Part shown: one piece after another, positions 1-64,000 of the stretch
Numbering within the stretch: position 1 is the stretch's first letter
Layout of the letters: the number at the start of each line of letters is the position of its first letter
Origin: Streptomyces sp. NBC_01454
Lineage (GTDB): Bacteria; Actinomycetota; Actinomycetes; Streptomycetales; Streptomycetaceae
DNA: 64,000 bases
Assembly: GCF_036227565.1 (NCBI RefSeq)
Contig: NZ_CP109460.1
Span: 3,162,001 to 3,226,000 of the forward strand
Reading direction: 5' to 3'
Position numbers and translations under genes: made by a program
The notes under the pieces: generated by a model
Told to the model about the DNA's origin: nothing
Seen by the model: the letters and a program-made list of their open reading frames with translations, nothing else
Databases searched by the model: none

Positions 1-872
1 TCTTGACCCATATCGCTGTGCTCAGCTGGTGCTTGTCCATGATCCCCGTACCCTTCCATGAAGTCGCAGATCAGAGCGGCAGATTCGGGGGCTGACAGAG
101 CATCTGCCCGGAGCACATCATAGGTCTGGCTGTAGCGTACGTAGACTGCCGGATCATTGTTGAAGTAGCCGCGGTCCAGCGACTCCGAGTACACCCACCG
201 CCCGTCGGCCAGCTCGATGAGCGACATGGAACCCCTGGGGCGAACGAGCCCGAAGACTCCCGCAGGGGCCACCTGGATACGGATGTTGGGGCGCTGACCA
301 ACACTCAGCAGATGCGCGCACTGGTCACGCATGACCTCCGGGCTCCCCACCGCATTGCGCAGACAGCTCTCGTCCAGGACGGCGATGTACAGCGGGCCGC
401 CGTCGGCCAGGAAGCGCGGCTGGCGGCTCAGCCGAGCACGAACGCGCTCCTCCACCGCAGCGCCACTCGCGACCTGAGAGAACAGCGCGTGCGCGTAGCC
501 CGGCGCCTGCAACAAACCAGGAATAACCCGCTCTTGATATGCACGCAGGGCCACCGCCTCGGCATCCATCTTGGCTCGACGCTCGAACCAGTCCGGATGT
601 TGCACCTCCGGATACCAGTCGATCCGCCCCCACAACCGCAGCAGCACGCCGCCCGTACCCAGGATGTCGTCGCACTGCTTGGCGAAGGTCTCCTGGGGGA
701 CGCGGGTGCCCGCCTCCACGCGGGCGACCTGTGAACGGTCGCAGGGGATCTTGTTCGAGAGTTCCTCCTGCGTGAACCCGGCCGCCTCCCGGAAGTGCCT
801 CAGCACCTCCCCGAACACGGCGGCGTTGGTGGCTGCCGGCCCACTCGCGGCATTGCGTCGTCGTCGGCTCAC
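1..872 (-). CDS. XRE-family regulator with DUF5753 domain (partial, C-terminus off the left edge)
   Basis: A DNA-binding regulator. The GTG start at 872 follows an AAGGGGG ribosome site, and 290 codons stay open to the window edge with no stop. Residues about 12-60 form a helix-turn-helix (FREAAGFTQEELSNKI, then RSQVARVEAG). The rest has the DUF5753 pattern, including VIPGLLQAPGYAHALF near residue 115. Proteins of this type are usually about 285-295 residues, so only a few residues are missing. In Streptomyces such WhiJ/AbaA-like regulators are multiplied and usually sit beside a small partner protein. Here the divergent gene at 1017 may be that partner, but it does not look like DUF397. The inverted repeat at 915-943 lies between the two starts and may be its operator. 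Confidence 0.9.
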   Translation of the reverse strand, partial: MSRRRRNAASGPAATNAAVFGEVLRHFREAAGFTQEELSNKIPCDRSQVARVEAGTRVPQETFAKQCDDILGTGGVLLRLWGRIDWYPEVQHPDWFERRAKMDAEAVALRAYQERVIPGLLQAPGYAHALFSQVASGAAVEERVRARLSRQPRFLADGGPLYIAVLDESCLRNAVGSPEVMRDQCAHLLSVGQRPNIRIQVAPAGVFGLVRPRGSMSLIELADGRWVYSESLDRGYFNNDPAVYVRYSQTYDVLRADALSAPESAALICDFMEGYGDHGQAPAEHSDMGQ

Positions 873-914
873 CGCATCCCCCTTGGTGCCAGATGGTGAG
901 TGTCACGCGTCTGA

Positions 915-943
915 CGTTGCACCCCGCACTACGGGGCGCAACG
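915..943. promoter_or_regulatory. Inverted repeat between divergent genes, candidate operator
   Basis: The arms CGTTGCaCCCCG and CGGGGcGCAACG are separated by 5 bases and pair at 11 of 12 positions. They lie between the XRE regulator start (872) and the divergent gene at 1017. The position suits autoregulation by the XRE protein. A hairpin role cannot be excluded. Confidence 0.4.
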
Positions 944-1016
944 CTGAACACACCCAACGTAATGGGTCGTTCGGCCGCCTGCGCCGCCTTCTCGCGCAAC
1001 CAACCTGTGGGAGTCA

Positions 1017-1337
1017 ATGAGCATGAGTTACGACCGGGACGCCGTCCCCGTGAGCCTGCCGGGGCTGCGCCTGCTGCCGTGGGAGGGCGAGGGCGGGAAG
1101 CCGTGCTTCTTGTCGGCGGACAGCGCCGGGGGTGTGCTGTCCCGGCTGGCCGATGAGGTCGAGGCTGAGCAGCTGTGTGACGGTGCCGATGTCATCAAGG
1201 GCGCGGTGGCCGTACTGAACGACGGCAAGGCCGGGGAGCATGCGCTGCGGCTGGCGCTGCGGGCGACCACGCAGTCCTTCTCAGATGTGCTGCGCGTCGC
1301 CGACAGCCGGGGCGCTCGCCTGCCCGTGCCCGTATGA
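1017..1337 (+). CDS. Small conserved Streptomyces protein of unknown function
   Basis: A 106-residue soluble protein starting MSMSYDRD. GGGAG at 1009-1013 precedes two in-frame ATGs at 1017 and 1023. The spacing favours the second, so the protein may start at MSYDRD. It has no membrane segment or catalytic motif that I can name. It contains a hydrophobic LPGLRLLPW segment near the start and ends GARLPVPV. Similar proteins are, as I recall, common beside XRE/DUF5753 regulators in Streptomyces. Divergent pairing with such a regulator suggests a functional partnership, for example as a regulator-binding or toxin/antitoxin-like partner. That is inference from position only. Confidence 0.75.
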   Translation: MSMSYDRDAVPVSLPGLRLLPWEGEGGKPCFLSADSAGGVLSRLADEVEAEQLCDGADVIKGAVAVLNDGKAGEHALRLALRATTQSFSDVLRVADSRGARLPVPV

Positions 1338-1352
1338 ACAGGCCCACATGAC

Positions 1353-1387
1353 CGAGCCCGCACGGCCGTTGTGGCCGTGCGGGCTCG
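1353..1387. terminator. Bidirectional terminator between convergent genes
   Basis: A perfect 15-bp stem (CGAGCCCGCACGGCC and its complement) around a 5-base loop sits between the small gene ending at 1337 and mdh ending at 1432. Confidence 0.85.
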
Positions 1388-1431
1388 TCGGTGCTGCGGT
1401 GCCGCCCGGACGGGGCGGCCGCGGCGGTGGG

Positions 1432-2499
<1,068 letters not shown>

Positions 2500-2506
2500 C
2501 TATCGA

Positions 2507-2528
2507 GGTCTCTTGGTATCGAGAGACC
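2507..2528. promoter_or_regulatory. Palindrome upstream of mdh, candidate operator
   Basis: GGTCTCT and AGAGACC flank an 8-base centre (TGGTATCG). They sit 83-104 bp upstream of the mdh start on its promoter side. A direct repeat TATCGAG (2501, 2517) overlaps it. It resembles the CTTG-N4-CGAG class of dyad operators. The regulator is unknown. Confidence 0.4.
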
Positions 2529-2668
2529 CGGCCGTCAGGCTATCGGACCCCCGCCCGCCCGAAGTGCCGGGCCGGTGTGGAACACCTCACCGGGTGCCCG
2601 GTGGCGTCCGTACGGCGGCCCGTGCACGGCTGTGCGGGGGAGCGCTGCGAGACCTGTCCCGAAGGGGC

Positions 2669-2710
2669 GGCGGCCGCCCGCCTATGGAGGGGGGAGTGCG
2701 GGCGGCCGCC
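2669..2710. terminator. Strong hairpin, possible terminator
   Basis: A 13-bp perfect stem (GGCGGCCGCCCGC) has a 16-base loop. It lies about 140 bp beyond the stop of the leftward XRE/DUF2690 gene, so it may end that transcript before mdh. There is no T-tract, as is usual in this genome. Confidence 0.45.
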
Positions 2711-2847
2711 CAGTTGTGCCACACCCGTGGGGGGGATATTCGTCGCCTGCCCGGGATCCCGGAGGGCATGCCTCCCGTATTTCGGACAACCTCCGGGGGC
2801 GGTGTCACCCGGCCGGAGCGGGCCCTGTGGACCCGTCGGCCGGCGCG

Positions 2848-3978
2848 CTACCGGGGCGTCCGGGAGGGTGCGCCCGAGGGGGCCGCGGCACCGGCCGCCG
2901 TCGTCGGAAGGGGCCGTGAGCAGCCCTTCACGCCCGCCACGGTGGTCCCGCAGGCCGCGACCTTCGCCGGGTCCCCGGACACCGCGACCATCGGCGTGTA
3001 GGCGTCACCGGCCCGCTCGGCGCGCGCCGTGGCGCGGTGACCGCCGGCGCTGATGGTGGCTTGATCTCCCTGCGCGGCACGGCTGATCCGGGCCCAGGCG
3101 GTGTGGCAGACGGAGCTGTAGCGGACCTCGATCAGGGTGCGGCCCGCCAGTCCGCGGGACGGCGTGACGGCGTGCTGCCCGCCGCACCCCATCGCCTCGG
3201 GGTCCTTGCCCACACAGCCGTCGCCGGTGCAGCGCACCCCGTTCGGCAGCGCCGGCTCCACGCTCGGCGGCGGGGCCGCCTGCGTCCGGGGCACCGCCTC
3301 CTTCTTGGTCGCCTCGGCGCCGGGCTGCAGCAGCAGGACGCCCGCGACGGCCACCAACACGGCGCCGACCGCGCCGACCAGGATCATCGGGGTCCGGTAG
3401 CGGCCGCCGCGCCGGCCGGACATCCCGTCGGCGGGCGCCGGGTCCGGGGACGGGGCTGCCGCCTCCCACTGGGGGAAGTCCGCACTGGAGGGCACCTGCG
3501 ACAGCGGCGCCGGGCCGGGCTGCGCGGCGCTCCCCGGCTTCTCGGATGTCTCGGATATCCCGGGCTTCGCGGGCTCCTCGGAATGCGCAGCCTTCGCAGC
3601 CTTCGCGGACGGTGCGCCCGTCGCGGCCGGGTCGGCGTCCAACTCCCCCAGCGCGGCGCGCGCCTGCGCCACGCGGATCGCCTCCATGGTGACGTCCTGG
3701 CGCATCTCCGCCCGGCTCCAGGCGCGTTCGGCCAGCTCCCACAGCGTGGTGAGGTGCGAGGGGTGCGCGCCGGTCTGCTCGGCGAGTGCGAGCACGGCGC
3801 GCAGCGGCGGCAGCAGCCGCCCGTTGAGATAGCGCTCCCAGGACGTTTTGCTGTAGCCCGTGCTGTCCGCGACGGCGGCCACGCTCAGCCCGCTGCGGTC
3901 GATGAGCCTGCGCAGCTGCCCGGCGAACTCCCGCACCTGCGGATCGAGCTCTTCCGGCAGCGCCTTCCAGCGAGGCAT
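2848..3978 (-). CDS. Membrane-anchored XRE helix-turn-helix protein with extracellular DUF2690 domain
   Basis: A 376-residue protein. Residues about 12-75 form an XRE-type DNA-binding domain (LIDRSGLSVAAVADSTGYSK). A long Ala/Pro/Ser linker follows, then one membrane helix near residues 198-220 (ILVGAVGAVLVAVAGVLLL). The C-terminal part, about 110 residues, carries four spaced Cys (RCTGDGCVGKDPEAMGCGGQ, then VCHTAW) and matches DUF2690. The layout puts the HTH in the cytosol and the Cys-rich domain outside, so it looks like a one-protein envelope-to-DNA sensor, as in RodZ-like designs. That role is inferred. The ATG at 3978 follows an AGGGGGAGGC-type site. Confidence 0.88.
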   Translation of the reverse strand: MPRWKALPEELDPQVREFAGQLRRLIDRSGLSVAAVADSTGYSKTSWERYLNGRLLPPLRAVLALAEQTGAHPSHLTTLWELAERAWSRAEMRQDVTMEAIRVAQARAALGELDADPAATGAPSAKAAKAAHSEEPAKPGISETSEKPGSAAQPGPAPLSQVPSSADFPQWEAAAPSPDPAPADGMSGRRGGRYRTPMILVGAVGAVLVAVAGVLLLQPGAEATKKEAVPRTQAAPPPSVEPALPNGVRCTGDGCVGKDPEAMGCGGQHAVTPSRGLAGRTLIEVRYSSVCHTAWARISRAAQGDQATISAGGHRATARAERAGDAYTPMVAVSGDPAKVAACGTTVAGVKGCSRPLPTTAAGAAAPSGAPSRTPR

Positions 3979-4398
3979 TGCCTCCCCCTATCCCCCCCGC
4001 TTACGTGCCCATGCGCGGCTCCCCCGGCCCGCCTCCTTGCTGCCCGCGGGGCTGCCTCCCGGTCACGACGGCAGTCCCCGCTTGAGGGCACACGGGAGCA
4101 TCCGGACATATACCTCTGGCCCGAGCACACTCCGTGCCCCAGCAGTGTGGCATTTCCGGACGAGACACTACGAGTTCCGTGCGAATTCCGACAAGAACCG
4201 GTCAGGATTCGATAAAAAGTGCAGTGATACCGCCCCACGCGCTATCGGGGGCGGCGCACCCCGAACTCCCCCGCCCGGCCCGGTAGTCACCCCGTGAAGC
4301 CGGTGCCCTCGCCCTTCGCGCCACCACGCGACGGTGGCCCGCCCCTCCCGGAGGAGAGACGGGCCGCCGTCATCGCGGTGCCGGCGCGCCCGGGGCGG
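3979..4398. other. Intergenic region
   Basis: These 420 bp lie between the XRE/DUF2690 start and the DUF3017 stop. They hold a relatively AT-rich stretch near 4150-4225, probably promoter, and a hairpin at 4332-4369. I see no gene. Confidence 0.5.
4332..4369 (-). terminator. Hairpin downstream of folD-DUF3017 unit
   Basis: CGGTGGCCCG and CGGGCCGCCG pair with one mismatch, and an inner CCCTCC/GGAGGA pairs loosely. It lies 30 bp past the DUF3017 stop. Confidence 0.5.
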
Positions 4399-4866
4399 TC
4401 AGCGCACCGTGAAGTGGACGATGTCGTCCAGGAACGGGATGTGGATCCACGGCTTGGGTTGCACCATCAGGGACAGCATCACGATCACGAAGCCGAGCCC
4501 CCCGTACGTCAGCATGTCGGTGAAGCGGGAGCGCACGGCCAGCATCCCCACCGACGGCAGCGCCCACCGCAGCACCGCGCCGGCCAGCATCGAGAGCCCG
4601 ATCAGGATCGAGCCGATGCGGTACGCGCCGAGCGACACGAGCAGCAGCCCGATCGCGACCCCGCCCATCACGCTCAGCAGGGGCCACTGCCGGGCGGGCG
4701 CGGGGTAGCCGCCCGAGGCGGCCCGGCCGCCGCCCTCCGGCCGGGCGGTGTCGCGGGTCAGCGTCGGAAAGCGGCGCGAGGAGCGCTGCGGCTCGGAGGC
4801 TCCCTCCGAATGCGCTTCGGCAGCCATGGCGGGCAGTCCCTTCCGGTGTCCGGATCCGTCTGTCAA
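4399..4866 (-). CDS. DUF3017 integral membrane protein
   Basis: Up to 155 residues, starting at 4866 or at the internal ATG at 4827 (MAAEAHSEG). The N-terminal half is soluble and low-complexity. It is followed by three hydrophobic helices: LLSVMGGVAIGLLLVSLGAY, ILIGLSMLAGAVLRWALP and LGFVIVMLSLMV. This is the pattern of DUF3017, a family found beside folD in Streptomyces. It lies 33 bp beyond the folD stop on the same strand and is probably cotranscribed. Function unknown. Confidence 0.85.
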   Translation of the reverse strand: MTDGSGHRKGLPAMAAEAHSEGASEPQRSSRRFPTLTRDTARPEGGGRAASGGYPAPARQWPLLSVMGGVAIGLLLVSLGAYRIGSILIGLSMLAGAVLRWALPSVGMLAVRSRFTDMLTYGGLGFVIVMLSLMVQPKPWIHIPFLDDIVHFTVR

Positions 4867-4899
4867 GGACAGGGTCTCAGGTCCTCGGTCCCGACGTCG

Positions 4900-5754
4900 T
4901 CAGCCGGCCGCGCGCTCGGCGGCCTCGACGACGTTGACCAGCAGCTGGGCGCGGGTCATCGGCCCGACGCCGCCCGGGTTGGGGGCGACCCAGCCGGCCA
5001 CCTCGGCCACGCCCGGGTGCACATCGCCGACGATCTTGCCCGCCTCGTCGCGGCTGACGCCGACGTCCAGGACGGCCGCGCCGGGCTTGACGTCCTCGGG
5101 CTTGATGATGTGCGGCACACCGGCCGCGGCGACGATGATGTCCGCCTGCTTGAGGTGCGCGGACAGATCACGGGTGCCGGTGTGGCACTGGGTCACCGTG
5201 GCGTTCTCCGACTTGCGGGTCAGCACCAGCGGCATCGGGCGGCCGATGGTGATCCCGCGGCCGACGACCACCACGTGCGCGCCCTTGATCTCGACCTCGT
5301 GGTGCCGCAGCAGCTGGACGATGCCGTACGGGGTGCAGGGCAGCGGGCCCTCGATGCCCAGCACCAGCCGGCCCAGGCTCATCGGGTGCAGCCCGTCGGC
5401 GTCCTTGGCCGGATCCATCAGCTCCAGGACCCGGTGGGCGTCGATGCCCTTGGGGAGCGGGAGTTGGACGATGTAGCCGGTGCAGGCCGGGTCCTCGTTC
5501 AGCTCCCGTACGACCGCCTCGATCTCCTCCTGGGTGGCGGTCTCCGGCAGCTCGCGCTGGATCGAGGCGATGCCGACCTGGGCGCAGTCGCGGTGCTTGC
5601 CGTTGACGTACCAGCGGCTGCCCGGGTCGTCGCCGACCAGGAGGGTGCCCAGGCCGGGCTGCACGCCCTTGGCCTTCAGGGCCTCGACACGGACGGTGAG
5701 CTCGGACTTGATGGCGGCTGCGGTGGCCTTGCCATCCAGAATCTGGGCAGTCAT
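4900..5754 (-). CDS. folD: Bifunctional methylene-tetrahydrofolate dehydrogenase / methenyl-tetrahydrofolate cyclohydrolase
   Basis: Oxidises 5,10-methylene-THF to methenyl-THF (NADP-dependent) and hydrolyses it to 10-formyl-THF. That is the one-carbon donor used by PurN and PurH encoded just downstream in this window. The 284-residue length is standard. The start MTAQILDG at 5754 is preferred over an upstream in-frame codon at 5814 because it begins the conserved fold. The catalytic Tyr49 and Lys53 lie in RWYVNGKH. The dinucleotide-binding loop is [10 protein letters not shown]. Followed by the DUF3017 gene. Confidence 0.97.
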
Positions 5755-5995
5755 GCCCCCATCCTCCCGGATGAGGGCGGTGACCTTCCAATCAGGGCAC
5801 CCCGGGACGTCCATGGCCGGAATTGATCATTGCACTTGGACAACGGACAGCAACCCGAACTGGACAGAGTGAATGCGCAACTAGAAGGATTGACGCGCAG
5901 TGCCGCAGGCATCGTCGGGGGGTCGCCAGTGAAACCTGTATTTCCTCCACGTCACGCCGCGTCGTCCCCATGGACCCAACGGAGGAAAACCGCAG

Positions 5996-6721
5996 ATGAG
6001 TTTCGGTGACCCGAACAACCCGTACGGCCAGCAGCCGCCGCAGGCCCCGTACGGCCAGCAGCCGCCGGTCCCGCCCCAGGGACAGCCCGGCTACGGGTAC
6101 CCTCAGCAGCCCCCGCAGCAGCAGCCGTACGGCTACCCCCAGCAGCCCGTTCCGCCGCAGCAGGGCTACGGCTACCCCCAGCAGGCGGCGCCCTACGGCC
6201 AGCCGGGCATGCCCGGTATGCCGGGCATGGGGCTGCCCACGGGGTACGCGAGTTGGGGCGCGCGCCTGTGCGCACTGCTCATCGACGGTCTGATCGTGGG
6301 CCTGGTGCCCGGCATCCTGTACGGCATCGCGGCCGTCATGGCGGCGTCGTCCGCGAGCAGCGTCACCAGCTGCGCCTACGACGACTACCAGTGCCGGGCG
6401 GACGCGGCCTCGGCCGGACCGCCGGCCTTCGCCGTCATCCTGATCGTGCTGGCCGCCCTGGCGGGCATGGTGGCGGGCATCTTCATGCTCGTCAAGGAGG
6501 GCAATACCGGCCAGACTGTGGGCAAGAAGGCCATGAGCATCCGCCTGGTCCGTGAGGACACCGGTCAGCCGCTCGGCTTCGGGATGGCCTTCGTCCGCCG
6601 CCTCGCGCACTTCCTCGACAGCATCGCCTGCTACATCGGCTGGCTGTGGCCGCTGTGGGACGACAAGGGCCAGACCTTCGCCGACAAGGCCGTCGGCTCG
6701 GTGGTCGTCAAGACCCAGTAG
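5996..6721 (+). CDS. RDD-family membrane protein with Pro/Gln/Tyr-rich N-terminus
   Basis: A 241-residue protein preceded by CGGAGG. Residues 1-80 are repeats of PYGQQP/YGYPQQ type, a disordered cytosolic tail. An RDD domain follows (YASWGARLCALLIDGLIVG, then GKKAMSIRLVRED), with about three membrane helices and the conserved Arg and Asp residues. RDD proteins are proposed transporters or membrane adaptors; the substrate is unknown. The next gene has the same kind of N-terminus, but a strong hairpin separates them. Confidence 0.9.
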   Translation: MSFGDPNNPYGQQPPQAPYGQQPPVPPQGQPGYGYPQQPPQQQPYGYPQQPVPPQQGYGYPQQAAPYGQPGMPGMPGMGLPTGYASWGARLCALLIDGLIVGLVPGILYGIAAVMAASSASSVTSCAYDDYQCRADAASAGPPAFAVILIVLAALAGMVAGIFMLVKEGNTGQTVGKKAMSIRLVREDTGQPLGFGMAFVRRLAHFLDSIACYIGWLWPLWDDKGQTFADKAVGSVVVKTQ

Positions 6722-6759
6722 CGGTCGGGGTGACACCCCGGCCCGAGGTGCACCACTGT

Positions 6760-6798
6760 GTGAAGGCCCCCTCGCCACTGGGCGATCGGGGCCTTCAC
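6760..6798 (+). terminator. Terminator after the RDD gene
   Basis: GTGAAGGCCCC and GGGGCCTTCAC form an 11-bp stem. It is extended inward by TCGCC/GGCGA around a 4-base loop. It lies 39 bp past the RDD stop. Confidence 0.8.
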
Positions 6799-6830
6799 GG
6801 CTCCGTTCACGCCGCCTGAAGGACACGCCC

Positions 6831-7385
6831 GTGAGTTATCCCCCACAGAACCCCTACGGTCCCCCGCCGGGCCAACAGCCCGGTTACGGCTATCCCCAGC
6901 AGCAGCCTCCGCCCTACGGCCCCTACCCGGGCGGCCAGATGCCCGGCATGCAGCCGCAGTACCCGATGGTGATGCCCGGCGGGGTCAAGGCCGCGCGGGT
7001 GATCATGTTCGTGCTCGCCGGACTGAACGTCATCGGCCTGATCGTCGCCGTGATCGGCCTGGGCAGCGTCAGCAAGGCCGCGCACCACACCTCGCCTTAC
7101 GCCACCACGGACACCACGTCCATGCTGAACGTCGGCAAGGGCCTCCTGATCTTCGCCATCGTGCTGATCGTGATTTTCTCGGCGGTGGCGATCACCCTGG
7201 CCCTGCAGTGCGCCAACGGCGGCAAGGGCGTCCGGGTCGGCGCCATCGTCTTCGGAGTCGGCACCATCCTCGTGAGCCTGATGACCTTTCCGTTCGGGCT
7301 GGTGCACACCGTCCTGGGCATCCTGGTCATCGCCTTCATGGCGAAGGACGAGAGCAACGTCTGGTTCGTCCGGCCGCGTTACTGA
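6831..7385 (+). CDS. Small membrane protein with Pro/Tyr/Gln-rich N-terminus
   Basis: A 184-residue protein. It starts at GTG 6831 (VSYPPQNPYG) behind GAAGGA. Residues 1-48 repeat PPGQQPGYGYPQQ-like motifs. Four hydrophobic helices follow: VIMFVLAGLNVIGLIVAVIGL, GLLIFAIVLIVIFSAVAITLAL, VGAIVFGVGTILVSLMTF and VHTVLGILVIAFM. The N-terminus resembles that of the preceding RDD protein, suggesting shared partners or a duplicated disordered tail. No catalytic motif is seen. Confidence 0.85.
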   Translation: MSYPPQNPYGPPPGQQPGYGYPQQQPPPYGPYPGGQMPGMQPQYPMVMPGGVKAARVIMFVLAGLNVIGLIVAVIGLGSVSKAAHHTSPYATTDTTSMLNVGKGLLIFAIVLIVIFSAVAITLALQCANGGKGVRVGAIVFGVGTILVSLMTFPFGLVHTVLGILVIAFMAKDESNVWFVRPRY

Positions 7386-7402
7386 CCGCCGCGCCCGCAC
7401 GG

Positions 7403-7438
7403 CGAAGGGCCGCACCCCGCTCGGGGTGCGGCCCTTCG
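7403..7438. terminator. Bidirectional terminator
   Basis: A perfect 16-bp stem (CGAAGGGCCGCACCCC) with a 4-base loop lies between the convergent small membrane protein gene and purH. Confidence 0.9.
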
Positions 7439-7457
7439 GCTTCGGTGGCCCGACGGC

Positions 7458-9029
7458 TCAGTGGAAGAAGTGCCGGGTGCCGGTGAAGTACATCGTCACG
7501 CCGGCCTTCGCGGCGGCCTCGATGACGAGTTCGTCCCGCACCGAACCGCCCGGCTGGACCACGGCCTTGATGCCGGCCGCGGTGAGGATCTCCAGGCCGT
7601 CGGGGAACGGGAAGAAGGCGTCCGAGGCGGCGTACGAGCCCCGCGCGCGCTCCTCGCCCGCGCGCTCGACCGCGAGCTTCGCGGAGTCGACGCGGTTGAC
7701 CTGGCCCATGCCGACGCCGACCGAGGCACCGTCCTTGGCGAGCAGGATCGCGTTGGACTTGACCGCGCGGCAGGCCCGCCAGGCGAAGGCCAGCTCCGCG
7801 AGCTCGCCGGCGGACAGGGCCTCGCCGGTGGCCAGCGTCCAGTTCGCCGGGTCGTCGCCCGCCGCCTGGAAGACATCGGTGTGCTGGATGACCGCGCCGC
7901 CGGAGAGGAACTTCACCTCGCCCGGCCGGGTCGGCAGGCCCTCGACCTTCAGGACACGGATGTTCTTCTTCTTGGCGAGGACCTCGACCGCACCGGCCTC
8001 GTACGCCGGGGCCGCGATGACCTCGGTGAAGATCTCCGCGACCTGCTCGGCCAGCTCGATGGTCACCGGACGGTTGACGGCGATCACCCCGCCGTACGCG
8101 GAGAGCGGGTCGCAGGCGTGCGCCTTGCGGTGCGCCTCGGCGATGTCCTGGCCGGTCGCGATGCCGCAGGGGTTGGCGTGCTTGATGATCGCCACGCACG
8201 GCTCGTCGTGGTCGAAGGCGGCACGGCGCGCGGCCTCGGTGTCCACGTAGTTGTTGAAGGACATCTCCTTGCCGTGCAGCTGCTCGGCGTTGGCGATGCC
8301 GCCCGGCTCGCCGTCCGTGTAGAGGGCGGCGGCCTGGTGCGGGTTCTCGCCGTAGCGCAGGCTGCCCTTGCGCTCCAGGGTCTCGCCGACGAACTCCGGG
8401 AGGCCGTTGTAGGCGTCCTCGGGGGCGTAGCGGTCGGTGAACCAGGACGCGACCGCGGTGTCGTACGCCGCGGTGTGCTGGAAGGCCTCCGCCGCCAGGC
8501 GCCGGCGATCGGCGAGCCCGAAGCCGCCGGCCGCGACCGCCTCGAGGACCTGCCCGTAACGGGCGGGGTTGACGACGACGGCGACCGACGGGTGGTTCTT
8601 GGCGGCGGCACGGACCATCGAGGGGCCGCCGATGTCGATCTGCTCCACGCACTCGTCGGGGGTGGCGCCGGAGGCGACGGTCTCCCGGAACGGGTAGAGG
8701 TTGACGATCACCAGGTCGAACGGCTCGACACCCAGCTCGGTCAGCTGCCGGCGGTGGTCATCGAGGCGCAGGTCGGCCAGGATGCCGGCGTGCACCTTCG
8801 GGTGGAGGGTCTTGACCCGGCCGTCGAGGCACTCGGGGAAGCCCGTCAGCTCCTCGACCTTGGTGACCGGCACCCCGGCCGCGGCGATCTTCGCGGCCGT
8901 CGATCCGGTCGACACGAGCTGAACGCCCGCCGCGTCCAGCCCCCGCGCCAGCTCCTCCAGCCCGGACTTGTCGTAGACGCTGACCAGCGCGCGGCGGATG
9001 GGCCGCTGCGTACCTTCGGTGGCGGTCAC
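7458..9029 (-). CDS. purH: Bifunctional AICAR formyltransferase / IMP cyclohydrolase
   Basis: Catalyses the last two steps to IMP, using 10-formyl-THF. The 523-residue length is typical. The N-terminal methylglyoxal-synthase-like cyclohydrolase domain shows [14 protein letters not shown] and STGSTAAKI. The C-terminal formyltransferase contains [20 protein letters not shown] residues (here [13 protein letters not shown]) and ends in TGTRHFFH. The start is GTG at 9029, and its first four bases overlap the purN stop (GTGA), so translation is coupled. A terminator follows at 7403-7438. Confidence 0.97.
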
Positions 9030-9682
9030 GAGATACGTACCTTTCGTCCCTCAATGCGGTAGCCGTGCCGGGCCAGTTGCCCCACGACCTCGACGAGCAG
9101 CGATCGCTCGACTTCCTTGATGCGCTCATGCAGCGCGGATTCCTCGTCCTCGTCCCGGACCTCGACCACGCCCTGGGCGATGATCGGGCCGGTGTCGACC
9201 CCGTCGTCGACGAAGTGGACGGTGCATCCGGTGACCTTCGCGCCGTACGCGAGCGCGTCGCGCACGCCGTGGGCACCGGGAAAACTCGGCAGCAGCGCCG
9301 GGTGGGTGTTGACGGTCCGGCCGCCGAAGCGGGCGAGGAACTCCTTGCCCAGGATCTTCATGAAGCCGGCCGAGACCACCAGATCGGGCGCGTACGCCGC
9401 GGTCGCCCCGGTCAGGGCCGCGTCCCACTCCCCGCGGCTGTCGTAATCCTTGACCCGGCAGACGAACGTCGGCAGCCCCGCGGCCTCGGCGCGCTCCAGG
9501 CCGGCGATCGCGCCGCGGTCGGCACCGACGGCCACGATCTCGGCGCCGTAGGTCTCCGAGCCCTGCTCGGCGATGGCGTCCAGCAGCGCCTGCAGGTTCG
9601 TGCCGGAACCCGAGACGAGCACGACGACGCGGGCCGGACGGCCGGGTCGGGCGGGCGGGGCGGGGGCTGGGGAGGAAGCCAC
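9026..9682 (-). CDS. purN: Phosphoribosylglycinamide formyltransferase
   Basis: Transfers formyl from 10-formyl-THF to GAR. I prefer GTG at 9682, giving 218 residues ([10 protein letters not shown] then [20 protein letters not shown]). Upstream in-frame codons lack the family fold. Catalytic elements are visible: an Asn/His/Asp set in [15 protein letters not shown] and in [15 protein letters not shown]. The first gene of a purN-purH pair with a 4-bp overlap. The divergent membrane protein gene starts at 9928. Confidence 0.95.
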
Positions 9683-9927
9683 GGCGGGGCTCTTTTCCGA
9701 TCTCGCGTGCTTTGTGTGGTCGTACAAGACTGCGGGTACCGCAGATCCGGGGAACCCTACGAAGGCGCCGACCGTCAGCAACGATACCGGCACACCGCGC
9801 GGCCCCCACGGGACGGGGGCGGGCACGGGAGGTAGCGTCAGGCGTAAGACTGCATGCAGTTCGTGGTAACCGGACGTCGGCCGCGAAGGCCCGCGTACGG
9901 ACGAGACAAGGGGAAGACGCACACCAG

Positions 9928-10827
9928 ATGACGGACCGACGCCGCCGCGCGGCCCTCCCGCTCCTTCCCGCAGCTACCGCTGGGAGGTACCCCCGGCCCG
10001 CCACCACCCCCGGGACGGTGCTGCTGCCGCGTGAGGGCAAGCCGTCGTCCGCTTCCCCGGACTCCCCCGCGCCGGACTCCCCGGGCCCCGACCGCGACAA
10101 CCCCTTCGCGCCGCCCCCGGCCGACGCCCCCGACCAGGAGTGGCGCCCCCGCCACCCCGCCCCGCACGGCTCCGGGCAGGACGGCCGGGACGAGAACGGG
10201 GAGCCGTCGAAGGACGATCCGGCGCCGAGCTGGGGCAGCCAGTGGAGCCCGCGGCAGCCGGGCCGGCAGAACGGCGGCTTCGGCACCCGGCCGGGCGGCC
10301 GCGGCGGACCGCAGAGCGGCGGCCCCGGCGGTTCCGGCGGTTCCGGCGGCGGGCTGCGCTGGGACCCCACCGACCCGGCCCAGCGCCGGGCGCGCTATGC
10401 CCTGCTCGCCGGCATGTGGGCGTTCTTCTGCGTGCTGTTCAGCCTGCCGGAGCTCTCCCTGCTGCTGGCCGCGCTGGCGCTCTACTGGGGCATCAGCTCG
10501 CTGCGCGCCAAGCCGGACTCCTCGAAGGCCACCGCCGAGGCGACCACCGCCGCCATGGAGGGCCGCCCCGCCCCCGCCGCTCCCCCGGCCGGGAAGTCCG
10601 GTGCCCCGTCCTCCCAGGGCAGCACCCGCCCGCAGGTCACGGCGGCGATCGCGGGCCTGGTGACCGCGTCGCTGGCCCTGATGATGGTGGCCGCGACCTT
10701 CACCGTGCAGATCGTCTACCGCGACTACTTCACCTGCGTGAACGACGCCCTGACCCAGTCGTCCGGCAAGTCCTGCGAGAAGCTGCTGCCCAAGGAACTG
10801 CGACCGCTGCTCAGCACCAGGGAGTAG
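9928..10827 (+). CDS. Conserved integral membrane protein divergent from purN
   Basis: A 299-residue protein if it starts at ATG 9928 (MTDRRRRAALP, behind AAGGGGAAG). GTG 10018 is an alternative that would lose a basic leader. Residues to about 145 are Pro/Gly/Asp-rich and disordered. A helix pair follows (ALLAGMWAFFCVLFSL, LSLLLAALALYWGI). After a linker comes a third helix (IAGLVTASLALMMVAATFTV). A short extracellular tail has two Cys (FTCVND, KSCEKLL), possibly a disulfide. It resembles the Streptomyces membrane protein found next to purN. Function unknown. Confidence 0.82.
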   Translation: MTDRRRRAALPLLPAATAGRYPRPATTPGTVLLPREGKPSSASPDSPAPDSPGPDRDNPFAPPPADAPDQEWRPRHPAPHGSGQDGRDENGEPSKDDPAPSWGSQWSPRQPGRQNGGFGTRPGGRGGPQSGGPGGSGGSGGGLRWDPTDPAQRRARYALLAGMWAFFCVLFSLPELSLLLAALALYWGISSLRAKPDSSKATAEATTAAMEGRPAPAAPPAGKSGAPSSQGSTRPQVTAAIAGLVTASLALMMVAATFTVQIVYRDYFTCVNDALTQSSGKSCEKLLPKELRPLLSTRE

Positions 10828-10902
10828 ACGAGAGCAGGGGGAGCAGGCAGGAGCAGGCGGGGAACCGGCCTCGGGCCGGGGGCCGGCGGGCAGCGGACCG
10901 GG

Positions 10903-12552
10903 TCAGGCGACGGCTCCTCCGGTGCCCGTTGTGGCGTCCGTCCTCTCCGCGGCCGGTCCCTCGTCCTTGCTCTCCCCGCCCCCCGTGGCGGCTTGTTCGC
11001 CGCCAGTCCTCGCGCCCCTGGCGCTCGTCACGGCCACGGCGACCTTCACGCGCTTCAACCCCTTCAGGCCGGTCGCGGCCTTCCTGTCGCCGGTGGCCGC
11101 CGTGCCGCTGAGGGCCGCCACGTCGTGAGGACCTGTCGCACCCGTCGTGGCCTTCACGCCCCTTGCGCCCTCCGGGCACTCGGCAGCCCCCGGCTCGCCC
11201 CGCCCCGCACGGTCCGCCCGCCGTCCCATGTGCCGCCGCCAGACCCGTAGTGCGACCGCGCCCGGGATGCCCGTGGCGGCGGTCCAGGCCGCCGCCGCGA
11301 GGCCCGTACGCCACCAGCTCGGGCCGAAGGCGGCGAGTGCGCCGGTGCCGAGGGCGCCGCCGGCGAGGCCGGCGAGCACGGCCATGGCCGCGCCGCAGAA
11401 GCCGGCCCCCAGGGCCGCCACACAAACCGTCGTCCACCAGGACCAGGGCTCGTCCGTGGTGCCGGGCGACGGCTCCCCGCCACGGGCCACCGAACGGGCG
11501 AGCAGCACCCCCGCGACCAGCGGCAGCACTGCCACCGCCCAGGTCAGCGGGCCTCCCGCGCCCGCGTCCGGCACCCCGCCGAGCAGCGGCAGCTGGGGCA
11601 GCACGGGATGTGGCGAGGTGCCCAGCGGGCCGACCGTGCTGCCCGCGCCGACCGTGAATCCGGGCCCCAGGCCGTACGCGGTGCCCCACACGGCCGCGTT
11701 CGGGAGCAGTACCAGGCACAGGAGCAGCACCGTGGCACGGCTTGCCCAGTCGGGCGCCAGCTGGAGGAGGTCCGTGCCCACCCGGTCCGCGTGCAGACCG
11801 AGCCCGAGGAGGGTCAGCAGGGCGCCGGAGCCGAGCAGGGCGACGAGGGCGAAGGCGGCGGCCCGGCCGGCGGCGGCGCACCGGGAGCCGCCGAGGAGGG
11901 TGCGCAGACCGTCCGGCACCCGCGCGCAGGCACGCAGGGCGCGGTCGGGCAGCAGGTCGGCGCCGGGGTGCCGCAGCAGGCGCCAGGCCGTGGCGGTGAG
12001 CGTGGCGGCCGCGGTGGCCGGGACGTACACCAGGACGCTGAGGGGCTCGGCGCGCAGTCCGCCGGCGCAGGCGTAGAGCAGCACGCCGGCCGCGAGGGAC
12101 AGATACCCGGCGAGCAGCGCCCCGAGCAGGGTGCGCGGCGCGACCGCGGAGGCGGCGCCGGGGCCGTCGGCGGGAGCCGCCGGACGGCCGTCGGCCGCGG
12201 TCGCCAGGGCATGGCGGGCGGCCCGGTGCAGCAGCCAGACCGGCAGGACCACGAGCAGCAGCGGGGTCACCCCGACCGGGGCCGGGACGCCGGAGCGGGT
12301 CCCGGTGCGCACCAGATCACCGCCGTGCGCCGACAGCCACAGATCGGCGGCGAGATGAAGGGCCCGGGACGGGCCGCTGTCGGGGGAGGGCGAGGCGACC
12401 CAGAGCAGCAGCACGGCGACCGTCAGCGCGCCGAGCCCGAGGCCGGCGGCCGTCACACCACCGAGGAAGGCCGCGCCGATCGCCGAGGAGCGCTGGGCGG
12501 CGGTTCTGCCGTGCGAGGACAACGCAGGGCCACGATCGGTGAACTGGCTCAC
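10903..12552 (-). CDS. DUF6350 (PerM-like) multi-pass membrane protein
   Basis: A 549-residue protein from GTG 12552 ([15 protein letters not shown]). Open codons run further upstream but lack a plausible site and overlap the divergent gene. At least ten hydrophobic helices cover residues 25-440 (for example [23 protein letters not shown] and [16 protein letters not shown]). The last 100 residues are a charged Ala/Gly/Lys tail. Family members are annotated as cell-division protein PerM or DUF6350. In Streptomyces the gene lies between purN and sucCD, as here. Divergent from the sigma-like gene at 12653. Confidence 0.85.
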
Positions 12553-12652
12553 GCGGCCATGCTGCCAACAAGAGGCGTTTCCGCCATGTACTGGCGAAAT
12601 GCCCGACGTGTCGCGCCGCATATGGTTCCGCAGGTTTTCCACACTGCTGGGT

Positions 12653-13603
12653 ATGACTCCGCGCGAGCAGGCCACCGCCGCCTTCGACGAACTCCACTCC
12701 CGGCACGCCGTCGCGCTGACCCGGCAGGCGTTCCTGCTCACCGGCCGGCCACGGCTGGCCGAGCGGGCGGTGGAGCGGGGGTTCCGGCGGGCCTGGCAGC
12801 ACTGGCCGCGGGTCGCGGTGGACCCTGATCCGGCGGGATGGGTGCGGGCGGCCGTCCACGAGTACGCGCTGACGCCGTGGCACCGGCTGTGCCCCGGGCT
12901 GCGGATCGCCCGTACGCCGCACCGGCACACCGGGCAGGCCGAGCCGTCGGACGAGGCGCTGCTGGCGACGCTGCTGAGCCTGCCGGCGCCGTACCGGCGG
13001 ACGCTGGTGCTGCACGACGGGGTGGGGCTCGGGCTGTGCGAGACGGCGGCGGAGATCGAGGCCAGCCGCCCGGCCGCGGCCGGGCGGCTGGCCCATGCGC
13101 GCGAGCGGATCGCCGGGCGGCTGCCGGAGCTGGGGCTCGGCGGGCAGCCACCGGCAGGGCAGGGCGAGATCCTGCGGGCCCGGCTCGCCGGGCTGGCGGC
13201 CGCGCAGCGGATGACGCCGCCCGCCGCGGAACACGTCCGGTCCGGCAGCGAGCGCAGCGCCGAGCGGACCACCCGGGCCGTGTTCGGGCTGACCGGGCTG
13301 TTCGCGCTGGTCACGCTGCTGACGATGATGCTGGCACCGGATCACCGCACGCCGCCGGACCAGTCGCTGTCGAGCGCACCGCACGCCCCGGTGTCACCGG
13401 CCCGGCACCCTGACGAGAGCGCACACCGCACCGCGAGCGCGCACGAGCACGACGGTCCCCACAAGCAGGGCGGTGCACACCGGCACGCCGGTGCGCACAA
13501 ACGCCACAGCGCGCACCGGCGCGGGAGCGCACACCCTCAAGGGAGCGCGGCCGCGGCACGCAAGAGGCTCCAGCAGGCCCGGCTGACGCCGGAGAGCCGT
13601 TAG
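12653..13603 (+). CDS. Sigma-70 region 2/4-like protein with C-terminal membrane helix and His-rich tail
   Basis: A 316-residue protein starting [18 protein letters not shown]. Residues 1-60 resemble sigma region 2 ([20 protein letters not shown] then FRRAWQHW). Residues about 110-160 resemble region 4 ([32 protein letters not shown]). Unlike ordinary ECF sigma factors, it continues into a membrane helix near residues 209-232 ([19 protein letters not shown]). The tail of about 80 residues carries over a dozen His in [20 protein letters not shown] repeats. A membrane-tethered, metal-sensing transcription factor is a reasonable guess, not shown. An upstream ATG at 12539 is less likely. Confidence 0.8.
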
Positions 13604-13624
13604 GAGCCCGGTCCGCAACGCACA

Positions 13625-13715
13625 CCGCCGGACCCTCGCCCGGTGACCGGCCCCGGCGCGGCGGAAGGAGCTTCCGCCGCGCCGGCGCGGTGTCACCGGA
13701 GCGAGGGTCCGGCGG
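13625..13715. terminator. Very long nested hairpin between convergent genes
   Basis: The outer stem 13625-13647 pairs with 13692-13715 (23 bp with one bulged A at 13700). The inner stem 13653-13667 pairs perfectly with 13671-13685 (15 bp, loop GAG). A small internal loop separates them. It lies between the sigma-like gene and sucD, so it should stop transcripts from both sides. Confidence 0.85.
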
Positions 13716-13776
13716 TATCGAGGACGGACGCCGCGCGGGCGTACCTCCGATCCGGCGGGCCCGCCGGGTGGCGCAA

Positions 13777-14661
13777 TCAGCTGCCGAGGATCTCGCGGGC
13801 GAGCCGCGCGGTCTCCGACGGGGTCTTGCCGACCTTGACGCCGGCGGCCTCCAGGGCCTCCTTCTTCGCCTGGGCGGTGCCGGAGGAGCCGGAGACGATG
13901 GCGCCGGCGTGGCCCATGGTCTTGCCCTCGGGCGCGGTGAAGCCCGCGACGTAGCCGACGACCGGCTTGGAGACGTTGGCCTTGATGAAGTCGGCCGCAC
14001 GCTCCTCGGCGTCGCCGCCGATCTCGCCGATCATCACGATCAGGTCGGTGTCGGGGTCGGCCTCGAACGCGGCGAGCGCGTCGATGTGCGTGGTGCCGAT
14101 GACCGGGTCGCCACCGATGCCGACGGCCGAGGAGAAGCCGATGTCACGCAGCTCGTACATCATCTGGTAGGTCAGCGTGCCGGACTTCGACACCAGACCG
14201 ATGCGGCCGGGCTTGGTGATGTCGCCCGGGATGATGCCGGCGTTGGACTGGCCGGGGGTGATCAGGCCGGGGCAGTTCGGGCCGATGATCCGGGTCTTGT
14301 TGCCCTTGGACTTCGCGTACGCCCAGAAGGCGGCGGAGTCGTGCACCGCGATGCCCTCGGTGATCACGACGGCCAGCGGGATCTCGGCGTCGATCGCCTC
14401 GACGACCGCGGCCTTGGCGAAGGCCGGCGGCACGAAGAGCACGGACACATCGGCGCCGGTCTTCTCCATCGCCTCGGCGACCGAGCCGAAGACGGGCACG
14501 TCGGTGCCGTCGAAGTCGACGCTGGTGCCGGCCTTGCGGGGGTTCACACCGCCGACGATGTTGGTGCCGTCACCGAGCATCAGCTTGGTGTGCTTCATGC
14601 CAGTGGCACCGGTCATGCCCTGGACGATGACCTTGCTTTCCTTGGTCAGGAAGATAGCCAT
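13777..14661 (-). CDS. sucD: Succinyl-CoA ligase alpha subunit
   Basis: With SucC it converts succinyl-CoA, NDP and phosphate to succinate, CoA and NTP. The 294-residue length is typical. The CoA-binding loop is near the N-terminus ([14 protein letters not shown]). The phospho-histidine lies in [13 protein letters not shown] near residue 235. [15 protein letters not shown] matches the conserved acidic segment. It is cotranscribed with sucC, 20 bp downstream of its stop. Confidence 0.97.
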
Positions 14662-14681
14662 GGTTGTTGTGTCCTCGTCCT

Positions 14682-15857
14682 TTACTTAGCAGCCAGCTCG
14701 GCGGCCTTGTCGGCCGCGCCGTCCATGGTGTCCACGCGCTGCACCAGCGGGTGGTTGGCCTTCGACAGGATCTCGCGACCGAGCTCCGCGTTGTTGCCGT
14801 CGAGACGCACGACCAGGGGCTTGTTGACGTCCTCGCCCTTGGACTTGAGCAGCTCCAGGGCCTGGACGATGCCGTTGGCGACCTCGTCGCAGGCGGTGAT
14901 CCCGCCGAAGACGTTGACGAAGACGGACTTGACGTCCGGGTCGCCGAGGATGATCTCCAGGCCGTTCGCCATGACCTCGGCGGAGGCGCCGCCACCGATG
15001 TCGAGGAAGTTGGCGGGCTTGACGTTGCTGTGCTTCTCGCCGGCGTAGGCGACGACGTCCAGGGTGCTCATGACGAGACCCGCGCCGTTGCCGATGATGC
15101 CGACCTGACCGTCGAGCTTGACGTAGTTCAGGCCCTTGGCCTTGGCCGCAGCCTCGAGCGGGTTGGCTGCGTCCTTGTCCTCCAGCGCCTCGTGCTCCGG
15201 CTGACGGAACTCGGCGTTCTCGTCGAGGGAGACCTTGCCGTCGAGGGCGAGGACATCGCCGCTGGCGACCTTGGCGAGCGGGTTGACCTCGATGAGGAGC
15301 GCGTCCTCGGCGATGAAGGTCTTCCACAGGGTGACCATGATGTCGGCGACCTGGTCGGCGACCTCGGCCGGGAACTTCGCGGCGGCGACGATCTCGGCGG
15401 CCTTCTCCTTGGAGACGCCCTCGTTGGCGTCCACCGGGATCTTGGCGAGGGCCTCGGGCTTGGTGGCCGCGACCTCCTCGATGTCCATGCCGCCCTCGAC
15501 GGAGGCCATGGCCAGGAAGGTGCGGTTGGTGCGGTCGAGGAGGTACGAGACGTAGTACTCCTCGACGATCTCCGGAGCGGTCTCGGCGATCATCACCTTG
15601 TGGACCGTGTGGCCCTTGATGTCCATGCCGAGGATGTCCGTCGCGCGGGCGACGGCCTCGTCCGGGGTGGCGGCCAGCTTGACGCCGCCGGCCTTGCCAC
15701 GGCCGCCGACCTTCACCTGCGCCTTGACGACAGACTTGCCGCCCAGCCGCTCGGTCGCCTCGCGGGCTGCCTCAGGCGTGTCGATGACTTCACCGGCCAG
15801 CACCGGTACACCGTGCTTGGCGAAGAGGTCCCTCGCCTGGTACTCGAACAGGTCCAC
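14682..15857 (-). CDS. sucC: Succinyl-CoA ligase beta subunit
   Basis: The nucleotide-binding and specificity subunit of succinyl-CoA synthetase. 391 residues starting [19 protein letters not shown]. The ATP-grasp part includes [17 protein letters not shown]. The C-terminal part contains [13 protein letters not shown] and [16 protein letters not shown]. The first gene of the sucC-sucD operon. Its upstream region holds a CRP-like palindrome at 16051-16066. Confidence 0.97.
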
Positions 15858-16050
15858 GCGCGTCCGTCCCTTGTCTTCTCAGAATCGCCGTAGTGATCGC
15901 GGATCGTTGTCTGCGATGGGCGTGCCGCGAAGGGCAACGTGACGGCGCTGTCACAGGGGAGGCGTACACGGTGACCGGATACGCGGCATGTCCGTCCCGC
16001 AGGTTATCGCCGCGGGCCGTGAGCCCCTAAATCACAGATCACACTCCAGC

Positions 16051-16066
16051 GGTGATTACCATCACA
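16051..16066. promoter_or_regulatory. CRP/FNR-type dyad upstream of sucC
   Basis: GGTGA-TTACCA-TCACA differs from the CRP consensus TGTGA-N6-TCACA at one base. It lies about 195 bp upstream of the sucC start and is flanked by two copies of ATCACAGATC 30 bp apart. Streptomyces has a Crp protein that binds related GTG...CAC dyads. Binding here is inferred. Confidence 0.4.
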
Positions 16067-16235
16067 GATCTTTGGGTCACGTTACGTCCCCTCGTGATTT
16101 CCGCATGTCGGCGGCGGCGGGGCGCCGCCCGTCCGCGCTCCGGAAGAGGGCCGGGAGCGGCCCCGCGCATCCGGCGCCCCGTGTCACACACCGTCCCGTT
16201 ACGCACCGTGCACTGCCGCTTCGGGCGACATGTGT

Positions 16236-16283
16236 GGGCTGCTTCGTGAGCCGCTTCGTGGGCCGCTTGGTGGGCTGCTTCGT
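16236..16283. repeat. Four tandem 12-bp repeats
   Basis: Units GGGCTGCTTCGT, GAGCCGCTTCGT, GGGCCGCTTGGT and GGGCTGCTTCGT are consecutive. They lie outside any supported gene. Confidence 0.7.
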
Positions 16284-16421
16284 TGGGCTTCGTGTGAGGG
16301 GGTGCGCCGGTGGTCGACCGCGGGGGGGGAGGGGCCCGGGCCGGGGCAGGGAGGGGGGCCGGATGGCGGGGCTCAACTGCGGGGCGTCGAAGACCTCTTG
16401 ACGGGGTTTCGGAAACGCCAA

Positions 16422-16457
16422 AGCCGGGCGGTCCTCCCCCAAGAGGGCCGCCCGGCT
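16422..16457 (-). terminator. Terminator of the secreted repeat protein gene
   Basis: AGCCGGGCGG pairs with CCGCCCGGCT. The stem continues through a G-T wobble and CCTC/GAGG to a 6-base loop. It is about 68 bp past the stop at 16525. Confidence 0.75.
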
Positions 16458-16524
16458 GTTCATGGCTGTTCCGGTCTCGGCTGCCGCCGCAGCCGATGAA
16501 CCGGGGTTACTGACTCAGAGAGCC

Positions 16525-17850
16525 TCAGATGCCCTGGACCGGGAGGGCGGGCAGCGCCGGGATGTTGGCGGCGTTGGTGAGGTCGGACAGCTCGGCCGGG
16601 ACGGCCGGGACGGCGACGGCGTGGGCCGGACCGGCCGGAACGACGTCGGTCACGTTGCCCGGAACGGACGGCACGGACGGCACGGACGGCACGGCGGGGA
16701 CGAACGGAACCGACGGCACGGACGGGACGGACGGGACCGAGGGAACGGACGGGACCGACGGAAGCGACGGCACGGACGGCACGGACTTGACCGGCGTCAG
16801 GCCCTGCGCGCCCGCGACGGTCTGGTGGGCGGTGCCCTGGGCGTCGGTCACGACCACCGCGGCCATGCCCTGCGCGAACGGAGTGGCGTCAGCGGCCACA
16901 CCCTTCGCGAACGGGGTGGCGTGGGCCGCGACGCCCTTGGCGAACGGCACCGCGTCGGCCGCGACACCCTGCGCGAACGGCACCGCGTCGCCGGTCTCGC
17001 CCTGCACGAGCAGCTGCGCGTGGCCGCCGACCGTGGCCACGAACGGGGTCGCCTGGCCGGCCGCGTCACCGGCGAGCTGACCGGCGTTGCCGGCCGCACC
17101 CTGGGCGACCGGAACAACCTTGACGACGACCCGGCGGACGGCGGGCGGCAGCACGTCGGAGGCGGCGTGGTCGACGACCGGACGGGCCGTGGCCAGACCG
17201 CCCTTGGCCTGGTTCGTCAGCTGCTCGGGGCGGACACCCGCACCGGCGAGCCCGGCCAGCAGGTTGTCGGCCGAACCCGGCGCCTTGGGCAGCGCGGGGG
17301 TCTTGGGCAGCGCCGGGGTGGCGGGCAGGCCCTTGGGAAGGCCGTTGGTGAGCTGGGCGGCCGGAACGCCCGTGGCGGGCAGCGCCGGGACGGCGGGCAG
17401 CGTGCCGTCGGTGAGGCGGCCGGCCCGGACCGGACCGGTGGCGCCCTTGGCGGTCTTCTTGACGGCCTTGACAGCCTTGACAGCCTTCTTCGCCTTCTTC
17501 ACGTCGGCGGTCTTGCGGACCGCACCGGTGTCCGGCAGGCCGAGGCCGTGGGTCAGCTTCTGCACGCCGCCCGTCGCGGGCAGGTCCTGGGTCGACACCT
17601 CGCCGCCGAGCACGCCGGTGGCCTTGCCCGCGGTCTGCGCGGCGGTGTCGGTGACCTTCTTGGCGGTCGTCGTCGCCGTGCTGGTCACGTCGCCGGTGGG
17701 CAGCTTCTTGGCGGTGTCGGTCACCGTGCCGGCGGACGGCAGGTCACCGGCGGTGGGCAGCTCGGCGGCGTTGGCGGCGACGGAGCCCAGGGCCCACAGT
17801 CCGGTGGCGGCAGCGGCAACGACGATGGAACGGCGGATGTTGGAGCGCAT
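16525..17850 (-). CDS. Secreted low-complexity repeat protein
   Basis: A 441-residue protein with a Sec signal peptide (MRSNIRRSIVVAAAATGLWALGS...ANAAELP). The mature part is almost entirely low complexity. It has Ala/Thr/Lys-rich helices, a region of four 12-residue imperfect repeats (for example ATPFAKGVAADA) near residues 285-330, and a run of PSV tripeptides near residues 360-400. No Cys and no catalytic motif are seen. Relatives are often mislabelled ATP-binding protein in Streptomyces genomes. A surface or cell-wall-associated structural role is likely but unproven. The neighbouring gene 17944-18876 is another exported low-complexity protein. Confidence 0.85.
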   Translation of the reverse strand: MRSNIRRSIVVAAAATGLWALGSVAANAAELPTAGDLPSAGTVTDTAKKLPTGDVTSTATTTAKKVTDTAAQTAGKATGVLGGEVSTQDLPATGGVQKLTHGLGLPDTGAVRKTADVKKAKKAVKAVKAVKKTAKGATGPVRAGRLTDGTLPAVPALPATGVPAAQLTNGLPKGLPATPALPKTPALPKAPGSADNLLAGLAGAGVRPEQLTNQAKGGLATARPVVDHAASDVLPPAVRRVVVKVVPVAQGAAGNAGQLAGDAAGQATPFVATVGGHAQLLVQGETGDAVPFAQGVAADAVPFAKGVAAHATPFAKGVAADATPFAQGMAAVVVTDAQGTAHQTVAGAQGLTPVKSVPSVPSLPSVPSVPSVPSVPSVPSVPFVPAVPSVPSVPSVPGNVTDVVPAGPAHAVAVPAVPAELSDLTNAANIPALPALPVQGI

Positions 17851-17943
17851 GGAGGTGAAGTCCTTCGAATTCAGGAGGGGTGAAAGGGCAGACCTGTCCC
17901 GCCCCCGCGCGGCAGGTCGGTTACAGACGCGGAGCGGTCTGCC

Positions 17944-18876
17944 CTAGCCCGGGAATTCGAGGATTTCTTCGGCACGCCGACGCGTCGGAGCGCCATCGGC
18001 CGTGCGGACGCCACCGGGCAGAAGCCGGAAGCGCAGGGAGTCCGCCGGATCGGCGGCGTGCTGGTCCCCGCCACGGGGGCCGTGGCCGTCACCCGCGCTG
18101 TGCGGGGCGGGCGCCACCGGGCCCTGCGGGTACTGCCCCGGAAGGCCGTGGTGGCCCGCGTCCCGCTGCTCGTGGATGGTGGCCGACGGGTGCTCGGCGG
18201 CCGGCGTGCGCGGGCCGTTGACGAGGTGAGCCGCCCGGGCCGCGCCCGCGTCGGCCTGCGTGCAGGCGCCGCGCGAACCGGCCGGCCGGTCACCGTCCGG
18301 CGTACGGCCGTGCTGCTGCGCACCGCCGTCTCCGGGGCGACCGGCGTGCTCACCGGACGGGAGGTGGACGGGCAGCGCGGCGCGGGCCGAGTCCCCGATC
18401 TCCCCTACGACGCGGCTCACCGGCCGGGTGACGCCACCGGTGGCCGATGCGGCCTGGTCGGCGGCGGGCCGTACGGCGTCGGCCACCTTGTCGGAGGCGG
18501 TGTGGGTGCGCTCGGCCAGCCTGGCCTCTGACGCCTTGCCCTGCCGACCCAACGCGGCTCCGGAGCCGGACAGTTGGGCCGTCCGGTCGGCCTGGCCCGC
18601 CGACCCGTCCCGGGTGGCGGCCCGGTCCGGGGTGGACGCCCCGGCCGCGGCCTGGGCCGGGGCCGTGGCCCCGGGCAGGTCCGCCGTCCGCGTCCGGTCG
18701 GCGGCATGGGCGCCGGGACCGAAGGCGAAGCCGAGGGCGACAAAGCCCGCCAGGAAGAGCCCGGCCAGCAGTGCACGCCGCACGGCGACCGTGCGCGACA
18801 GGCGCACGGCGGCAGGCAGGGCGAGCACAGCGGACAAGGAGGAGACCTTCCCATACGGACGGGGACGACCGGGCAC
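17944..18876 (-). CDS. Exported low-complexity protein
   Basis: Up to 310 residues, with GTG 18876 preceded by GAGG. TTG or GTG codons 39-51 bp further in are possible starts. A signal or anchor helix lies near residues 33-58 (RRALLAGLFLAGFVALGFAFG then AHAAD). The rest is hydrophilic, rich in Ala, Gly, Asp, Arg and His, with no domain that I recognise. One Cys is present (RGACTQADAG). It ends in a charged segment, RRRAEEILEFPG. It probably forms a unit with the secreted repeat gene 93 bp downstream. Confidence 0.7.
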   Translation of the reverse strand: MPGRPRPYGKVSSLSAVLALPAAVRLSRTVAVRRALLAGLFLAGFVALGFAFGPGAHAADRTRTADLPGATAPAQAAAGASTPDRAATRDGSAGQADRTAQLSGSGAALGRQGKASEARLAERTHTASDKVADAVRPAADQAASATGGVTRPVSRVVGEIGDSARAALPVHLPSGEHAGRPGDGGAQQHGRTPDGDRPAGSRGACTQADAGAARAAHLVNGPRTPAAEHPSATIHEQRDAGHHGLPGQYPQGPVAPAPHSAGDGHGPRGGDQHAADPADSLRFRLLPGGVRTADGAPTRRRAEEILEFPG

Positions 18877-18971
18877 ACAGCCTCGGTGTCACGCGCGTCG
18901 CGGGCGATCGAGCGATGGCCTGATCCTTGCATGAGAAACCAGGTGCCACGCAAGTCCTCCGGGGGTACCTG

Positions 18972-20291
18972 TCACCGTTGCTCCGCCATGTCCGGTATGG
19001 GCAGCGGTCGTTTCTCCAGGGCGGCCGCCATGACGTCGGGGAACAGATCGGGCGTACAGGCGAACGCCGGTGCATCCAGGGCCGCAAGGGCCGCCGCGTG
19101 GTCCCGGTCGTAGGCCGGTGTCCCCTCGTCGGACAGTGCGAGCAAGGTCACGAACTGCACCCCGGACGCCTTCATCGCGGCGACCCGCTTGAGCATCTCG
19201 TCGCGGATACCGCCCTCGTAGAGGTCGCTGATGAGGACCACGACGGTTTCGGCGGGGCGGGTGATCCGGGACTGGCAGTAGGCGAGCGCGCGGTTGATGT
19301 CCGTGCCGCCGCCGAGCTGGGTGCCGAAGAGCACGTCGACCGGGTCGTCGAGTTGGTCCGTCAGATCGACGACCGCGGTGTCGAAGACGACCAGACGGGT
19401 GTCGATGGCCCGCATGGACGCCAGCACCGCGCCGAACACCGAGGCGTGGACGACGGAGGCGGCCATCGACCCGGACTGGTCGATGCAGAGCACCACTTCC
19501 TTCTTCACGGACTGCGCGGCCCGGCCGTAGCCGATCAGCCGCTCGGGGACGACCGTGCGGTACTCGGGGAGGTAGTTCTTGAGGTTCGCGCGGATCGTGC
19601 GGTTCCAGTCGATGTCGCGGTGGCGCGGGCGGCTGATCCGCGCGGAGCGGTCCAGCGCACCGGTGAGGGTGGCGCGGGTGCGGTTCGCCAGCTTTCGCTC
19701 CAGCTCCTCGACGACCTTGCGGACGACGGCGCGTGCGGACTCCCTGGCCGTCTCGGGCATCAGCCTGTTGAGCGAGAGCAGGGTCCCCACCAGGTGGACG
19801 TCCGCTTCGACGGCCTCCAGCATCTCCGGCTCCAGCAGCAGCGCGGACAGCCCCAGCCGGTCGATGGCGTCACGCTGCATCACCTGCACCACGGAGGACG
19901 GGAAGTACGTACGGATGTCGCCGAGCCAGCGCGCCACCCCGGGCGCCGACGCCCCGAGCCCCGCCGCACGCCGGCCGCCGTCGGCCCTCTTGCCGCCGTT
20001 GCCGCCCTCCCGGCCGTAGAGCGAGGCCAGCGCCCCGTCCATCGCGGCATCCCGCCCCCGCAGCTCGCACCCCGTCCCGTCGGCCCCGCCACCACCGAGC
20101 ACCAGCCGCCAGCGACGCAGCCGTTCGGCCTCGGAGGTGGCGGGGCCGGGGGCGGCGGGAACGGCGGGGGGCGCGGCGGAGGGGGTGGGGGTGGCCGGGG
20201 CGGGTGTGGGGGCGGGTGCCGGAGTGGGTGTCGGGTCGGGTGCCGGGGCGGGTGTCGTTGTCGCCGACGGGCTCGGTGTCGTGCGGGTCAT
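18972..20291 (-). CDS. VWA-domain protein of the MoxR/DUF5682 cassette
   Basis: A 439-residue cytosolic protein. The first 45 residues are a Pro/Thr/Ala repeat. The C-terminal VWA domain has a complete metal-binding MIDAS: DQSGS at 271-275, the Thr of LGGGT near 330 and the Asp of LISD near 356. The middle (residues 100-250) is helical, with many charged residues. VWA proteins of this type act with MoxR AAA+ ATPases as substrate or adaptor subunits, as in ViaA with RavA. It is the third gene of the operon, overlapping the DUF5682 stop by 4 bp. No signal peptide. Confidence 0.92.
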   Translation of the reverse strand: MTRTTPSPSATTTPAPAPDPTPTPAPAPTPAPATPTPSAAPPAVPAAPGPATSEAERLRRWRLVLGGGGADGTGCELRGRDAAMDGALASLYGREGGNGGKRADGGRRAAGLGASAPGVARWLGDIRTYFPSSVVQVMQRDAIDRLGLSALLLEPEMLEAVEADVHLVGTLLSLNRLMPETARESARAVVRKVVEELERKLANRTRATLTGALDRSARISRPRHRDIDWNRTIRANLKNYLPEYRTVVPERLIGYGRAAQSVKKEVVLCIDQSGSMAASVVHASVFGAVLASMRAIDTRLVVFDTAVVDLTDQLDDPVDVLFGTQLGGGTDINRALAYCQSRITRPAETVVVLISDLYEGGIRDEMLKRVAAMKASGVQFVTLLALSDEGTPAYDRDHAAALAALDAPAFACTPDLFPDVMAAALEKRPLPIPDMAEQR

Positions 20292-22843
20292 GTTCGTGCC
20301 CCCATGAGGTCGTCGGCCGATCGGGTCGGGTCCGCCGGAGGTGCGTGGAGCGGCCGGGCGGTGGGCGGTTGTGGGTCGTGGGCCGCGGCGGGTGGGGTGG
20401 GCGGACCGGGGAGTGCGGCCGGCTCGGGTGGCGCAGCCGGCCCGGGCGGCTCACTGTCGAAGCCCTGGTGTCCGATTCCCAGGAGCAGGCGCAGCGTGGG
20501 GAGTACGGCGGCGGCGCGGTCGCGGTCCAGGCCCGGGCCGAAGCCGGGCGCGGCGGCGTCGGGGGCGTCACCGGGCGACCGGTGGGACGGCGTCGTGGGC
20601 CCGCGGCGGATCAGCTCGCCGAGGGTGCGCCGCACTCCGGCCTCGTACTCGGCGAAAGTTCTGCGCAGCAGCGGCAGCACGTCCGTGAACGCCGCGTCCG
20701 GCACCCCGGTCAGCCAGCCGTCGACGAGGGCGAGCAGCCGTGCGTCGTGGACCAGCAGCATGCCGCCGTCCCCGCCTCCGACGAAGCCCTCGATCCAGCC
20801 GGCGGCATCGACGGGCGGGGTGCCGGGCGAGAGGGCGAGGCCCATCAGCCGCTCGGCGCCCTCCTCGCCCAACTCACCGTCGTCCAGCAGGAGTCTGACG
20901 GCGCGGCCGCGGAGCAGTCCCGGTATGGCGTCCCGTTCGCTCACCGTGCGCAGTACCGCGGCCCACCGCGCCCGCAGGCCGTGGGGGGCGGGCCTCTGTC
21001 CGGGCTCCGGCCGGGCGAGCAGGCCCACGGCCTGATGGGTGGCGTCGAGCGGTTCGCGCAGGGCGGCGGCGCCTTCGGCGTCCAGGCCCGCGCAGGCCGG
21101 CGGCAGTCCGACGAAGACCCGCTCGACCAGGCCCATGGCGACCTCGCGGAGCGCCGCGGATTCCGTGCCGCGGACATCGCCGTAGCGCACGGAGCGGACG
21201 AGGGCGGGCAGTGCCCGGGCGAGATGGCCCACGTCCGCGTCAAGCGCCGCACGGTCGGCCAGTGCCCGCATCACCACCGGCAGCGCGTCGGGGAGTCCGG
21301 CGAGCAGACAGTGTTCGGCCAGCGCCGTCACCCCCGCCAGCGTGGCCGCCTCCAAGCCCTCGGACACGGCTTTGGCGGTGGCGGCCGAGAGCACCGTCGT
21401 GCCCCAGATGCCGGCCTCCGCGACCCGCACCGAGAGTTCGGGCTCCCAGCGCAGCCGCCAGGTCTCCCGGAAGGTGCCGGTGCCGGCGCGGGAGTGGGCG
21501 GGCTCTCCCCAGGGGATGCCGAGCAGCCGCAGCCGGTGCAGCAGTCGGCTGCGGGCGGCGTCGGTCTCGTTGCGCAGATCCAGCTCCCGTTCCCGCTCCA
21601 CCGCCTCCGGGGTGAGCCGGAGCGTGCGCCGGATACGGGCGATGTCCCGCTGCAGCGGGACCGCGGGGGCGTCCTCGGGGACCTCGCCCAGCACCTCACC
21701 GACCACCAGCCGGTCGTGGATCAGCAGGGACGGGGCGTCGGAGCCGTCGCCCATGACGGCCCGGACCGCGTCCTCCAGCTCCGTCAGCCCGGGCAGCGGG
21801 CGGCCGCGCACCGTGGCCAGCCCCTCGGCGAGCCGCACCGCCTCGATGACATGCGCCGACGAGACGGCGTAGTCCTCCTCCCGGAGCAGCCCGGCGACCT
21901 TGGTCAGCCAGCGTTCGACGGGGCGGTCGGGGGCGCTGAAGAGATGGCCGTACCAGCCGGGCGAGGCGACACCGGCGCCGTACCCGCTGTGCCGGGACAG
22001 GCGCCGGTGCGTCCAGGGCACCCAGGTCACCGTGGCCTTCACCTTCGGCAGACCCTTGAGCAGCTGCCGGTCGGCGGCCATGGTGGTGCGCCGCGTCAGG
22101 GCCGGGACGTGCCAGGCTCCGCACACCACGGCGATGCCGTCCCCGAACTCCTTGCGCGCGGCCCGCAGTCGGAGCCGCATATGGGCCTCGCGCACCGGGT
22201 CACGGTCATGGCCGCCGTCGCCGTAGGTCTCCCGCAGCGCGCCCATCGCCTCGGCGAGCGCCGCGAACGGCGCAGCCGCGTCGGGCTCTTCCTCGCACCC
22301 GGCTCCGCTCGGCGCGCGGGAGGTCCCCCCGCCTCCGCGGTGCTCGACCACGTCCTCCCACCAGCGCTCGGGGTCGTCGTACCCGGCCGTCGCTGCCAGC
22401 ACGCGGATCGGGTCGACCCGCACCTCGGCCGGGGTACCGCCGGTCCGGGCGGGCCCGCAGGCGGCTTCCCCGGGCGCCTCGTCTCCGGGCCGCTCCCCTG
22501 CCGTCCGCTCCTCGTCCTCCGTCATCGCCAGGGAGTGGGCCGCGGGCAGATCGATGAAGCGGACGGGGACGCCGTGGTGCAGGGCCCAGCGCATCGCCAC
22601 CCACTCCGGGGAGAACTCGGCCAGCGGCCAGAATGCCGCGCGGCCGGGGTCGTCCTGCGCGTGGGCGAGCAGCGCGACCGGTGGCCGCATCCCCTCCTGG
22701 GCCGCCAGCGGCACCAGTTCGTCCGCCTCCGGCGGCCCTTCGATCAGGACCGCGGCGGGGGTGTACTGCTCCAGGGCGGCCCGCACCGCCCGCGCCGATC
22801 CGGGGCCGTGATGCCGCACCCCCAGCAGCAGCGGCCCGGTCAT
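20288..22843 (-). CDS. DUF5682 protein, TraB/TIKI/EreA-like N-terminal domain
   Basis: An 851-residue soluble protein. Residues 1-260 look like the TraB/TIKI/EreA-type fold. They have a first GxxH motif in GVRHHGPGS (8-16), an acidic LIEGPPEAD (33-41) and a second GxxH in CGAWHVPAL (241-249). Those His and Glu positions form the metal or active site in TIKI and EreA relatives; activity here is inferred. The remaining 590 residues are helical with no motif that I recognise. It is the middle gene of moxR-DUF5682-VWA, with ATGA overlaps on both sides, so a fixed stoichiometry is likely. Confidence 0.9.
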   Translation of the reverse strand: MTGPLLLGVRHHGPGSARAVRAALEQYTPAAVLIEGPPEADELVPLAAQEGMRPPVALLAHAQDDPGRAAFWPLAEFSPEWVAMRWALHHGVPVRFIDLPAAHSLAMTEDEERTAGERPGDEAPGEAACGPARTGGTPAEVRVDPIRVLAATAGYDDPERWWEDVVEHRGGGGTSRAPSGAGCEEEPDAAAPFAALAEAMGALRETYGDGGHDRDPVREAHMRLRLRAARKEFGDGIAVVCGAWHVPALTRRTTMAADRQLLKGLPKVKATVTWVPWTHRRLSRHSGYGAGVASPGWYGHLFSAPDRPVERWLTKVAGLLREEDYAVSSAHVIEAVRLAEGLATVRGRPLPGLTELEDAVRAVMGDGSDAPSLLIHDRLVVGEVLGEVPEDAPAVPLQRDIARIRRTLRLTPEAVERERELDLRNETDAARSRLLHRLRLLGIPWGEPAHSRAGTGTFRETWRLRWEPELSVRVAEAGIWGTTVLSAATAKAVSEGLEAATLAGVTALAEHCLLAGLPDALPVVMRALADRAALDADVGHLARALPALVRSVRYGDVRGTESAALREVAMGLVERVFVGLPPACAGLDAEGAAALREPLDATHQAVGLLARPEPGQRPAPHGLRARWAAVLRTVSERDAIPGLLRGRAVRLLLDDGELGEEGAERLMGLALSPGTPPVDAAGWIEGFVGGGDGGMLLVHDARLLALVDGWLTGVPDAAFTDVLPLLRRTFAEYEAGVRRTLGELIRRGPTTPSHRSPGDAPDAAAPGFGPGLDRDRAAAVLPTLRLLLGIGHQGFDSEPPGPAAPPEPAALPGPPTPPAAAHDPQPPTARPLHAPPADPTRSADDLMGART

Positions 22844-24006
22844 GCGCTCACCTCACGGCAGGCGCGGTAGAAGTCCTTCCAGCCGTCGCGCTCCCGCACC
22901 ACCGTCTCGAGGTACTCCTGCCAGACGACCCGGTCCGCGGCCGGGTCGCGGACCACGGCGCCCAGGATGCCCGCGGCCACGTCCCCGGAGCGCAGCACGC
23001 CGTCCCCGAAGTGGGTGGCCAGCGCCAGGCCGTTGGTCACCACCGAGATGGCCTCGGCCGTGGAGAGGGTGCCGGAGGGCGACTTGAGCTTGGTCCGGCC
23101 GTCGGCGGTGACGCCGGAGCGCAGCTCGCGGAAGACCGTGACGACCCGGCGGATCTCGTCCAGTCCCTCCGGTCCGGCCGGGAGATCCAGCGAGCGGCCG
23201 ATCTGCCCGACCCGGCGCGAGACGATGTCCACCTCCTCGTCGGGGGTCGCGGGCAGCGGCAGCACGACGGTGTTGAAGCGGCGGCGCAGCGCACTGGAGA
23301 GTTCGTTGACCCCGCGGTCGCGGTCGTTGGCGGTGGCGATCAGATTGAAGCCGCGGACGGCCTGCACCTCCTGCCCCAGCTCGGGGACCGGCAGGGTCTT
23401 TTCCGACAGGACCGTGATGAGCGAGTCCTGGACGTCGGCGGGGATCCGGGTCAGTTCCTCGATGCGCGCGGTCATGCCCTGCGCCATCGCGCGCATCACG
23501 GGGCTCGGGACCAGCGCCTCGCGGCTGGGGCCGTTCGCGAGCAGCTGGGCGTAGTTCCAGCCGTAGCGGATCGCCTCCTCGGGGGTGCCCGCCGTGCCCT
23601 GCACCAGCAGGGTGGAATCGCCGCTGACGGCGGCAGCCAGATGCTCGGACACCCAGGTCTTGGCGGTACCGGGCACGCCGAGCAGGAGCAGCGCGCGGTC
23701 CGTGGCGAGGGTCGTCACCGCGACCTCGACGATCCGGCGCGGGCCGACGTATTTCGGTGTGATGACCGTGCCGTCCGCGAGCGTGCCGCCGAGCAGATAG
23801 GTCGCGACCGCCCAGGGCGAGAGCCGCCAGCGCTCCGGCCGCGGCCGGTCATCGGCCTTGGCGAGGGCCGCGAGCTCCGCCGCGAAACTCTCCTCGGCAT
23901 GCGGCCGCAGCACCGCCCCGCCGACGGGTTCCGCTGTCGTCCCGCCCGCCGGATTCCCGGTGTCCTCCGCCGCGTCGCCGGCCGCCCTGAAGCTGTTCCC
24001 GGACAT
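22840..24006 (-). CDS. MoxR-family AAA+ ATPase
   Basis: A 388-residue protein starting MSGNSFRAAGD behind GAGGGGGAAAC. Walker A is GVPGTAKT (110-117). The Walker B position reads ARIEEL (180-185), with Glu where Asp is usual. Sensor 1 is ATAND (224-228) and the arginine-finger region is SSALRRRF. The C-terminal lid domain follows. MoxR ATPases remodel partner complexes together with VWA proteins. The first gene of the leftward operon. Its promoter region, shared with the SWIM gene, carries damage-type promoter elements (24073-24095). Confidence 0.95.
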   Translation of the reverse strand: MSGNSFRAAGDAAEDTGNPAGGTTAEPVGGAVLRPHAEESFAAELAALAKADDRPRPERWRLSPWAVATYLLGGTLADGTVITPKYVGPRRIVEVAVTTLATDRALLLLGVPGTAKTWVSEHLAAAVSGDSTLLVQGTAGTPEEAIRYGWNYAQLLANGPSREALVPSPVMRAMAQGMTARIEELTRIPADVQDSLITVLSEKTLPVPELGQEVQAVRGFNLIATANDRDRGVNELSSALRRRFNTVVLPLPATPDEEVDIVSRRVGQIGRSLDLPAGPEGLDEIRRVVTVFRELRSGVTADGRTKLKSPSGTLSTAEAISVVTNGLALATHFGDGVLRSGDVAAGILGAVVRDPAADRVVWQEYLETVVRERDGWKDFYRACREVSA

Positions 24007-24072
24007 GTTTCCCCCTCGTCTCGCGTCTGCGGCGGCACCCCGCGAATTCGCTGCCGGCCGCCTGCGGAATCA

Positions 24073-24095
24073 AGCCTGCACCAGACCACTGACAA
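24073..24095 (-). promoter_or_regulatory. Near-match RecA-NDp/PafBC-type promoter facing moxR
   Basis: Read leftwards: TTGTCAGTG (24095-24087), 8 bases, then CAGGCT (24078-24073). The consensus is TTGTCRGTG-N8-TAnnnT, so only the first -10 base deviates. Transcription would start near 24066, giving a leader of about 60 bases with a good ribosome site before moxR. Confidence 0.6.
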
Positions 24096-24144
24096 CGCCC
24101 CGAAAACCGTGCCTGACCTGGGAGTTCGGGGCGGGCCGGGGAGA

Positions 24145-24167
24145 TTGTCAGTGGCACGTCGTAGCGT
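24145..24167 (+). promoter_or_regulatory. Perfect RecA-NDp/PafBC-type DNA-damage promoter of the SWIM gene
   Basis: TTGTCAGTG, 8 bases, TAGCGT is a full match to the LexA-independent damage promoter described in mycobacteria. The -10 ends 7 bases before the ATG at 24175, so the SWIM mRNA is probably leaderless. With the opposing element it forms the 10-bp inverted repeat CCACTGACAA/TTGTCAGTGG. Confidence 0.75.
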
Positions 24168-24174
24168 CGGGGAC

Positions 24175-25572
24175 ATGAATCCGCAGGGGGAACGCTGGAC
24201 GACGGATCAGGTGCGCGCGCTGGCGCCTGACGAGGTCTCACGCAAGGCGGGCGGCAGGCTCGCGGCGCCCGGGCCGTGGTCGGAAACGGGCGCGGACGAC
24301 GCCGCGGTGTGGGGGCAGTGCAAGGGCAGCGGCAAGAAGCCGTACCGGACCGTCGTGGACCTCACCGGCCCGGCCTACAGCTGTAGTTGTCCGAGCCGCA
24401 AATTTCCGTGCAAGCACGCGCTGGGACTGCTGCTGCTCTGGGCGGGCGACGAGGGGGCGGTGGCGGCCGGGGAGCCTGCGCCGTGGGCGGGCGAGTGGCT
24501 GGCCGGGCGCCGCGAGCGCGCCGGGCGGTCCGCGGGTGCGCCGCCGGGTGCGGGTGCCGGGTCGCGGGCGCCCGCCGACCCGGAGGCGGCCGAGCGGCGG
24601 GCCGCCCGGCGGCTGCGGCGGATCGGGGCCGGCGCCGTGGAGCTGGAGCAGCGCCTGGAGGATCTGCTCCGGTCCGGCCTGGCCTCGGCCGGCCACACCG
24701 GAGGGGGCGCCTCCCGCCCGGGCGGTTCCGGGAACGGGGGCGGCTCCTGGGACGAGACCGCCGCCCGCATGGTCGACGCCCAGGCTCCCGGACTCGCCTC
24801 GCGGGTACGCGAGTTGGGGGCGGTGGCGGCGTCCGGCCCCGACTGGCCGGCCCGGCTGCTGGAGGAGTGCGCGCTGCTGCACCTCCTCGATCAGGGATTC
24901 CTCGGCCTCGACCGACTGCCGGCCCCGCTCGCGGCGACGGTCCGTTCCCGGGTGGGACTCACCACGGAGGCGGCGGACCTGCTGACCGGGCCCGATGCGG
25001 CGACGGTCCGGGACCGCTGGCTGGTGCTCGCCCAACAGGACGGCGCTGACGGCACGTTGCTCACCCGCAGAATCTTCCTGCGGGGCGAGCGGACCGGCCG
25101 GATGGCGCTGCATCTCTCGTTCAGCGGCGCCAACCGCCCGCCGGACCTGGCCCTGCCGCCCGGTCTGATCCTCGACGCGGATCTCGCCTACTACCCCGGC
25201 GCCCGTCCGCTGCGTGCCGCCCTGGGCGAGCGGCACGCCCCGGCAGTCCCCGGTCCGGTGCCACCCGGCTGCGGCATCGATGCCGCGCTGGCCGCGTATG
25301 GCGATGCGCTGCGCGACGACCCGTGGCTGGATTCCTGGCCCGTGGTACTCACCGACGTCACCCCGGTACCGGGCCGCGGCGGGTCGGGCGGGCAACTGGC
25401 CGATGCGGACGGGGAGTCGGCGCTGCCGCTGGATCCGCGCTGTACCGGCAGTGCGAGCCGCTGGCAGCTGGCCGCGATATCGGGCGGGGCGCCCGTCACG
25501 GTCTTCGGCGAATGCGGCCACCGCGGCTTTCTGCCGCTGACCGTCTGGGACCCCACCCCGGTGTCCCTGTGA
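24175..25572 (+). CDS. SWIM zinc-finger protein of the MoxR/VWA cassette
   Basis: A 465-residue protein. The SWIM motif CxCxnCxH is complete: Cys70, Cys72, Cys79 and His81 in YSCSCPSRKFPCKHALG. SWIM domains bind DNA or proteins and occur in recombination factors and MuDR transposases. A Gly/Ala/Arg linker (115-200) is followed by a mixed alpha/beta C-terminal half without a motif that I recognise. No ribosome site is needed if the message is leaderless: the -10 TAGCGT lies 7 bases before the ATG. Divergent from moxR and followed by DUF5691 after a 127-bp gap. Confidence 0.9.
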   Translation: MNPQGERWTTDQVRALAPDEVSRKAGGRLAAPGPWSETGADDAAVWGQCKGSGKKPYRTVVDLTGPAYSCSCPSRKFPCKHALGLLLLWAGDEGAVAAGEPAPWAGEWLAGRRERAGRSAGAPPGAGAGSRAPADPEAAERRAARRLRRIGAGAVELEQRLEDLLRSGLASAGHTGGGASRPGGSGNGGGSWDETAARMVDAQAPGLASRVRELGAVAASGPDWPARLLEECALLHLLDQGFLGLDRLPAPLAATVRSRVGLTTEAADLLTGPDAATVRDRWLVLAQQDGADGTLLTRRIFLRGERTGRMALHLSFSGANRPPDLALPPGLILDADLAYYPGARPLRAALGERHAPAVPGPVPPGCGIDAALAAYGDALRDDPWLDSWPVVLTDVTPVPGRGGSGGQLADADGESALPLDPRCTGSASRWQLAAISGGAPVTVFGECGHRGFLPLTVWDPTPVSL

Positions 25573-25640
25573 CCCGCGCCCCGGCCCGCCGGCCCCCGGC
25601 CCCGACCGCCACGGCTCCCCACCCTCCGCGGAAGCCGTCC

Positions 25641-25685
25641 CCACCGATGCCACTGATGCCACTGATGCCACTGATGCCACCGATG
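25641..25685. repeat. Five tandem 9-bp repeats between SWIM and DUF5691 genes
   Basis: Units CCACYGATG occur five times in tandem just before the DUF5691 ribosome site. They add several ATG codons out of frame with the DUF5691 start. Possibly a variable minisatellite. Confidence 0.75.
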
Positions 25686-25699
25686 CCTGGAGGACGGGC

Positions 25700-27448
25700 A
25701 TGACGAGCAACACCCACGCCCTGAGCAGCACGAACAGCACCTCACCCACTACACCCGCTTCTCCCGCCTCACCCCTCGTGCCCGCCTCACCCGCCTCGGC
25801 CGCCTCGGCCGCCCCCGCTGACTGGTCCGCCCTCGTGAGTGCCGCGCTGCTCGGGACCGAGCGCCGGACCCCGCCGGTGGCGATGCGGGCCGGGCAGGAC
25901 GGCGCGGCGGCGCTCCTGGACGCGGCCGCGGTGAGCACGGTGCGCCGGCGCGCCGCGCTGCGCCCCGCGCCGGCCGGCGAGCGGCCCGCCCCGGCCCCGG
26001 CCGATCCACGTCCCGTGCTGCCGCCCGCGGCACGCCGCCGGCTGTCCCTCCTGCTCGCCGACCGCGGCGCCGCCGGCGGCAGCCGCCGCGGGACGGCCCC
26101 CGACCTCACCGAACTGCTCCCCCAGTGGCTGGCCGCCGCCGGCGAATACGGCTACCGCGCCCCGGAGGCGCTGCTTCCGGCGCTGCTCGACGCCGCCCGG
26201 GCCCGTACGGATCTGCGGCCCGCCGCGCTGACGCTGGCGGGACCGCGTGCCCTGTGGCTGGCGCGGCTCAACGACGAATGGAAGTTCGCGCTGCGCGGGA
26301 TCGGAGGCCCGGCCGGGTTCCCCGTCGGTGACGACCCCGAGGGCATACGGCAGCGGTGGGAGGAGGGCCTGTTCGCGGAACGGGTCGCCCTGCTGACCAC
26401 GCTGCGCCGGCACGACCCGCCGGCCGGCCTGGCCCTGCTGGCCACGACCTGGCCCACGGAACGGGCCGAGGACCGCCTGATGTTCCTCGACTCGCTGCGC
26501 GAGGACCTCTCGGCGGCGGATGAGCCCTTCCTCGAACAGGCACTGTCCGACCGCAGCCGCAACGTCCGCGCCACGGCCGCCGAGTTCCTCTCCGCCCTGC
26601 CCGGTTCCGCGTTCGCGGCCCGTATGGCCGAGCGTGCGCACACCTGCATCGGCCCGGACCGCATGTCGGGCAGCACGATGATCGCGGTGGAGGCGCCACA
26701 CGAATGCGATGCGGCGATGCAACGGGACGGCATGGCGCCCACGCCGCCCTCCGGACGGGGTGAACGCTCCTGGTGGCTGGGCCAGTTGGTGGAGGCGGCG
26801 CCACTGGAGGGCTGGCGCGCACGCTTCGGGGGCCGCGCGCCGGCGGCGATCGTCGCGCTGCCGGTGGCCGACGACTGGCGGACGGAGCTGCACGACGCCT
26901 GGTGCCGCGCCGCCGTGCGCCAGCAGAACGCCGACTGGGCGCGGGCGCTGCTGGGTGCGCCGGGCGCACCGTCCCCGGCCTCCGACGTCTCACCGGCCGG
27001 CTCGTCGCGGGATCTGACGAAGCTGCTCGCCGTGCTGCCCGCGGACGAACGGGCCCGGTGGGTGGCGGAGTTCATCGCGGCGCACGGCCTGTCGGACGCC
27101 TTCCGGATGCTGGGGGTGTGCGCGGTCCCCTGGGCGGAGCCGCTGGGCCGCGCGGTCGTCGACGCGCTGGACATCGCCCGGGACGCGGGCAGCTACCCCT
27201 GGAGCTTCAGCGGGGTGATGGGCCTGGCCGAGCGGTGTCTGGACCCGGCGGCCGCGGACCGTCTCGACATGCTCACCGCCGTCACCGACGAGCCCGAGGG
27301 CGCCTCACCGGGCTCCGGCGGCTACTGGTCCGAGGCCTTCCAGCGCCTGGTCACCACCCTGCGGCTGCGCGCCACGATGCGCGCCGAGCTGGCGCCGCCG
27401 CCCGCCGCCGCCGATCCGGCCGGGGAGCCCGGCCGGAGGGCGCCATGA
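25700..27448 (+). CDS. DUF5691 protein, helical-repeat-like, of the MoxR/VWA cassette
   Basis: A 582-residue soluble protein starting at ATG 25700 behind TGGAGG. The first 40 residues are Ser/Thr/Pro/Ala-rich. The rest is Leu/Ala/Arg-rich and strongly helical, with HEAT-like stretches such as LSDRSRNVRATAAEFLSALP near residue 280, so it is probably a scaffold. It is the second gene of the rightward arm (SWIM-DUF5691). DUF5691, SWIM, MoxR, DUF5682 and VWA genes travel together in Streptomyces, as I recall. The role is inferred from the company it keeps. Confidence 0.88.
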   Translation: MTSNTHALSSTNSTSPTTPASPASPLVPASPASAASAAPADWSALVSAALLGTERRTPPVAMRAGQDGAAALLDAAAVSTVRRRAALRPAPAGERPAPAPADPRPVLPPAARRRLSLLLADRGAAGGSRRGTAPDLTELLPQWLAAAGEYGYRAPEALLPALLDAARARTDLRPAALTLAGPRALWLARLNDEWKFALRGIGGPAGFPVGDDPEGIRQRWEEGLFAERVALLTTLRRHDPPAGLALLATTWPTERAEDRLMFLDSLREDLSAADEPFLEQALSDRSRNVRATAAEFLSALPGSAFAARMAERAHTCIGPDRMSGSTMIAVEAPHECDAAMQRDGMAPTPPSGRGERSWWLGQLVEAAPLEGWRARFGGRAPAAIVALPVADDWRTELHDAWCRAAVRQQNADWARALLGAPGAPSPASDVSPAGSSRDLTKLLAVLPADERARWVAEFIAAHGLSDAFRMLGVCAVPWAEPLGRAVVDALDIARDAGSYPWSFSGVMGLAERCLDPAAADRLDMLTAVTDEPEGASPGSGGYWSEAFQRLVTTLRLRATMRAELAPPPAAADPAGEPGRRAP

Positions 27449-27507
27449 TCCTTCGTGCCGCGGCCGCCCCGGGGGGAGTCCGCGTGGTCCGCCTGCCCGG
27501 CGCCGCC

Positions 27508-27966
27508 TCAGACCGCCAGCGAGCGCACGTTCGCCCGGACCCACTCCACGATCGAGGCGGTCGTCGCGCCCGGGGTGAAGATCTCCGCGACGCCCTGCGC
27601 CTTGAGCGGGGGGATGTCGGCCTCGGGGATGATGCCGCCGCCGAAGACCTTGATGTCCGCCGCGTCGCGTTCCTCCAGGAGGGCGATGACCTTCGCGAAG
27701 AGGGTGTTGTGGGCACCGGAGAGGATGGACAGCCCGATCGCGTCGGCGTCCTCCTGGATCGCGGTGTCGACGATCTGCTCCGGGGTCTGGTGCAGCCCGG
27801 TGTAGATCACCTCCATACCGGCGTCGCGCAGGGCCCGCGCGATGACCTTGGCGCCCCGGTCGTGCCCGTCCAGGCCCGGCTTGGCCACCACCACACGGAT
27901 CGGCCCCGACCTGCCCGCCGCGCCCTGGCTTCCCGCTTGTGCCCCGTCCTGCCGCGCCACACTCAT
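27508..27966 (-). CDS. icmB: Isobutyryl-CoA mutase small subunit, cobalamin-binding
   Basis: A 152-residue protein starting MSVARQDG at 27966 behind TTGGAGG. It has the B12-binding signature: the base-off motif in [12 protein letters not shown] (DxHxxG), SILSGAH, and a GGG turn in KVFGGGIIP. The length fits the small subunit IcmB, which pairs with the larger IcmA to interconvert isobutyryl-CoA and n-butyryl-CoA using adenosylcobalamin. No large subunit is in this window. A small subunit for another acyl-CoA mutase is possible. Convergent with DUF5691, with 59 bp between stops. Confidence 0.9.
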
Positions 27967-28341
27967 CACTGCCTCCAAGCCATGCACGGCACTGTGGTGC
28001 CGCCGAGCCGACAATCGATCGCGCGGCCGCGATCCGGCGGCCACGAGCGTGAACGAACGTTATCGCCAGCATCCCGTACCCAGCCGTTTCGTGACATCCG
28101 GGGAGGGGGAAATCACACATGGGACACGTTCGCTATGCGCCGCGTTCCGCTCGTCGTCATGTCACGGCCTCGTGGCACAGGGCGCGCGGACCGGGCGCAC
28201 GGGGAGCCGCAGTCGGACCACCGCGCCGCCGGGCGCGCACCAGGGCGGGCGAGGAGAAGGCCCGCCGTCGCTGCTGACGGCTTCCCACGAGGGCACACGG
28301 GGGTCACAGCCGCCTCCCGCGTGCCGTTCGGGAGGTCGGCC

Positions 28342-29262
28342 ATGCAGGCCCTGCCCTTTCTCTCCGCACCCCTTCTGCTCGCGCGCCTGCTTGCCGCACC
28401 GCTCCAGTGCGCGCGCCTGCTCCCCACCCGCACCCCTTCCCTCCTGCTCCGCAGCACGGTCGTCGACCTGGCGGTGCTCGCCGCCCACCTTCTGCTCTAT
28501 CCGACCGGCATCCCCCGGGAACGCCCCCTGCCACACCCCGCCGCCGAACCCCCGCAAGGACATCTGACGCCGGAGGTCCCGCAGCCGGCCACCACCCCGC
28601 CGACCCTGCTGCCGACCGTGGGCCGGGCACATCCGCCGGTCCTCCTGCTCCACGGCTTCATCGACAACCGCTCCGTCTTCGTCCTGCTGCGCCGCTCACT
28701 GCACCGGCACGGCTGGCGCCATGTCGAAGCGCTCAACTACTCCCCGCTGACCTGCGATCTCCGCAAGGCCGCCGAGTTGCTCGGCCGACATGTGGCGGAG
28801 GTGTGCGCGCGGACCGGTCATCGCCGGGTGGACATCGTGGGCCACAGCCTCGGCGGACTCATCGCCCGCTACTACGTACAGCGGCTCGGCGGCGACGCCC
28901 ATGTCCGGACGCTTGTCACGCTCGGCACCCCGCACTCCGGCACCCGTATCGCGCCCCTGATGTCGGCGCACCCGATCGTGCGGCAGATGCGGCCCGATTC
29001 CGAGGTGATCAGGGAGTTGTCGCTTCCGGCGCCGAATTGCCGCACCCAATTCGTGGCCTTCTGGAGCGAGGAGGACCAAGTGATGATTCCGGCCACGACG
29101 GCCAGAATCGATCACCCGGATGTGCTCGCGTACAACGTCCAAGTCACCGGTGTCGGGCATCTCGCCCTGCCGGTCAACGGCACCGTCGCCGCCGGAATAC
29201 GGGAGGCACTGTCGTCGGCGGAAGAGGCACAAGGAACGGCGGACACCATTTCGGTGGCCTGA
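28342..29262 (+). CDS. Lipase-like alpha/beta hydrolase
   Basis: A 306-residue protein. ATG 28342 follows GGGAGG; open codons continue upstream but lack support. The N-terminus is hydrophobic (PFLSAPLLLARLLAAPL and VVDLAVLAAHLLLY) and may be a signal or membrane anchor. The core has the oxyanion HG turn (VLLLHGFIDN), the nucleophile elbow GHSLGG, TLGTPHSG, and a late GVGHLALP supplying the His. It resembles secreted triacylglycerol lipases or PGAP1-like esterases. Substrate unknown. Confidence 0.88.
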   Translation: MQALPFLSAPLLLARLLAAPLQCARLLPTRTPSLLLRSTVVDLAVLAAHLLLYPTGIPRERPLPHPAAEPPQGHLTPEVPQPATTPPTLLPTVGRAHPPVLLLHGFIDNRSVFVLLRRSLHRHGWRHVEALNYSPLTCDLRKAAELLGRHVAEVCARTGHRRVDIVGHSLGGLIARYYVQRLGGDAHVRTLVTLGTPHSGTRIAPLMSAHPIVRQMRPDSEVIRELSLPAPNCRTQFVAFWSEEDQVMIPATTARIDHPDVLAYNVQVTGVGHLALPVNGTVAAGIREALSSAEEAQGTADTISVA

Positions 29263-29522
29263 CCCGAGGCCGCCGCAACGGCACACCGCCGCCCCGGATT
29301 GCCGCTTCGCACGACGCGGAAATGACATCCCAGAGGCGACACGATCTCGACGTGTTGTCGAACAAACCTCGAACGGGGCGCCAAGAGCACGCATGGGCCT
29401 GCCGAAAGGCGGCCAAATGCCCGGTCTGGCCGAGCGCAAACCCTGTGGAAGATTGTCGCCATCGCATACCGCCGGGTACAGTCGCCGCTAATTCTCCTGC
29501 TGTCGAGGCGAAAGAGAAGTTG

Positions 29523-31382
29523 GTGAACGACCGTCACCCATCGGAGGCTCAGCCTCTGACCGGCTCTCCTTCCGACGCCTCGTATGCGCACTATCCGGCC
29601 TACGACTCCTACGGGCACCAGTCCCCGGCCGGCACCGCCGAATACGGCGACGGCGACCCGCTGTTCGGCTCGCTTCCCGGCTCGTACGAAACCGGGATGT
29701 ATGACACCGGCACCTATGACACCGGGATGTACGACACCGGTGCGTGCGGCGCGGGTGCCAACGGAATGAGTACGTACGGCACGGGCACCTTCCACGCCGG
29801 CGGGTACGGCGGCGGGGCCGGTGCGGCGGACGGCGGTCAGGCCGCCTACGACACCGGCGCCTACCCCACGATGCAGTGGGACACCGGCGCCTATGACACC
29901 GGCGCCTACCCGCAGGCGGCTGCCGGGGGCTACGACCCGTACGCGCACACCCCCCATGAGCAGCCCGCGCAGCACACCACCGGCTACTCCCCCTCCCCGT
30001 ATGAAACGGCCGGGTACGAGACCGCCGGGTACGAAACGGGCGGGTACGAGACCGCCGGATACGAGACCGCCGCGTACGGAACCGGCGGATACCAGGCGAC
30101 CGCGTACGAAGCCACCTCGTACGGGTACGGCGGGTTCGACACCGGAAGCTTTGCCACCGGCGGCTATGACACCGGTGGTTACGACACCGGCAGTTGGGCC
30201 ACCGGCGCCTACCAGACCGCCGAGACCTTCGAGAGCACCGGCGGCTTCGACGCCCTCGGCCGACAGGCCACCACGGTCCAGGAGACCGCGGATCACGAGG
30301 CCACCGCGGTCTGGTCGACCATCGACCAGGGTCTGATCGCTGGCATCCCGGCGCAGGCCGGCCCGCCGGCGGCCGAGGCCGGCCACTGGGACAACGCCAC
30401 GTGGGACGGCACCGCGCCCGCCGACCACGCCGGGAGCGACCGGCACGGCGGCGGCGCGTACGAGTCCGGTGCGTACGGATCCGACGCATACGACACCGGA
30501 CGGCACCACGCGGACGGCACCTCCGGCGCCGATGACGCCGCCTCCGTCGCGGACGCCATGACGCAGGCGATGCCGATCACCCTCGCGCCCGACGCCCCCG
30601 CCGGCCGCCGGGCCGCCGGGCCGGACGCCGGGAAGGCCGGCCGCGGCCGGGGCCGGCGGCGCCCGGTGAAGCGGTCGGCGCTGCTGACCATCGCCGTCCC
30701 CTCGGTCGCCACCCTGGGAATCTGCGCCGTGGCCGCCGCGTCCGTCGCCCACTTCGGCGAGGACGACAAGACCGAGGCGACCGCCCAGTCGGCGCCCGAC
30801 GCGACGGCCGTCAAGCCGTCCGCGGCCAACAGCAAGCTCGACACCCAGCTCGCCGGGCTCAGCGCCAGCGCCGATGACTTCCGCGACCGGGCCAGCCGGA
30901 CGCAGGAGCGCATCGACCTCAAGGAGCGCCAGTCGCTGGACCGCAAGCGCAAGGCGGAGGACGCGGCCCGCAAGGAGGCCGCACGCCCCAAGTTCGTGCT
31001 GCCCGTCACCCAGCACGGGCTGAGCGCCACCTTCGGCCAGGCCGGCGTCAACTGGATGTCCGTGCACACCGGAATCGACTTCCCGGTCAGTTACGGCACC
31101 CCGGTCATGTCCGCCACCGACGGCACCATCCGCACCCAGTGGAACTCCGCCTACGGCAATATGGCGATCGTGACGGCGCCCGACGGCACGGAGACCTGGT
31201 ACTGCCATCTGAGCAGCACCAAGATCCGTTCCGGGGAGGTCAAAGCCGGTGAGCGGATTGCCTATTCGGGCAACTCCGGCAACTCCACCGGGCCGCATCT
31301 GCACTTCGAGGTGCGCCCGGGCGGCGGCGCGGCGGTCGACCCGCAGCCGTGGCTGCGCGACCACGGCCTCAACCCGAACTGA
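29523..31382 (+). CDS. Membrane-anchored M23 peptidase with long Tyr/Thr/Gly repeat region
   Basis: A 619-residue protein from GTG 29523 (VNDRHPSEAQPL) after GAGAAG. Residues about 55-235 are dense repeats of YDTG, YETA and YETG type, very unusual for this family. A basic stretch precedes one membrane helix (385-412, LLTIAVPSVATLGICAVAAAS). A coiled-coil with many charged residues follows (about 430-490). The C-terminal LytM domain has HTGIDFPV and HLHFE zinc and catalytic motifs, so it should cleave peptidoglycan cross-links. By this topology the repeats are cytosolic. The first TTG, at 29520, is a possible alternative start. Confidence 0.9.
   Translation: MNDRHPSEAQPLTGSPSDASYAHYPAYDSYGHQSPAGTAEYGDGDPLFGSLPGSYETGMYDTGTYDTGMYDTGACGAGANGMSTYGTGTFHAGGYGGGAGAADGGQAAYDTGAYPTMQWDTGAYDTGAYPQAAAGGYDPYAHTPHEQPAQHTTGYSPSPYETAGYETAGYETGGYETAGYETAAYGTGGYQATAYEATSYGYGGFDTGSFATGGYDTGGYDTGSWATGAYQTAETFESTGGFDALGRQATTVQETADHEATAVWSTIDQGLIAGIPAQAGPPAAEAGHWDNATWDGTAPADHAGSDRHGGGAYESGAYGSDAYDTGRHHADGTSGADDAASVADAMTQAMPITLAPDAPAGRRAAGPDAGKAGRGRGRRRPVKRSALLTIAVPSVATLGICAVAAASVAHFGEDDKTEATAQSAPDATAVKPSAANSKLDTQLAGLSASADDFRDRASRTQERIDLKERQSLDRKRKAEDAARKEAARPKFVLPVTQHGLSATFGQAGVNWMSVHTGIDFPVSYGTPVMSATDGTIRTQWNSAYGNMAIVTAPDGTETWYCHLSSTKIRSGEVKAGERIAYSGNSGNSTGPHLHFEVRPGGGAAVDPQPWLRDHGLNPN
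29690..30205 (+). repeat. Coding tandem repeat (YD/ETG units) in M23 peptidase gene
   Basis: Many degenerate 12-18-bp units such as TATGACACCGG and TACGAGACCGC are spaced in frame. They encode Tyr-Asp/Glu-Thr-Gly/Ala steps. Likely prone to length variation. Confidence 0.7.
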
Positions 31383-31421
31383 CCGCCCCCCGCACACCCG
31401 CCGTTACGGCTCCCCCACCGG

Positions 31422-33893
31422 CTACAGCTTCTCCACCGGCGCGTACCGCAGCAGCAGCCGCTTGGGCTTCTCGCCGCCGAAGTCGATGGTCGCCTCGGCG
31501 TTGTCGCCGCTGCCCTTGACGCCCACGACCGTGCCGAGCCCGAAGCTGTCGTGGGTGACGCGGTCGCCGACGGTCAGCGAGACGACCTGGCGGTCCTTGG
31601 CCCGGCGGGTGGCGAAGCCGCTCGGCCCCTTGGTGCGCGACGACAGCGCGGAGCCCAAGCCGCCACCGGCGCCGCCCGAGAGCCCGCCCATCGACGCGGA
31701 CGGCGTCGCCTGGCCCGTGCGCTTCCACTCCACGTACTCGCCCGGGATCTCCTCCAGGAACCGGGAGGGCGGGTTGTACGAGGGCTGGCCCCAGGCGCTG
31801 CGCATCGTCGAGCGGGTGACGTAAAGCCGCTCGCGGGCGCGGGTGATGCCGACGTAGGCCAGCCGGCGCTCCTCCTCCAGCTCCTTGGTCTGGCCCAGCG
31901 AGCGCATGTGCGGGAAGACGCCGTCCTCCATGCCGGTCAGGAAGACGACCGGGAACTCCAGGCCCTTGGCGGTGTGCAGCGTCATGAGGGTGATGACGCC
32001 GCTGCCGTCCTCGTCCTCGTCCGGGATCTGGTCGGAGTCGGCGACCAGGGCGACCTGCTCCAGGAAGTCGGAGAGGGTGCCCCCCGCAACGGCAGTGCCG
32101 GGTGCCTCCGCATCCACACCGCGGTCCTGCTCGAATTCCAGGGCCACGGCGGCGAGTTCCTGGAGGTTCTCGATCCGGGTCTCGTCCTGCGGGTCGGTGG
32201 AGGCCTGGAGCTCGGCGAGGTAGCCCGTGCGCTCCAGGACCGCTTCCAGGACGGTGGCGGGGCCGGCGCCGGACTCGACGATGGTGCGCAGCTCCTCCAT
32301 GAGGACGTTGAAGCGCTTGACGGCGTTGGCGGAGCGGGCCGCCATGCCGTACGCCTCGTCGACCCGGCGCAGCGCCTGCGGGAAGGTGATCTTCTCGCGC
32401 CCCGACAGGGCGTCGATCATCGCCTCGGCGCGGTCGCCGATGCCGCGCTTGGGGACGTTCAGGATGCGGCGCAGCGGGACGGTGTCCTCGGGGTTGGCGA
32501 GCACCCGCAGATACGCGAGGACGTCGCGGACCTCCTTGCGCTCGTAGAAGCGCACTCCGCCGACGACCTTGTAGGGCAGCCCGACCCGGATGAAGATCTC
32601 TTCGAAGACCCGGGACTGGGCGTTGGTGCGGTAGAAGACGGCGACGTCGCCGGCCTTGGCGTCGCCGGCGTCCGTCAGGCGGTCGATCTCGTCGGCGACG
32701 AACTGCGCCTCGTCGTGCTCGGTGTCGGCGACATAGCCGGTGATCCCGGGGCCGCTGCCGGCGTCGGTCCAGAGGTTCTTGGGGCGGCGGTTCTCGTTGC
32801 GCTCGATGACGGCGTTGGCGGCGGACAGGATCGTCTGCGAGGAGCGGTAGTTCTGCTCCAGCAGGATCGTGGTCGCGTCGGGGTAGTCCTCCTCGAACTG
32901 GAGGATGTTGCGGATGGTGGCACCGCGGAAGGCGTAGATCGACTGGTCGGCGTCGCCGACGACGCACAGCTCGGCCGCCGATTCGGCGGGGCCGACCAGC
33001 TCGCGCACGAGGGTGTACTGGGCGTGGTTGGTGTCCTGGTACTCGTCGACGAGGACATGGCGGAAGCGGCGGCGGTAGTGCTCGGCGACATCCGGGAAGG
33101 CCTGGAGCAGACTGACCGTCGTCATGATGATGTCGTCGAAGTCCAGGGCGTTGGCCTCGCGCAGCCGGGCCTGGTACATCGCATACGCCTCGGCCAGCGT
33201 CTTCTCGAACCCGTCGGCGGCCGTCCCGGCGAAGCTCTCCTCGTCGATGAGCTCGTTCTTGAGGTTGGAGATCTTCGCGCTGAAGGACTTGGGCGGGTAG
33301 CGCTTGGGGTCCAGATCCAGATCGCGGCAGACCAGCGCCATCAGGCGCTTGGAGTCGGCGGCGTCGTAGATCGAGAAGGAGGAGGTGAAGCCCAGCTTCT
33401 TGGACTCGCGGCGCAGGATGCGGACGCAGGCGCTGTGGAAGGTGGAGACCCACATGGCGTTCGCGCGCGGGCCGACGAGCTCCTCGACGCGCTCCTTCAT
33501 CTCGCCCGCGGCCTTGTTGGTGAAGGTGATCGCGAGGATCTGGCCGGGGTGGACATGGCGCTCGGCCAGCAGATGGGCGATGCGGTGGGTGAGCACCCGG
33601 GTCTTGCCGGAGCCGGCGCCGGCGACGATCAGCAGCGGGCCGCCGGTGTGCACCACGGCGGCCTTCTGCTCGTCGTTGAGCCCCTCGAGCAGCGCGGCGG
33701 CATCCACGGCGGGGCGGGCGGCGCCGTCGCGGTAGTGGGTCTCTCTGGGGCCGGGCGCGTCGAATTTCCCGCCGAAGAGGTCGGCGGGGATCTCCTCGGG
33801 GGCTGGCTCGTGCCCGTCCTCGGGAGGCGGCGGGTGCTCCTCGCCCTTGTGGCCGAGGTCCGCCAGGAAGCTGTCGTCAAAGAGGCTGCTCAT
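31422..33893 (-). CDS. pcrA: UvrD/PcrA-type ATP-dependent DNA helicase
   Basis: An 823-residue SF1A 3'-5' helicase for repair, rolling-circle replication and conflict clearance. Walker A is GAGSGKTRV near residue 113. Motif II is VDEYQDTN, and QNYRSS and GLEFPVVFL-like motifs follow. The last 60 residues (DRVTHDSFGLGTVVGV to YAPVEKL) are the Tudor-like RNA-polymerase-binding tail seen in PcrA. A 75-residue acidic N-terminal extension is typical of actinobacteria. The upstream DNA carries a perfect RecA-NDp-type promoter (33903-33925) that leaves almost no leader before the ATG. Confidence 0.97.
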   Translation of the reverse strand: MSSLFDDSFLADLGHKGEEHPPPPEDGHEPAPEEIPADLFGGKFDAPGPRETHYRDGAARPAVDAAALLEGLNDEQKAAVVHTGGPLLIVAGAGSGKTRVLTHRIAHLLAERHVHPGQILAITFTNKAAGEMKERVEELVGPRANAMWVSTFHSACVRILRRESKKLGFTSSFSIYDAADSKRLMALVCRDLDLDPKRYPPKSFSAKISNLKNELIDEESFAGTAADGFEKTLAEAYAMYQARLREANALDFDDIIMTTVSLLQAFPDVAEHYRRRFRHVLVDEYQDTNHAQYTLVRELVGPAESAAELCVVGDADQSIYAFRGATIRNILQFEEDYPDATTILLEQNYRSSQTILSAANAVIERNENRRPKNLWTDAGSGPGITGYVADTEHDEAQFVADEIDRLTDAGDAKAGDVAVFYRTNAQSRVFEEIFIRVGLPYKVVGGVRFYERKEVRDVLAYLRVLANPEDTVPLRRILNVPKRGIGDRAEAMIDALSGREKITFPQALRRVDEAYGMAARSANAVKRFNVLMEELRTIVESGAGPATVLEAVLERTGYLAELQASTDPQDETRIENLQELAAVALEFEQDRGVDAEAPGTAVAGGTLSDFLEQVALVADSDQIPDEDEDGSGVITLMTLHTAKGLEFPVVFLTGMEDGVFPHMRSLGQTKELEEERRLAYVGITRARERLYVTRSTMRSAWGQPSYNPPSRFLEEIPGEYVEWKRTGQATPSASMGGLSGGAGGGLGSALSSRTKGPSGFATRRAKDRQVVSLTVGDRVTHDSFGLGTVVGVKGSGDNAEATIDFGGEKPKRLLLRYAPVEKL

Positions 33894-33902
33894 CGCCCAC
33901 CG

Positions 33903-33925
33903 AGTCTAGGCCGCCGCACTGACAA
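33903..33925 (-). promoter_or_regulatory. Perfect RecA-NDp/PafBC-type promoter of pcrA
   Basis: Read leftwards: TTGTCAGTG (33925-33917), 8 bases, TAGACT (33908-33903). It matches TTGTCRGTG-N8-TAnnnT at every defined base. The -10 is 9 bases before the ATG, so the leader is at most a few bases. Confidence 0.75.
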
Positions 33926-34179
33926 CCCGCCGCGCAGTGCCGATTGTCGGCCGTATACCGGGCGCGCGGGGCGGCGCGCTGGTCAGGCGGCCGGGCCCGG
34001 GCCGAATGGTGCGGCGCCCCGTCTACCCGAATCCGACATCTGCCACAACAACCCCCGCATCGCGTTCAGGTCACAAAAAGGTTTCGGGCATATCGAACAT
34101 CAGCCTTCACAGGAGCCACACGAGTTGGCTAACGTCCTCGCTCAGGCAGCCCGCCTCCCCGCGTACGACAGTGTCCGCA

Positions 34180-34350
34180 CGGGCCGCCGCGCCGAGTCCG
34201 GCCCTGCCATGAGGCACCCGGAGCCGGGGACCCACCAGCACCACCGGGGTGAATCGATCCGTACGGCCGTCACAGACGGACGTCGGACCGTAGGGCAAGC
34301 CTTCCGTCATCGACACCGCCCGAACCCGACAGCTAACCCGGTAGGCGGTC
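34180..34350 (+). ncRNA. Cyclic di-AMP riboswitch (ydaO/yuaA class)
   Basis: The leader carries the hallmark blocks in order: CCGAGTCCGG, GAGCCGGGGACCCACC, GGGGTGAATCG, GTAGGGCAAGCC and CCCGAACCCGACAGCTAACC. It ends just before the GGAAGGAG ribosome site. In Streptomyces this class turns off cell-wall hydrolase genes when c-di-AMP is high. The boundaries are approximate. Confidence 0.88.
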
Positions 34351-34369
34351 ACGGAAGGAGTTGCCGGCC

Positions 34370-35509
34370 TTGGCGTCCCATCGCAAGCCGCGCACCAGCG
34401 TCCTCGCCTCGCCCGGAGGCCGCCGTACGGCTGCCGGGCTCACCACCGCTGCCCTCGCGTCGGTCACCCTGCTCTCGCAGACCGCCGACGCGGCCCCCAG
34501 GGCGCCGAAACCCACCGTCGAAGAGGTCAAGAAGAAGGTCGACGACCTCTACCACCAGGCCGAGGTGGCCACCGAGAAGTACAACGGAGCCAAGGAGCGC
34601 GCCGGCGAACAGCAGCACACCGTCGACGGCCTGCTCAACGCCGCGGCCAAGCGCGCCGAGCAGATGAACAGGTCCCGGCACCAGCTGGGCATGTACGCGT
34701 CGGCCCAGTACCGCACCGGCGGGATGAACCCGACGGCGCAGCTGATGCTCGCCAAGGACCCGCAGCAGTTCTTCGACCGCAGCCATCTCATGGAGCGGCT
34801 GACCGGCCGGCAGAAGCAGGCCGTCACCGACTACCAGGAGCAGGCGGCGGCCGCGGCGCACCAGCGGGCCGAAGCGACCGACAGCCTGGAGCGGCTGCAG
34901 AAGTCGCAGGCGTCCCTCAAGGAGTCCAAGCGCTCCGTCCAGGACAAGCTGACCGAGGCCCGTCAGCTGCTGTCCCGGCTGACCGCGCAGGAGAAGGCGC
35001 GGCTGGCGCAGCTGGAGCGCGAGAAGGAGGCGGCCGCCAAGCGCAAGGCCGACGAGGAGGCGCGCAGGCAGCGCGAGCGGCAGCACGACGGCGGCGGTTC
35101 CGCGGGCGGCCAGACCGGTGGCGGCTCGGACGGCGGCGGTTCGACCGGCACCCCGTCCTCCACCAAGGCCGCGCAGGCGATCGCCTTCGCCCGCGCCCAG
35201 ATCGGCAAGCCGTACGTCTGGGGTGCGACCGGCCCCAGCTCCTACGACTGCTCGGGGCTGACGCAGGCGGCGTGGAAGGCGACCGGCGTCACGATGCCGC
35301 GGACCACCTGGGACCAGGTCAAGATCGGCACGCGGGTGTCCACCAAGGATCTGCAACCCGGTGACCTGGTGTTCTTCTTCGACGACATCAGCCACGTCGG
35401 GATGTACATAGGCGACGGCAAGATGATCCACGCGCCGCACCCGGGCGCCAGCGTCCGGGTGGAGTCGATCTACTACATGCCCATCTACGGGAGCGTCCGC
35501 CCGGGCTGA
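34370..35509 (+). CDS. NlpC/P60 cell-wall hydrolase under c-di-AMP riboswitch control
   Basis: A 379-residue secreted protein. I choose TTG 34370 because GGAAGGAG lies 9 bases upstream; TTG 34361 abuts that site. The signal region is TTAALASVTLLSQTADAA. A long coiled coil spans residues about 40-225 (heptads with EKYNGAKERAGEQQ). A Gly/Ser linker leads to the C-terminal NlpC/P60 domain with the catalytic Cys in SYDCSGLTQAAWK and His in ISHVGMYIGDG. It cleaves peptidoglycan stem peptides. Paralogous to the gene at 36361, with the same layout. Confidence 0.93.
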   Translation: MASHRKPRTSVLASPGGRRTAAGLTTAALASVTLLSQTADAAPRAPKPTVEEVKKKVDDLYHQAEVATEKYNGAKERAGEQQHTVDGLLNAAAKRAEQMNRSRHQLGMYASAQYRTGGMNPTAQLMLAKDPQQFFDRSHLMERLTGRQKQAVTDYQEQAAAAAHQRAEATDSLERLQKSQASLKESKRSVQDKLTEARQLLSRLTAQEKARLAQLEREKEAAAKRKADEEARRQRERQHDGGGSAGGQTGGGSDGGGSTGTPSSTKAAQAIAFARAQIGKPYVWGATGPSSYDCSGLTQAAWKATGVTMPRTTWDQVKIGTRVSTKDLQPGDLVFFFDDISHVGMYIGDGKMIHAPHPGASVRVESIYYMPIYGSVRPG

Positions 35510-35565
35510 GGCCCGGCGCCCTCCGCTCCCCCACAGGCCACCCCCCACGGCCACCCCCCACACGC

Positions 35566-35613
35566 CACCGCGCGGCCGTCGCCTCCGATATGGAGTGCGA
35601 GGACCGCGCGGTG
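35566..35613. terminator. Bidirectional terminator
   Basis: CACCGCGCGG pairs with CCGCGCGGTG, and an inner CCTCC/GGAGT region adds weak pairing. It lies between the convergent NlpC/P60 and small membrane protein genes. Confidence 0.6.
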
Positions 35614-35670
35614 TGCCGTGGTGGGGCGGTGGTCCGCGCCGTCAGGTCCGGCGCGCCGCTCAGGTCCTTC

Positions 35671-36024
35671 TCAGGTCCAGAGCACCGCGATAAAGATGTT
35701 GGCCACCGTCAGCGCGCCGACCGCGCCGAAGAGCGGCTTGTCGACCGTCTCGTCGTCGCGCTTGACGTAGACCAGCGCCAGGATCACCACCAGGACGGCC
35801 ATCTTGATGCCGATCTTGAGGGTGTTGACGTGGTGGCCCTGGGCCTCGTTGAGGCCGACCAGCGCGACGCCGGTGACCAGCATCGTCAGCGCGCCGTGCA
35901 GCATGGCCGGCACGAAGCGGGCGGTGCCCGCGCCCATCGCCTTCATCTGGGTCAGGAAGCCTCCGAGCAGGGAGGCGATGCCGATGATGTGCAGGGCGAC
36001 GAAGAGATTGATTACTACGTCCAT
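35671..36024 (-). CDS. Small four-helix membrane protein
   Basis: 117 residues starting MDVVINLFVALHIIGIASLLGG. Four hydrophobic helices cover nearly the whole protein (ALHIIGIASLLGGFL, MLHGALTMLVTGVALVG, IKMAVLVVILALVYV, GALTVANIFIAVLW). No ribosome site precedes the ATG. Instead TACGAT lies 8 bases upstream and may be a -10 box, so the mRNA may be leaderless. Several Streptomyces proteins of this kind are known; function unknown. It sits on the opposite strand between the two NlpC/P60 paralogs. Confidence 0.82.
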   Translation of the reverse strand: MDVVINLFVALHIIGIASLLGGFLTQMKAMGAGTARFVPAMLHGALTMLVTGVALVGLNEAQGHHVNTLKIGIKMAVLVVILALVYVKRDDETVDKPLFGAVGALTVANIFIAVLWT

Positions 36025-36360
36025 AGTGCGGGATCGTAGCCGCCGCATAGCACGGCCCTGCGGGCAGGGCGCCCACAATCGTCGCTTCGGTCATGGGCGG
36101 GCCGGTACCGGCCGTCCGGCCGTCGGCCGCACGGTCATCGGCACACCCGCACCGGTCGAAAGCGAACAATGCCGGGCAAGCGGACCCCCCGGCGCAACAC
36201 CCAGGCTTAGCGTCCTCCTCCAGGCGGTCGACTCCCCGCCGTCGCCGGCCCCCCACCGGCGACCCGTCGGCCGCCTCGCCGCGAGGTGCGGCGGCGGTTC
36301 GTTCCCCCGTTACGGACCGCCGCCGGCCCCCGGCTCGAAGGGAAGGAAGTGACGGCCACC
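36025..36360. other. Intergenic region before second NlpC/P60 gene
   Basis: These 336 bp between divergent genes hold promoters. I looked for, and do not see, the GGGGACCCA and GGGTGAATC blocks of a c-di-AMP riboswitch here. Confidence 0.5.
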
Positions 36361-37509
36361 GTGGCCTCGCACCGCAAGCCCCGGCAGCATCCGCTCGCCT
36401 CGCTGACCGGCGGCACGCGCACCGCGCGCACCGCCGCCACGCTGGCACTCGCCGGTGCCGCCACCGCCACCGTCTTCGACGGCACCGGCCAGGCCGCGCC
36501 CCAGCCCACCCCCGCCCAGGTCAAGGGCCGGATCAACGCGCTGTACCAGGAGGCAGAGGTGGCCACGCAGAACTACAACGGTGCGAAGGAAGCCGCCGGC
36601 ACCGCACGCCGGGAGCTGAGCCGGCTGCAGGACGAGGCCGCCCGCAGGACCCAGAAGCTCAACACCGCCCGCACCGAGCTGGGCGCCCTGGCCGCGAGCC
36701 AGTACCGCTCCGGCGGGGTGGACCCGACCGTCCGGCTGCTGCTGTCCGCGGATCCGCAGCGCTATCTCGACGGCGCCGCGGTCCTGGAGCGTACGGGCAG
36801 CCATCAGGCGACCGCGGTGGCCGGTTACGCGCGCCGGCTCGGCAGCGTACGGCAGGTCCGGCAGCGGGCCGAGGAGACCGCGGAGCGGCTGGCGGCCACC
36901 GAGGCCACGCTGAAGAAGCACCGGGTCACGGTCGTCCACAAGCTGGACGCCGCCGAGCAGTTGCTGAACCGGCTGACCGCCGAGCAGCGGAAGCGGATGG
37001 CGGGCCGGGACGGCGACGGCGACGGCGACGGCGACGGCAAGGAGGCTGCCGGCCGGGACCACCCGGACCGGGGGACGCGCGGGGACGGCCCCCTCGACGG
37101 GATCACCCACGGCGCGGGGATCGCCCCCGGCGCCGGGGGTGCCGCGGCGGCCGCCCCCAACCCCCGTGCCGCGCGGGCCGTTTCCTTCGCCTACGCCGCG
37201 CTGGGCAAGCCGTACGTCTGGGGCGCGACGGGCCCCTCCGCGTACGACTGCTCGGGGCTGACCCAGGCCGCCTGGAAGTCCGGCGGCGTCGCCCTGCCCC
37301 GGACCACCTACACCCAGATCAGCTCCGGCCCGCGGGTCGACCGGTCCCAACTCGCCCCCGGTGACCTGGTGTTCTTCTACTCCGGCATCAGCCATGTGGG
37401 GCTCTACATCGGCGACGGCAAGATGATCCACGCCCCGCATCCGGGGGCGCCGGTACGCATCGCGCCGATCGACCAGATGCCGTTCGCCGCGGCCACCCGT
37501 CCGGCTTAG
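36361..37509 (+). CDS. NlpC/P60 cell-wall hydrolase, paralog without riboswitch
   Basis: A 382-residue protein from GTG 36361 (VASHRKPRQHPLASL). GGAAGGAA lies upstream, and GTG 36349 is an alternative that is too close to it. The layout equals the paralog at 34370: ASHRKPR start, signal peptide, coiled coil (YQEAEVATQNYNGAKEAAG), Gly/Asp linker, NlpC/P60 domain with Cys in AYDCSGLTQAAWK and His in ISHVGLYIGDG. The linker carries a GDGDGDGDGDG run. It has no riboswitch, so the two enzymes should respond differently to c-di-AMP. Confidence 0.92.
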   Translation: MASHRKPRQHPLASLTGGTRTARTAATLALAGAATATVFDGTGQAAPQPTPAQVKGRINALYQEAEVATQNYNGAKEAAGTARRELSRLQDEAARRTQKLNTARTELGALAASQYRSGGVDPTVRLLLSADPQRYLDGAAVLERTGSHQATAVAGYARRLGSVRQVRQRAEETAERLAATEATLKKHRVTVVHKLDAAEQLLNRLTAEQRKRMAGRDGDGDGDGDGKEAAGRDHPDRGTRGDGPLDGITHGAGIAPGAGGAAAAAPNPRAARAVSFAYAALGKPYVWGATGPSAYDCSGLTQAAWKSGGVALPRTTYTQISSGPRVDRSQLAPGDLVFFYSGISHVGLYIGDGKMIHAPHPGAPVRIAPIDQMPFAAATRPA

Positions 37510-37511
37510 GA

Positions 37512-37544
37512 GCGGCCCCGGCGGCCGGCCCGGCGCGGGGCCGC
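37512..37544. terminator. Bidirectional terminator
   Basis: GCGGCCCCG pairs with CGGGGCCGC over a 15-base loop between the convergent NlpC/P60 and esterase genes. Confidence 0.6.
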
Positions 37545-37561
37545 GGGCGCGGACGGCGTGC

Positions 37562-38686
37562 TCACGCCCGGAGCTGCCTCCCCAGCCAGTGGAAGATCTC
37601 CGGTACCTGGTGGCGCCACACGGCCGTGGTGTGGCCGCCCGCGTTCGCCGGGATCAGCTGCACGGCCACCGTCGTGGGGCGCTTGGCGAGCTGGCGCAGC
37701 CCGATGCCGGCCTGGTAGCCGTCGCCCGCCGCACCCGACACGTACAGGGCGGTGCGCGGCGGCTTGCCGGCCGCGTTGGCGGCCTTCAGGATGTGCAGCG
37801 GGTTGGACTCGATGCGCAGCTTGGGGTCCTTGCCGGCGAGCGAATCGCGTTCCAGCGCCGGGTCGTTGTAGCCGGACATGGCGACCGCGGCACGGTAGCG
37901 GTCCGGGTGGGCCAGGGCGAGCTTGGCGGCGCAGTGCGCGCCCGCCGAGTAGCCGGCCAGAGCCCAGGAGCCCGGCTTGTCGCCGGCGCGGAAGTTGTCG
38001 ATGACCATCTTGCGTACGTCGACCGTCAGCCAGCTGTCGGCGTTGACCTGCCCGGGGATGTTGACGCATCCGGTGTCCGCGCCGGCGAGGAGGTTGGTGC
38101 GCGGCGCGACCAGGATGGCCGGCTTGACCTGGCCGCTCTGCATCAGCGGCTGGAGCTGTTCGGCGGCGTGCAGGGAGCCCAGCCAGGACTTCGCCGAGCC
38201 GGGGTAGCCGGGCAGCAGCTCGACCACCGGGAACTTCTTGTTCCGGTAGGCCGGGTCGTTGTACTGCGGCGGCAGCCAGACGTACACCTCGCCGACGACC
38301 CCGGATATCCGGCCCTTGAGGTCGGTCATCCGCACACCGGCGCCCACCCGGGGGTCGTCGGCGGGGCGGAACTGCTGGATCTGCTTGGGCTCGTTTTTGA
38401 TCTGCTGGCCGCCCATACCGTCGGGGCCGAGGTCCCGGGCCGCCGCGACATGACTGTCGGTGCCGAGCAGATCGCCCCAGGTGTCGTAGAGATTGTTGGC
38501 GTTGTTGACCAGGACGAAGACCAAGGTGATGGCCGTGACCTGGGCGAACAGCAGCATCAACAGCCGTGCGAGACCGCGCACCAGAGGCGGGCCGGCTACC
38601 CGGCCCCACAGGGCGAGCGGCAGCACGACGGCGACAATCAACAGCGTGATCGAGGTGAGGAAGAAGGGCGTGCCCGTCAGGCTCAT
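37562..38686 (-). CDS. Membrane-anchored esterase (mycolyltransferase-like alpha/beta hydrolase)
   Basis: 374 residues. The N-terminus has two helices (FFLTSITLLIVAVVLPLALWG and LLMLLFAQVTAITLVFVLV), so the catalytic part should be outside the membrane. The C-terminal 240 residues match the Esterase/antigen-85 fold: VYVWLPPQYNDP, the nucleophile GYSAGAHCA, and a late His in NAGGHTTAVW. Mycolate is absent in Streptomyces, so the substrate is another ester. The ATG at 38686 is the likely start. It lies upstream of the response-regulator terminator and is not part of that operon. Confidence 0.88.
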   Translation of the reverse strand: MSLTGTPFFLTSITLLIVAVVLPLALWGRVAGPPLVRGLARLLMLLFAQVTAITLVFVLVNNANNLYDTWGDLLGTDSHVAAARDLGPDGMGGQQIKNEPKQIQQFRPADDPRVGAGVRMTDLKGRISGVVGEVYVWLPPQYNDPAYRNKKFPVVELLPGYPGSAKSWLGSLHAAEQLQPLMQSGQVKPAILVAPRTNLLAGADTGCVNIPGQVNADSWLTVDVRKMVIDNFRAGDKPGSWALAGYSAGAHCAAKLALAHPDRYRAAVAMSGYNDPALERDSLAGKDPKLRIESNPLHILKAANAAGKPPRTALYVSGAAGDGYQAGIGLRQLAKRPTTVAVQLIPANAGGHTTAVWRHQVPEIFHWLGRQLRA

Positions 38687-38849
38687 CGGGTCTCGCTTCC
38701 AGGACAGCTACGCGAAGGATGGGGGATGGTTCCGGCCCCGCCTTCGGCAGTGAGCCTCTCCGCGCCCTTAGATGGTGATCCTCGCGGTCCTGGTTGCCCG
38801 TCTTTGGTGCTTCTTTACACGCTCGTCACGCCCCCGTGTGCCGTCCGCC

Positions 38850-38871
38850 GCCCCGGCTTCTGCGCCGGGGC
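38850..38871 (-). terminator. Terminator of the two-component operon
   Basis: GCCCCGGC and GCCGGGGC pair around a 6-base loop, 16 bp past the response-regulator stop. Confidence 0.6.
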
Positions 38872-38886
38872 CGCAGGTCAGACCCG

Positions 38887-39699
38887 TCAGACCAGTCGCC
38901 GGGCCGCCGCCCAGCGGGTCAGCTCGTGGCGGTTGGAGAGCTGGAGCTTGCGCAGCACCGCGGAGACGTGGGACTCGACGGTCTTCACGGAGATGAACAG
39001 CTGCTTGGCGATCTCCTTGTACGCATAGCCGCGGGCGATCAGCCGGAGGACCTCCCGCTCGCGCTGGGTGAGGCGGTCGAGGTCCTCGTCGATCGGCGGG
39101 GCGTCGGTCGAGGCGAAGGCGTCCAGGACGAAGCCGGCCAGCCGCGGCGAGAAGACCGCATCGCCGTCGGAGACCCGGAAGACCGCGTTGACCAGGTCCG
39201 TACCCGTGATCGTCTTGGTGACATAGCCGCGGGCGCCCCCACGGATGACGCCGATGACGTCCTCGGCGGCGTCGGAGACGGAGAGCGCGAGGAAGCGGAC
39301 CGGGCGCTCGGCGTCGGCCATCATCGCGGCGCTGCGGCGCAGCACCTCGACGCCGCCGCCACCGGGGAGGTGGACGTCCAGGAGGACGACCTCGGGGCGG
39401 GTGGCGGTGATGACCGTGACCGCCTGGTCGACGTCGGCGGCCTCGCCGACCACCTCGACGCCGGTGCGCCCGGTCTCCCCGATCTCGGCCTGGACGCCCG
39501 TACGGAACATCCGGTGGTCGTCGACCAGTACGACCCGTACGGTCCGGTCGCCGGCCGCGCCGGTGCCGGTGCCGGTGCCGTCCTGCTGTGCGCCCTCGCT
39601 GCTCATCTCTTCCGCCCGTCCCTCGGTGTCTGCCCCGCCATCATCCCGTGTGCCGGCCCGCGGTGTCGCCACCGGCCGTTCCTGGCCGGGCGCCGTCAT
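38887..39699 (-). CDS. LuxR/NarL-family response regulator
   Basis: A 270-residue protein. The receiver domain has VVLVDDHRMFRTG and the phospho-acceptor Asp in VVLLDVHLPG. The C-terminal LuxR HTH is LTQREREVLRLIARGYAYKEI with SVKTVESHV. ATG 39699 overlaps the kinase stop by 4 bp (ATGA), giving a 50-residue Gly/Thr-rich leader. ATG 39606 is an alternative nearer the receiver domain. Paired with the PspC-type kinase, it resembles LiaR/EsrR envelope-stress regulators. The TCAGGG dyad at 41031-41046 may be its site. Confidence 0.92.
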   Translation of the reverse strand: MTAPGQERPVATPRAGTRDDGGADTEGRAEEMSSEGAQQDGTGTGTGAAGDRTVRVVLVDDHRMFRTGVQAEIGETGRTGVEVVGEAADVDQAVTVITATRPEVVLLDVHLPGGGGVEVLRRSAAMMADAERPVRFLALSVSDAAEDVIGVIRGGARGYVTKTITGTDLVNAVFRVSDGDAVFSPRLAGFVLDAFASTDAPPIDEDLDRLTQREREVLRLIARGYAYKEIAKQLFISVKTVESHVSAVLRKLQLSNRHELTRWAAARRLV

Positions 39700-40994
39700 G
39701 CGTCGTGCTCCTTCGCCGCGCGCTCCATCTCCAGCTCGACGACCGTGCCGCCCTCGGGAGCGGAGCGCAGCCGGGCCGTCCCGCCGTTGCGCTCCATGCG
39801 TCCGATGATGGACTCCCGTACGCCCATGCGGTCCTCGGGGACCGCGTCCAGGTCGAATCCGGGGCCGCGGTCGCGCACCGAGACGAAGACCGTGAGGCCC
39901 TCCACCTCGGCGAACACCTGCACCGCGCCGCCCTCGCCACCGTACTTGGCGGCGTTGACCATTGCCTCGCGCGCGGCCTGCATCTGGGCGCCGAGCGCCT
40001 CGTCCAGCGGGCAGTCACCGACGACCACGACCTCGATGGGGACGCCGTGGTGGTCCTCGACCTCGGCGGCGGCCTTGCGGACGGCCTCCGCCACGGTGGC
40101 CGGCTCCTCGTCCTCCTCCTTGCCGCGGCCCTCGGGTTTGTAGAGCCAGGCGCGCAGTTCGCGTTCCTGGGCGCGGGCCAGCCGCGCCACCTCCCGGGGC
40201 TCGTCGGCGTTGCGCTGGATCAGCGTGAGGGTGTGCAGGACCGAGTCATGGACATGCGCGGCCACTTCGGCGCGTTCCTGGGCGCGGATGCGCATCAGGC
40301 GCTCCTCGGAGAGGTCCTGGGTCATCCGGACGAGATAGGGGCCCGCCAGCAGCGCGATGCCGACGACGACGGCGAGGGAGGCCTGCAGCACCGAGCCGAG
40401 ATGGCGCACCGAGCCCTGCAGCACGACGATGATCGTCACCCCGACGCAGACCAGCAGCACTCCGGCCGCACCGCGCAGCACGGGCAGCACGCCCTTGCGG
40501 CGGCCCAGCTCCAGCCACTGGGCGCGGCGGGCGTTGTCCGCCTGGCGCCACACCAGGGCGACGCCGGCGCCGATCAGCAGCACCGGCCAGACATAGCCGT
40601 CGGCCCGGCCCAGCTGGAACCGGGAGGCGACGATCGAGGCGCCGATGAGCAGCGCGATCAGCGCGAAGACCTGGCCCCGGTCGGGCTTGTGCCGCAGCAG
40701 GCGGCGCTTTCCGTCGGCCGCGGTGGCCTGCCGGTGCTCCACACCGCCGACGCCCAGCGGGACGAAGAACCAGAACGCGGCATACAGCAGGGCGCCCATG
40801 CCGTCGGCCATGAACAGGGCCACGAACACGATCCGCACCCAGGAGACCGGCAGCCCCAGATGCCCGGCCAGACCGCGCGCGACACCGCCGAGCAGCCGCC
40901 CGTCGGCGCTGCGGTACAGCTTGCGCACGGGCGGGTCATCCGGGTCCGGCGCCGGGGCGTAACCCGTCTCGGCGCGGGGTGGGGCGGTGGTCAT
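39696..40994 (-). CDS. Sensor histidine kinase with N-terminal PspC domain
   Basis: A 432-residue protein from ATG 40994 (MTTAPPRAE) behind GGGGAC. Residues about 25-90 form a PspC domain (RKLYRSADGRLLGGVARGLAG with a membrane helix). Four more helices follow (for example VFALIALLIGASIVAS). The HisKA_3-type dimerisation segment is EVAAHVHDSVLHTLTLIQ with the phospho-His. The HATPase has REAMVNAAKYG and RDRGPGFD. PspC-fused kinases belong to the LiaS/EsrS envelope-stress type. Translationally coupled to the response regulator. Confidence 0.93.
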   Translation of the reverse strand: MTTAPPRAETGYAPAPDPDDPPVRKLYRSADGRLLGGVARGLAGHLGLPVSWVRIVFVALFMADGMGALLYAAFWFFVPLGVGGVEHRQATAADGKRRLLRHKPDRGQVFALIALLIGASIVASRFQLGRADGYVWPVLLIGAGVALVWRQADNARRAQWLELGRRKGVLPVLRGAAGVLLVCVGVTIIVVLQGSVRHLGSVLQASLAVVVGIALLAGPYLVRMTQDLSEERLMRIRAQERAEVAAHVHDSVLHTLTLIQRNADEPREVARLARAQERELRAWLYKPEGRGKEEDEEPATVAEAVRKAAAEVEDHHGVPIEVVVVGDCPLDEALGAQMQAAREAMVNAAKYGGEGGAVQVFAEVEGLTVFVSVRDRGPGFDLDAVPEDRMGVRESIIGRMERNGGTARLRSAPEGGTVVELEMERAAKEHDA

Positions 40995-41030
40995 GTCCCC
41001 GATCGTCACACGGCGCCGGGGCGCGGGGCA

Positions 41031-41058
41031 TCAGGGACGACCCTGAAGCCGTCCCTGA
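41031..41058. promoter_or_regulatory. TCAGGG dyad upstream of the PspC sensor kinase
   Basis: TCAGGG-ACGA-CCCTGA is a perfect dyad at 41031-41046. A further half-site, GTCCCTGA, follows at 41051-41058. It is 37-64 bp upstream of the kinase start. The same TCAGGG half-site recurs three times at 22-bp spacing before the PspC gene at 43303. Confidence 0.5.
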
Positions 41059-41156
41059 GCTTTCACCAGGCGGGCCCGGAGCGGGGCGGCCGGGCCGGGA
41101 CCGGGCGGGGCGGGACCGGGCGGGGCGGCCGGAGCCAGAGGGAGCGGCCGGGGCGG

Positions 41157-41187
41157 CCGGACCGGGCGGCGCAGGGCCCGGTTCCGG
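41157..41187 (-). terminator. Terminator of the Ser/Thr kinase gene
   Basis: CCGGACCGGGC pairs with GCCCGGTTCCGG, with one bulged base. It starts 4 bp past the kinase stop. Confidence 0.55.
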
Positions 41188-41190
41188 TCG

Positions 41191-43029
41191 TCAGTTGTTC
41201 GGACCGGTCCTGCGGAAGCCGTCCTTGACGTTCGTGAAGAGCTTCTCGAACTTGGTCCAGTTGTCCTTCGGCGCGGTCACACAGATCGCGTATTCCTTGG
41301 CTCCTTCGCGGCCGAACCCCAGGTCCATGCCCCGAAAGGCGCGGGCCCGTCCCTGGAAGGTGAACTCCCAGATCGCGGCGGGGTCGCCCTGGAAGACCGT
41401 GGGCTGCATCCGCAGCCGCGTGTAGACGGGGTACATCTTCTTGAAGGACTCCTCGACCGCCGTGAGGTGCTGCACCTGGTCGGGCGAGGAGAAGTCCAGC
41501 ACGCTGAGGGTCATCTGGGCACGTTCGGCCGCGGAGGAGTAGATGATCTGCCGTCCGCTGTCCCGGGCCTCCCGCTTCCAGCCGTCGGGCAGCGGGAAGG
41601 ACACGCCGAGCGCGGACTCCGTGATCTTGCGGTAGCCGTCGGGGAGCGCCGGCGGCGGTCCGATGCTGTTGGCCGGGACACGGGGGCTCACCGGGGTGGC
41701 CTTGTCCGCGGCCGTGTGGGACGTGCCGGCGTCGTCGCTCCGCATCAGGTACCAGGCCGCGCCCGTACCGCCGCCGGCGACCAGCACACCCACGACGGAC
41801 CAGACCGCGACCCGCGCGCCCCTCCGCTTACGGGGCTCCTTGCCGCCGGACGGCACCGCCACCGGGCCGGTCGTGGCCTCGCCGCCGGCATGTGTGCCCG
41901 TACCCGGGCCGGTGCCGGTGCCGTTGCCGGTGCCGTTGCCGGTGCCGTTGCCGGTGCCGTTGCCGGTGCCGTTGCCGGTCTGGGTCCCGGTGCCGGCGCC
42001 CGTGGCCGCCCGTCTCGCGGTGCCGGTGCCGGTCGCGGCGTGCTCCGGGGCGGCGCCCTGTCCGCCCGTGTGCGCCACGGCGCGGGTCGTCGCCTCCGTC
42101 TGCCCGTTCGCCGTGGCCGCGTCCGGGGCGCCGAGCCCGACGGTACCCAGCGCGAGCGTCGGCCAGCCCATCATCGCCGTCTCCACCTCGGCCTCGGCGG
42201 CCCGCAGGGCCTGCTCGACGACGTCGGCCGACGGCCGCTCCTGCGGCTCCTTGGCGAGCAGCGCCTCGATCAGCGGGGCCAGCGAACCGGCGTTGCGCGG
42301 CGGATCGTGCGGGTCCATGGCGATCGCGTAGGCCGTCTCGACCGCGGTGTTCTTCCGGAACGGGGGCCGGCCCTCGACCGCCTGATAGAGCGTTGCGCCC
42401 AGCGCCCACAGGTCGGAGGCGGGCCCCGGGGTGCCGCCCTTGACCCGCTCGGGCGCCAAGTAGTCGATGGAACCCACCAGCTCACCGGTCTTGGTGAGCG
42501 TGGAGGTACCGCTGGCGACCGCGATCCCGAAGTCGGTGAGCACGACCCGGCCGTCCTCACCGAGCAGGACATTGCCCGGCTTGACGTCCCGGTGCAGCAC
42601 TCCGGCGGAGTGCGCGGCACGCAGCGCCGCGATCATGCCGCGTCCGATACGGGCGGCCTCGCGCGGGGTGAGGGAACTGTCGGCACGCGCGGCTTCCTTG
42701 ATGGCGTCGCCGAGCGTGGTGGAGGGGACGTATTCCATGACGATGCACGGCAGCCCGGCGTCGTCCACGACGTCGTGCACCCCCACCACGTTGGGGTGGT
42801 TGATACGCGCCGCGGACTGCGCCTCGCGGGTGGTGCGCTCATGACGCGTCGCCAGTTCGTCCTCGTCGAGCTGCGGCGAGACATGCAGCCGCTTGACCGC
42901 GACCTGACGCCCGAGGAGTTCGTCCCTGGCCCGCCAGACGGTTCCCATACCGCCCTGGCCTATCCGTTCGACCAGGCGGTATCGCCCGGCGACCAGTCGC
43001 CCCTCGTTCACCGACGCCGCCTCCGTCAC
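41191..43029 (-). CDS. PknB-type transmembrane Ser/Thr protein kinase
   Basis: A 612-residue protein from GTG 43029 (VTEAASVNEGRLV) behind GGAGGGG. The kinase domain has the glycine loop IGQGGMGTVW, the catalytic HRDVKPGNVLL near 146, and LTDFGIAVA. A linker of about 115 residues contains GNGT repeats. One membrane helix lies near 405-426 (VAVWSVVGVLVAGGGTGAAWYL). The extracellular part of about 150 residues has a predicted alpha/beta domain beginning YRKITESALGVSFPLP with no PASTA repeats. It therefore senses something other than muropeptides. The second kinase, at 63202, has the same plan. Confidence 0.93.
   Translation of the reverse strand: MTEAASVNEGRLVAGRYRLVERIGQGGMGTVWRARDELLGRQVAVKRLHVSPQLDEDELATRHERTTREAQSAARINHPNVVGVHDVVDDAGLPCIVMEYVPSTTLGDAIKEAARADSSLTPREAARIGRGMIAALRAAHSAGVLHRDVKPGNVLLGEDGRVVLTDFGIAVASGTSTLTKTGELVGSIDYLAPERVKGGTPGPASDLWALGATLYQAVEGRPPFRKNTAVETAYAIAMDPHDPPRNAGSLAPLIEALLAKEPQERPSADVVEQALRAAEAEVETAMMGWPTLALGTVGLGAPDAATANGQTEATTRAVAHTGGQGAAPEHAATGTGTARRAATGAGTGTQTGNGTGNGTGNGTGNGTGNGTGTGPGTGTHAGGEATTGPVAVPSGGKEPRKRRGARVAVWSVVGVLVAGGGTGAAWYLMRSDDAGTSHTAADKATPVSPRVPANSIGPPPALPDGYRKITESALGVSFPLPDGWKREARDSGRQIIYSSAAERAQMTLSVLDFSSPDQVQHLTAVEESFKKMYPVYTRLRMQPTVFQGDPAAIWEFTFQGRARAFRGMDLGFGREGAKEYAICVTAPKDNWTKFEKLFTNVKDGFRRTGPNN
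41917..41976. repeat. Five tandem 12-bp repeats in the kinase linker
   Basis: GGTGCCGTTGCC occurs five times exactly. On the coding strand it encodes Gly-Asn-Gly-Thr repeats in the cytosolic linker before the membrane helix. Confidence 0.85.
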
Positions 43030-43190
43030 AGCACGCCCCTCCGGAGCCCCGTACGTATTCAGGGCGCAACGATAGTCGCCACAGCGGGCGGACTGAGCTT
43101 TGGCCACCGCACGTACATGCCCTTCTTTCCCGCCTCGACAACAGCCCGGGGGCATATGCGAACCCACGAGGGATTTCGGGACCCCCCTGG

Positions 43191-43250
43191 GGCATCTCAG
43201 GGGGACCGGACGGGCATCTCAGGGGGACCGGACGCGCATCTCAGGGATCC
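43191..43250. repeat. 22-bp direct repeats with TCAGGG half-sites
   Basis: CATCTCAGGGGGACCGGACG-like units occur two and a half times. TCAGGG lies at 43197, 43219 and 43241, exactly 22 bp (two helical turns) apart. The block lies between the divergent kinase (43029) and PspC gene (43303). Confidence 0.7.
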
Positions 43251-43302
43251 GCCAGGGTTTCCACCGATGCCGCGACCCCGCGTCGCTTGTCACCATGGGG
43301 CC

Positions 43303-44769
43303 ATGAGCGAGAGAGACCCCGTCGAGGAACCGGCGCCCGGCGACCCCGCCGGCCCCGCCCCGGCACCTGCCCCGCTGCGCCGCAGCAGGCGGCACAAGGT
43401 GATCGGCGGGGTGTGCGCCGGGCTGGGCCGGCAGTGGGATCTCGATCCGGTGATCTTCCGGATCGTGCTCGCCGTGCTCTCCGTCGGCGGCCTCGGCCTC
43501 ATCGCCTACGGCTTCGCCTGGCTGCTCATCCCCCTCGACGGCGAGGAGGAGAACGAGGGCCGAAGGCTGCTCTCCGGCCGCGTCGAGGGCTCCGCGCTGA
43601 CGGCCCTGCTGTTCGCGCTGGTCGGCTGCGGGCTGTTCCTGACGACGCTCGGCAAAGGCAGCATGATGTCGTTCGCCATCATGCTGATGCTGGCGGTGGC
43701 CGGCTCCGCCTACTGGTCGCGCCGACGCCGGCAAGTGGTGGCACAAGGACCGGAGTCGGTGGACTCCGCCACCGCCCAGGCCGTCGCCGATGCCCCGCCC
43801 GAGACCACCGCGCCCCCGGTGCCGACCAGCCCCTCCTGGTGGCGCGACCCACGCTCCAGGGAAGCGGCCGGTCCGCCGTATCTGTGGGGGCCGGAGAGCA
43901 CCCCGCTCCCGCTCGACATCAACTACCGGTTCGCGCACGGCACCGGCGCGCCCACCGCCCCGCACGGCTCCGGGCCCGGCGGCAGCCGTCCGCCCGGCCC
44001 CGCCGAGCCGCCGCGCGGCGCCCCTCCCGCCCCGCGCCGAACTCGCCGCAGCGGCCGTCCGATCGGCGGCCGGACGTTCCTGCTCGCGCTGCTGGCCGGC
44101 GGCGGCACCGCATTCGCCGTCTCCCGGCATGACGGCCTCGCCCCGTCCCTCCAGGCCGGTCTGGCATGTGCGCTGGCCGTCTTCGGCCTCGGTCTCCTGC
44201 TCAGCGCCTGGTACGGGCGGACGGGCGGCGGCACGGTCTTCATGGTGGTGGTGACCGCCGTGCTGCTGGCGGGGGCGGCGGTGGTGCCTCACAACCTCAC
44301 CGCCGACTGGCAGCGGCGCACCTGGACGCCCACCAGCGTCGGCGAGGTCCGGCCGCACTACGCGGTGGGGTCGGGGGAAGCCACGCTGGACCTCGGTGAC
44401 CTCCCCCTCAAGGACGGCCGTACGGTCCACACCGCGGTGAACGTGGCGTTCGGCCGCCTGGAGGTGCGGCTGCCGCGGGGCGTCAGCGCCCGCCTCCATG
44501 TCTCGCTCGGGGTCGGCGATCTCCAGCTGCCTGGTGAGTCGCCCCACGACGTGGATCTGTCGGCGGGAGACGGCCGGCGGACGGTCACACTGCCCGCCGA
44601 CGGCCTCAAGAAGGGCGAGAAGCCGCACGGTTCACTGGATCTGGACCTCACCATCGGCGCCGGGCAGATCGCCGTCCAGCGCCTCGCGCCGGACTCCGCG
44701 CCGCCGGCTCCCACCCCGCCCCTTCCCGTCGCGCCGACCGCCCCGACCCCTCAGGGAGCCTCCCGGTGA
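43303..44769 (+). CDS. PspC-domain membrane protein with LiaF-like C-terminal domain
   Basis: A 488-residue protein starting MSERDPVEEPAP. A PspC domain spans residues 25-80 (RRHKVIGGVCAGLGRQW, then IAYGFAWLLIPLDG). Membrane helices lie near 100-145 (ALTALLFALVGCGLFL, FAIMLMLAVAGSAYW) and 250-330. The C-terminal 140 residues are beta-rich (HYAVGSGEATLDLGDLPL, NVAFGRLEVRLPRGV), like the LiaF/adhesin-type domain of envelope-stress proteins. The repeats upstream share a half-site with the PspC kinase operon, so both may form one circuit. Its stop overlaps the next gene by 4 bp. Confidence 0.88.
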   Translation: MSERDPVEEPAPGDPAGPAPAPAPLRRSRRHKVIGGVCAGLGRQWDLDPVIFRIVLAVLSVGGLGLIAYGFAWLLIPLDGEEENEGRRLLSGRVEGSALTALLFALVGCGLFLTTLGKGSMMSFAIMLMLAVAGSAYWSRRRRQVVAQGPESVDSATAQAVADAPPETTAPPVPTSPSWWRDPRSREAAGPPYLWGPESTPLPLDINYRFAHGTGAPTAPHGSGPGGSRPPGPAEPPRGAPPAPRRTRRSGRPIGGRTFLLALLAGGGTAFAVSRHDGLAPSLQAGLACALAVFGLGLLLSAWYGRTGGGTVFMVVVTAVLLAGAAVVPHNLTADWQRRTWTPTSVGEVRPHYAVGSGEATLDLGDLPLKDGRTVHTAVNVAFGRLEVRLPRGVSARLHVSLGVGDLQLPGESPHDVDLSAGDGRRTVTLPADGLKKGEKPHGSLDLDLTIGAGQIAVQRLAPDSAPPAPTPPLPVAPTAPTPQGASR

Positions 44770-44993
44770 CACGTCACCCCTTCGAACCGGCCCGCCTTCT
44801 CGCGGGCCTCGCCGCCCTCACCGTCGGCTTGGGCTACGGCCTCGACGCCCTCGGCGTCTGGCGGGCCCCCGGCCTCTGGCTGTTTCTGGTCCTCCCGGTC
44901 GGCCTCGCCCTCTCCGGCGCCGCCGCCGCCTGGACCTCGGTCCGCCGCCACCGCACGCCGCCCACGGATGCACCGCCCCCGTCACTGTCCTGA
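44766..44993 (+). CDS. Small two-helix membrane protein coupled to the PspC gene
   Basis: 75 residues from GTG 44766, overlapping the PspC stop as GTGA, so translation is coupled. Two helices fill the protein (LLAGLAALTVGLGYGLDAL and LWLFLVLPVGLALSGAAAAW), with a short basic/Pro tail. It is probably a subunit or modulator of the PspC protein. No other evidence. Confidence 0.75.
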   Translation: MTRHPFEPARLLAGLAALTVGLGYGLDALGVWRAPGLWLFLVLPVGLALSGAAAAWTSVRRHRTPPTDAPPPSLS

Positions 44994-45203
44994 CCTGGCA
45001 CCGGGCCGCACCGGGCCGCACCTGGGCGGACGCCCGCGCCGGCACCGGCCCACGCCCCAGCGGACACCCACGCAGCCCACAGCTGCCTGAACGCCCGGCC
45101 GACCGGACGCCAAACAGCCTCGCCCTTCCACCCCGCCCGACTGGCCGCTCCGCCCGACTGGCCGCTCCGCCCGCGCTTCCCGTTCCGCCCTCGGCTCTCC
45201 CCC

Positions 45204-45749
45204 TCAGCCGTACAGCTGCGCCCCGTGCCGCTTGCGGCGGTTCGAGAGGGCCGAGTCCAGGGAGAACCTCGGTGTTCCGGCCAGTACGAGCGGGACCCAG
45301 GCCATCAGGTAGGCCAGGTCGTTGCCGTAGTAGTACGGCGTGGTCGCCCAGCTCACCGTGAGCCACAGCATCAGCGAGATCAGCGCACCGCCGAACGCCG
45401 CCAGCCGCCCCAGCAGTCCCACCAAGGTCCCCAGGCCCACCGCCAGTTCACCGGCCGCGATGGCGTAACCGAAGATCACGGGATTTTGCTGCGCAAGGTC
45501 GATGAGCTGCGGAAACGCCGCCGCGTCGTGGACCTGGCGCAGCGTTTCACCGAGCGAACCCGCGCCGGAGGCCGACAGAAACGCCGAATTCGTCAGCTTG
45601 TCGATGCCTGCGTAGAGAAAGGTGGCGCCCAGGAAGAGCCGCAACGGGAGCAGCGCGTGGCGCGCCCACTGTCCCCGCATTCCGGCGGCGGCGCCGTCCA
45701 GGCTCGCACCTCCGAATTCGGCACCCACCGTACGATTCGCGTGCACCAT
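45204..45749 (-). CDS. DoxX-family membrane protein
   Basis: 181 residues starting MVHANRTVGAEFGG behind GGAGAGGCGG. It has four hydrophobic helices and the family signature LPLRLFLGATFLYAGIDKLTN. Also visible are AIAAGELAVGLGTLVGLLGRLAA and a late WVPLVLAG. DoxX-like proteins act in thiol or quinone redox stress, as in the mycobacterial membrane oxidoreductase complex. No catalytic Cys pair is seen here, so the biochemical role is open. The 210 bp to the PspC unit hold only a 17-bp direct repeat. Confidence 0.88.
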   Translation of the reverse strand: MVHANRTVGAEFGGASLDGAAAGMRGQWARHALLPLRLFLGATFLYAGIDKLTNSAFLSASGAGSLGETLRQVHDAAAFPQLIDLAQQNPVIFGYAIAAGELAVGLGTLVGLLGRLAAFGGALISLMLWLTVSWATTPYYYGNDLAYLMAWVPLVLAGTPRFSLDSALSNRRKRHGAQLYG

Positions 45750-46032
45750 GACGTCCGCCTCTCCGTTGCCACCGGGCGCAGCCGATTGTGCCCGCGCCCG
45801 CGCCTCGTGGGGAGATACGTGCGCACATGCGCAAGAGGTTCAACGGACGGACGCACTTCCGGCGGCCGCCACACACAAAAGCGTCACGCACCGGCCGTCA
45901 CGCCCCGCGCACGCCCGGCCGACGACGCCCCTGTCAACGGCGGCACGCCGGCCCGGTCAACGGCGTCCCCGCCGGCCCGCGCCGGCTACCGGTCGGCCCC
46001 ACCTGCCCCGTCGGCCGTCCGCCCCCACCCCC

Positions 46033-47310
46033 TCAGTCCAAGATGTCCAGCACATACCCCGCCGTCTCCACCCCCGCGGCGGTGATCACCCGGACCTTGA
46101 CCCGGCCCGGTTCGACATCGACCGGTACCGGGACGGTCAGCACCCCGTCCGTGGGATTGGCGAAGCCGCCGGCGACCGGGACCAGGGGGACGGGGACGTG
46201 CACATCACCGATCCGCACCACGGTCCGGGCGAGCCGGTCGGGCGTGCCCGCGCCCGGCGGGACGAAGCCGGCGCCGCGGATCTCGATGTCGTCGCCGGTG
46301 CGGACCGGCGCGGCGAGGTCGCCCAGCTCACGGGAGCGCACGATGGAAAGGATCACCGGACGGCCGCCGGTCACCAGCTTCCCCAGCAGGGAGGTGGCCC
46401 CGGAGAGCCCCGCCAGGAGCACCAGCCCCCAGGGCAGTTGCGGCAGTTCGTTCGCCTGTCGCGCCAGCCGTACCAGGGCGCAGGCCAGCACGGCGAGGTT
46501 CACCAGGACGTACTGCACGTCCAGGAAGCTGCCGCGCCCCGCGTCGTCCGTCAGCAGATCGGCGGCGCGCGGCCGCTCCGCGGGCACCTTCTGCAGCCAC
46601 CCGGACCGCACCCGCGCCCCCACCAGCCCGTAGGCCAGCACGGCCACCGCGCAGGCCACGGCGAGCATCGTCAGCAGGGAGCCGGACCGGGCGAGCGCCA
46701 GGCCCTGGAGCAGGGTGCGCCGCGCCTGTGGGGTGCCGGCGATCGCCAGTTGCCCCGCGAGCGTCAGGACGGCGTACAGCACCGCGGCCGCCCAGCCGGC
46801 CGCCACCGTCCGTGAGGTGGACAGCCGCCCGTCCTCCCCGATCAGCGGGGCCAGCGCCCCGCCGTGCGCCCGGTGCCACCAGGCCGCCGCCGTCATGGCC
46901 AGTCCGAGGACGACGGCCGCGAGCAGCCCCGCCGTACGGGTCGCCGTCCAGCCGTGGGCGAGGGCGGTCAGCGCCTGCCCGAGCAGCACGGCCACCACCG
47001 CCGCCCAGACGGCGAGCAGGGTGCGCCGCCGTACCGTCGTCAGCCAGGTGACCCGCTCGGCCGCCCGCCGCTTGGTCAGTTCGCGGGCCGACAGGGCGAG
47101 TTCGTCCGACACCCACTGCCGGGCCGCACCGGCGGAGCGGGCGAGCCCGGCCGGCACTCCGCGCCCGGCGGCGAAGTCCTCCCGCAGCGCGACGAACGCG
47201 GCGACCGCCTCACGGTGCCCCACCCGGGCGCCGTGCGGACAGTGCCCGCACCGGCACTCGCCGCCTTCCGCGCCCTCTACGCCCTCCCCCGGCTCGCCCG
47301 TACCGGCCAT
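46033..47310 (-). CDS. Multi-pass membrane protein with C-terminal IPT/TIG-like domain
   Basis: A 425-residue protein if it starts at ATG 47310 (MAGTGEPGEG); GTG codons 20-30 bases upstream are possible. The N-terminal 25 residues have Cys-x-Cys-x2-Cys (ECRCGHCPHG), a possible metal site. About six membrane helices lie between residues 95 and 320. The last 105 residues look beta-rich, with DDIEIRGAGFVPPG and DVEPGRVKVRVITAAG, as in IPT/TIG folds. No known family name is certain. Divergent from the proline-rich gene at 47634. Confidence 0.75.
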   Translation of the reverse strand: MAGTGEPGEGVEGAEGGECRCGHCPHGARVGHREAVAAFVALREDFAAGRGVPAGLARSAGAARQWVSDELALSARELTKRRAAERVTWLTTVRRRTLLAVWAAVVAVLLGQALTALAHGWTATRTAGLLAAVVLGLAMTAAAWWHRAHGGALAPLIGEDGRLSTSRTVAAGWAAAVLYAVLTLAGQLAIAGTPQARRTLLQGLALARSGSLLTMLAVACAVAVLAYGLVGARVRSGWLQKVPAERPRAADLLTDDAGRGSFLDVQYVLVNLAVLACALVRLARQANELPQLPWGLVLLAGLSGATSLLGKLVTGGRPVILSIVRSRELGDLAAPVRTGDDIEIRGAGFVPPGAGTPDRLARTVVRIGDVHVPVPLVPVAGGFANPTDGVLTVPVPVDVEPGRVKVRVITAAGVETAGYVLDILD

Positions 47311-47633
47311 CCCGCCCGCCGCATTCACCGCCACGTCAGCTACCGCCCCGCCACCGTCATCAACTTGTCCCGTACAACGGCGAATTGTGCCGTAGAAAGC
47401 CAGGGCCGATGTCAAACCTCCAGCTGACGGCGGGTGGTGGGCGCATCGGCGCGTTGACGTACGGCATCGGGCGGGCCGGGAAGCCGAATGCGCCCCGGTG
47501 TTTCCGTACCGGCGTACGGTTCCGTCCGCACATCTGACCGGCCGCGCGCCGGGAAATACGGCCGGGTCCCCTATTCGGGCGAACCGGGGTACCGCGACGG
47601 CTGAGTTGTCCGCGCGCTGCGCAAGCTCTCGCC
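47311..47633. other. Intergenic region between divergent genes
   Basis: These 323 bp contain promoters for both sides and a comparatively AT-rich part near 47380-47420. No gene or clear dyad was seen. Confidence 0.5.
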
Positions 47634-48368
47634 GTGTGCCACGTACCCGGACCGCACAGGTCACTCGGACCACCCCGCCCGGAGGGGCCACCGCCACGCC
47701 GGCCAGGCGACCGGCGGGGCCCCCGTCCCCCGCAACTCCTGCGCACCCTGGGGCACCTGGCGCCCCGGCTGGTGGCGGCCGCCGCCGTCTGTCTGCTGCT
47801 GGCCGGTACCGCCGCGCTGCTCGTCCCCGCGCCGGCGGCGGCCGCGCCCGCCCCGTACGGGCACCCGGTCACCGGCGACAACTGCGCCTACGCCGGGACC
47901 GCCCCGCCGGTGGATGTGCCGACCGGATTTCCCATGCCGCGCGGCTGGCACTTCCCCTGCACCCGGACCACACCGCCGGCCCCGCCCACCCACGCGCCGG
48001 CCCCTCGTCCGCACATCCCCAGGCCGGCGCCGCCGCCCCCGCCGCCTCCCAGGGCCCGGCCGGCCACTCCTCCGCCGCCTCCGCCGCCTCCGCCACCCCC
48101 GCCACCCCCGCCACCGCCGCCCACTCCCCGCGCCCGCCCGGTGCCGCCGCCCCCCGCTTCCCGGCCGGTCCACAGCCCGCCCCGCCGACCGTCCCCGCCG
48201 CCACCCGTCCTGCCCCGCAGTTATGCGCCGGTGTCCCACAAACCGCGCGCCGGGCGCTCGATGGTGACCACGACCTTGCTGCTCACCGCTCCGGCCGTGC
48301 TGGCCGGGGCCGCCCTCCGTCCCCGTTCGAGCTCCTCGTCCGGTTCCGCCGGACGCCGTTCCTCGTAG
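47634..48368 (+). CDS. Exported proline-rich protein
   Basis: Up to 244 residues from GTG 47634; the true start may be later. A signal or anchor helix lies near 45-72 (LVAAAAVCLLLAGTAALLV then PAAAAPAP). A small Cys pair follows (DNCAYAG, HFPCTRT), then a very Pro-rich region with an 18-Pro run. A second hydrophobic segment lies near the C-terminus (TTTLLLTAPAVLAGAAL) with an Arg/Ser tail. This fits an envelope-spanning or wall-threading protein. It ends 9 bp before the DUF4239 gene and is probably cotranscribed. Confidence 0.65.
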   Translation: MCHVPGPHRSLGPPRPEGPPPRRPGDRRGPRPPQLLRTLGHLAPRLVAAAAVCLLLAGTAALLVPAPAAAAPAPYGHPVTGDNCAYAGTAPPVDVPTGFPMPRGWHFPCTRTTPPAPPTHAPAPRPHIPRPAPPPPPPPRARPATPPPPPPPPPPPPPPPPPPTPRARPVPPPPASRPVHSPPRRPSPPPPVLPRSYAPVSHKPRAGRSMVTTTLLLTAPAVLAGAALRPRSSSSSGSAGRRSS

Positions 48369-48377
48369 GAGGTCTCC

Positions 48378-49136
48378 ATGTCGCAATGGCTGGTGCTGAC
48401 CATCGCCATGGCCGCGGTCTGCGGCGTCGTCCTGACCATCACCGTCCTCAAGGAGCGGCGGATCACCGAGGACGACGACCCGACCGAAACACCGGATGTG
48501 ATCGAGTATCTGACGATGATGGTGGGGGTGGTGTACGCGATCGTGCTGGGTCTGGCCATCGCCGGTGTCTGGGAGGCGAAAAGCGCGGCCGAGGACACCG
48601 TGCGGACCGAGGCGCAGGCGCTGCACGAGGTCGCTGCGCGGGCCCGGGCCTACCCCGCGCCGGTGCGGGACAGGATCCGTTCGGATGTCGGGGCCTATGT
48701 GACGTATGTGGTGCACAAGGAGTGGCCGGTCATGGCCGGGCAGGGGGAACTGACCCGGCACGGCAGCGATCTGCTGACGAAGGTCCGGGCGGACGTCACC
48801 GACTACCACCCGCGCAACGACTTCGAGGGGCAGTCCTACCAGCCGCTGGTCGATCAGGTCGCGGTGGCCGACGGGGCCCGCGCGGCCCGTGCGGACGCGG
48901 CGGATTCGACGCTGCCGGGCGTGGTGTGGTTCGGGCTGGTCGTCGGGGGTGCCATCTCCATCGGCGTGATGTTCACGCTGCAGATCCGGCGTTCGGGGCG
49001 GGAGCTGCTGATGGCCGGCCTCTTCAGCGCGCTGATCGCCTTCCTGCTGTTCCTCGTCTGGGACTTCGACGCACCGTTCAGCCATGGCATCTCCGCGACC
49101 GTGGCACCCCTGCGCGAACTGCTGCCACCCTCGTGA
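48378..49136 (+). CDS. DUF4239 membrane protein
   Basis: 252 residues behind TAGGAGG. Topology: two N-terminal helices (LVLTIAMAAVCGVVLTITVL and MVGVVYAIVLGLAIAGVW), a soluble charged middle of about 110 residues with helices (TEAQALHEVAARARAYP), then two C-terminal helices (GVVWFGLVVGGAISIGVMF, GLFSALIAFLLFLVW). This is the bestrophin-like DUF4239 pattern. Function unknown. Probably an operon with the Pro-rich gene upstream. Confidence 0.88.
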   Translation: MSQWLVLTIAMAAVCGVVLTITVLKERRITEDDDPTETPDVIEYLTMMVGVVYAIVLGLAIAGVWEAKSAAEDTVRTEAQALHEVAARARAYPAPVRDRIRSDVGAYVTYVVHKEWPVMAGQGELTRHGSDLLTKVRADVTDYHPRNDFEGQSYQPLVDQVAVADGARAARADAADSTLPGVVWFGLVVGGAISIGVMFTLQIRRSGRELLMAGLFSALIAFLLFLVWDFDAPFSHGISATVAPLRELLPPS

Positions 49137-49146
49137 GCCCGGGCCC

Positions 49147-49176
49147 GCGGGACGGCGGAACGGCCGGCCGTCCCGC
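49147..49176. terminator. Terminator after DUF4239
   Basis: GCGGGACGGC pairs perfectly with GCCGTCCCGC around a 10-base loop, 11 bp past the stop. Confidence 0.7.
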
Positions 49177-49204
49177 AGGCGCCGGTGTGCGGAGCTCGCG
49201 CTCC

Positions 49205-49306
49205 GGGGTCCCTCCGGTGAACGCATCGCGTGGCCAGGCCGCGCCGCTGTTTGCGGCAGTTGATGCCGCGCTCGATGCTGTTCGCCACCCGGCCGCCGCA
49301 ATGGGC
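49205..49306 (-). pseudogene. Fragment of an IS5-like transposase
   Basis: The minus-strand frame reads VANSIERGINCRKQRRG then LATRC. This corresponds to the C-terminal ERxFNRLKxxRGIATRYDK segment around the catalytic Glu of IS5-type transposases. No start and only about 30 residues remain, so it is a relic. It lies between the DUF4239 terminator and the phosphatase stop. Confidence 0.55.
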
Positions 49307-49318
49307 TGACCGGCGCCG

Positions 49319-49942
49319 TCAGATGTGCAGCTCGGCGGGAAAGCCCGTCCATCGCAGTGCGTTGGACAGATGCCGCATGTCGTTGGAGACGAGGAGGGAC
49401 GCGGGCCGGCCGGGGGCATAGCGGATGACGTTGAGTGCCGCGTTGCAGTGGTTGAGGCCGAGCCATCGCCACTTCGGAGCATGCATGGCATCCCGGACGA
49501 GCCAGGCGACCAGGAAGTTGTGGGTGACGACCAGTTCGTGCCGATCCTGTTCGCCGTCCACCGGCCCGGTGAACAGATCCAGCGCCTGACGGGCCAGCGC
49601 AGCTCCGCTTTTCCGCTCCTCGTCCGTGGTGCCGGCGAGGAAGCGGAGGGAGGAGTCTGCCGATTCGGCCGGAAGTTCGTCCTTTTCCGGCATGTAGGGC
49701 ACGTAGTCACCAGCGGCTTCCGAGACATGCCGAGGGACGCTCTTCAGTTGATCGCCGATCAGACGTGCGGTCTGCTCCGCCCGCGGCAGGTGACCGTGGT
49801 GAACAGCTGCGAGGGGGACGTCCCGAAGACGTTGGCCGAGCAGTGTGGCCTGCCGCCGGCCGGCCTCCGTCAGCCTGCTCTCGTCCGGTGACGCCTCGCC
49901 GTGCCGGACGAGATAGAGGTAACGGGTGGCCGTGCCGGTCAT
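49319..49942 (-). CDS. Histidine phosphatase family protein
   Basis: A 207-residue protein from ATG 49942 (MTGTATRYLYLVRHGEASPDE) behind GAGGAG. The phospho-acceptor RHGE lies at 13-16, a second Arg is in PRAEQTARL, and VVTHNFLVAWLV supplies the second catalytic His. It belongs to the phosphoglycerate-mutase-like branch-1 phosphatases; the substrate cannot be told. Its promoter region is only 91 bp from the IS1182-like insertion (50038-51747), so expression may have changed. Confidence 0.9.
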   Translation of the reverse strand: MTGTATRYLYLVRHGEASPDESRLTEAGRRQATLLGQRLRDVPLAAVHHGHLPRAEQTARLIGDQLKSVPRHVSEAAGDYVPYMPEKDELPAESADSSLRFLAGTTDEERKSGAALARQALDLFTGPVDGEQDRHELVVTHNFLVAWLVRDAMHAPKWRWLGLNHCNAALNVIRYAPGRPASLLVSNDMRHLSNALRWTGFPAELHI

Positions 49943-50033
49943 CTCAAGCTCCTCTGCGCCCGTAGCGATCTTGTGCATCAGTGGACGCTGCCCCCAGGGC
50001 GCCGGTTCCCTCCACTCATCGACGAGACAGGCC

Positions 50034-51751
50034 CTAGAAGACTCATGAAGATCTTGGAGTTCTGGCCCCGCCGCGTGAGCGGCGGGGCCAGACTGCTTGT
50101 TGTGGTGATGGGGGAATGGGCCGGGGAGACGGTCGGGCCGGATGTGTGGGAGACCTGCCGGGATTTGATCCCGGCGGGGAGTGTGTTCGCTTTCCTGGCC
50201 GAGCATCGCAGCACGCTGTTCGAAGCGGAGATGTTCGCGGACATGTACCCGTCGGCGAACGGGCGGCCGAGTATGCCGCCGCAGATCCTGGCCTCGGCGA
50301 TCACGCTGCAGGCCCTGCACGGGCTGTCGGACTTCGAGACGGTCCAGGAACTGCGGTGCGACCTGAGGTGGAAGGCAGCCTGCGGACTGGGCCTTCATGA
50401 CATGGCGTTCGATCCGTCGTTGCTGGCCTACTTCCGCCGCCGGCTGGCCCGTTCCGCCCGGCCGAACCGGGTGTTCGAGGCTGTGCGGGAGGTCGTGAAG
50501 GCCACCGGTGTCCTCAAGGGCAAGCACCGCCGGGCGCTGGATTCCACCGTGCTGGATGACGCGGTGGCCACCCAGGACACCGTCACCCAGATCATCGCCG
50601 CCATCCGGGCGGTGATCCGGGACGTCCCCGGGGCCGGCGAGGTGGTCGCGGTGCACTGCACCGCGCACGACTACAACGACCCGGGCAAGCCGAGGATCGC
50701 CTGGAACGACGAGCAGGCCCGTGCCGACCTGGTCGACGCCCTGGTCGGTGACGCGCTGCGGCTGCTGGGCCACCTGCCCGAGCAGCAGCTCGGCGAGAAG
50801 GCCGCGAACGCGGTCGGCATCCTGGCCCTGGTCGCGGGCCAGGACGTGGAGCCCGCCGAGGACTCCGACGGCCACGACGGGCGCTGGCGCATCACCCAAG
50901 GCACCGCACAGAACCGGATGGTCTCCACTGTCGACCCCGAAGCCCGGCACGTGCACAAGACCCGCACCCACCAGCAGGACGGCTTCAAGGCCCACCTCGC
51001 CATTGAGCCCGAGACCGGGTTATACACCGCCGTCGCCCTGCGGCCCGGAGCCGGTCCCGAGCACCACGAGGCGATGGTCGGAATCGACCTGCTCACCGAC
51101 GAGGACGAGCCCGTTGACGCCTTCGGTGACACCGCCTACTCCACAGGTGACGCCCGCCACAGCCTCGAAACCGCCGGTCACCGGCTGTTCCTCAAACCCG
51201 CACCGCTGCGGCCCGCCGTCCCTGGCGGCTTCACCCTCGACGACTTCGTCATCGACACCGTCGCCGCCACCGTGACCTGCCCCGCCGGACACACCGTCCC
51301 TTTATCCGCTCCCGCCGGGCAGCACCACCAGCGCAAAGCCTCGTTCAAGGACGTGTGCGCCGGATGCCCCCTTCGTGAGCGGTGCACCAAGGCCAAGGCC
51401 GGGCGGATCCTGACCATCCGTCCGCACCACGATCTGCTCGCCGCCGCCCGCCAGCAGGCCGCCACCGATCCCGACTGGCAGGCCGACTACCGGCGCTGGA
51501 GACCACCGGTCGAACGTGCCGTCGCCTGGCTCGTCCACCACGGCAACCGCAAACTCCGCTACCGCGGCACCATCAAGAACGACACCTGGCTCCACACCCG
51601 AGCAGCCGCCCTCAACCTTCGCCGACTGATCAACCTCGGACTCAACCGAACCAACGGAACCTGGCACCTCGCCCCGGCCAGCACATAGCCGGAGGGGCCG
51701 CCCGGCCTGCGGCCGAACGACCCCTCAGCAAGATCTTCATGAGTCTTCTAG
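50034..51751 (+). mobile_element. Intact IS1182-like insertion sequence with CTAG target duplication
   Basis: The element spans 50038-51747 (1,710 bp). Perfect 19-bp inverted termini are AAGACTCATGAAGATCTTG (50038-50056) and its complement (51729-51747). Both sides carry CTAG (50034-50037, 51748-51751), a 4-bp target duplication. One transposase gene fills it. Joining the flanks after one CTAG restores a continuous locus in which CTAG supplies the stop codon of the aldolase gene at 51748. Confidence 0.9.
50045..51688 (+). CDS. IS1182-family transposase
   Basis: 547 residues from ATG 50045, inside the left terminus; ATG 50108 (MGEWAGETVGPD) gives 526 and fits the usual family start better. 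The N-terminal part binds the ends (LASAITLQALHGLSDFETV). DDE residues are in DSTVLDDAVATQD, DTAYSTGDAR and the ERAVAWLVHHGNRKLRYRG region. Between them lie the typical VDPEARHVHKTRTHQQDGF block and a Cys cluster, CAGCPLRERC. No frameshift is seen, so the element may be active. Confidence 0.92.
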   Translation: MKILEFWPRRVSGGARLLVVVMGEWAGETVGPDVWETCRDLIPAGSVFAFLAEHRSTLFEAEMFADMYPSANGRPSMPPQILASAITLQALHGLSDFETVQELRCDLRWKAACGLGLHDMAFDPSLLAYFRRRLARSARPNRVFEAVREVVKATGVLKGKHRRALDSTVLDDAVATQDTVTQIIAAIRAVIRDVPGAGEVVAVHCTAHDYNDPGKPRIAWNDEQARADLVDALVGDALRLLGHLPEQQLGEKAANAVGILALVAGQDVEPAEDSDGHDGRWRITQGTAQNRMVSTVDPEARHVHKTRTHQQDGFKAHLAIEPETGLYTAVALRPGAGPEHHEAMVGIDLLTDEDEPVDAFGDTAYSTGDARHSLETAGHRLFLKPAPLRPAVPGGFTLDDFVIDTVAATVTCPAGHTVPLSAPAGQHHQRKASFKDVCAGCPLRERCTKAKAGRILTIRPHHDLLAAARQQAATDPDWQADYRRWRPPVERAVAWLVHHGNRKLRYRGTIKNDTWLHTRAAALNLRRLINLGLNRTNGTWHLAPAST

Positions 51752-52533
51752 TCGAAGAGGTCCGGCTCGCTGCGGGAGATCTGCTGGTACAGCGGCTGGT
51801 AGTTGATCCAGGCCACCAGGTCGTTGCCCAGCTGTTCGCGGGTGTGGACGGCGTTGTGGTGATCGATCAGCACCGGCTTGCCGGCCGCCTTCGCGGTGAG
51901 CTGGACCTGGCAGGAGCGCTCCATCGTGAGGAACCACCACGCCGCCGCGTCGACCGAGTCGCCGACCGTCAACAGCCCGTGGTTGCGCAGGATCACGGCC
52001 TTGTGCGGGCCGAGCGCGGCCGCGATCCGCCGCCCTTCCTCCTCGTCCACGACCACACCCGTGTAGTCGTCGAAGAGCGCGTGGTCCTCGTAGAAGGCGC
52101 AGACGTCCTGGGTGATCGGCTCCAGCAGCTCGCCCAGTGCGGACAGCGCCCTGCCGTACGTGGAGTGGCTGTGCGCCGCGGCGATGACGTCCGGGCGGGC
52201 CCGGTGGACCTGGGCGTGGATGGCGAACGCCGCCTGGTTGACGTGGTGGCGGCCCTCGACGACCTTGCCCTCCGCGTTCACCAGGATCAGATCGCCGACC
52301 GTGATGTGCCGGAACGACATCCCGAAGGGGTTGACCCAGAAGCACTGCGGGAACTCCGGGTCACGGGCGGTGATGTGGCCCGCGACGCCCTCCTCGAAGC
52401 CGAAGCGCCCGAACAGGCGCAGCGCCGCGACCAGGCGTTCCTTGCGGTGGCGCCGTTCGTCCTCGACGGTCTCGTGGGCCGGCGGCATCGCGAAGTGCAG
52501 CTGTTCGGTGGGGACGGGCGTCGGCTCGGGCAT
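51748..52533 (-). CDS. Class II aldolase/adducin family protein
   Basis: 261 residues starting MPEPTPVPTEQLHF behind AGGAGGAGAG. Metal-binding His are in AHSHSTYGRALS and LRNHGLLTVGDS. GRFGFEEGVAGHITARDPE matches the N-terminal family motif. Relatives cleave or epimerise sugar phosphates, or act on other small carbonyls; the substrate is unknown. The IS element inserted exactly here: the TAG stop (complement of 51748-51750) is formed by the duplicated CTAG, so the coding sequence stays complete. Confidence 0.9.
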   Translation of the reverse strand: MPEPTPVPTEQLHFAMPPAHETVEDERRHRKERLVAALRLFGRFGFEEGVAGHITARDPEFPQCFWVNPFGMSFRHITVGDLILVNAEGKVVEGRHHVNQAAFAIHAQVHRARPDVIAAAHSHSTYGRALSALGELLEPITQDVCAFYEDHALFDDYTGVVVDEEEGRRIAAALGPHKAVILRNHGLLTVGDSVDAAAWWFLTMERSCQVQLTAKAAGKPVLIDHHNAVHTREQLGNDLVAWINYQPLYQQISRSEPDLFD

Positions 52534-52678
52534 CGCGGCTCTCCTCCTGGCACGTACGGCTCTTGATGCTCGAAGCGGAAGCTACCTCTCGGTACCGCAG
52601 GTCACCAGGGCCGGGACGGACACAGATCGGTCGGCCTGCATCATGAACGCACCAGAAACGGCAGCGGAGGGGCACACA

Positions 52679-53179
52679 ATGAGGGCCGTATCGGTCAGCA
52701 AGGACATCCACGCCACACCCGGGCAGCTCTTCGCCGTCCTGCGGGACCCGGCCCGGCACACCGAGCTGGACGGCTCGGGCATGCTGCGCGGCCGCCCGGA
52801 GGGGCCGTCGCCGCTGGGTATCGGCGACCGGTTCAGCATGGGCATGGCGCAGGGGCGTCTCGCGTACCGGTCGGTGAACGTGGTGGTGGAGTACGAGGAG
52901 GGCCGGCTGTTCGCCTGGGAGACCTGGGGCGAGGTCGGCGGCCGGCGGCTGGTCGGCGGGCAGCGCTGGCGCTACGAGCTGGCGCCCGGGGACGGCACGG
53001 CGCGCACGGACGCCACCGGGGGCGCAGGGACCACCCGGGTCACCCGGGTCACCCACACCTACGACTGGTCGCGCGCCCGGCTCCCCCGTCTCGTCGTCGA
53101 ACTCCCCGGCTTTCCACGGCGGATGGGCCCGGCGATGGCCACGACCCTGGAGCGCCTGGCCGCGGCCGTGGAGGGCTGA
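52679..53179 (+). CDS. SRPBCC-family (START-like) protein
   Basis: A 166-residue protein from ATG 52679 (MRAVSVSKDIHATPGQLFAVL) behind GGAGGGG. It has the lipid-binding SRPBCC pattern: an N-terminal strand then HTELDGSGMLRG, RFSMGMAQ, WETWGEVGG, and a C-terminal helix GPAMATTLERLAAAV. The family binds hydrophobic ligands or acts as polyketide cyclases. No partner gene is adjacent. Divergent from the class II aldolase. Confidence 0.88.
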   Translation: MRAVSVSKDIHATPGQLFAVLRDPARHTELDGSGMLRGRPEGPSPLGIGDRFSMGMAQGRLAYRSVNVVVEYEEGRLFAWETWGEVGGRRLVGGQRWRYELAPGDGTARTDATGGAGTTRVTRVTHTYDWSRARLPRLVVELPGFPRRMGPAMATTLERLAAAVEG

Positions 53180-53243
53180 GGGAGGCGCGGGAGCCGGGGA
53201 GCGGCCCGCCGGGCACGGCGATCCGGGGCGCACCGGCAACGCA

Positions 53244-53279
53244 CCACGCCGCCGCCCGGTGGTCCGGACGGCGGCGTGG
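53244..53279 (-). terminator. Terminator of guaA
   Basis: CCACGCCGCCG pairs perfectly with CGGCGGCGTGG around a 14-base loop, 19 bp past the guaA stop. It may also act on the convergent SRPBCC gene. Confidence 0.75.
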
Positions 53280-53297
53280 GTCAGGCGGCGAGTGGGG

Positions 53298-54884
53298 TCA
53301 CTCCCACTCGATGGTGCCCGGCGGCTTGCTGGTGACGTCGAGGACGACGCGGTTGACGTCGGCGACCTCGTTGGTGATGCGGGTGGAGATGCGGGCCAGC
53401 ACGTCGTACGGCATCCGCGTCCAGTCCGCGGTCATCGCGTCCTCGGAGGACACCGGGCGCAGCACGATCGGGTGGCCGTACGTCCGGCCGTCGCCCTGGA
53501 CGCCGACCGAGCGGACGTCGGCGAGCAGGACCACCGGGCACTGCCAGATCTCGCGGTCCAGACCGGCCGCGGTCAGCTCCTCGCGGGCGATGGCGTCGGC
53601 CTCGCGCAGCAGGTCCAGGCGCTCCTTGGTGACCTCACCGACGATGCGGATGCCCAGGCCGGGGCCGGGGAACGGCTGGCGGTGGACGATCTCGTCGGGC
53701 AGGCCGAGCTCGCTGCCGACCATCCGGACCTCGTCCTTGAACAGCTGGCGCAGCGGCTCGACGAGCTGGAACTCGATGTCCTCGGGGAGCCCGCCGACGT
53801 TGTGGTGCGACTTGATGTTGGCGGTGCCCGTGCCGCCGCCGGACTCGACGATGTCCGGGTAGAGCGTGCCCTGGACCAGGAAGGCGACTTCCTCGCCCTC
53901 GGCGCCGGCCTCGGCGACCAGCTCGGCCTGGGCCTGCTCGAAGACGCGGATGAACTCGCGTCCGATGATCTTCCGCTTCTGCTCGGGGTCGCTGACCCCG
54001 GCCAGCGCGGTCAGGAAGCGCTCCTCGGCGTCGACGACCTTCAGCTGGACGCCGGTGGCGGCCACGAAGTCCTTCTCGACCTGCTCGGACTCGCCCTTGC
54101 GCTGGAGGCCGTGGTCGACGTAGACGCAGGTCAGCTGCTCGCCGATGGCCTTCTGCACGATGGCGGCGGCCACCGAGGAGTCCACGCCGCCGGACAGCGC
54201 GCAGATGGCGCGCTTGGTGCCGACCTGGGCGCGGATCGCGGCGACCTGCTCCTCGACCACGCTGGTGGTGGTCCAGTTCGGCTCGATGCCCGCGCCGCGG
54301 TAGAGGAAGTGCTCCAGGACCTGCTGGCCGTGCGTGGAGTGCATGACCTCGGGGTGGTACTGGACGCCGTAGAGCTTCTTCTCGTCGTTCTCGAAGGCGG
54401 CGACGGGCACGACGTCCGTGGACGCGGTGACCGTGAAGCCCTCGGGGGCGGCGGAGCAGGCGTCGCCGTGGGACATCCACACCGACTGCTCGGCAGGGGT
54501 GCCCTCGAACAGGGTGGATCCGGGACGGGAGACAGTCAGCGGGGTACGGCCGTACTCGCGGGCGCCGGTGTTGTCGACGGTGCCGCCGAGGCTGAGGGCC
54601 ATGAGCTGGAAGCCGTAGCACATGCCGAAGACCGGGACACCGGCCTCGAACAGGGAACGGTCCAGGCTGGGGGCATCTTCGGCGTAAACCGACGAGGGGC
54701 CTCCGGAGAGGATGATCGCCCTGGGGTTCTTGGCGAGCATGTCGGCCACCGGCATGGTGGACGGCACGATCTCGCTGTAGACCCGGGCCTCACGGACCCG
54801 GCGGGCGATGAGCTGGGCGTACTGTGCGCCGAAGTCGACTACGAGGACGACGTCCGGGGCAGCGGCAGGGGGCGCTGATGGCAC
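53298..54884 (-). CDS. guaA: GMP synthase (glutamine-hydrolysing)
   Basis: Converts XMP to GMP using glutamine and ATP. 528 residues from GTG 54884 behind GGAAGG. The glutaminase domain has Cys in GMCYGFQLM and the His/Glu pair in YHPEV. The PP-loop ATP site is [11 protein letters not shown] near residue 235. The C-terminal dimerisation domain ends PPGTIEWE, as is standard. Divergent from the leader peptide of the chorismate mutase gene. Confidence 0.97.
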
Positions 54885-54915
54885 TTCGGCGGCCTTCCGG
54901 CGGTGTGGAGCAGGG

Positions 54916-54945
54916 TTGGACTTTCGATTCTAACGGGCTCATACT
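54916..54945 (+). promoter_or_regulatory. Promoter of the chorismate mutase leader, leaderless start
   Basis: TTGGAC and CATACT are 18 bases apart. The ATG of the leader peptide lies 7 bases after the -10, where the first transcribed base should be. Confidence 0.6.
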
Positions 54946-54952
54946 GAGCCCC

Positions 54953-55024
54953 ATGAACAAGCAGCTGACCTTCGTCTTTACCTATGGCACCGGCCCCACC
55001 GGCTGCCATGGTCGTGCTGCTTGA
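54953..55024 (+). CDS. Leader peptide with Phe/Tyr codons before chorismate mutase
   Basis: 23 residues: MNKQLTFVFTYGTG followed by PTGCHGRAA and a TGA. Phe-Val-Phe-Thr-Tyr sits early in the peptide. A terminator-like hairpin (55047-55077) follows 22 bp after the stop, and then comes the chorismate mutase gene. The layout is that of amino-acid attenuation: stalling at scarce Phe or Tyr would favour an antiterminator. The message is probably leaderless at this ATG. No experimental evidence is known to me. Confidence 0.65.
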   Translation: MNKQLTFVFTYGTGPTGCHGRAA

Positions 55025-55046
55025 TCAACTGACGAGCAACTTCCCA

Positions 55047-55077
55047 GGCGCCCCGGGCCGACAAGGTCCGGGGCGTC
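55047..55077 (+). terminator. Attenuator hairpin before chorismate mutase
   Basis: GGCGCCCCGGGCC pairs with GGTCCGGGGCGTC over 13 bp, including two G-U pairs, with loop GACAA. It lies between the leader peptide and the chorismate mutase start. Confidence 0.65.
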
Positions 55078-55127
55078 TGCGTCTGTCGGGACCGTCGGCT
55101 CCGGGCCACACTCCCCAGGAGACGGAC

Positions 55128-55454
55128 ATGAGCAACGCGACCACCACCGCAGTGACCACGGCAGTGACCTCGGCGGACACCGCAGCGGAGACCGGCGCAC
55201 GCACCCCGGAGGCCGTCGGGATCATCACCGACGCACGGCAGCGGATCGACGATCTCGACGGCCGGATCATCGGTCTCGTCCAGGAACGGATGGCGGTCTC
55301 CGCCGTGATCCAGCGTGAGCGCCTCACCTCGGGCGGGCGGCGGGTGAACCTCTCCCGCGAGATGGAGATCCTCGCCCACTACCGCGACCAGCTCGGCAAG
55401 CCGGGCACCGCGCTGGCGATGACCCTGCTGGAGCTGTCGCGCGGCCAGATCTGA
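55128..55454 (+). CDS. Chorismate mutase (AroQ class)
   Basis: Converts chorismate to prephenate, the first step towards Phe and Tyr. 108 residues from ATG 55128 behind AGGAG. The first 28 residues are Thr/Ala-rich. The AroQ helix then has ITDARQRIDDLDGRIIGLV with the catalytic Arg and Asp, followed by VIQRERLTSGGRRVNLSRE and the C-terminal helix. Preceded by a Phe/Tyr leader peptide and attenuator hairpin. No fused partner domain. Confidence 0.93.
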   Translation: MSNATTTAVTTAVTSADTAAETGARTPEAVGIITDARQRIDDLDGRIIGLVQERMAVSAVIQRERLTSGGRRVNLSREMEILAHYRDQLGKPGTALAMTLLELSRGQI

Positions 55455-56358
55455 GGCAACCCCTGAGAGTGCCCGAGCCCGCGACATGGCTGGTTCCCGA
55501 CGGTGTGCGGTCGGCTTCCGGTAGGCGCCGGAGCACGTGGCGGAGCGGGCGCGCCCCGGCGCGGCTGCCGGATCTGAGTTCGGTTGCCGACTCACCCGTA
55601 CGGCGCGTGACCGGCCGCCGCGAGGCTTCGTTGTTCCCGGTGCCACGCCAGCCAGGCGCGGCCTGCAGGACTACGCGTAGACGCCGCCCCACGGGCGGAA
55701 CCCCGGAGCGATGAGACGCCGACCGCCAGCCGCGGTCCGCGTCGTGGGACCTCGCTCCGGTGCAGTGACCGGTCGGCAGGGGACAGCAGCCCGGTCACAT
55801 CCGATGGGGTGGTCGGTCCTGGGGACGCCCGGGACCGACCGCATCCGGTCGAAACGGTTGCGCCAGGTGAGGCGCATCCAGGACGATGCTTGACGCACCA
55901 CACACCGCAGTCCGCAGGGACCTTCGGCACCGCCATGCCGCCCGGCCGGCGCGGGATCCGCACCCTCGAGCACCACTCCAAGAGCCAGCGGCGCTACCCC
56001 CCCCCAGCGCCGCCCTCGGTACCGGCGCCGCCCTGACGCCGGCACCGAAAGCCAAGGGCCCCGTGGCCGTCCGCACCCCCCTCGCGGACGGCGTCCGGGG
56101 CCCTTCGCTATGGGGGGCCGCGCGCCCGGCGCACGCCCTCCGCCGGACCTTGGCTGTGGGTTTCCCTTGAGAGGCCTGCGAGACGGCTGTGACAGATGTG
56201 ACGGGCATCACGACGGCAATGCTGGTTTAGTGAACAACCATTTTCGGCCATGGCTGGTCATGTACCTGCAATCGCACGGCCATACCGCGCCCCACCGCGA
56301 CGGCCCGCTACCCACTTGTGCCGGCTTTCGGCACGCTGGACCTTGAGAGGTCTTCTCG
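55455..56358. other. Gene-poor region of 0.9 kb
   Basis: No reading frame has convincing codon use, a ribosome site or recognisable motifs. No tRNA is seen. The one strong element is the hairpin at 56054-56105. The last 150 bp form the promoter zone of the LAETG protein gene. It may contain a small RNA or decayed sequence. Confidence 0.5.
56054..56105. terminator. Isolated strong hairpin
   Basis: AAGGGCCCCG pairs with CGGGGCCCTT, and an inner GTCCGC pairs with GCGGAC around a 9-base loop. No gene end lies within 250 bp on the left or on the opposite strand, so it may end a small RNA. Confidence 0.5.
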
Positions 56359-57441
56359 ATGAAGCTTCGCCGTGCCCTGACGGCCGCCGCCGCGACGGCC
56401 GTCATAGCGCCCGCCGCCCTGATGGCGGCCCCCGCCGCGTTCGCGACGACCGGTCCCGAGACCGAGTCCAGCGCGAGCGCCGAGCCGACGCCGGGCACCC
56501 CCGGTGCCGAGCAGTCCGGCGACACCACCACCCAGCCGGCGACGCCGGGCGCCGGTGACGCGAGCGCGCCGCACGACACCACTGCGGGCGACGACGGCAC
56601 GACCGGTGAGGTGACCGGGGACGGGACGGCCACCAAGCCGTCCACCCCGGCCACCCCCGGCAACGGCACCAAGACCGGCGGCCCCGCCAAGCCCTCCGCC
56701 TCCGCCGAGCCCACCGAGCCGGGCGACGACGGGGACGAGCCCGAGTGCACGGTCGACGACGCCGCGATCAAGGTGACCGTCGCCCATCTGCCCTCCAAGC
56801 TCGTCGCGGGCGGCGGCTGGAAGGGCTTCAGCGTGCACCTGTCCAACACCACGGACCGCACGCTCGACGAGGTCTACCCGGTCATCTACGCGGTGCCGAC
56901 CGAGCACATGGACCACCCCAAGTCCCAGCTCGACCTGGAGTACCAGAACCCGGACACCGGCAAGTGGACCTCGTTCGACGAGTGGACCGACGGCCAGTAC
57001 TTCGGCTGGTTCCAGCTCGACGGGCACCAGACCGCCGAGCTCAAGATGCGCATCCGCGCCGACAAGGGCGCCACGGCCGGTGACGGCTTCGCGCTGGTCG
57101 CGGGCGACTACCAGAACAAGGATGGCTCCTGCGGCTGGGCGAAGGAGCAGTGGTACGACTTCACGATCCTGACCGCCGGCAGCAACCCCGGCGAGATCCC
57201 GCCGGCCAAGCCCGGCAAGCCCGGCAACAAGCCCGGTCCGCAGGGTGGCGGGAAGCCGGTCGGCACCGCCAAGCCGAAGGCGGGCATGGACAAGCTGCCG
57301 GTGACCGGCAACCTCGCCGAGACCGGTGCGTCCTCCGCGCTGCCCACCCTCGCCCTCGTGGGCGGGGTCGCCATGGTCGTGGGCGCGGGCGCGGTCTTCG
57401 CCGTCCGCCGCCGTAAGACGAACGGTGGCGCCGCCGCGTAA
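56359..57441 (+). CDS. LAETG-anchored secreted surface protein
   Basis: 360 residues with a clear signal peptide (MKLRRALTAAAATAVIAPAAL, then APAAFATTG). A Thr/Pro/Gly-rich stalk covers residues 33-125. A beta-rich domain of about 140 residues follows (CTVDDAAIKVTVAHLPSKL to SCGWAKEQWYDF) with one likely disulfide. A Lys/Pro/Gly wall-spanning linker then leads to the sorting signal LAETGASS, a hydrophobic helix (LALVGGVAMVVGAGAVFAV) and RRRK. It should be attached to peptidoglycan by a class E sortase. The ligand of the domain is unknown. Confidence 0.92.
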   Translation: MKLRRALTAAAATAVIAPAALMAAPAAFATTGPETESSASAEPTPGTPGAEQSGDTTTQPATPGAGDASAPHDTTAGDDGTTGEVTGDGTATKPSTPATPGNGTKTGGPAKPSASAEPTEPGDDGDEPECTVDDAAIKVTVAHLPSKLVAGGGWKGFSVHLSNTTDRTLDEVYPVIYAVPTEHMDHPKSQLDLEYQNPDTGKWTSFDEWTDGQYFGWFQLDGHQTAELKMRIRADKGATAGDGFALVAGDYQNKDGSCGWAKEQWYDFTILTAGSNPGEIPPAKPGKPGNKPGPQGGGKPVGTAKPKAGMDKLPVTGNLAETGASSALPTLALVGGVAMVVGAGAVFAVRRRKTNGGAAA

Positions 57442-57460
57442 CGGCAGACGCAGTGCAGTG

Positions 57461-57489
57461 GGGGCCGCATCCGGAGCGGGTGCGGCCCC
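57461..57489. terminator. Terminator between convergent genes
   Basis: GGGGCCGCA pairs with TGCGGCCCC over an 11-base loop. It lies between the LAETG protein and GMC oxidoreductase genes and covers the end of the latter's transcript. Confidence 0.65.
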
Positions 57490-57492
57490 TCG

Positions 57493-59364
57493 TCACGAGC
57501 AGGTGCGCGGTGCCGGGTGATCCGAAGGCGTGTCCTGGCCGGCGGACGTGGACTTCTTCGGCGGCACCGGCGGGACGGCCAGGAGCGGCAGGTGCAGGGC
57601 GCCGAACGCCTTCGCGGGGACGGCCGGCCGGACCGGCTCGACCGGCGTCAGCCGCCGGTAGCCGCGGCCCTGGGCGGGGCGCGGGTCCGGCTCGCCCTTG
57701 TTGGGCCACAGCGACATCGCCCGCTCGGCCTGTGCGGTGATGGTCAGCGACGGGTTGACGCCCAGGTTGGCGGAGACCGCGGCGCCGTCGACGACCGAGA
57801 TGCCCGGGTGGCCGTAGAGGCGGTGGTAGGGGTCGATCACGCCCTGGCCGGCGTCCGCGCCGATCGGACAGCCGCCCAGGAAGTGCGCGGTCAGCGGGGT
57901 CCCCATCAGCTCCCCGACATTGCTGCCCGCGAAGCCGTTGATCTCCTGGGCGAGCAGGGTGGCAGCCTCGGTGGCCGCGGCGATCTGCTCGGGGTTGGGC
58001 GCGCCATGGCCCTGCCGCGCGGTGAGCAGGCCCTTGCCCAGGCCGTTCGGCTTGCGGTACGTCGTCAGCGAGTTGTCCAGGGACTGCATGACCAGACCGA
58101 TGATGGTCCGCTCCGACCAGCGGCGGTTGGACAGCGACCGCAGGGCCAGCAGCGGGTGGCGGGCCACGTTCGCCAGCCAGCCGGCGACCCGTCCGGTGGG
58201 GCGGTAGGGCACCTGGAGGATGGTCAGCCCGCCCATCGCGTTGGAGCCCCGGCCGTAACGGACCGGCTCGATATGGGTGTGGGCGTCCGGGTGGATCGAC
58301 GAGGTGATCGCCACGCCCCGGGTGAAGTCGGCCTTCGCCCCGTGCCGCTTGCGGTAGCGGCGGTTGTCGGTCTGCGCGCCCACCAGGGCCTCGGAGTTGG
58401 TGCGGGTCAGCGCGCCGAGCCGGCCGGAGACGTGCGGGAGCAGACCGCTGTCCTTCATCCGGTGCAGCAGGGTCTGCGTGCCGTAGGTGCCGGCCGCGAG
58501 GACGACGCGGCGGGCGGTGAACGTACGGCCCGCGCCCTTCTTCTTGTTGTCCGTCGGGAGGGTGCCCGCGGCGAAACCGCCGCGGGAGTCCTCGGTCAGC
58601 GAGACGACCGAGGTCATCGGGTGGATGACCGCACCGGCGCGTTCGGCGAGGTGGAGGTAGTTCTCGTTGAGGGTGTTCTTGGCGCCGTGGCGGCAGCCCG
58701 TCATGCACTCCCCGCACTCGGTGCAGGCGCTGCGGGCGGGGCCGGCGCCGCCGAAGTACGGGTCCGCCGCCTCCGCCCCCGGCTTCGTCCGCGCGCCGCC
58801 GTCCGCGTCCTCGCCGTCCCCGAAGAACACCCCGACCGGCGCCATGTGGAAGGAGTCGCCGACGCCCATGGCCTCGGCCGCCGCCTTCAGATGGACGTCG
58901 GAGGGCGTCATCGTCGGGTTGAGCCGCACGCCGAGCATCCGCTGTGCCTGGTCGTAGTACGGCGTCAACTCCTCCTGCCAGTCGGTGATGTCCTTCCACT
59001 GCGGGTCGTCGAAGAAGGGCTTCGGCGGTACGTAGAGGGTGTTGGCGTAGTTGAGCGAGCCGCCGCCGACGCCGGCGCCCGCCAGGACCATGACGTTGCC
59101 CAGGAGATGGATGCGCTGGATGCCGTAGCAGCCGAGCGCCGGGGCCCACAGGTAATTGCGCAGGTCCCAGGAGTTCTTCGGCAGCGTCTGCCGGGTGAAG
59201 CGCCGGCCGGCTTCGAGGACGCCGACGCGGTAGCCCTTCTCGGTCAGCCGCAGGGCGGAGACCGCCCCGCCGAAGCCGGAGCCGATGACGAGCACGTCGT
59301 AGTCGTAGCCGTCCGCCCCCGTGCCGTCCGGGTCCTGGGGGCGGGCAGAGTTCTCCTGTGGCAC
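57493..59364 (-). CDS. GMC-family FAD oxidoreductase (cholesterol-oxidase-like)
   Basis: A 623-residue protein from GTG 59364 behind GGGAGAG. FAD is bound by VLVIGSGFGGAVSALRL (24-40). Residues 75-110 contain GNVMVLAGAGVGGGSLNYAN. The late part has LNPTMTPSD-type motifs and NVGELMGTPLTAH, HFLGGCPIG and SLTITAQAERAM. A cluster CTECGECMTGC (about 212-222) resembles a 4Fe-4S ligand set, as in some steroid-oxidising relatives. It probably oxidises a sterol or another alcohol. The ALDH gene lies upstream on the same strand, 72 bp away, and may be cotranscribed. Confidence 0.88.
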   Translation of the reverse strand: MPQENSARPQDPDGTGADGYDYDVLVIGSGFGGAVSALRLTEKGYRVGVLEAGRRFTRQTLPKNSWDLRNYLWAPALGCYGIQRIHLLGNVMVLAGAGVGGGSLNYANTLYVPPKPFFDDPQWKDITDWQEELTPYYDQAQRMLGVRLNPTMTPSDVHLKAAAEAMGVGDSFHMAPVGVFFGDGEDADGGARTKPGAEAADPYFGGAGPARSACTECGECMTGCRHGAKNTLNENYLHLAERAGAVIHPMTSVVSLTEDSRGGFAAGTLPTDNKKKGAGRTFTARRVVLAAGTYGTQTLLHRMKDSGLLPHVSGRLGALTRTNSEALVGAQTDNRRYRKRHGAKADFTRGVAITSSIHPDAHTHIEPVRYGRGSNAMGGLTILQVPYRPTGRVAGWLANVARHPLLALRSLSNRRWSERTIIGLVMQSLDNSLTTYRKPNGLGKGLLTARQGHGAPNPEQIAAATEAATLLAQEINGFAGSNVGELMGTPLTAHFLGGCPIGADAGQGVIDPYHRLYGHPGISVVDGAAVSANLGVNPSLTITAQAERAMSLWPNKGEPDPRPAQGRGYRRLTPVEPVRPAVPAKAFGALHLPLLAVPPVPPKKSTSAGQDTPSDHPAPRTCS

Positions 59365-59436
59365 TGGCTCTCCCTGCTGGTTTCCCTGCTGGTTTCTGGC
59401 GGAGCGGCGCGGCCGGCCGGCCTGCCACGGGCGGCC

Positions 59437-61191
59437 TCAGCGCAGGCGGAACGCCTTCATCGCGCGCAGGCTGCGGGTCATCAGCTGTGCGTACTTCTCA
59501 TCGGTCAGCCCGAAGGACGGAGCGATCGGCATCAGCCGCTGCTGGGCGACGGTCTGGCCCTCGGTGTACTTGAGGATGCCCTCGGAGCCGTGCCGGCGGC
59601 CCAGGCCCGAGTCCCCCATGCCGCCCATCGGCGACTGCACGCTGCCGTAGCCGGCGGCGTAGGACTCGTTGACGTTGACCGTGCCGGTGCGCAGCCGGGC
59701 GGCGACGGCACGGCCGCGGCGGCCGTCCTTGGTCCAGACGCTGGAATTCAGGCCGTAGGGCGTGGCGTTGGCGAGCGCCACCGCCTCGTCCTCGTCGCGG
59801 AAGCGGTAGATCGAGACGACCGGACCGAAGGTCTCCTCGCCGCAGACGGCCATCGGGGCCTGTACGCCGTCGAGGATGGTGGGCTCGTAGAAGAGCGGGC
59901 CGATGTCGGGGCGGGGGCGGCCGCCGGCGATCAGCTCGGCGCCCTTGGCGACGGCCTCCTCGACATGGCGGGTGACGGTCTCCAGCTGGCGCTCGCCGAC
60001 CAGCGAGCCCATATCGGCGCCGTAGGCCAGGGAGTTGCCCAGCCGCATCGCCCTGGTCCGGGCGGCGAACCGCTGGAGGAAGTCGTCGGCGACGGACTCG
60101 TGGACGTAGAGCCGCTCGATGGAGATGCACAGCTGGCCGGCGGAGGAGAAGCAGCCGCGGACGGCGCCGGCGGCGGCCTTCTCCACATCGGCGTCCGCCA
60201 GCACCAGCATGGCGTTCTTGCCGCCGAGTTCGAGACTGACGCCGACCAGACGGGCGGCGGCGCCCTGGGCGACCTCGCGGCCCGTGCGGGTCGAGCCGGT
60301 GAAGGAGACGTAGTCGGCGTGCTCGACGACGGCGGGGCCGACGACCGGGCCCTCGCCGATCACGACCTGCCACAGGTCCTCCGGCAGCCCGGCCTCGATG
60401 AGCTGCTCGCGGGCCCACAGCGCGGTCAGCGCGGTCTCCGTGTCGGGCTTCATGACGACGGCGTTGCCCGCGACGAAGGCCGGCAGGGCGTCACCGACGG
60501 ACAGCTCGAAGGGGTAGTTCCAGGGGGCTATCTGCCCGATGACGCCCCGGGGCTGGCGGAGTTCGGTGACCTTGGTGAGGGTCGGGACGACGCCGGTGTG
60601 CCGCTTGGGCCGGAGGTAGGCGGGGGCCTTGCGGCCGTAGTGGCGGGCGGTGACGGCAACCGCCAGCACCTCCTCGTGGGCGTGCAGCCGCGCCTTGCCG
60701 GTCTCCAGCTGGATCAGGTCGAGCACCTCGGCCTGGCGGCGGAGCACCAGGTCGTGGAAGCGGAGCAGGACCGCGGCACGCTGCCGGAGGGGGACCTCGG
60801 CCCAGCGCTCCTGGGCCGCGCGGGCCCGCTCGAAGGCGGTGGCGACGTCCTCGGGGGTGGACTCGGGCAGGTCGGCCAGCTTCTCCCCGGTGAACGGGGT
60901 GTGGTTGGCGGTACGGCCGCCCCCGCTGACCACGCCCCGGGTGAGCCGGGCGGCGATCTCAGGGGTGACCACCTCGGCCGCCGTACGGGCACCGGCCGGC
61001 GCGGGGGCGACCGGGTTGCCGTCGGCCCGCGCCGGGGCGGTCGCGGGGGTCGCCGTGCCCGTGGTGGCTCCGACAGTCGTGGTGGCCGCGGGAGCCTCGT
61101 CGGGGGCCTCGTCGGAGGCGAGGGGGGCCTCTCCCGCTCGCGCGGAGCCGAGAGCGGAGGCAGCTGTTCCGGTGTCCTGCGAGTCCGTCAT
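59437..61191 (-). CDS. Succinate-semialdehyde dehydrogenase-type ALDH
   Basis: 584 residues starting MTDSQDTGTAASALG. The first 85 residues are an Ala/Thr/Pro extension not seen in ordinary ALDH. The NAD-binding and catalytic core follows: PWNYPFELSVGDALP, SLELGGKNAMLV (Glu about 322), SAGQLCISIERL (catalytic Cys about 353), and TPYGLNSSVWT. It is the SSDH group, forming succinate from succinic semialdehyde with NAD(P). The neighbouring GMC oxidoreductase could supply aldehydes. The start is uncertain because no strong ribosome site is near. Confidence 0.9.
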   Translation of the reverse strand: MTDSQDTGTAASALGSARAGEAPLASDEAPDEAPAATTTVGATTGTATPATAPARADGNPVAPAPAGARTAAEVVTPEIAARLTRGVVSGGGRTANHTPFTGEKLADLPESTPEDVATAFERARAAQERWAEVPLRQRAAVLLRFHDLVLRRQAEVLDLIQLETGKARLHAHEEVLAVAVTARHYGRKAPAYLRPKRHTGVVPTLTKVTELRQPRGVIGQIAPWNYPFELSVGDALPAFVAGNAVVMKPDTETALTALWAREQLIEAGLPEDLWQVVIGEGPVVGPAVVEHADYVSFTGSTRTGREVAQGAAARLVGVSLELGGKNAMLVLADADVEKAAAGAVRGCFSSAGQLCISIERLYVHESVADDFLQRFAARTRAMRLGNSLAYGADMGSLVGERQLETVTRHVEEAVAKGAELIAGGRPRPDIGPLFYEPTILDGVQAPMAVCGEETFGPVVSIYRFRDEDEAVALANATPYGLNSSVWTKDGRRGRAVAARLRTGTVNVNESYAAGYGSVQSPMGGMGDSGLGRRHGSEGILKYTEGQTVAQQRLMPIAPSFGLTDEKYAQLMTRSLRAMKAFRLR

Positions 61192-61328
61192 GTCGGCGAG
61201 GGTATGCCTCCCCGGACGCTTTGTGTACCCGGCAGTAACGAGTTTTCACGGCATGCGCACCATCGCACCATCGCGCCAGTGTCCGCTGGCCGCATGGGCG
61301 CTGGTCTGGGGCGACCGCGAGCCCGGGC

Positions 61329-63202
61329 TCACGCCCCCGGCAGCCGGAAGGCGTCGAGCGCGGTCTCGAGGTGGCGCCGGGCCTCGCCGCGCGCGCCGAG
61401 CGGGGCGGAGATCCACACCTCGACCGTCCGGCCGCGCTCGTCCCAGCTGAGGTCACAGGTGTACCGGGGGCCGCCGTCGTGCGCGCCGCCGTCCCGGACG
61501 AACTCCCACCGCCCGGCCCGCACTCCGTGGCGGGTGGTCCCGGTGACCCGGCCCCGGCGGTAACCGGGATAGTCGGCGGGACCCTGCGCGTCCGCCGCCC
61601 GCAGCGCGCCCAGCGGCCCCTGGGGCAGCTGCTTCCGCAGCCGGACGCCGAGAAGGAAGCGTCCGCCCCGGGAGGCGTAGGAGATCCGGCCGTGCGCGGA
61701 CGCGCGGGTGAAGCCGGCGGGTACGGCGATCACGAAGCCGGCCGGGTCGCGGACGAGCCGGTAGCCGGCCGGGAGGGTGCCGGTGGGCGCCGACGGCGGG
61801 GGTGCGGTGACCGTGCCGGTGGACTGCGCGCCGCCGGCGCCGGTGCTCCGTGCCGGAGCCGGGCCCGCGGTGAGCGAGGAGCGGCCGGGCCGGCCCGTGT
61901 GGTCGTCGGTCCCGCCGCGTTGCGTCAGCAGTACGGCGAGGCCCGCGCCCGTACCGCCGATCACCACCGCCGCCAGCGCGACCAGCAGGACGGTGCGGGT
62001 ACGGCCGGTGTGCGGGCGGGCGGCCGCGGCCAGCGCCCGGTCGTCGAACGCCGCCCGGATCGGGGTGGCCGGGGCGCGGCCGCCCGCCCGGCCGCCGGTC
62101 CGTCCGGCGCCGCCCGCGGCCGGGGCGGGACCACGGCCGGGCGGCGCCCCCGCGTCCAACGGGTCCTCGCTGGGCGGGTGTTCACCGGGCCGACCGCCGT
62201 CGGACCCGTCGCGCAGGGCGGCATGGGCGTCGGCATCGGCGTCGGCATTGGCGTCGTGCGGGGCCGCCGACCCGCCGGGGCGCCGTCCCCCGGTCCCCCC
62301 GCGCCCGCCGCGGCCTCGGCGGCGCGGCCGGCGCCCTGGCCGCGGCCGGACCCGCCCGCACCGCGCTCGGGGGCGCGGCCGGACCGCAGATAGCCGCGCA
62401 GCAGCTGCTCCGTCTCGGCGAGGCCCAGCCGGCGCCGCGGATCGCGCTCCAGCAGGCCGTCCACAACGGCGCGTAACGGGCGGGCGGCCTCGGGGAGTTG
62501 GATCTCCTCGTGCACGACGGCCCGCAGGACGGCACCCAGCGAGTCGCGGTGGAAGGGGGACGCGCCGCTGAGCGCGGCACACAGCAGCACCCCCAGCGAC
62601 CAGAGGTCGGCCTCGGGCCCCGTGCCGCCGCCGGCCATCCGCTCCGGCGCGGTGTATTCGGGCGAGCCGACGAAGCCGCCCGCGTCGGTCAGTGTCGTGA
62701 CGCCGGAGACCTGGGCGACGCCGAAGTCGGTGAGCACGACCCGGCCGGTGCCCGGCTCCATCAGGACGTTGGCGGGCTTGAGGTCGCGGTGCAGCACCCC
62801 GCGGGTGTGCGCGGCCCGCAGCGCGCCCAGCAGCGCGAGGCCGATGCGGGCCGCCTCGCGGGGCGCGACCGGTCCCCCGCTCCGCAGCCGGCCGGCCAGC
62901 GACGGCCCCTCGACCAGCTCCATCACGATCCACGGCCGGCCGTCCTGCTCGACGACGTCGTGCACCACGATCACATGGGGGTGCTGGATCCGGGCGACGG
63001 TCCGCGCCTCGCGCATCGCCCGCGCGCGCTGCACCCGCGCCCCGGGCTCGTCCGCGCCGAAGTGCAGTTCCTTCACGGCGACCCGGCGGCTCAACAGCTC
63101 GTCATGGGCGCGCCAGACGGTCCCCATCCCGCCACGGCCCAGCCGGACCTCCAGCCGGTAGCGGCCGCCGATCAGTCTGCCCTCGCCACCGACGATCCCC
63201 AT
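61329..63202 (-). pseudogene. Transmembrane Ser/Thr kinase interrupted by a frameshift
   Basis: The kinase domain starts at ATG 63202 (MGIVGGEGRLIGGRYRL) and reads through LGRGGMGTVW, HRDLKPANVLM (about 134), LTDFGVAQV and PEYTAPERM in one frame. Past about 62310 that frame becomes Pro/Arg-rich and ends at 61961. The next frame carries the acidic linker, the membrane helix TVLLVALAAVVIGGTGAGLAV and a sensor domain to 61329 (YRLVRDPAGFVIAVPAGF). The two halves match the intact kinase at 43029. The switch must lie in 62230-62320, near C5 (62287) and C6 (62295) runs. A sequencing error, a real mutation or programmed slippage are all possible. Confidence 0.8.
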
Positions 63203-63311
63203 GGCCCCATCTTGCCGCACCGCCTCCCGGCCGGCAGGGGTCGCGCCGTACGGACCGGCCATGGCGCGCGCACCCTGCCGCCGGCCCGGCCCGCTGTGAT
63301 CCACTGCTCCC

Positions 63312-63782
63312 ATGGAGGCAGTTGTGGCAAGTGTGGTGGCCGTCGTCGGCACCCTGCTGGGTTCCGGCATCACCCATTTCTTCCAGAGCCGGGCGACCGA
63401 CCGCAGCGAGCGGTTCGCCCGCGCGGAGCGGCTGCGGCAGGAGCGGATCGACGCGTACTGCGCCTACGCGGGGGCGCTGCTGGACTACCGGCGGGTCCTC
63501 GTCCACCGCTGGTTCGTGGTGCACGAGGACGAGCGCTGCGGCGAGGACACCCCGGAGCTGCGCGAGGAGATCTACAAGAATCGCTATGCGGCCCAAGAGG
63601 CCATGTTCCGGGCGCAGATGGTGACCGACGACCCGGAGATACTCGACCGCAGCGAGCAGGTGATGTCGGCGGTGACCGAATTGCACTGGGCGCCGGACCT
63701 CGAGGCGCTCACCGCGCTGCGGGCCACCACCCGCCAGGGCATCCGGGAGTACGTCACCGCCTCCTCCCGTCATGTGCGCTGA
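63312..63782 (+). CDS. Small N-terminally anchored protein of unknown function
   Basis: 156 residues starting MEAVVASVVAVVGTLLGSGITHFFQ, with a single N-terminal membrane helix. The rest is helical and charged, probably a coiled coil on the cytosolic side (RFARAERLRQERIDAYCAYAG and LREEIYKNRYAAQEAMFRAQM). No domain that I can name. Such proteins are frequent in Streptomyces. Divergent from the kinase gene; no operon partner is visible. Confidence 0.8.
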   Translation: MEAVVASVVAVVGTLLGSGITHFFQSRATDRSERFARAERLRQERIDAYCAYAGALLDYRRVLVHRWFVVHEDERCGEDTPELREEIYKNRYAAQEAMFRAQMVTDDPEILDRSEQVMSAVTELHWAPDLEALTALRATTRQGIREYVTASSRHVR

Positions 63783-63914
63783 TCATGCGAAACGGGAACC
63801 ACCCGACACACGGGGTGGAACCTCCACCGGCTCTCCCGCCGTCCTTGACACAGTGAGGCTGTTGTACGGGAAGGGCCGGTGCGACGGCCGCGGGCGGCGG
63901 AGCGGGGGTCGGTC

Positions 63915-64000
63915 ATGGTGATGCAGGACGGAGGAACGGTGGACGTCCGTCCGGGCCCCGACCCGGGCCGGGCCGCTCCGGAGCACCACGACGCCTATCT
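63915..64000 (+). CDS. Start of a gene running off the right edge
   Basis: ATG 63915 (MVMQDGGTVDVRPGPDP) opens a frame that stays open to the window end. The second ATG, at 63921, is also possible. TTGACA at 63846-63851 is a possible -35 element 64 bp upstream. Too short to identify. Confidence 0.5.
   Translation, partial: MVMQDGGTVDVRPGPDPGRAAPEHHDAY

Follow-up and report, generated by a model that had tools for sequence, protein, structure and literature searches.

A divergent five-gene cassette in Streptomyces sp. NBC_01454

The window, a 64,000-nucleotide stretch of contig NZ_CP109460.1 from Streptomyces sp. NBC_01454, carries five genes in two arms, with vwa, the DUF5682 gene and moxR running leftward and swim and the DUF5691 gene rightward (Table 1). 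A first-pass annotation made from the letters alone had placed ORFs of these families here, and the ORF check and Pfam matches bore this out, as well as the 4-bp overlaps within the leftward arm (20288-20291 for vwa and DUF5682, and 22840-22843 for DUF5682 and moxR) and the 168-bp divergent gap between the moxR ATG at 24006 and the swim ATG at 24175. The swim reading frame is open far upstream, from 22633 (979 aa); the chosen start follows the -10 element closely (see below) and agrees with homologues.

Table 1. Genes and promoter sites of the cassette (positions in the window).
Feature	Position	Strand	Evidence
VWA (CoxE-type), 439 aa	18972..20291	-	VWA_CoxE match 7.9e-61
DUF5682 protein, 851 aa	20288..22843	-	DUF5682 match 5.6e-290
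MoxR-type AAA+ ATPase, 388 aa	22840..24006	-	AAA_5 match 1.4e-37
RecA-NDp/PafBC-type promoter site of moxR-DUF5682-vwa, TTGTCAGTGGTCTGGTGCAGGCT	24073..24095	-	exact motif match
RecA-NDp/PafBC-type promoter site of swim-DUF5691, TTGTCAGTGGCACGTCGTAGCGT	24145..24167	+	exact motif match
SWIM zinc-finger protein, 465 aa	24175..25572	+	SWIM match 1.2e-06
DUF5691 protein, 582 aa	25700..27448	+	DUF5691 match 1e-174

The MoxR protein has a near-invariant Walker A (GVPGTAKT), a Walker B-like pair EE183-184 (EE in 72/72 homologues and also in E. coli YehL), N227 and R242/R243. The VWA MIDAS (D271xS273xS275...T330...D356), previously claimed to be intact, is indeed so, its residues being kept in 71 to 73 of 73 homologues. 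The two proteins show the features of a MoxR/VWA pair, i.e., an AAA+ core with Walker A, acidic Walker B, sensor Asn and Arg finger, and a linked VWA with MIDAS DxSxS-T-D. The SWIM motif, CSCPSRKFPCKH, spans residues 70-81, and C70, C72, C79 and H81 are each found in 62/64 homologues. DUF5691 is predicted to be a HEAT/ARM-like alpha-solenoid, judging from the homologous half of a Phytohabitans fusion model rather than the protein itself.

The Pfam match of DUF5682 covers 727/727 positions. Its N-terminal alpha/beta domain has two near-invariant GxxH motifs (G8-H11 and G242-H245) and E35, and its C-terminal half is helical. An alpha/beta domain in which two GxxH motifs accompany a conserved Glu resembles the GxxH signature of the TIKI/TraB/GumN and erythromycin-esterase hydrolases, and DUF5682 may be a metal-dependent hydrolase. 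The TraB/TIKI label given to it earlier amounts to this motif resemblance; profile comparison was not significant (hhalign of residues 1-345 with an erythromycin-esterase alignment and one TraB protein, P 0.069 and 0.81). Foldseek and VIA-align searches with the DUF5682 and SWIM-DUF5691 models gave generic helical-repeat matches only, none at a Foldseek E of ≤0.001, and the DUF5682 search was dominated by the helical half. PDB sequence searches returned one match for the DUF5682 profile (E 0.54) and two weak ones for VWA, in a region that looks unrelated.

The five families form a conserved unit

We found all five genes within 10.6 kb in 55 of the 60 adequately flanked loci, the incomplete ones being L072, L084, L085, L114, and L127, and complete sets in 64 of 80 loci overall. 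In 57 of these 64 sets, the genes are co-directional in the order SWIM-DUF5691-MoxR-DUF5682-VWA as one operon, so that the DUF5682 gene is in most cases flanked by those for MoxR and VWA; five sets, all of Streptomyces or Streptantibioticus, are divergent. SWIM and DUF5691 are fused in one ORF at five loci (L070, L092, L121, L132, and L030), and DUF5682 and VWA in a single sequence (P0011). The cassette is present in 76/81 Streptomyces genomes. Among 149 actinobacterial genomes, DUF5682 and DUF5691 occur together in nine, and each alone in one (DUF5691 alone below the cut-off). The refuting outcome that had been named beforehand, no co-occurrence beyond chance, was thus not seen (Fisher p about 1e-12, kinship uncorrected). 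Gene order and co-occurrence led us to reject chance adjacency, and the five families are a real conserved unit. That two unrelated operons merely share a promoter region by chance would fit the divergent layout of the window and an E. coli control genome that has DUF5682 but no DUF5691 match; however, it is contradicted by the co-directional sets and the co-occurrence statistics. Gene order already rules it out as an explanation for the loci in general, and its probability is negligible.

Damage-type promoter sites face both arms

We scanned for TTGTCRGTG-N8-YANNNT, a relaxed form of the RecA-NDp (PafBC) type of site, TTGTCRGTG-N8-TAnnnT. The divergent gap holds two exact matches, one per arm, although the -10 element on the moxR side, CAGGCT, fits the relaxed YANNNT only. 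The whole window has four matches with ≤1 mismatch, where 0.18 were expected. Since the swim -10 element ends 7 nt before the ATG, the swim mRNA is probably leaderless. Among Streptomyces loci from the best 30 of 76 matched genomes, the window's own included, the moxR-side site is kept in 30/30 and the swim-side site in 27/30. Upstream of SWIM, a site with ≤1 mismatch was found in 9 of 16 actinobacterial loci, compared with 0 of 49 other loci, and in 5 of the 11 actinobacterial loci outside Streptomyces and Streptantibioticus; the remaining 7 of the 16 had none, so the site is not universal.

Across the genome, 64 RecA-NDp-type sites were found, compared with 0 in the reversed control, and the genes behind them include recA, uvrB, polA, and dinB-type and uvrD-type genes, among others. 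For the 62 further sites, 40 downstream ORFs were scanned with Pfam, and 22 with doubtful gene calls were left out; 17 of the 40 belong to replication, repair or recombination families and 23 to other families or none, the 40 having been picked by GC3 and distance after viewing their first 60 residues, which makes the choice not blind. Sites were present in 41/41 Streptomyces genomes (22 to 79 each, compared with 0 to 3 in the control). The genome also carries the Pup ligase gene pafA followed by tandem WYL genes, and the likeness to the PafBC/RecA-NDp regulon of mycobacteria, and to SCO6735 of S. coelicolor, lies in the promoter motif and the pafA-WYL-WYL locus. SCO6735 is reported to have a RecA-NDp promoter with UV induction, and, in the consulted portion of the same report, no survival phenotype with UV or methyl methanesulfonate (PMC5087735). 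The sites in all 41 Streptomyces genomes suggest that the genus as a whole has a regulon of the PafBC type, a point left open by the available part of a 2022 S. venezuelae study, whose first search for the PafBC motif of M. smegmatis came up empty (PMC9380542). Our literature searches, limited to partial texts, returned no paper assigning the cassette to this regulon.

The motif might instead be an ordinary strong promoter, or a chance match, and the cassette might lie outside any damage regulon, as the scan used a consensus from the literature. We rejected this explanation, which we regard as very unlikely, given the empty reversed control, the repair genes that carry the motif, and the published UV induction at SCO6735. 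The earlier view that the promoter logic points to DNA damage held up as regards the sites and their conservation, which support DNA damage control of the cassette at the level of sequence.

Relatives of the cassette in Streptomyces and other phyla

The E. coli yehL-yehM-yehP-yehQ genes likewise encode MoxR, DUF5682, VWA, and SWIM in one run, with identities of 38% for YehL (MoxR), 27% over 604 aligned columns for YehM (DUF5682), and 38% for YehP (VWA), whereas YehQ and the SWIM protein have the Pfam motif in common but no significant pairwise match. The E. coli cluster differs in lacking DUF5691 and in having the WGR-type yehF and the DUF4132 gene yehI upstream. By similarity and gene content, the cassette belongs with the YehL subfamily and yeh cluster, with DUF5691 as an addition. 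Because a separate Yeh-type cluster exists in one Streptomyces genome (L226 of G128), the cassette of the window looks like a sister type. DUF5691 was not detected in E. coli or in two paralogous clusters and is therefore not essential to the wider family, and a search for DUF4132 in the window's genome found none. The statement that no known pathway covers this set has to be qualified, as four of the five families are those of yehLMPQ. The YehL subfamily of MoxR has been named without a function in the part of the survey consulted (PMC3893208). Literature searches for DUF5682 and DUF5691 found no papers, and those for the names YehL to YehQ gave two papers, both incidental to judge by how they are listed.

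Damage-type sites were also found at diverged clusters. A zinc-finger-VWA-MoxR-DUF5682 cluster of Streptomyces has an exact RecA-NDp-type site at its start in 10/10 genomes (L230-L239), and the zinc-finger gene was located in all ten. The DUF4132 (YehI-type) gene that heads the Streptomyces Yeh-type cluster has the exact site in 9 of 11 loci; MoxR lies within 1.5 kb downstream in seven of the 11 (L240-L242 and L244-L247), six of which have an exact site. L241 has no sense-strand site, the L250 site has one mismatch and lies farther up, and at L243, L247, L248, and L249 the alignment begins at residue 70 to 103, with the WGR part outside the view. Two further paralogous clusters (L227 and L228) had no site directly upstream, nor did G124 (L229).

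The phylum of each locus was read from record titles. The Deinococcus taeanensis copy has an RDRM-like (DdrO-type) site 19 bp before swim, the second of two RDRM patterns used being taken from the available part of PMC8533742, in which the D. radiodurans genes dr2173 (WGR) and drA0165-drA0166 (DUF4132) are upregulated upon DdrO depletion. These genes have the domains of Yeh-type clusters, but a MoxR/VWA linkage there is only a candidate. In E. coli, a LexA-like site lies 9 bp before yehF, the head of the yeh cluster; since yehH, yehI, and yehK intervene before yehL, its co-transcription with yehF is putative. A look at the SWIM upstream regions of 45 loci, from five groups outside the Actinobacteria, gave only two LexA-type boxes, at L144 (1/14 proteobacterial loci) and L080 (1/7 Chloroflexi loci). 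We lean slightly toward a reading in which MoxR-VWA-DUF5682 machines with a zinc-finger arm make up an unrecognized, phylum-crossing DNA damage response class that came independently under the control of PafBC (Actinobacteria), DdrO (Deinococcus), and LexA (E. coli). Its members would be the five-gene DUF5691 type, the Yeh type with WGR-DUF4132, and the third Streptomyces type.

Comparison with known MoxR-VWA systems

NorQ/NorD and RavA/ViaA likewise pair a MoxR motor with a VWA/MIDAS partner, and NorQ matches the window's MoxR (2.5e-08). Their studied clients are respiratory enzymes, whereas the cassette adds DUF5682, SWIM, DUF5691, and a damage-type promoter. The yeh genes also include molR. 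The cassette might encode a cofactor-maturation chaperone whose MoxR-VWA pair inserts metal into DUF5682 or into a respiratory or molybdoenzyme client, with the damage promoter setting stress timing only. This would agree with the MoxR/VWA pairs of studied roles, which, in the parts of the reports available, mature metalloenzymes (PMC9976466 and PMC3893208), and with the tie of MolR-type proteins to molybdate made by others in the available part of PMC8533742. However, none of the 80 loci share a further gene family in numbers above 10 (an ABC-transporter ATPase, so identified by eye, leads with 10, and a YehI/DUF4132 homologue follows VWA in five), and damage-type sites precede three diverged Streptomyces clusters as well as single copies from each of two further phyla. 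We consider the chaperone explanation unlikely.

We give somewhat less weight still to a DNA-damage-triggered conflict or anti-phage system. Other MoxR-vWA systems have been proposed to act in conflict, and the ternary ones (VMAP, iSTAND, beta-propeller) similarly join a further component to a MoxR and vWA core; relatives occur on plasmid records (36 records), and a distant one on a phage record. In the cassette, however, the linked proteins match DUF5682, SWIM, and DUF5691 instead of the VMAP, iSTAND or beta-propeller component, the bpMoxR match is under Pfam's cut-off (23 of 27 bits), and the words "SWIM" and "TraB" are absent from the main text, as available, of the paper proposing those systems (PMC7159879). 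PADLOC matched no anti-phage set, its one weak hit linking MoxR with IetA (E 0.009), the recurrent neighbors read by eye include no defence-like gene, and both the near-constant presence in Streptomyces and the recurrence of the same five families speak against it. The defence option of the first-pass annotation, which had named stress, repair or defence, is less well supported.

A proposed genome-stress machine

We favor, with a probability of roughly 0.6, the reading that the products of the five genes make up a single conserved machine, which Streptomyces produces within the RecA/LexA-independent (PafBC-type) DNA damage response. Upon induction by damage, the products would act as a single physical complex, in which MoxR would form an AAA+ hexamer and VWA would plug it, with the MIDAS metal site holding the client, by analogy with NorD on NorQ as proposed in the available part of PMC9976466. 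The main client or partner may be DUF5682, which the motor would load, activate or move and which would act as a metal-dependent hydrolase. The SWIM zinc finger and the DUF5691 solenoid may serve as a targeting arm, directing the complex either to nucleic acid that is damaged or blocked or to some protein bound at such a place.

Taken together, the recurrence of this set around a MoxR motor in many phyla, and its place behind damage-type promoters in Streptomyces, point to a widespread, unstudied genome-stress machine. MoxR-VWA pairs are known so far as maturation chaperones or proposed conflict systems. A class of them fixed under damage promoters, with a conserved but uncharacterized putative hydrolase and a zinc-finger arm, would, if true, mean that genome maintenance in bacteria includes a remodelling step. 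Five little-characterized families, and the yeh cluster of E. coli as well, would then have a role open to testing, with yehLMPQ as a laboratory model.

The five genes as a conserved unit

ORF and family searches in the window bore out what the first-pass annotation had read for the cassette, namely the gene coordinates, the overlaps of 4 bp, and the divergent gap of 168 bp. Its grouping of the families also stood up across actinobacteria: DUF5682 and DUF5691 were each present in 10 of 149 genomes (9 of the latter above the cut-off) and occurred together in 9, as neighbors 1 to 3.5 kb apart every time (Fisher p ~1e-12, kinship ignored). Counted by genus, six had both, one had DUF5682 only, and one had DUF5691 only. 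A MoxR match at E <=1e-80 was found in 76/81 Streptomyces genomes.

Coordinates of cassette genes, promoter sites, and related features
Locus	Feature	Coordinates	Strand	Basis or position
Window	vwa	18972-20291	-	ORF and family match
Window	DUF5682	20288-22843	-	ORF and family match
Window	moxR	22840-24006	-	ORF and family match
Window	swim	24175-25572	+	ORF and family match
Window	DUF5691	25700-27448	+	ORF and family match
Window	UvrD/PcrA-like helicase gene	31422-33893	-	
Window	Third exact RecA-NDp-type site	33903-33925	-	9 nt 5' of the helicase gene
L188	WGR and beta-propeller-like protein gene	12-1469	-	3' of a RecA-NDp site
L251 (Deinococcus taeanensis plasmid)	RDRM-like palindrome	4732-4748		~19-20 bp 5' of swim
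L001 (E. coli K-12 yeh region)	LexA-like site	450-465		9 bp 5' of yehF

An alignment of DUF5682 against a collection of 84,980 species returned at least 590 relatives, of which the best 80 loci were examined as a sample rather than a census. By their record titles, these come from Cyanobacteria, Chloroflexi, Planctomycetes, Acidobacteria, Verrucomicrobia, Proteobacteria, Bacteroidota, Actinobacteria, and others. The complete five-family set was found in 64 of the 80. Of the 60 loci that had 5 kb or more of upstream and 1.5 kb or more of downstream flank, 55 carried it. Among the 64 complete sets of this best-80 sample, 57 had the one-strand order SWIM-DUF5691-MoxR-DUF5682-VWA, and five were divergent, every one from Streptomyces or Streptantibioticus. 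Because the common arrangement elsewhere is a one-strand operon, the divergent layout seen in the window appears to have arisen by local rearrangement of this wider-spread operon. VWA came first in L112, and L132 deviates from the common order merely because a fused ORF upsets the gene sorting; SWIM and DUF5691 are fused in a single ORF in L030, L070, L092, L121, and L132. On the D. taeanensis plasmid, the five genes are annotated in the common order with one small extra gene (78 aa, between MoxR and DUF5682).

Several loci showed other associations. DUF5682 stood without the other four genes nearby, with flanks present, in two cyanobacteria and one Bernardetiaceae (L072, L084, L114), and a YehI/DUF4132 homologue lay 3' of the VWA gene in five Bacteroidota loci (L094, L119, L136, L140, L143). 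Shorter DUF5691 relatives (L031-L033, family f26; open frames of 317-352 aa) match the family profile only over approximately its first 30-43%. A distant DUF5682 relative with 28.5% identity is encoded in one phage record (MT835988.1, 10644-12770) from human fecal samples.

Conserved motifs and structural models

Judged by their kept motifs, the cassette proteins look functional. Among 72 MoxR homologues, 71 or more kept the Walker A, sensor, and Arg residues; the MIDAS residues of VWA were kept in 71 to 73 of 73, CxC...CxH of SWIM in 62/64, and G8, H11, H12, E35, G242, and H245 of DUF5682 in 79 or 80 of 80. The first-pass annotation had likened DUF5682 to TraB/TIKI proteins, a resemblance that lies in two GxxH motifs and a Glu; profile comparison gave no support, and we therefore regard DUF5682 as a putative hydrolase. 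The AlphaFold model of the DUF5682 protein of the window (pLDDT 86.8) shows an alpha/beta domain at the N terminus and a C-terminal half made up of helices. Fold searches with this model and with that of a Phytohabitans SWIM-DUF5691 fusion (pLDDT 91.6) returned generic helical-repeat neighbors only.

Damage-type promoter sites at the cassette and across Streptomyces genomes

RecA-NDp, the PafBC motif, occurs outside mycobacteria too (PMC8223512); mycobacterial PafBC is activated by single-stranded DNA (PMC11804915), and a RecA-NDp promoter with UV induction is reported for SCO6735 of S. coelicolor (PMC5087735). In the window, both cassette arms carry an exact match to TTGTCRGTG-N8-YANNNT. Among the 30 best Streptomyces loci, the window's own counted, the moxR-ward site was found in all 30 and the swim-ward site in 27. 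A site with at most one mismatch lay upstream of SWIM in 9/16 actinobacterial loci (four Streptomyces, three Amycolatopsis, Catenulispora, and Sphaerisporangium) versus 0/49 other loci (p 3.6e-07, kinship ignored).

The genome of the window has 64 exact sites, versus none with the reversed pattern, a large putative PafBC-type regulon by motif content; it also carries pafA with tandem WYL genes 3' of it. All 41 Streptomyces genomes searched contained the motif (22 to 79 sites each versus 0 to 3 in the control); for S. venezuelae, an initial search is described as not finding the M. smegmatis motif (PMC9380542). From the 62 sites outside the cassette promoter, 40 downstream ORFs were scanned for families: 17 belonged to replication, repair, or recombination families (RecA, an Lhr-type helicase, two UvrD, two O6-methylguanine-methyltransferase-like, two clamp-loader, PolA, UvrB, MgsA, DinB-type, UDG, endonuclease VII, topoisomerase IV/gyrase A, RecD2-HHH, and HU), and 23 were other or without a match. 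ORFs beginning 6-7 nt past the site (23 of the 62 picked) likely give leaderless mRNAs. The putative regulon also takes in mycothiol-related genes (L181, L197, L203), NADAR (L159), and MazG (L179). The L188 gene lies near methyltransferase and uvrB genes, each with its own RecA-NDp site.

Damage-type sites at related clusters

A diverged cluster encoding a zinc-finger protein, VWA, MoxR, and a distant DUF5682 (L230-L239) had an exact site in all ten genomes examined (L230 and 9/9 further), with no second one in the stretch around it. The zinc-finger frame starts within ~60 nt past it in most, and a conserved zinc-finger peptide lies 114 to 232 nt past it in 10/10; the DUF5682-like protein of L235 had no Pfam match. 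The Yeh-type cluster of Streptomyces (L226, L240-L250) begins with a DUF4132 protein (WGR-DUF4132 in L226). This YehI-type gene was found in 11/121 Streptomyces genomes, with an exact site 55 to 111 nt 5' of its aligned part in nine of the 11 and MoxR directly 3' in seven. A one-mismatch site precedes the first gene of an S. atratus plasmid cluster, and no RecA-NDp site lay directly upstream of the paralogous clusters L227 and L228 and the non-Streptomyces L229.

In other phyla, the palindrome in front of the complete D. taeanensis cassette is the one place in 20 kb that fits the published DdrO consensus with two or fewer mismatches (0.10 expected). At the head of the E. coli yeh cluster, CTGGATAAAATTACAG has one core mismatch and an all-A/T spacer and is the sole LexA-like site of such quality in 20 kb (0.017 expected); strict SOS-box searches there gave no match. 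In Delftia (L144), a LexA-type box, CTGTGAAAATATACAG, lies 390 bp 5' of the SWIM start region, the sole one among 14 proteobacterial loci. WGR and DUF4132 genes are reported to be upregulated when DdrO is depleted, and MolR is mentioned as described in the LexA regulon (PMC8533742); in PARP2, DNA ends are joined by the WGR domain (PMC8190142).

Proposed role

In the literature searched, we found no paper that names DUF5682 or DUF5691, and the main text of a study of MoxR-vWA conflict systems (PMC7159879) contains neither "SWIM" nor "TraB". E. coli yehLMPQ shares four of the five cassette families, and the YehL subfamily is listed among MoxR proteins (PMC3893208). A VWA finger has been proposed to plug the MoxR ring while the MIDAS grips the client (PMC9976466). 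Going past gene content, motifs, and promoter sites, we infer by analogy with this proposal that the MoxR-VWA motor may remodel or load DUF5682, that SWIM-DUF5691 would be the targeting arm, and that the machine would be induced after damage. This proposed role for the cassette is new and testable, within a kind of system that is already known.
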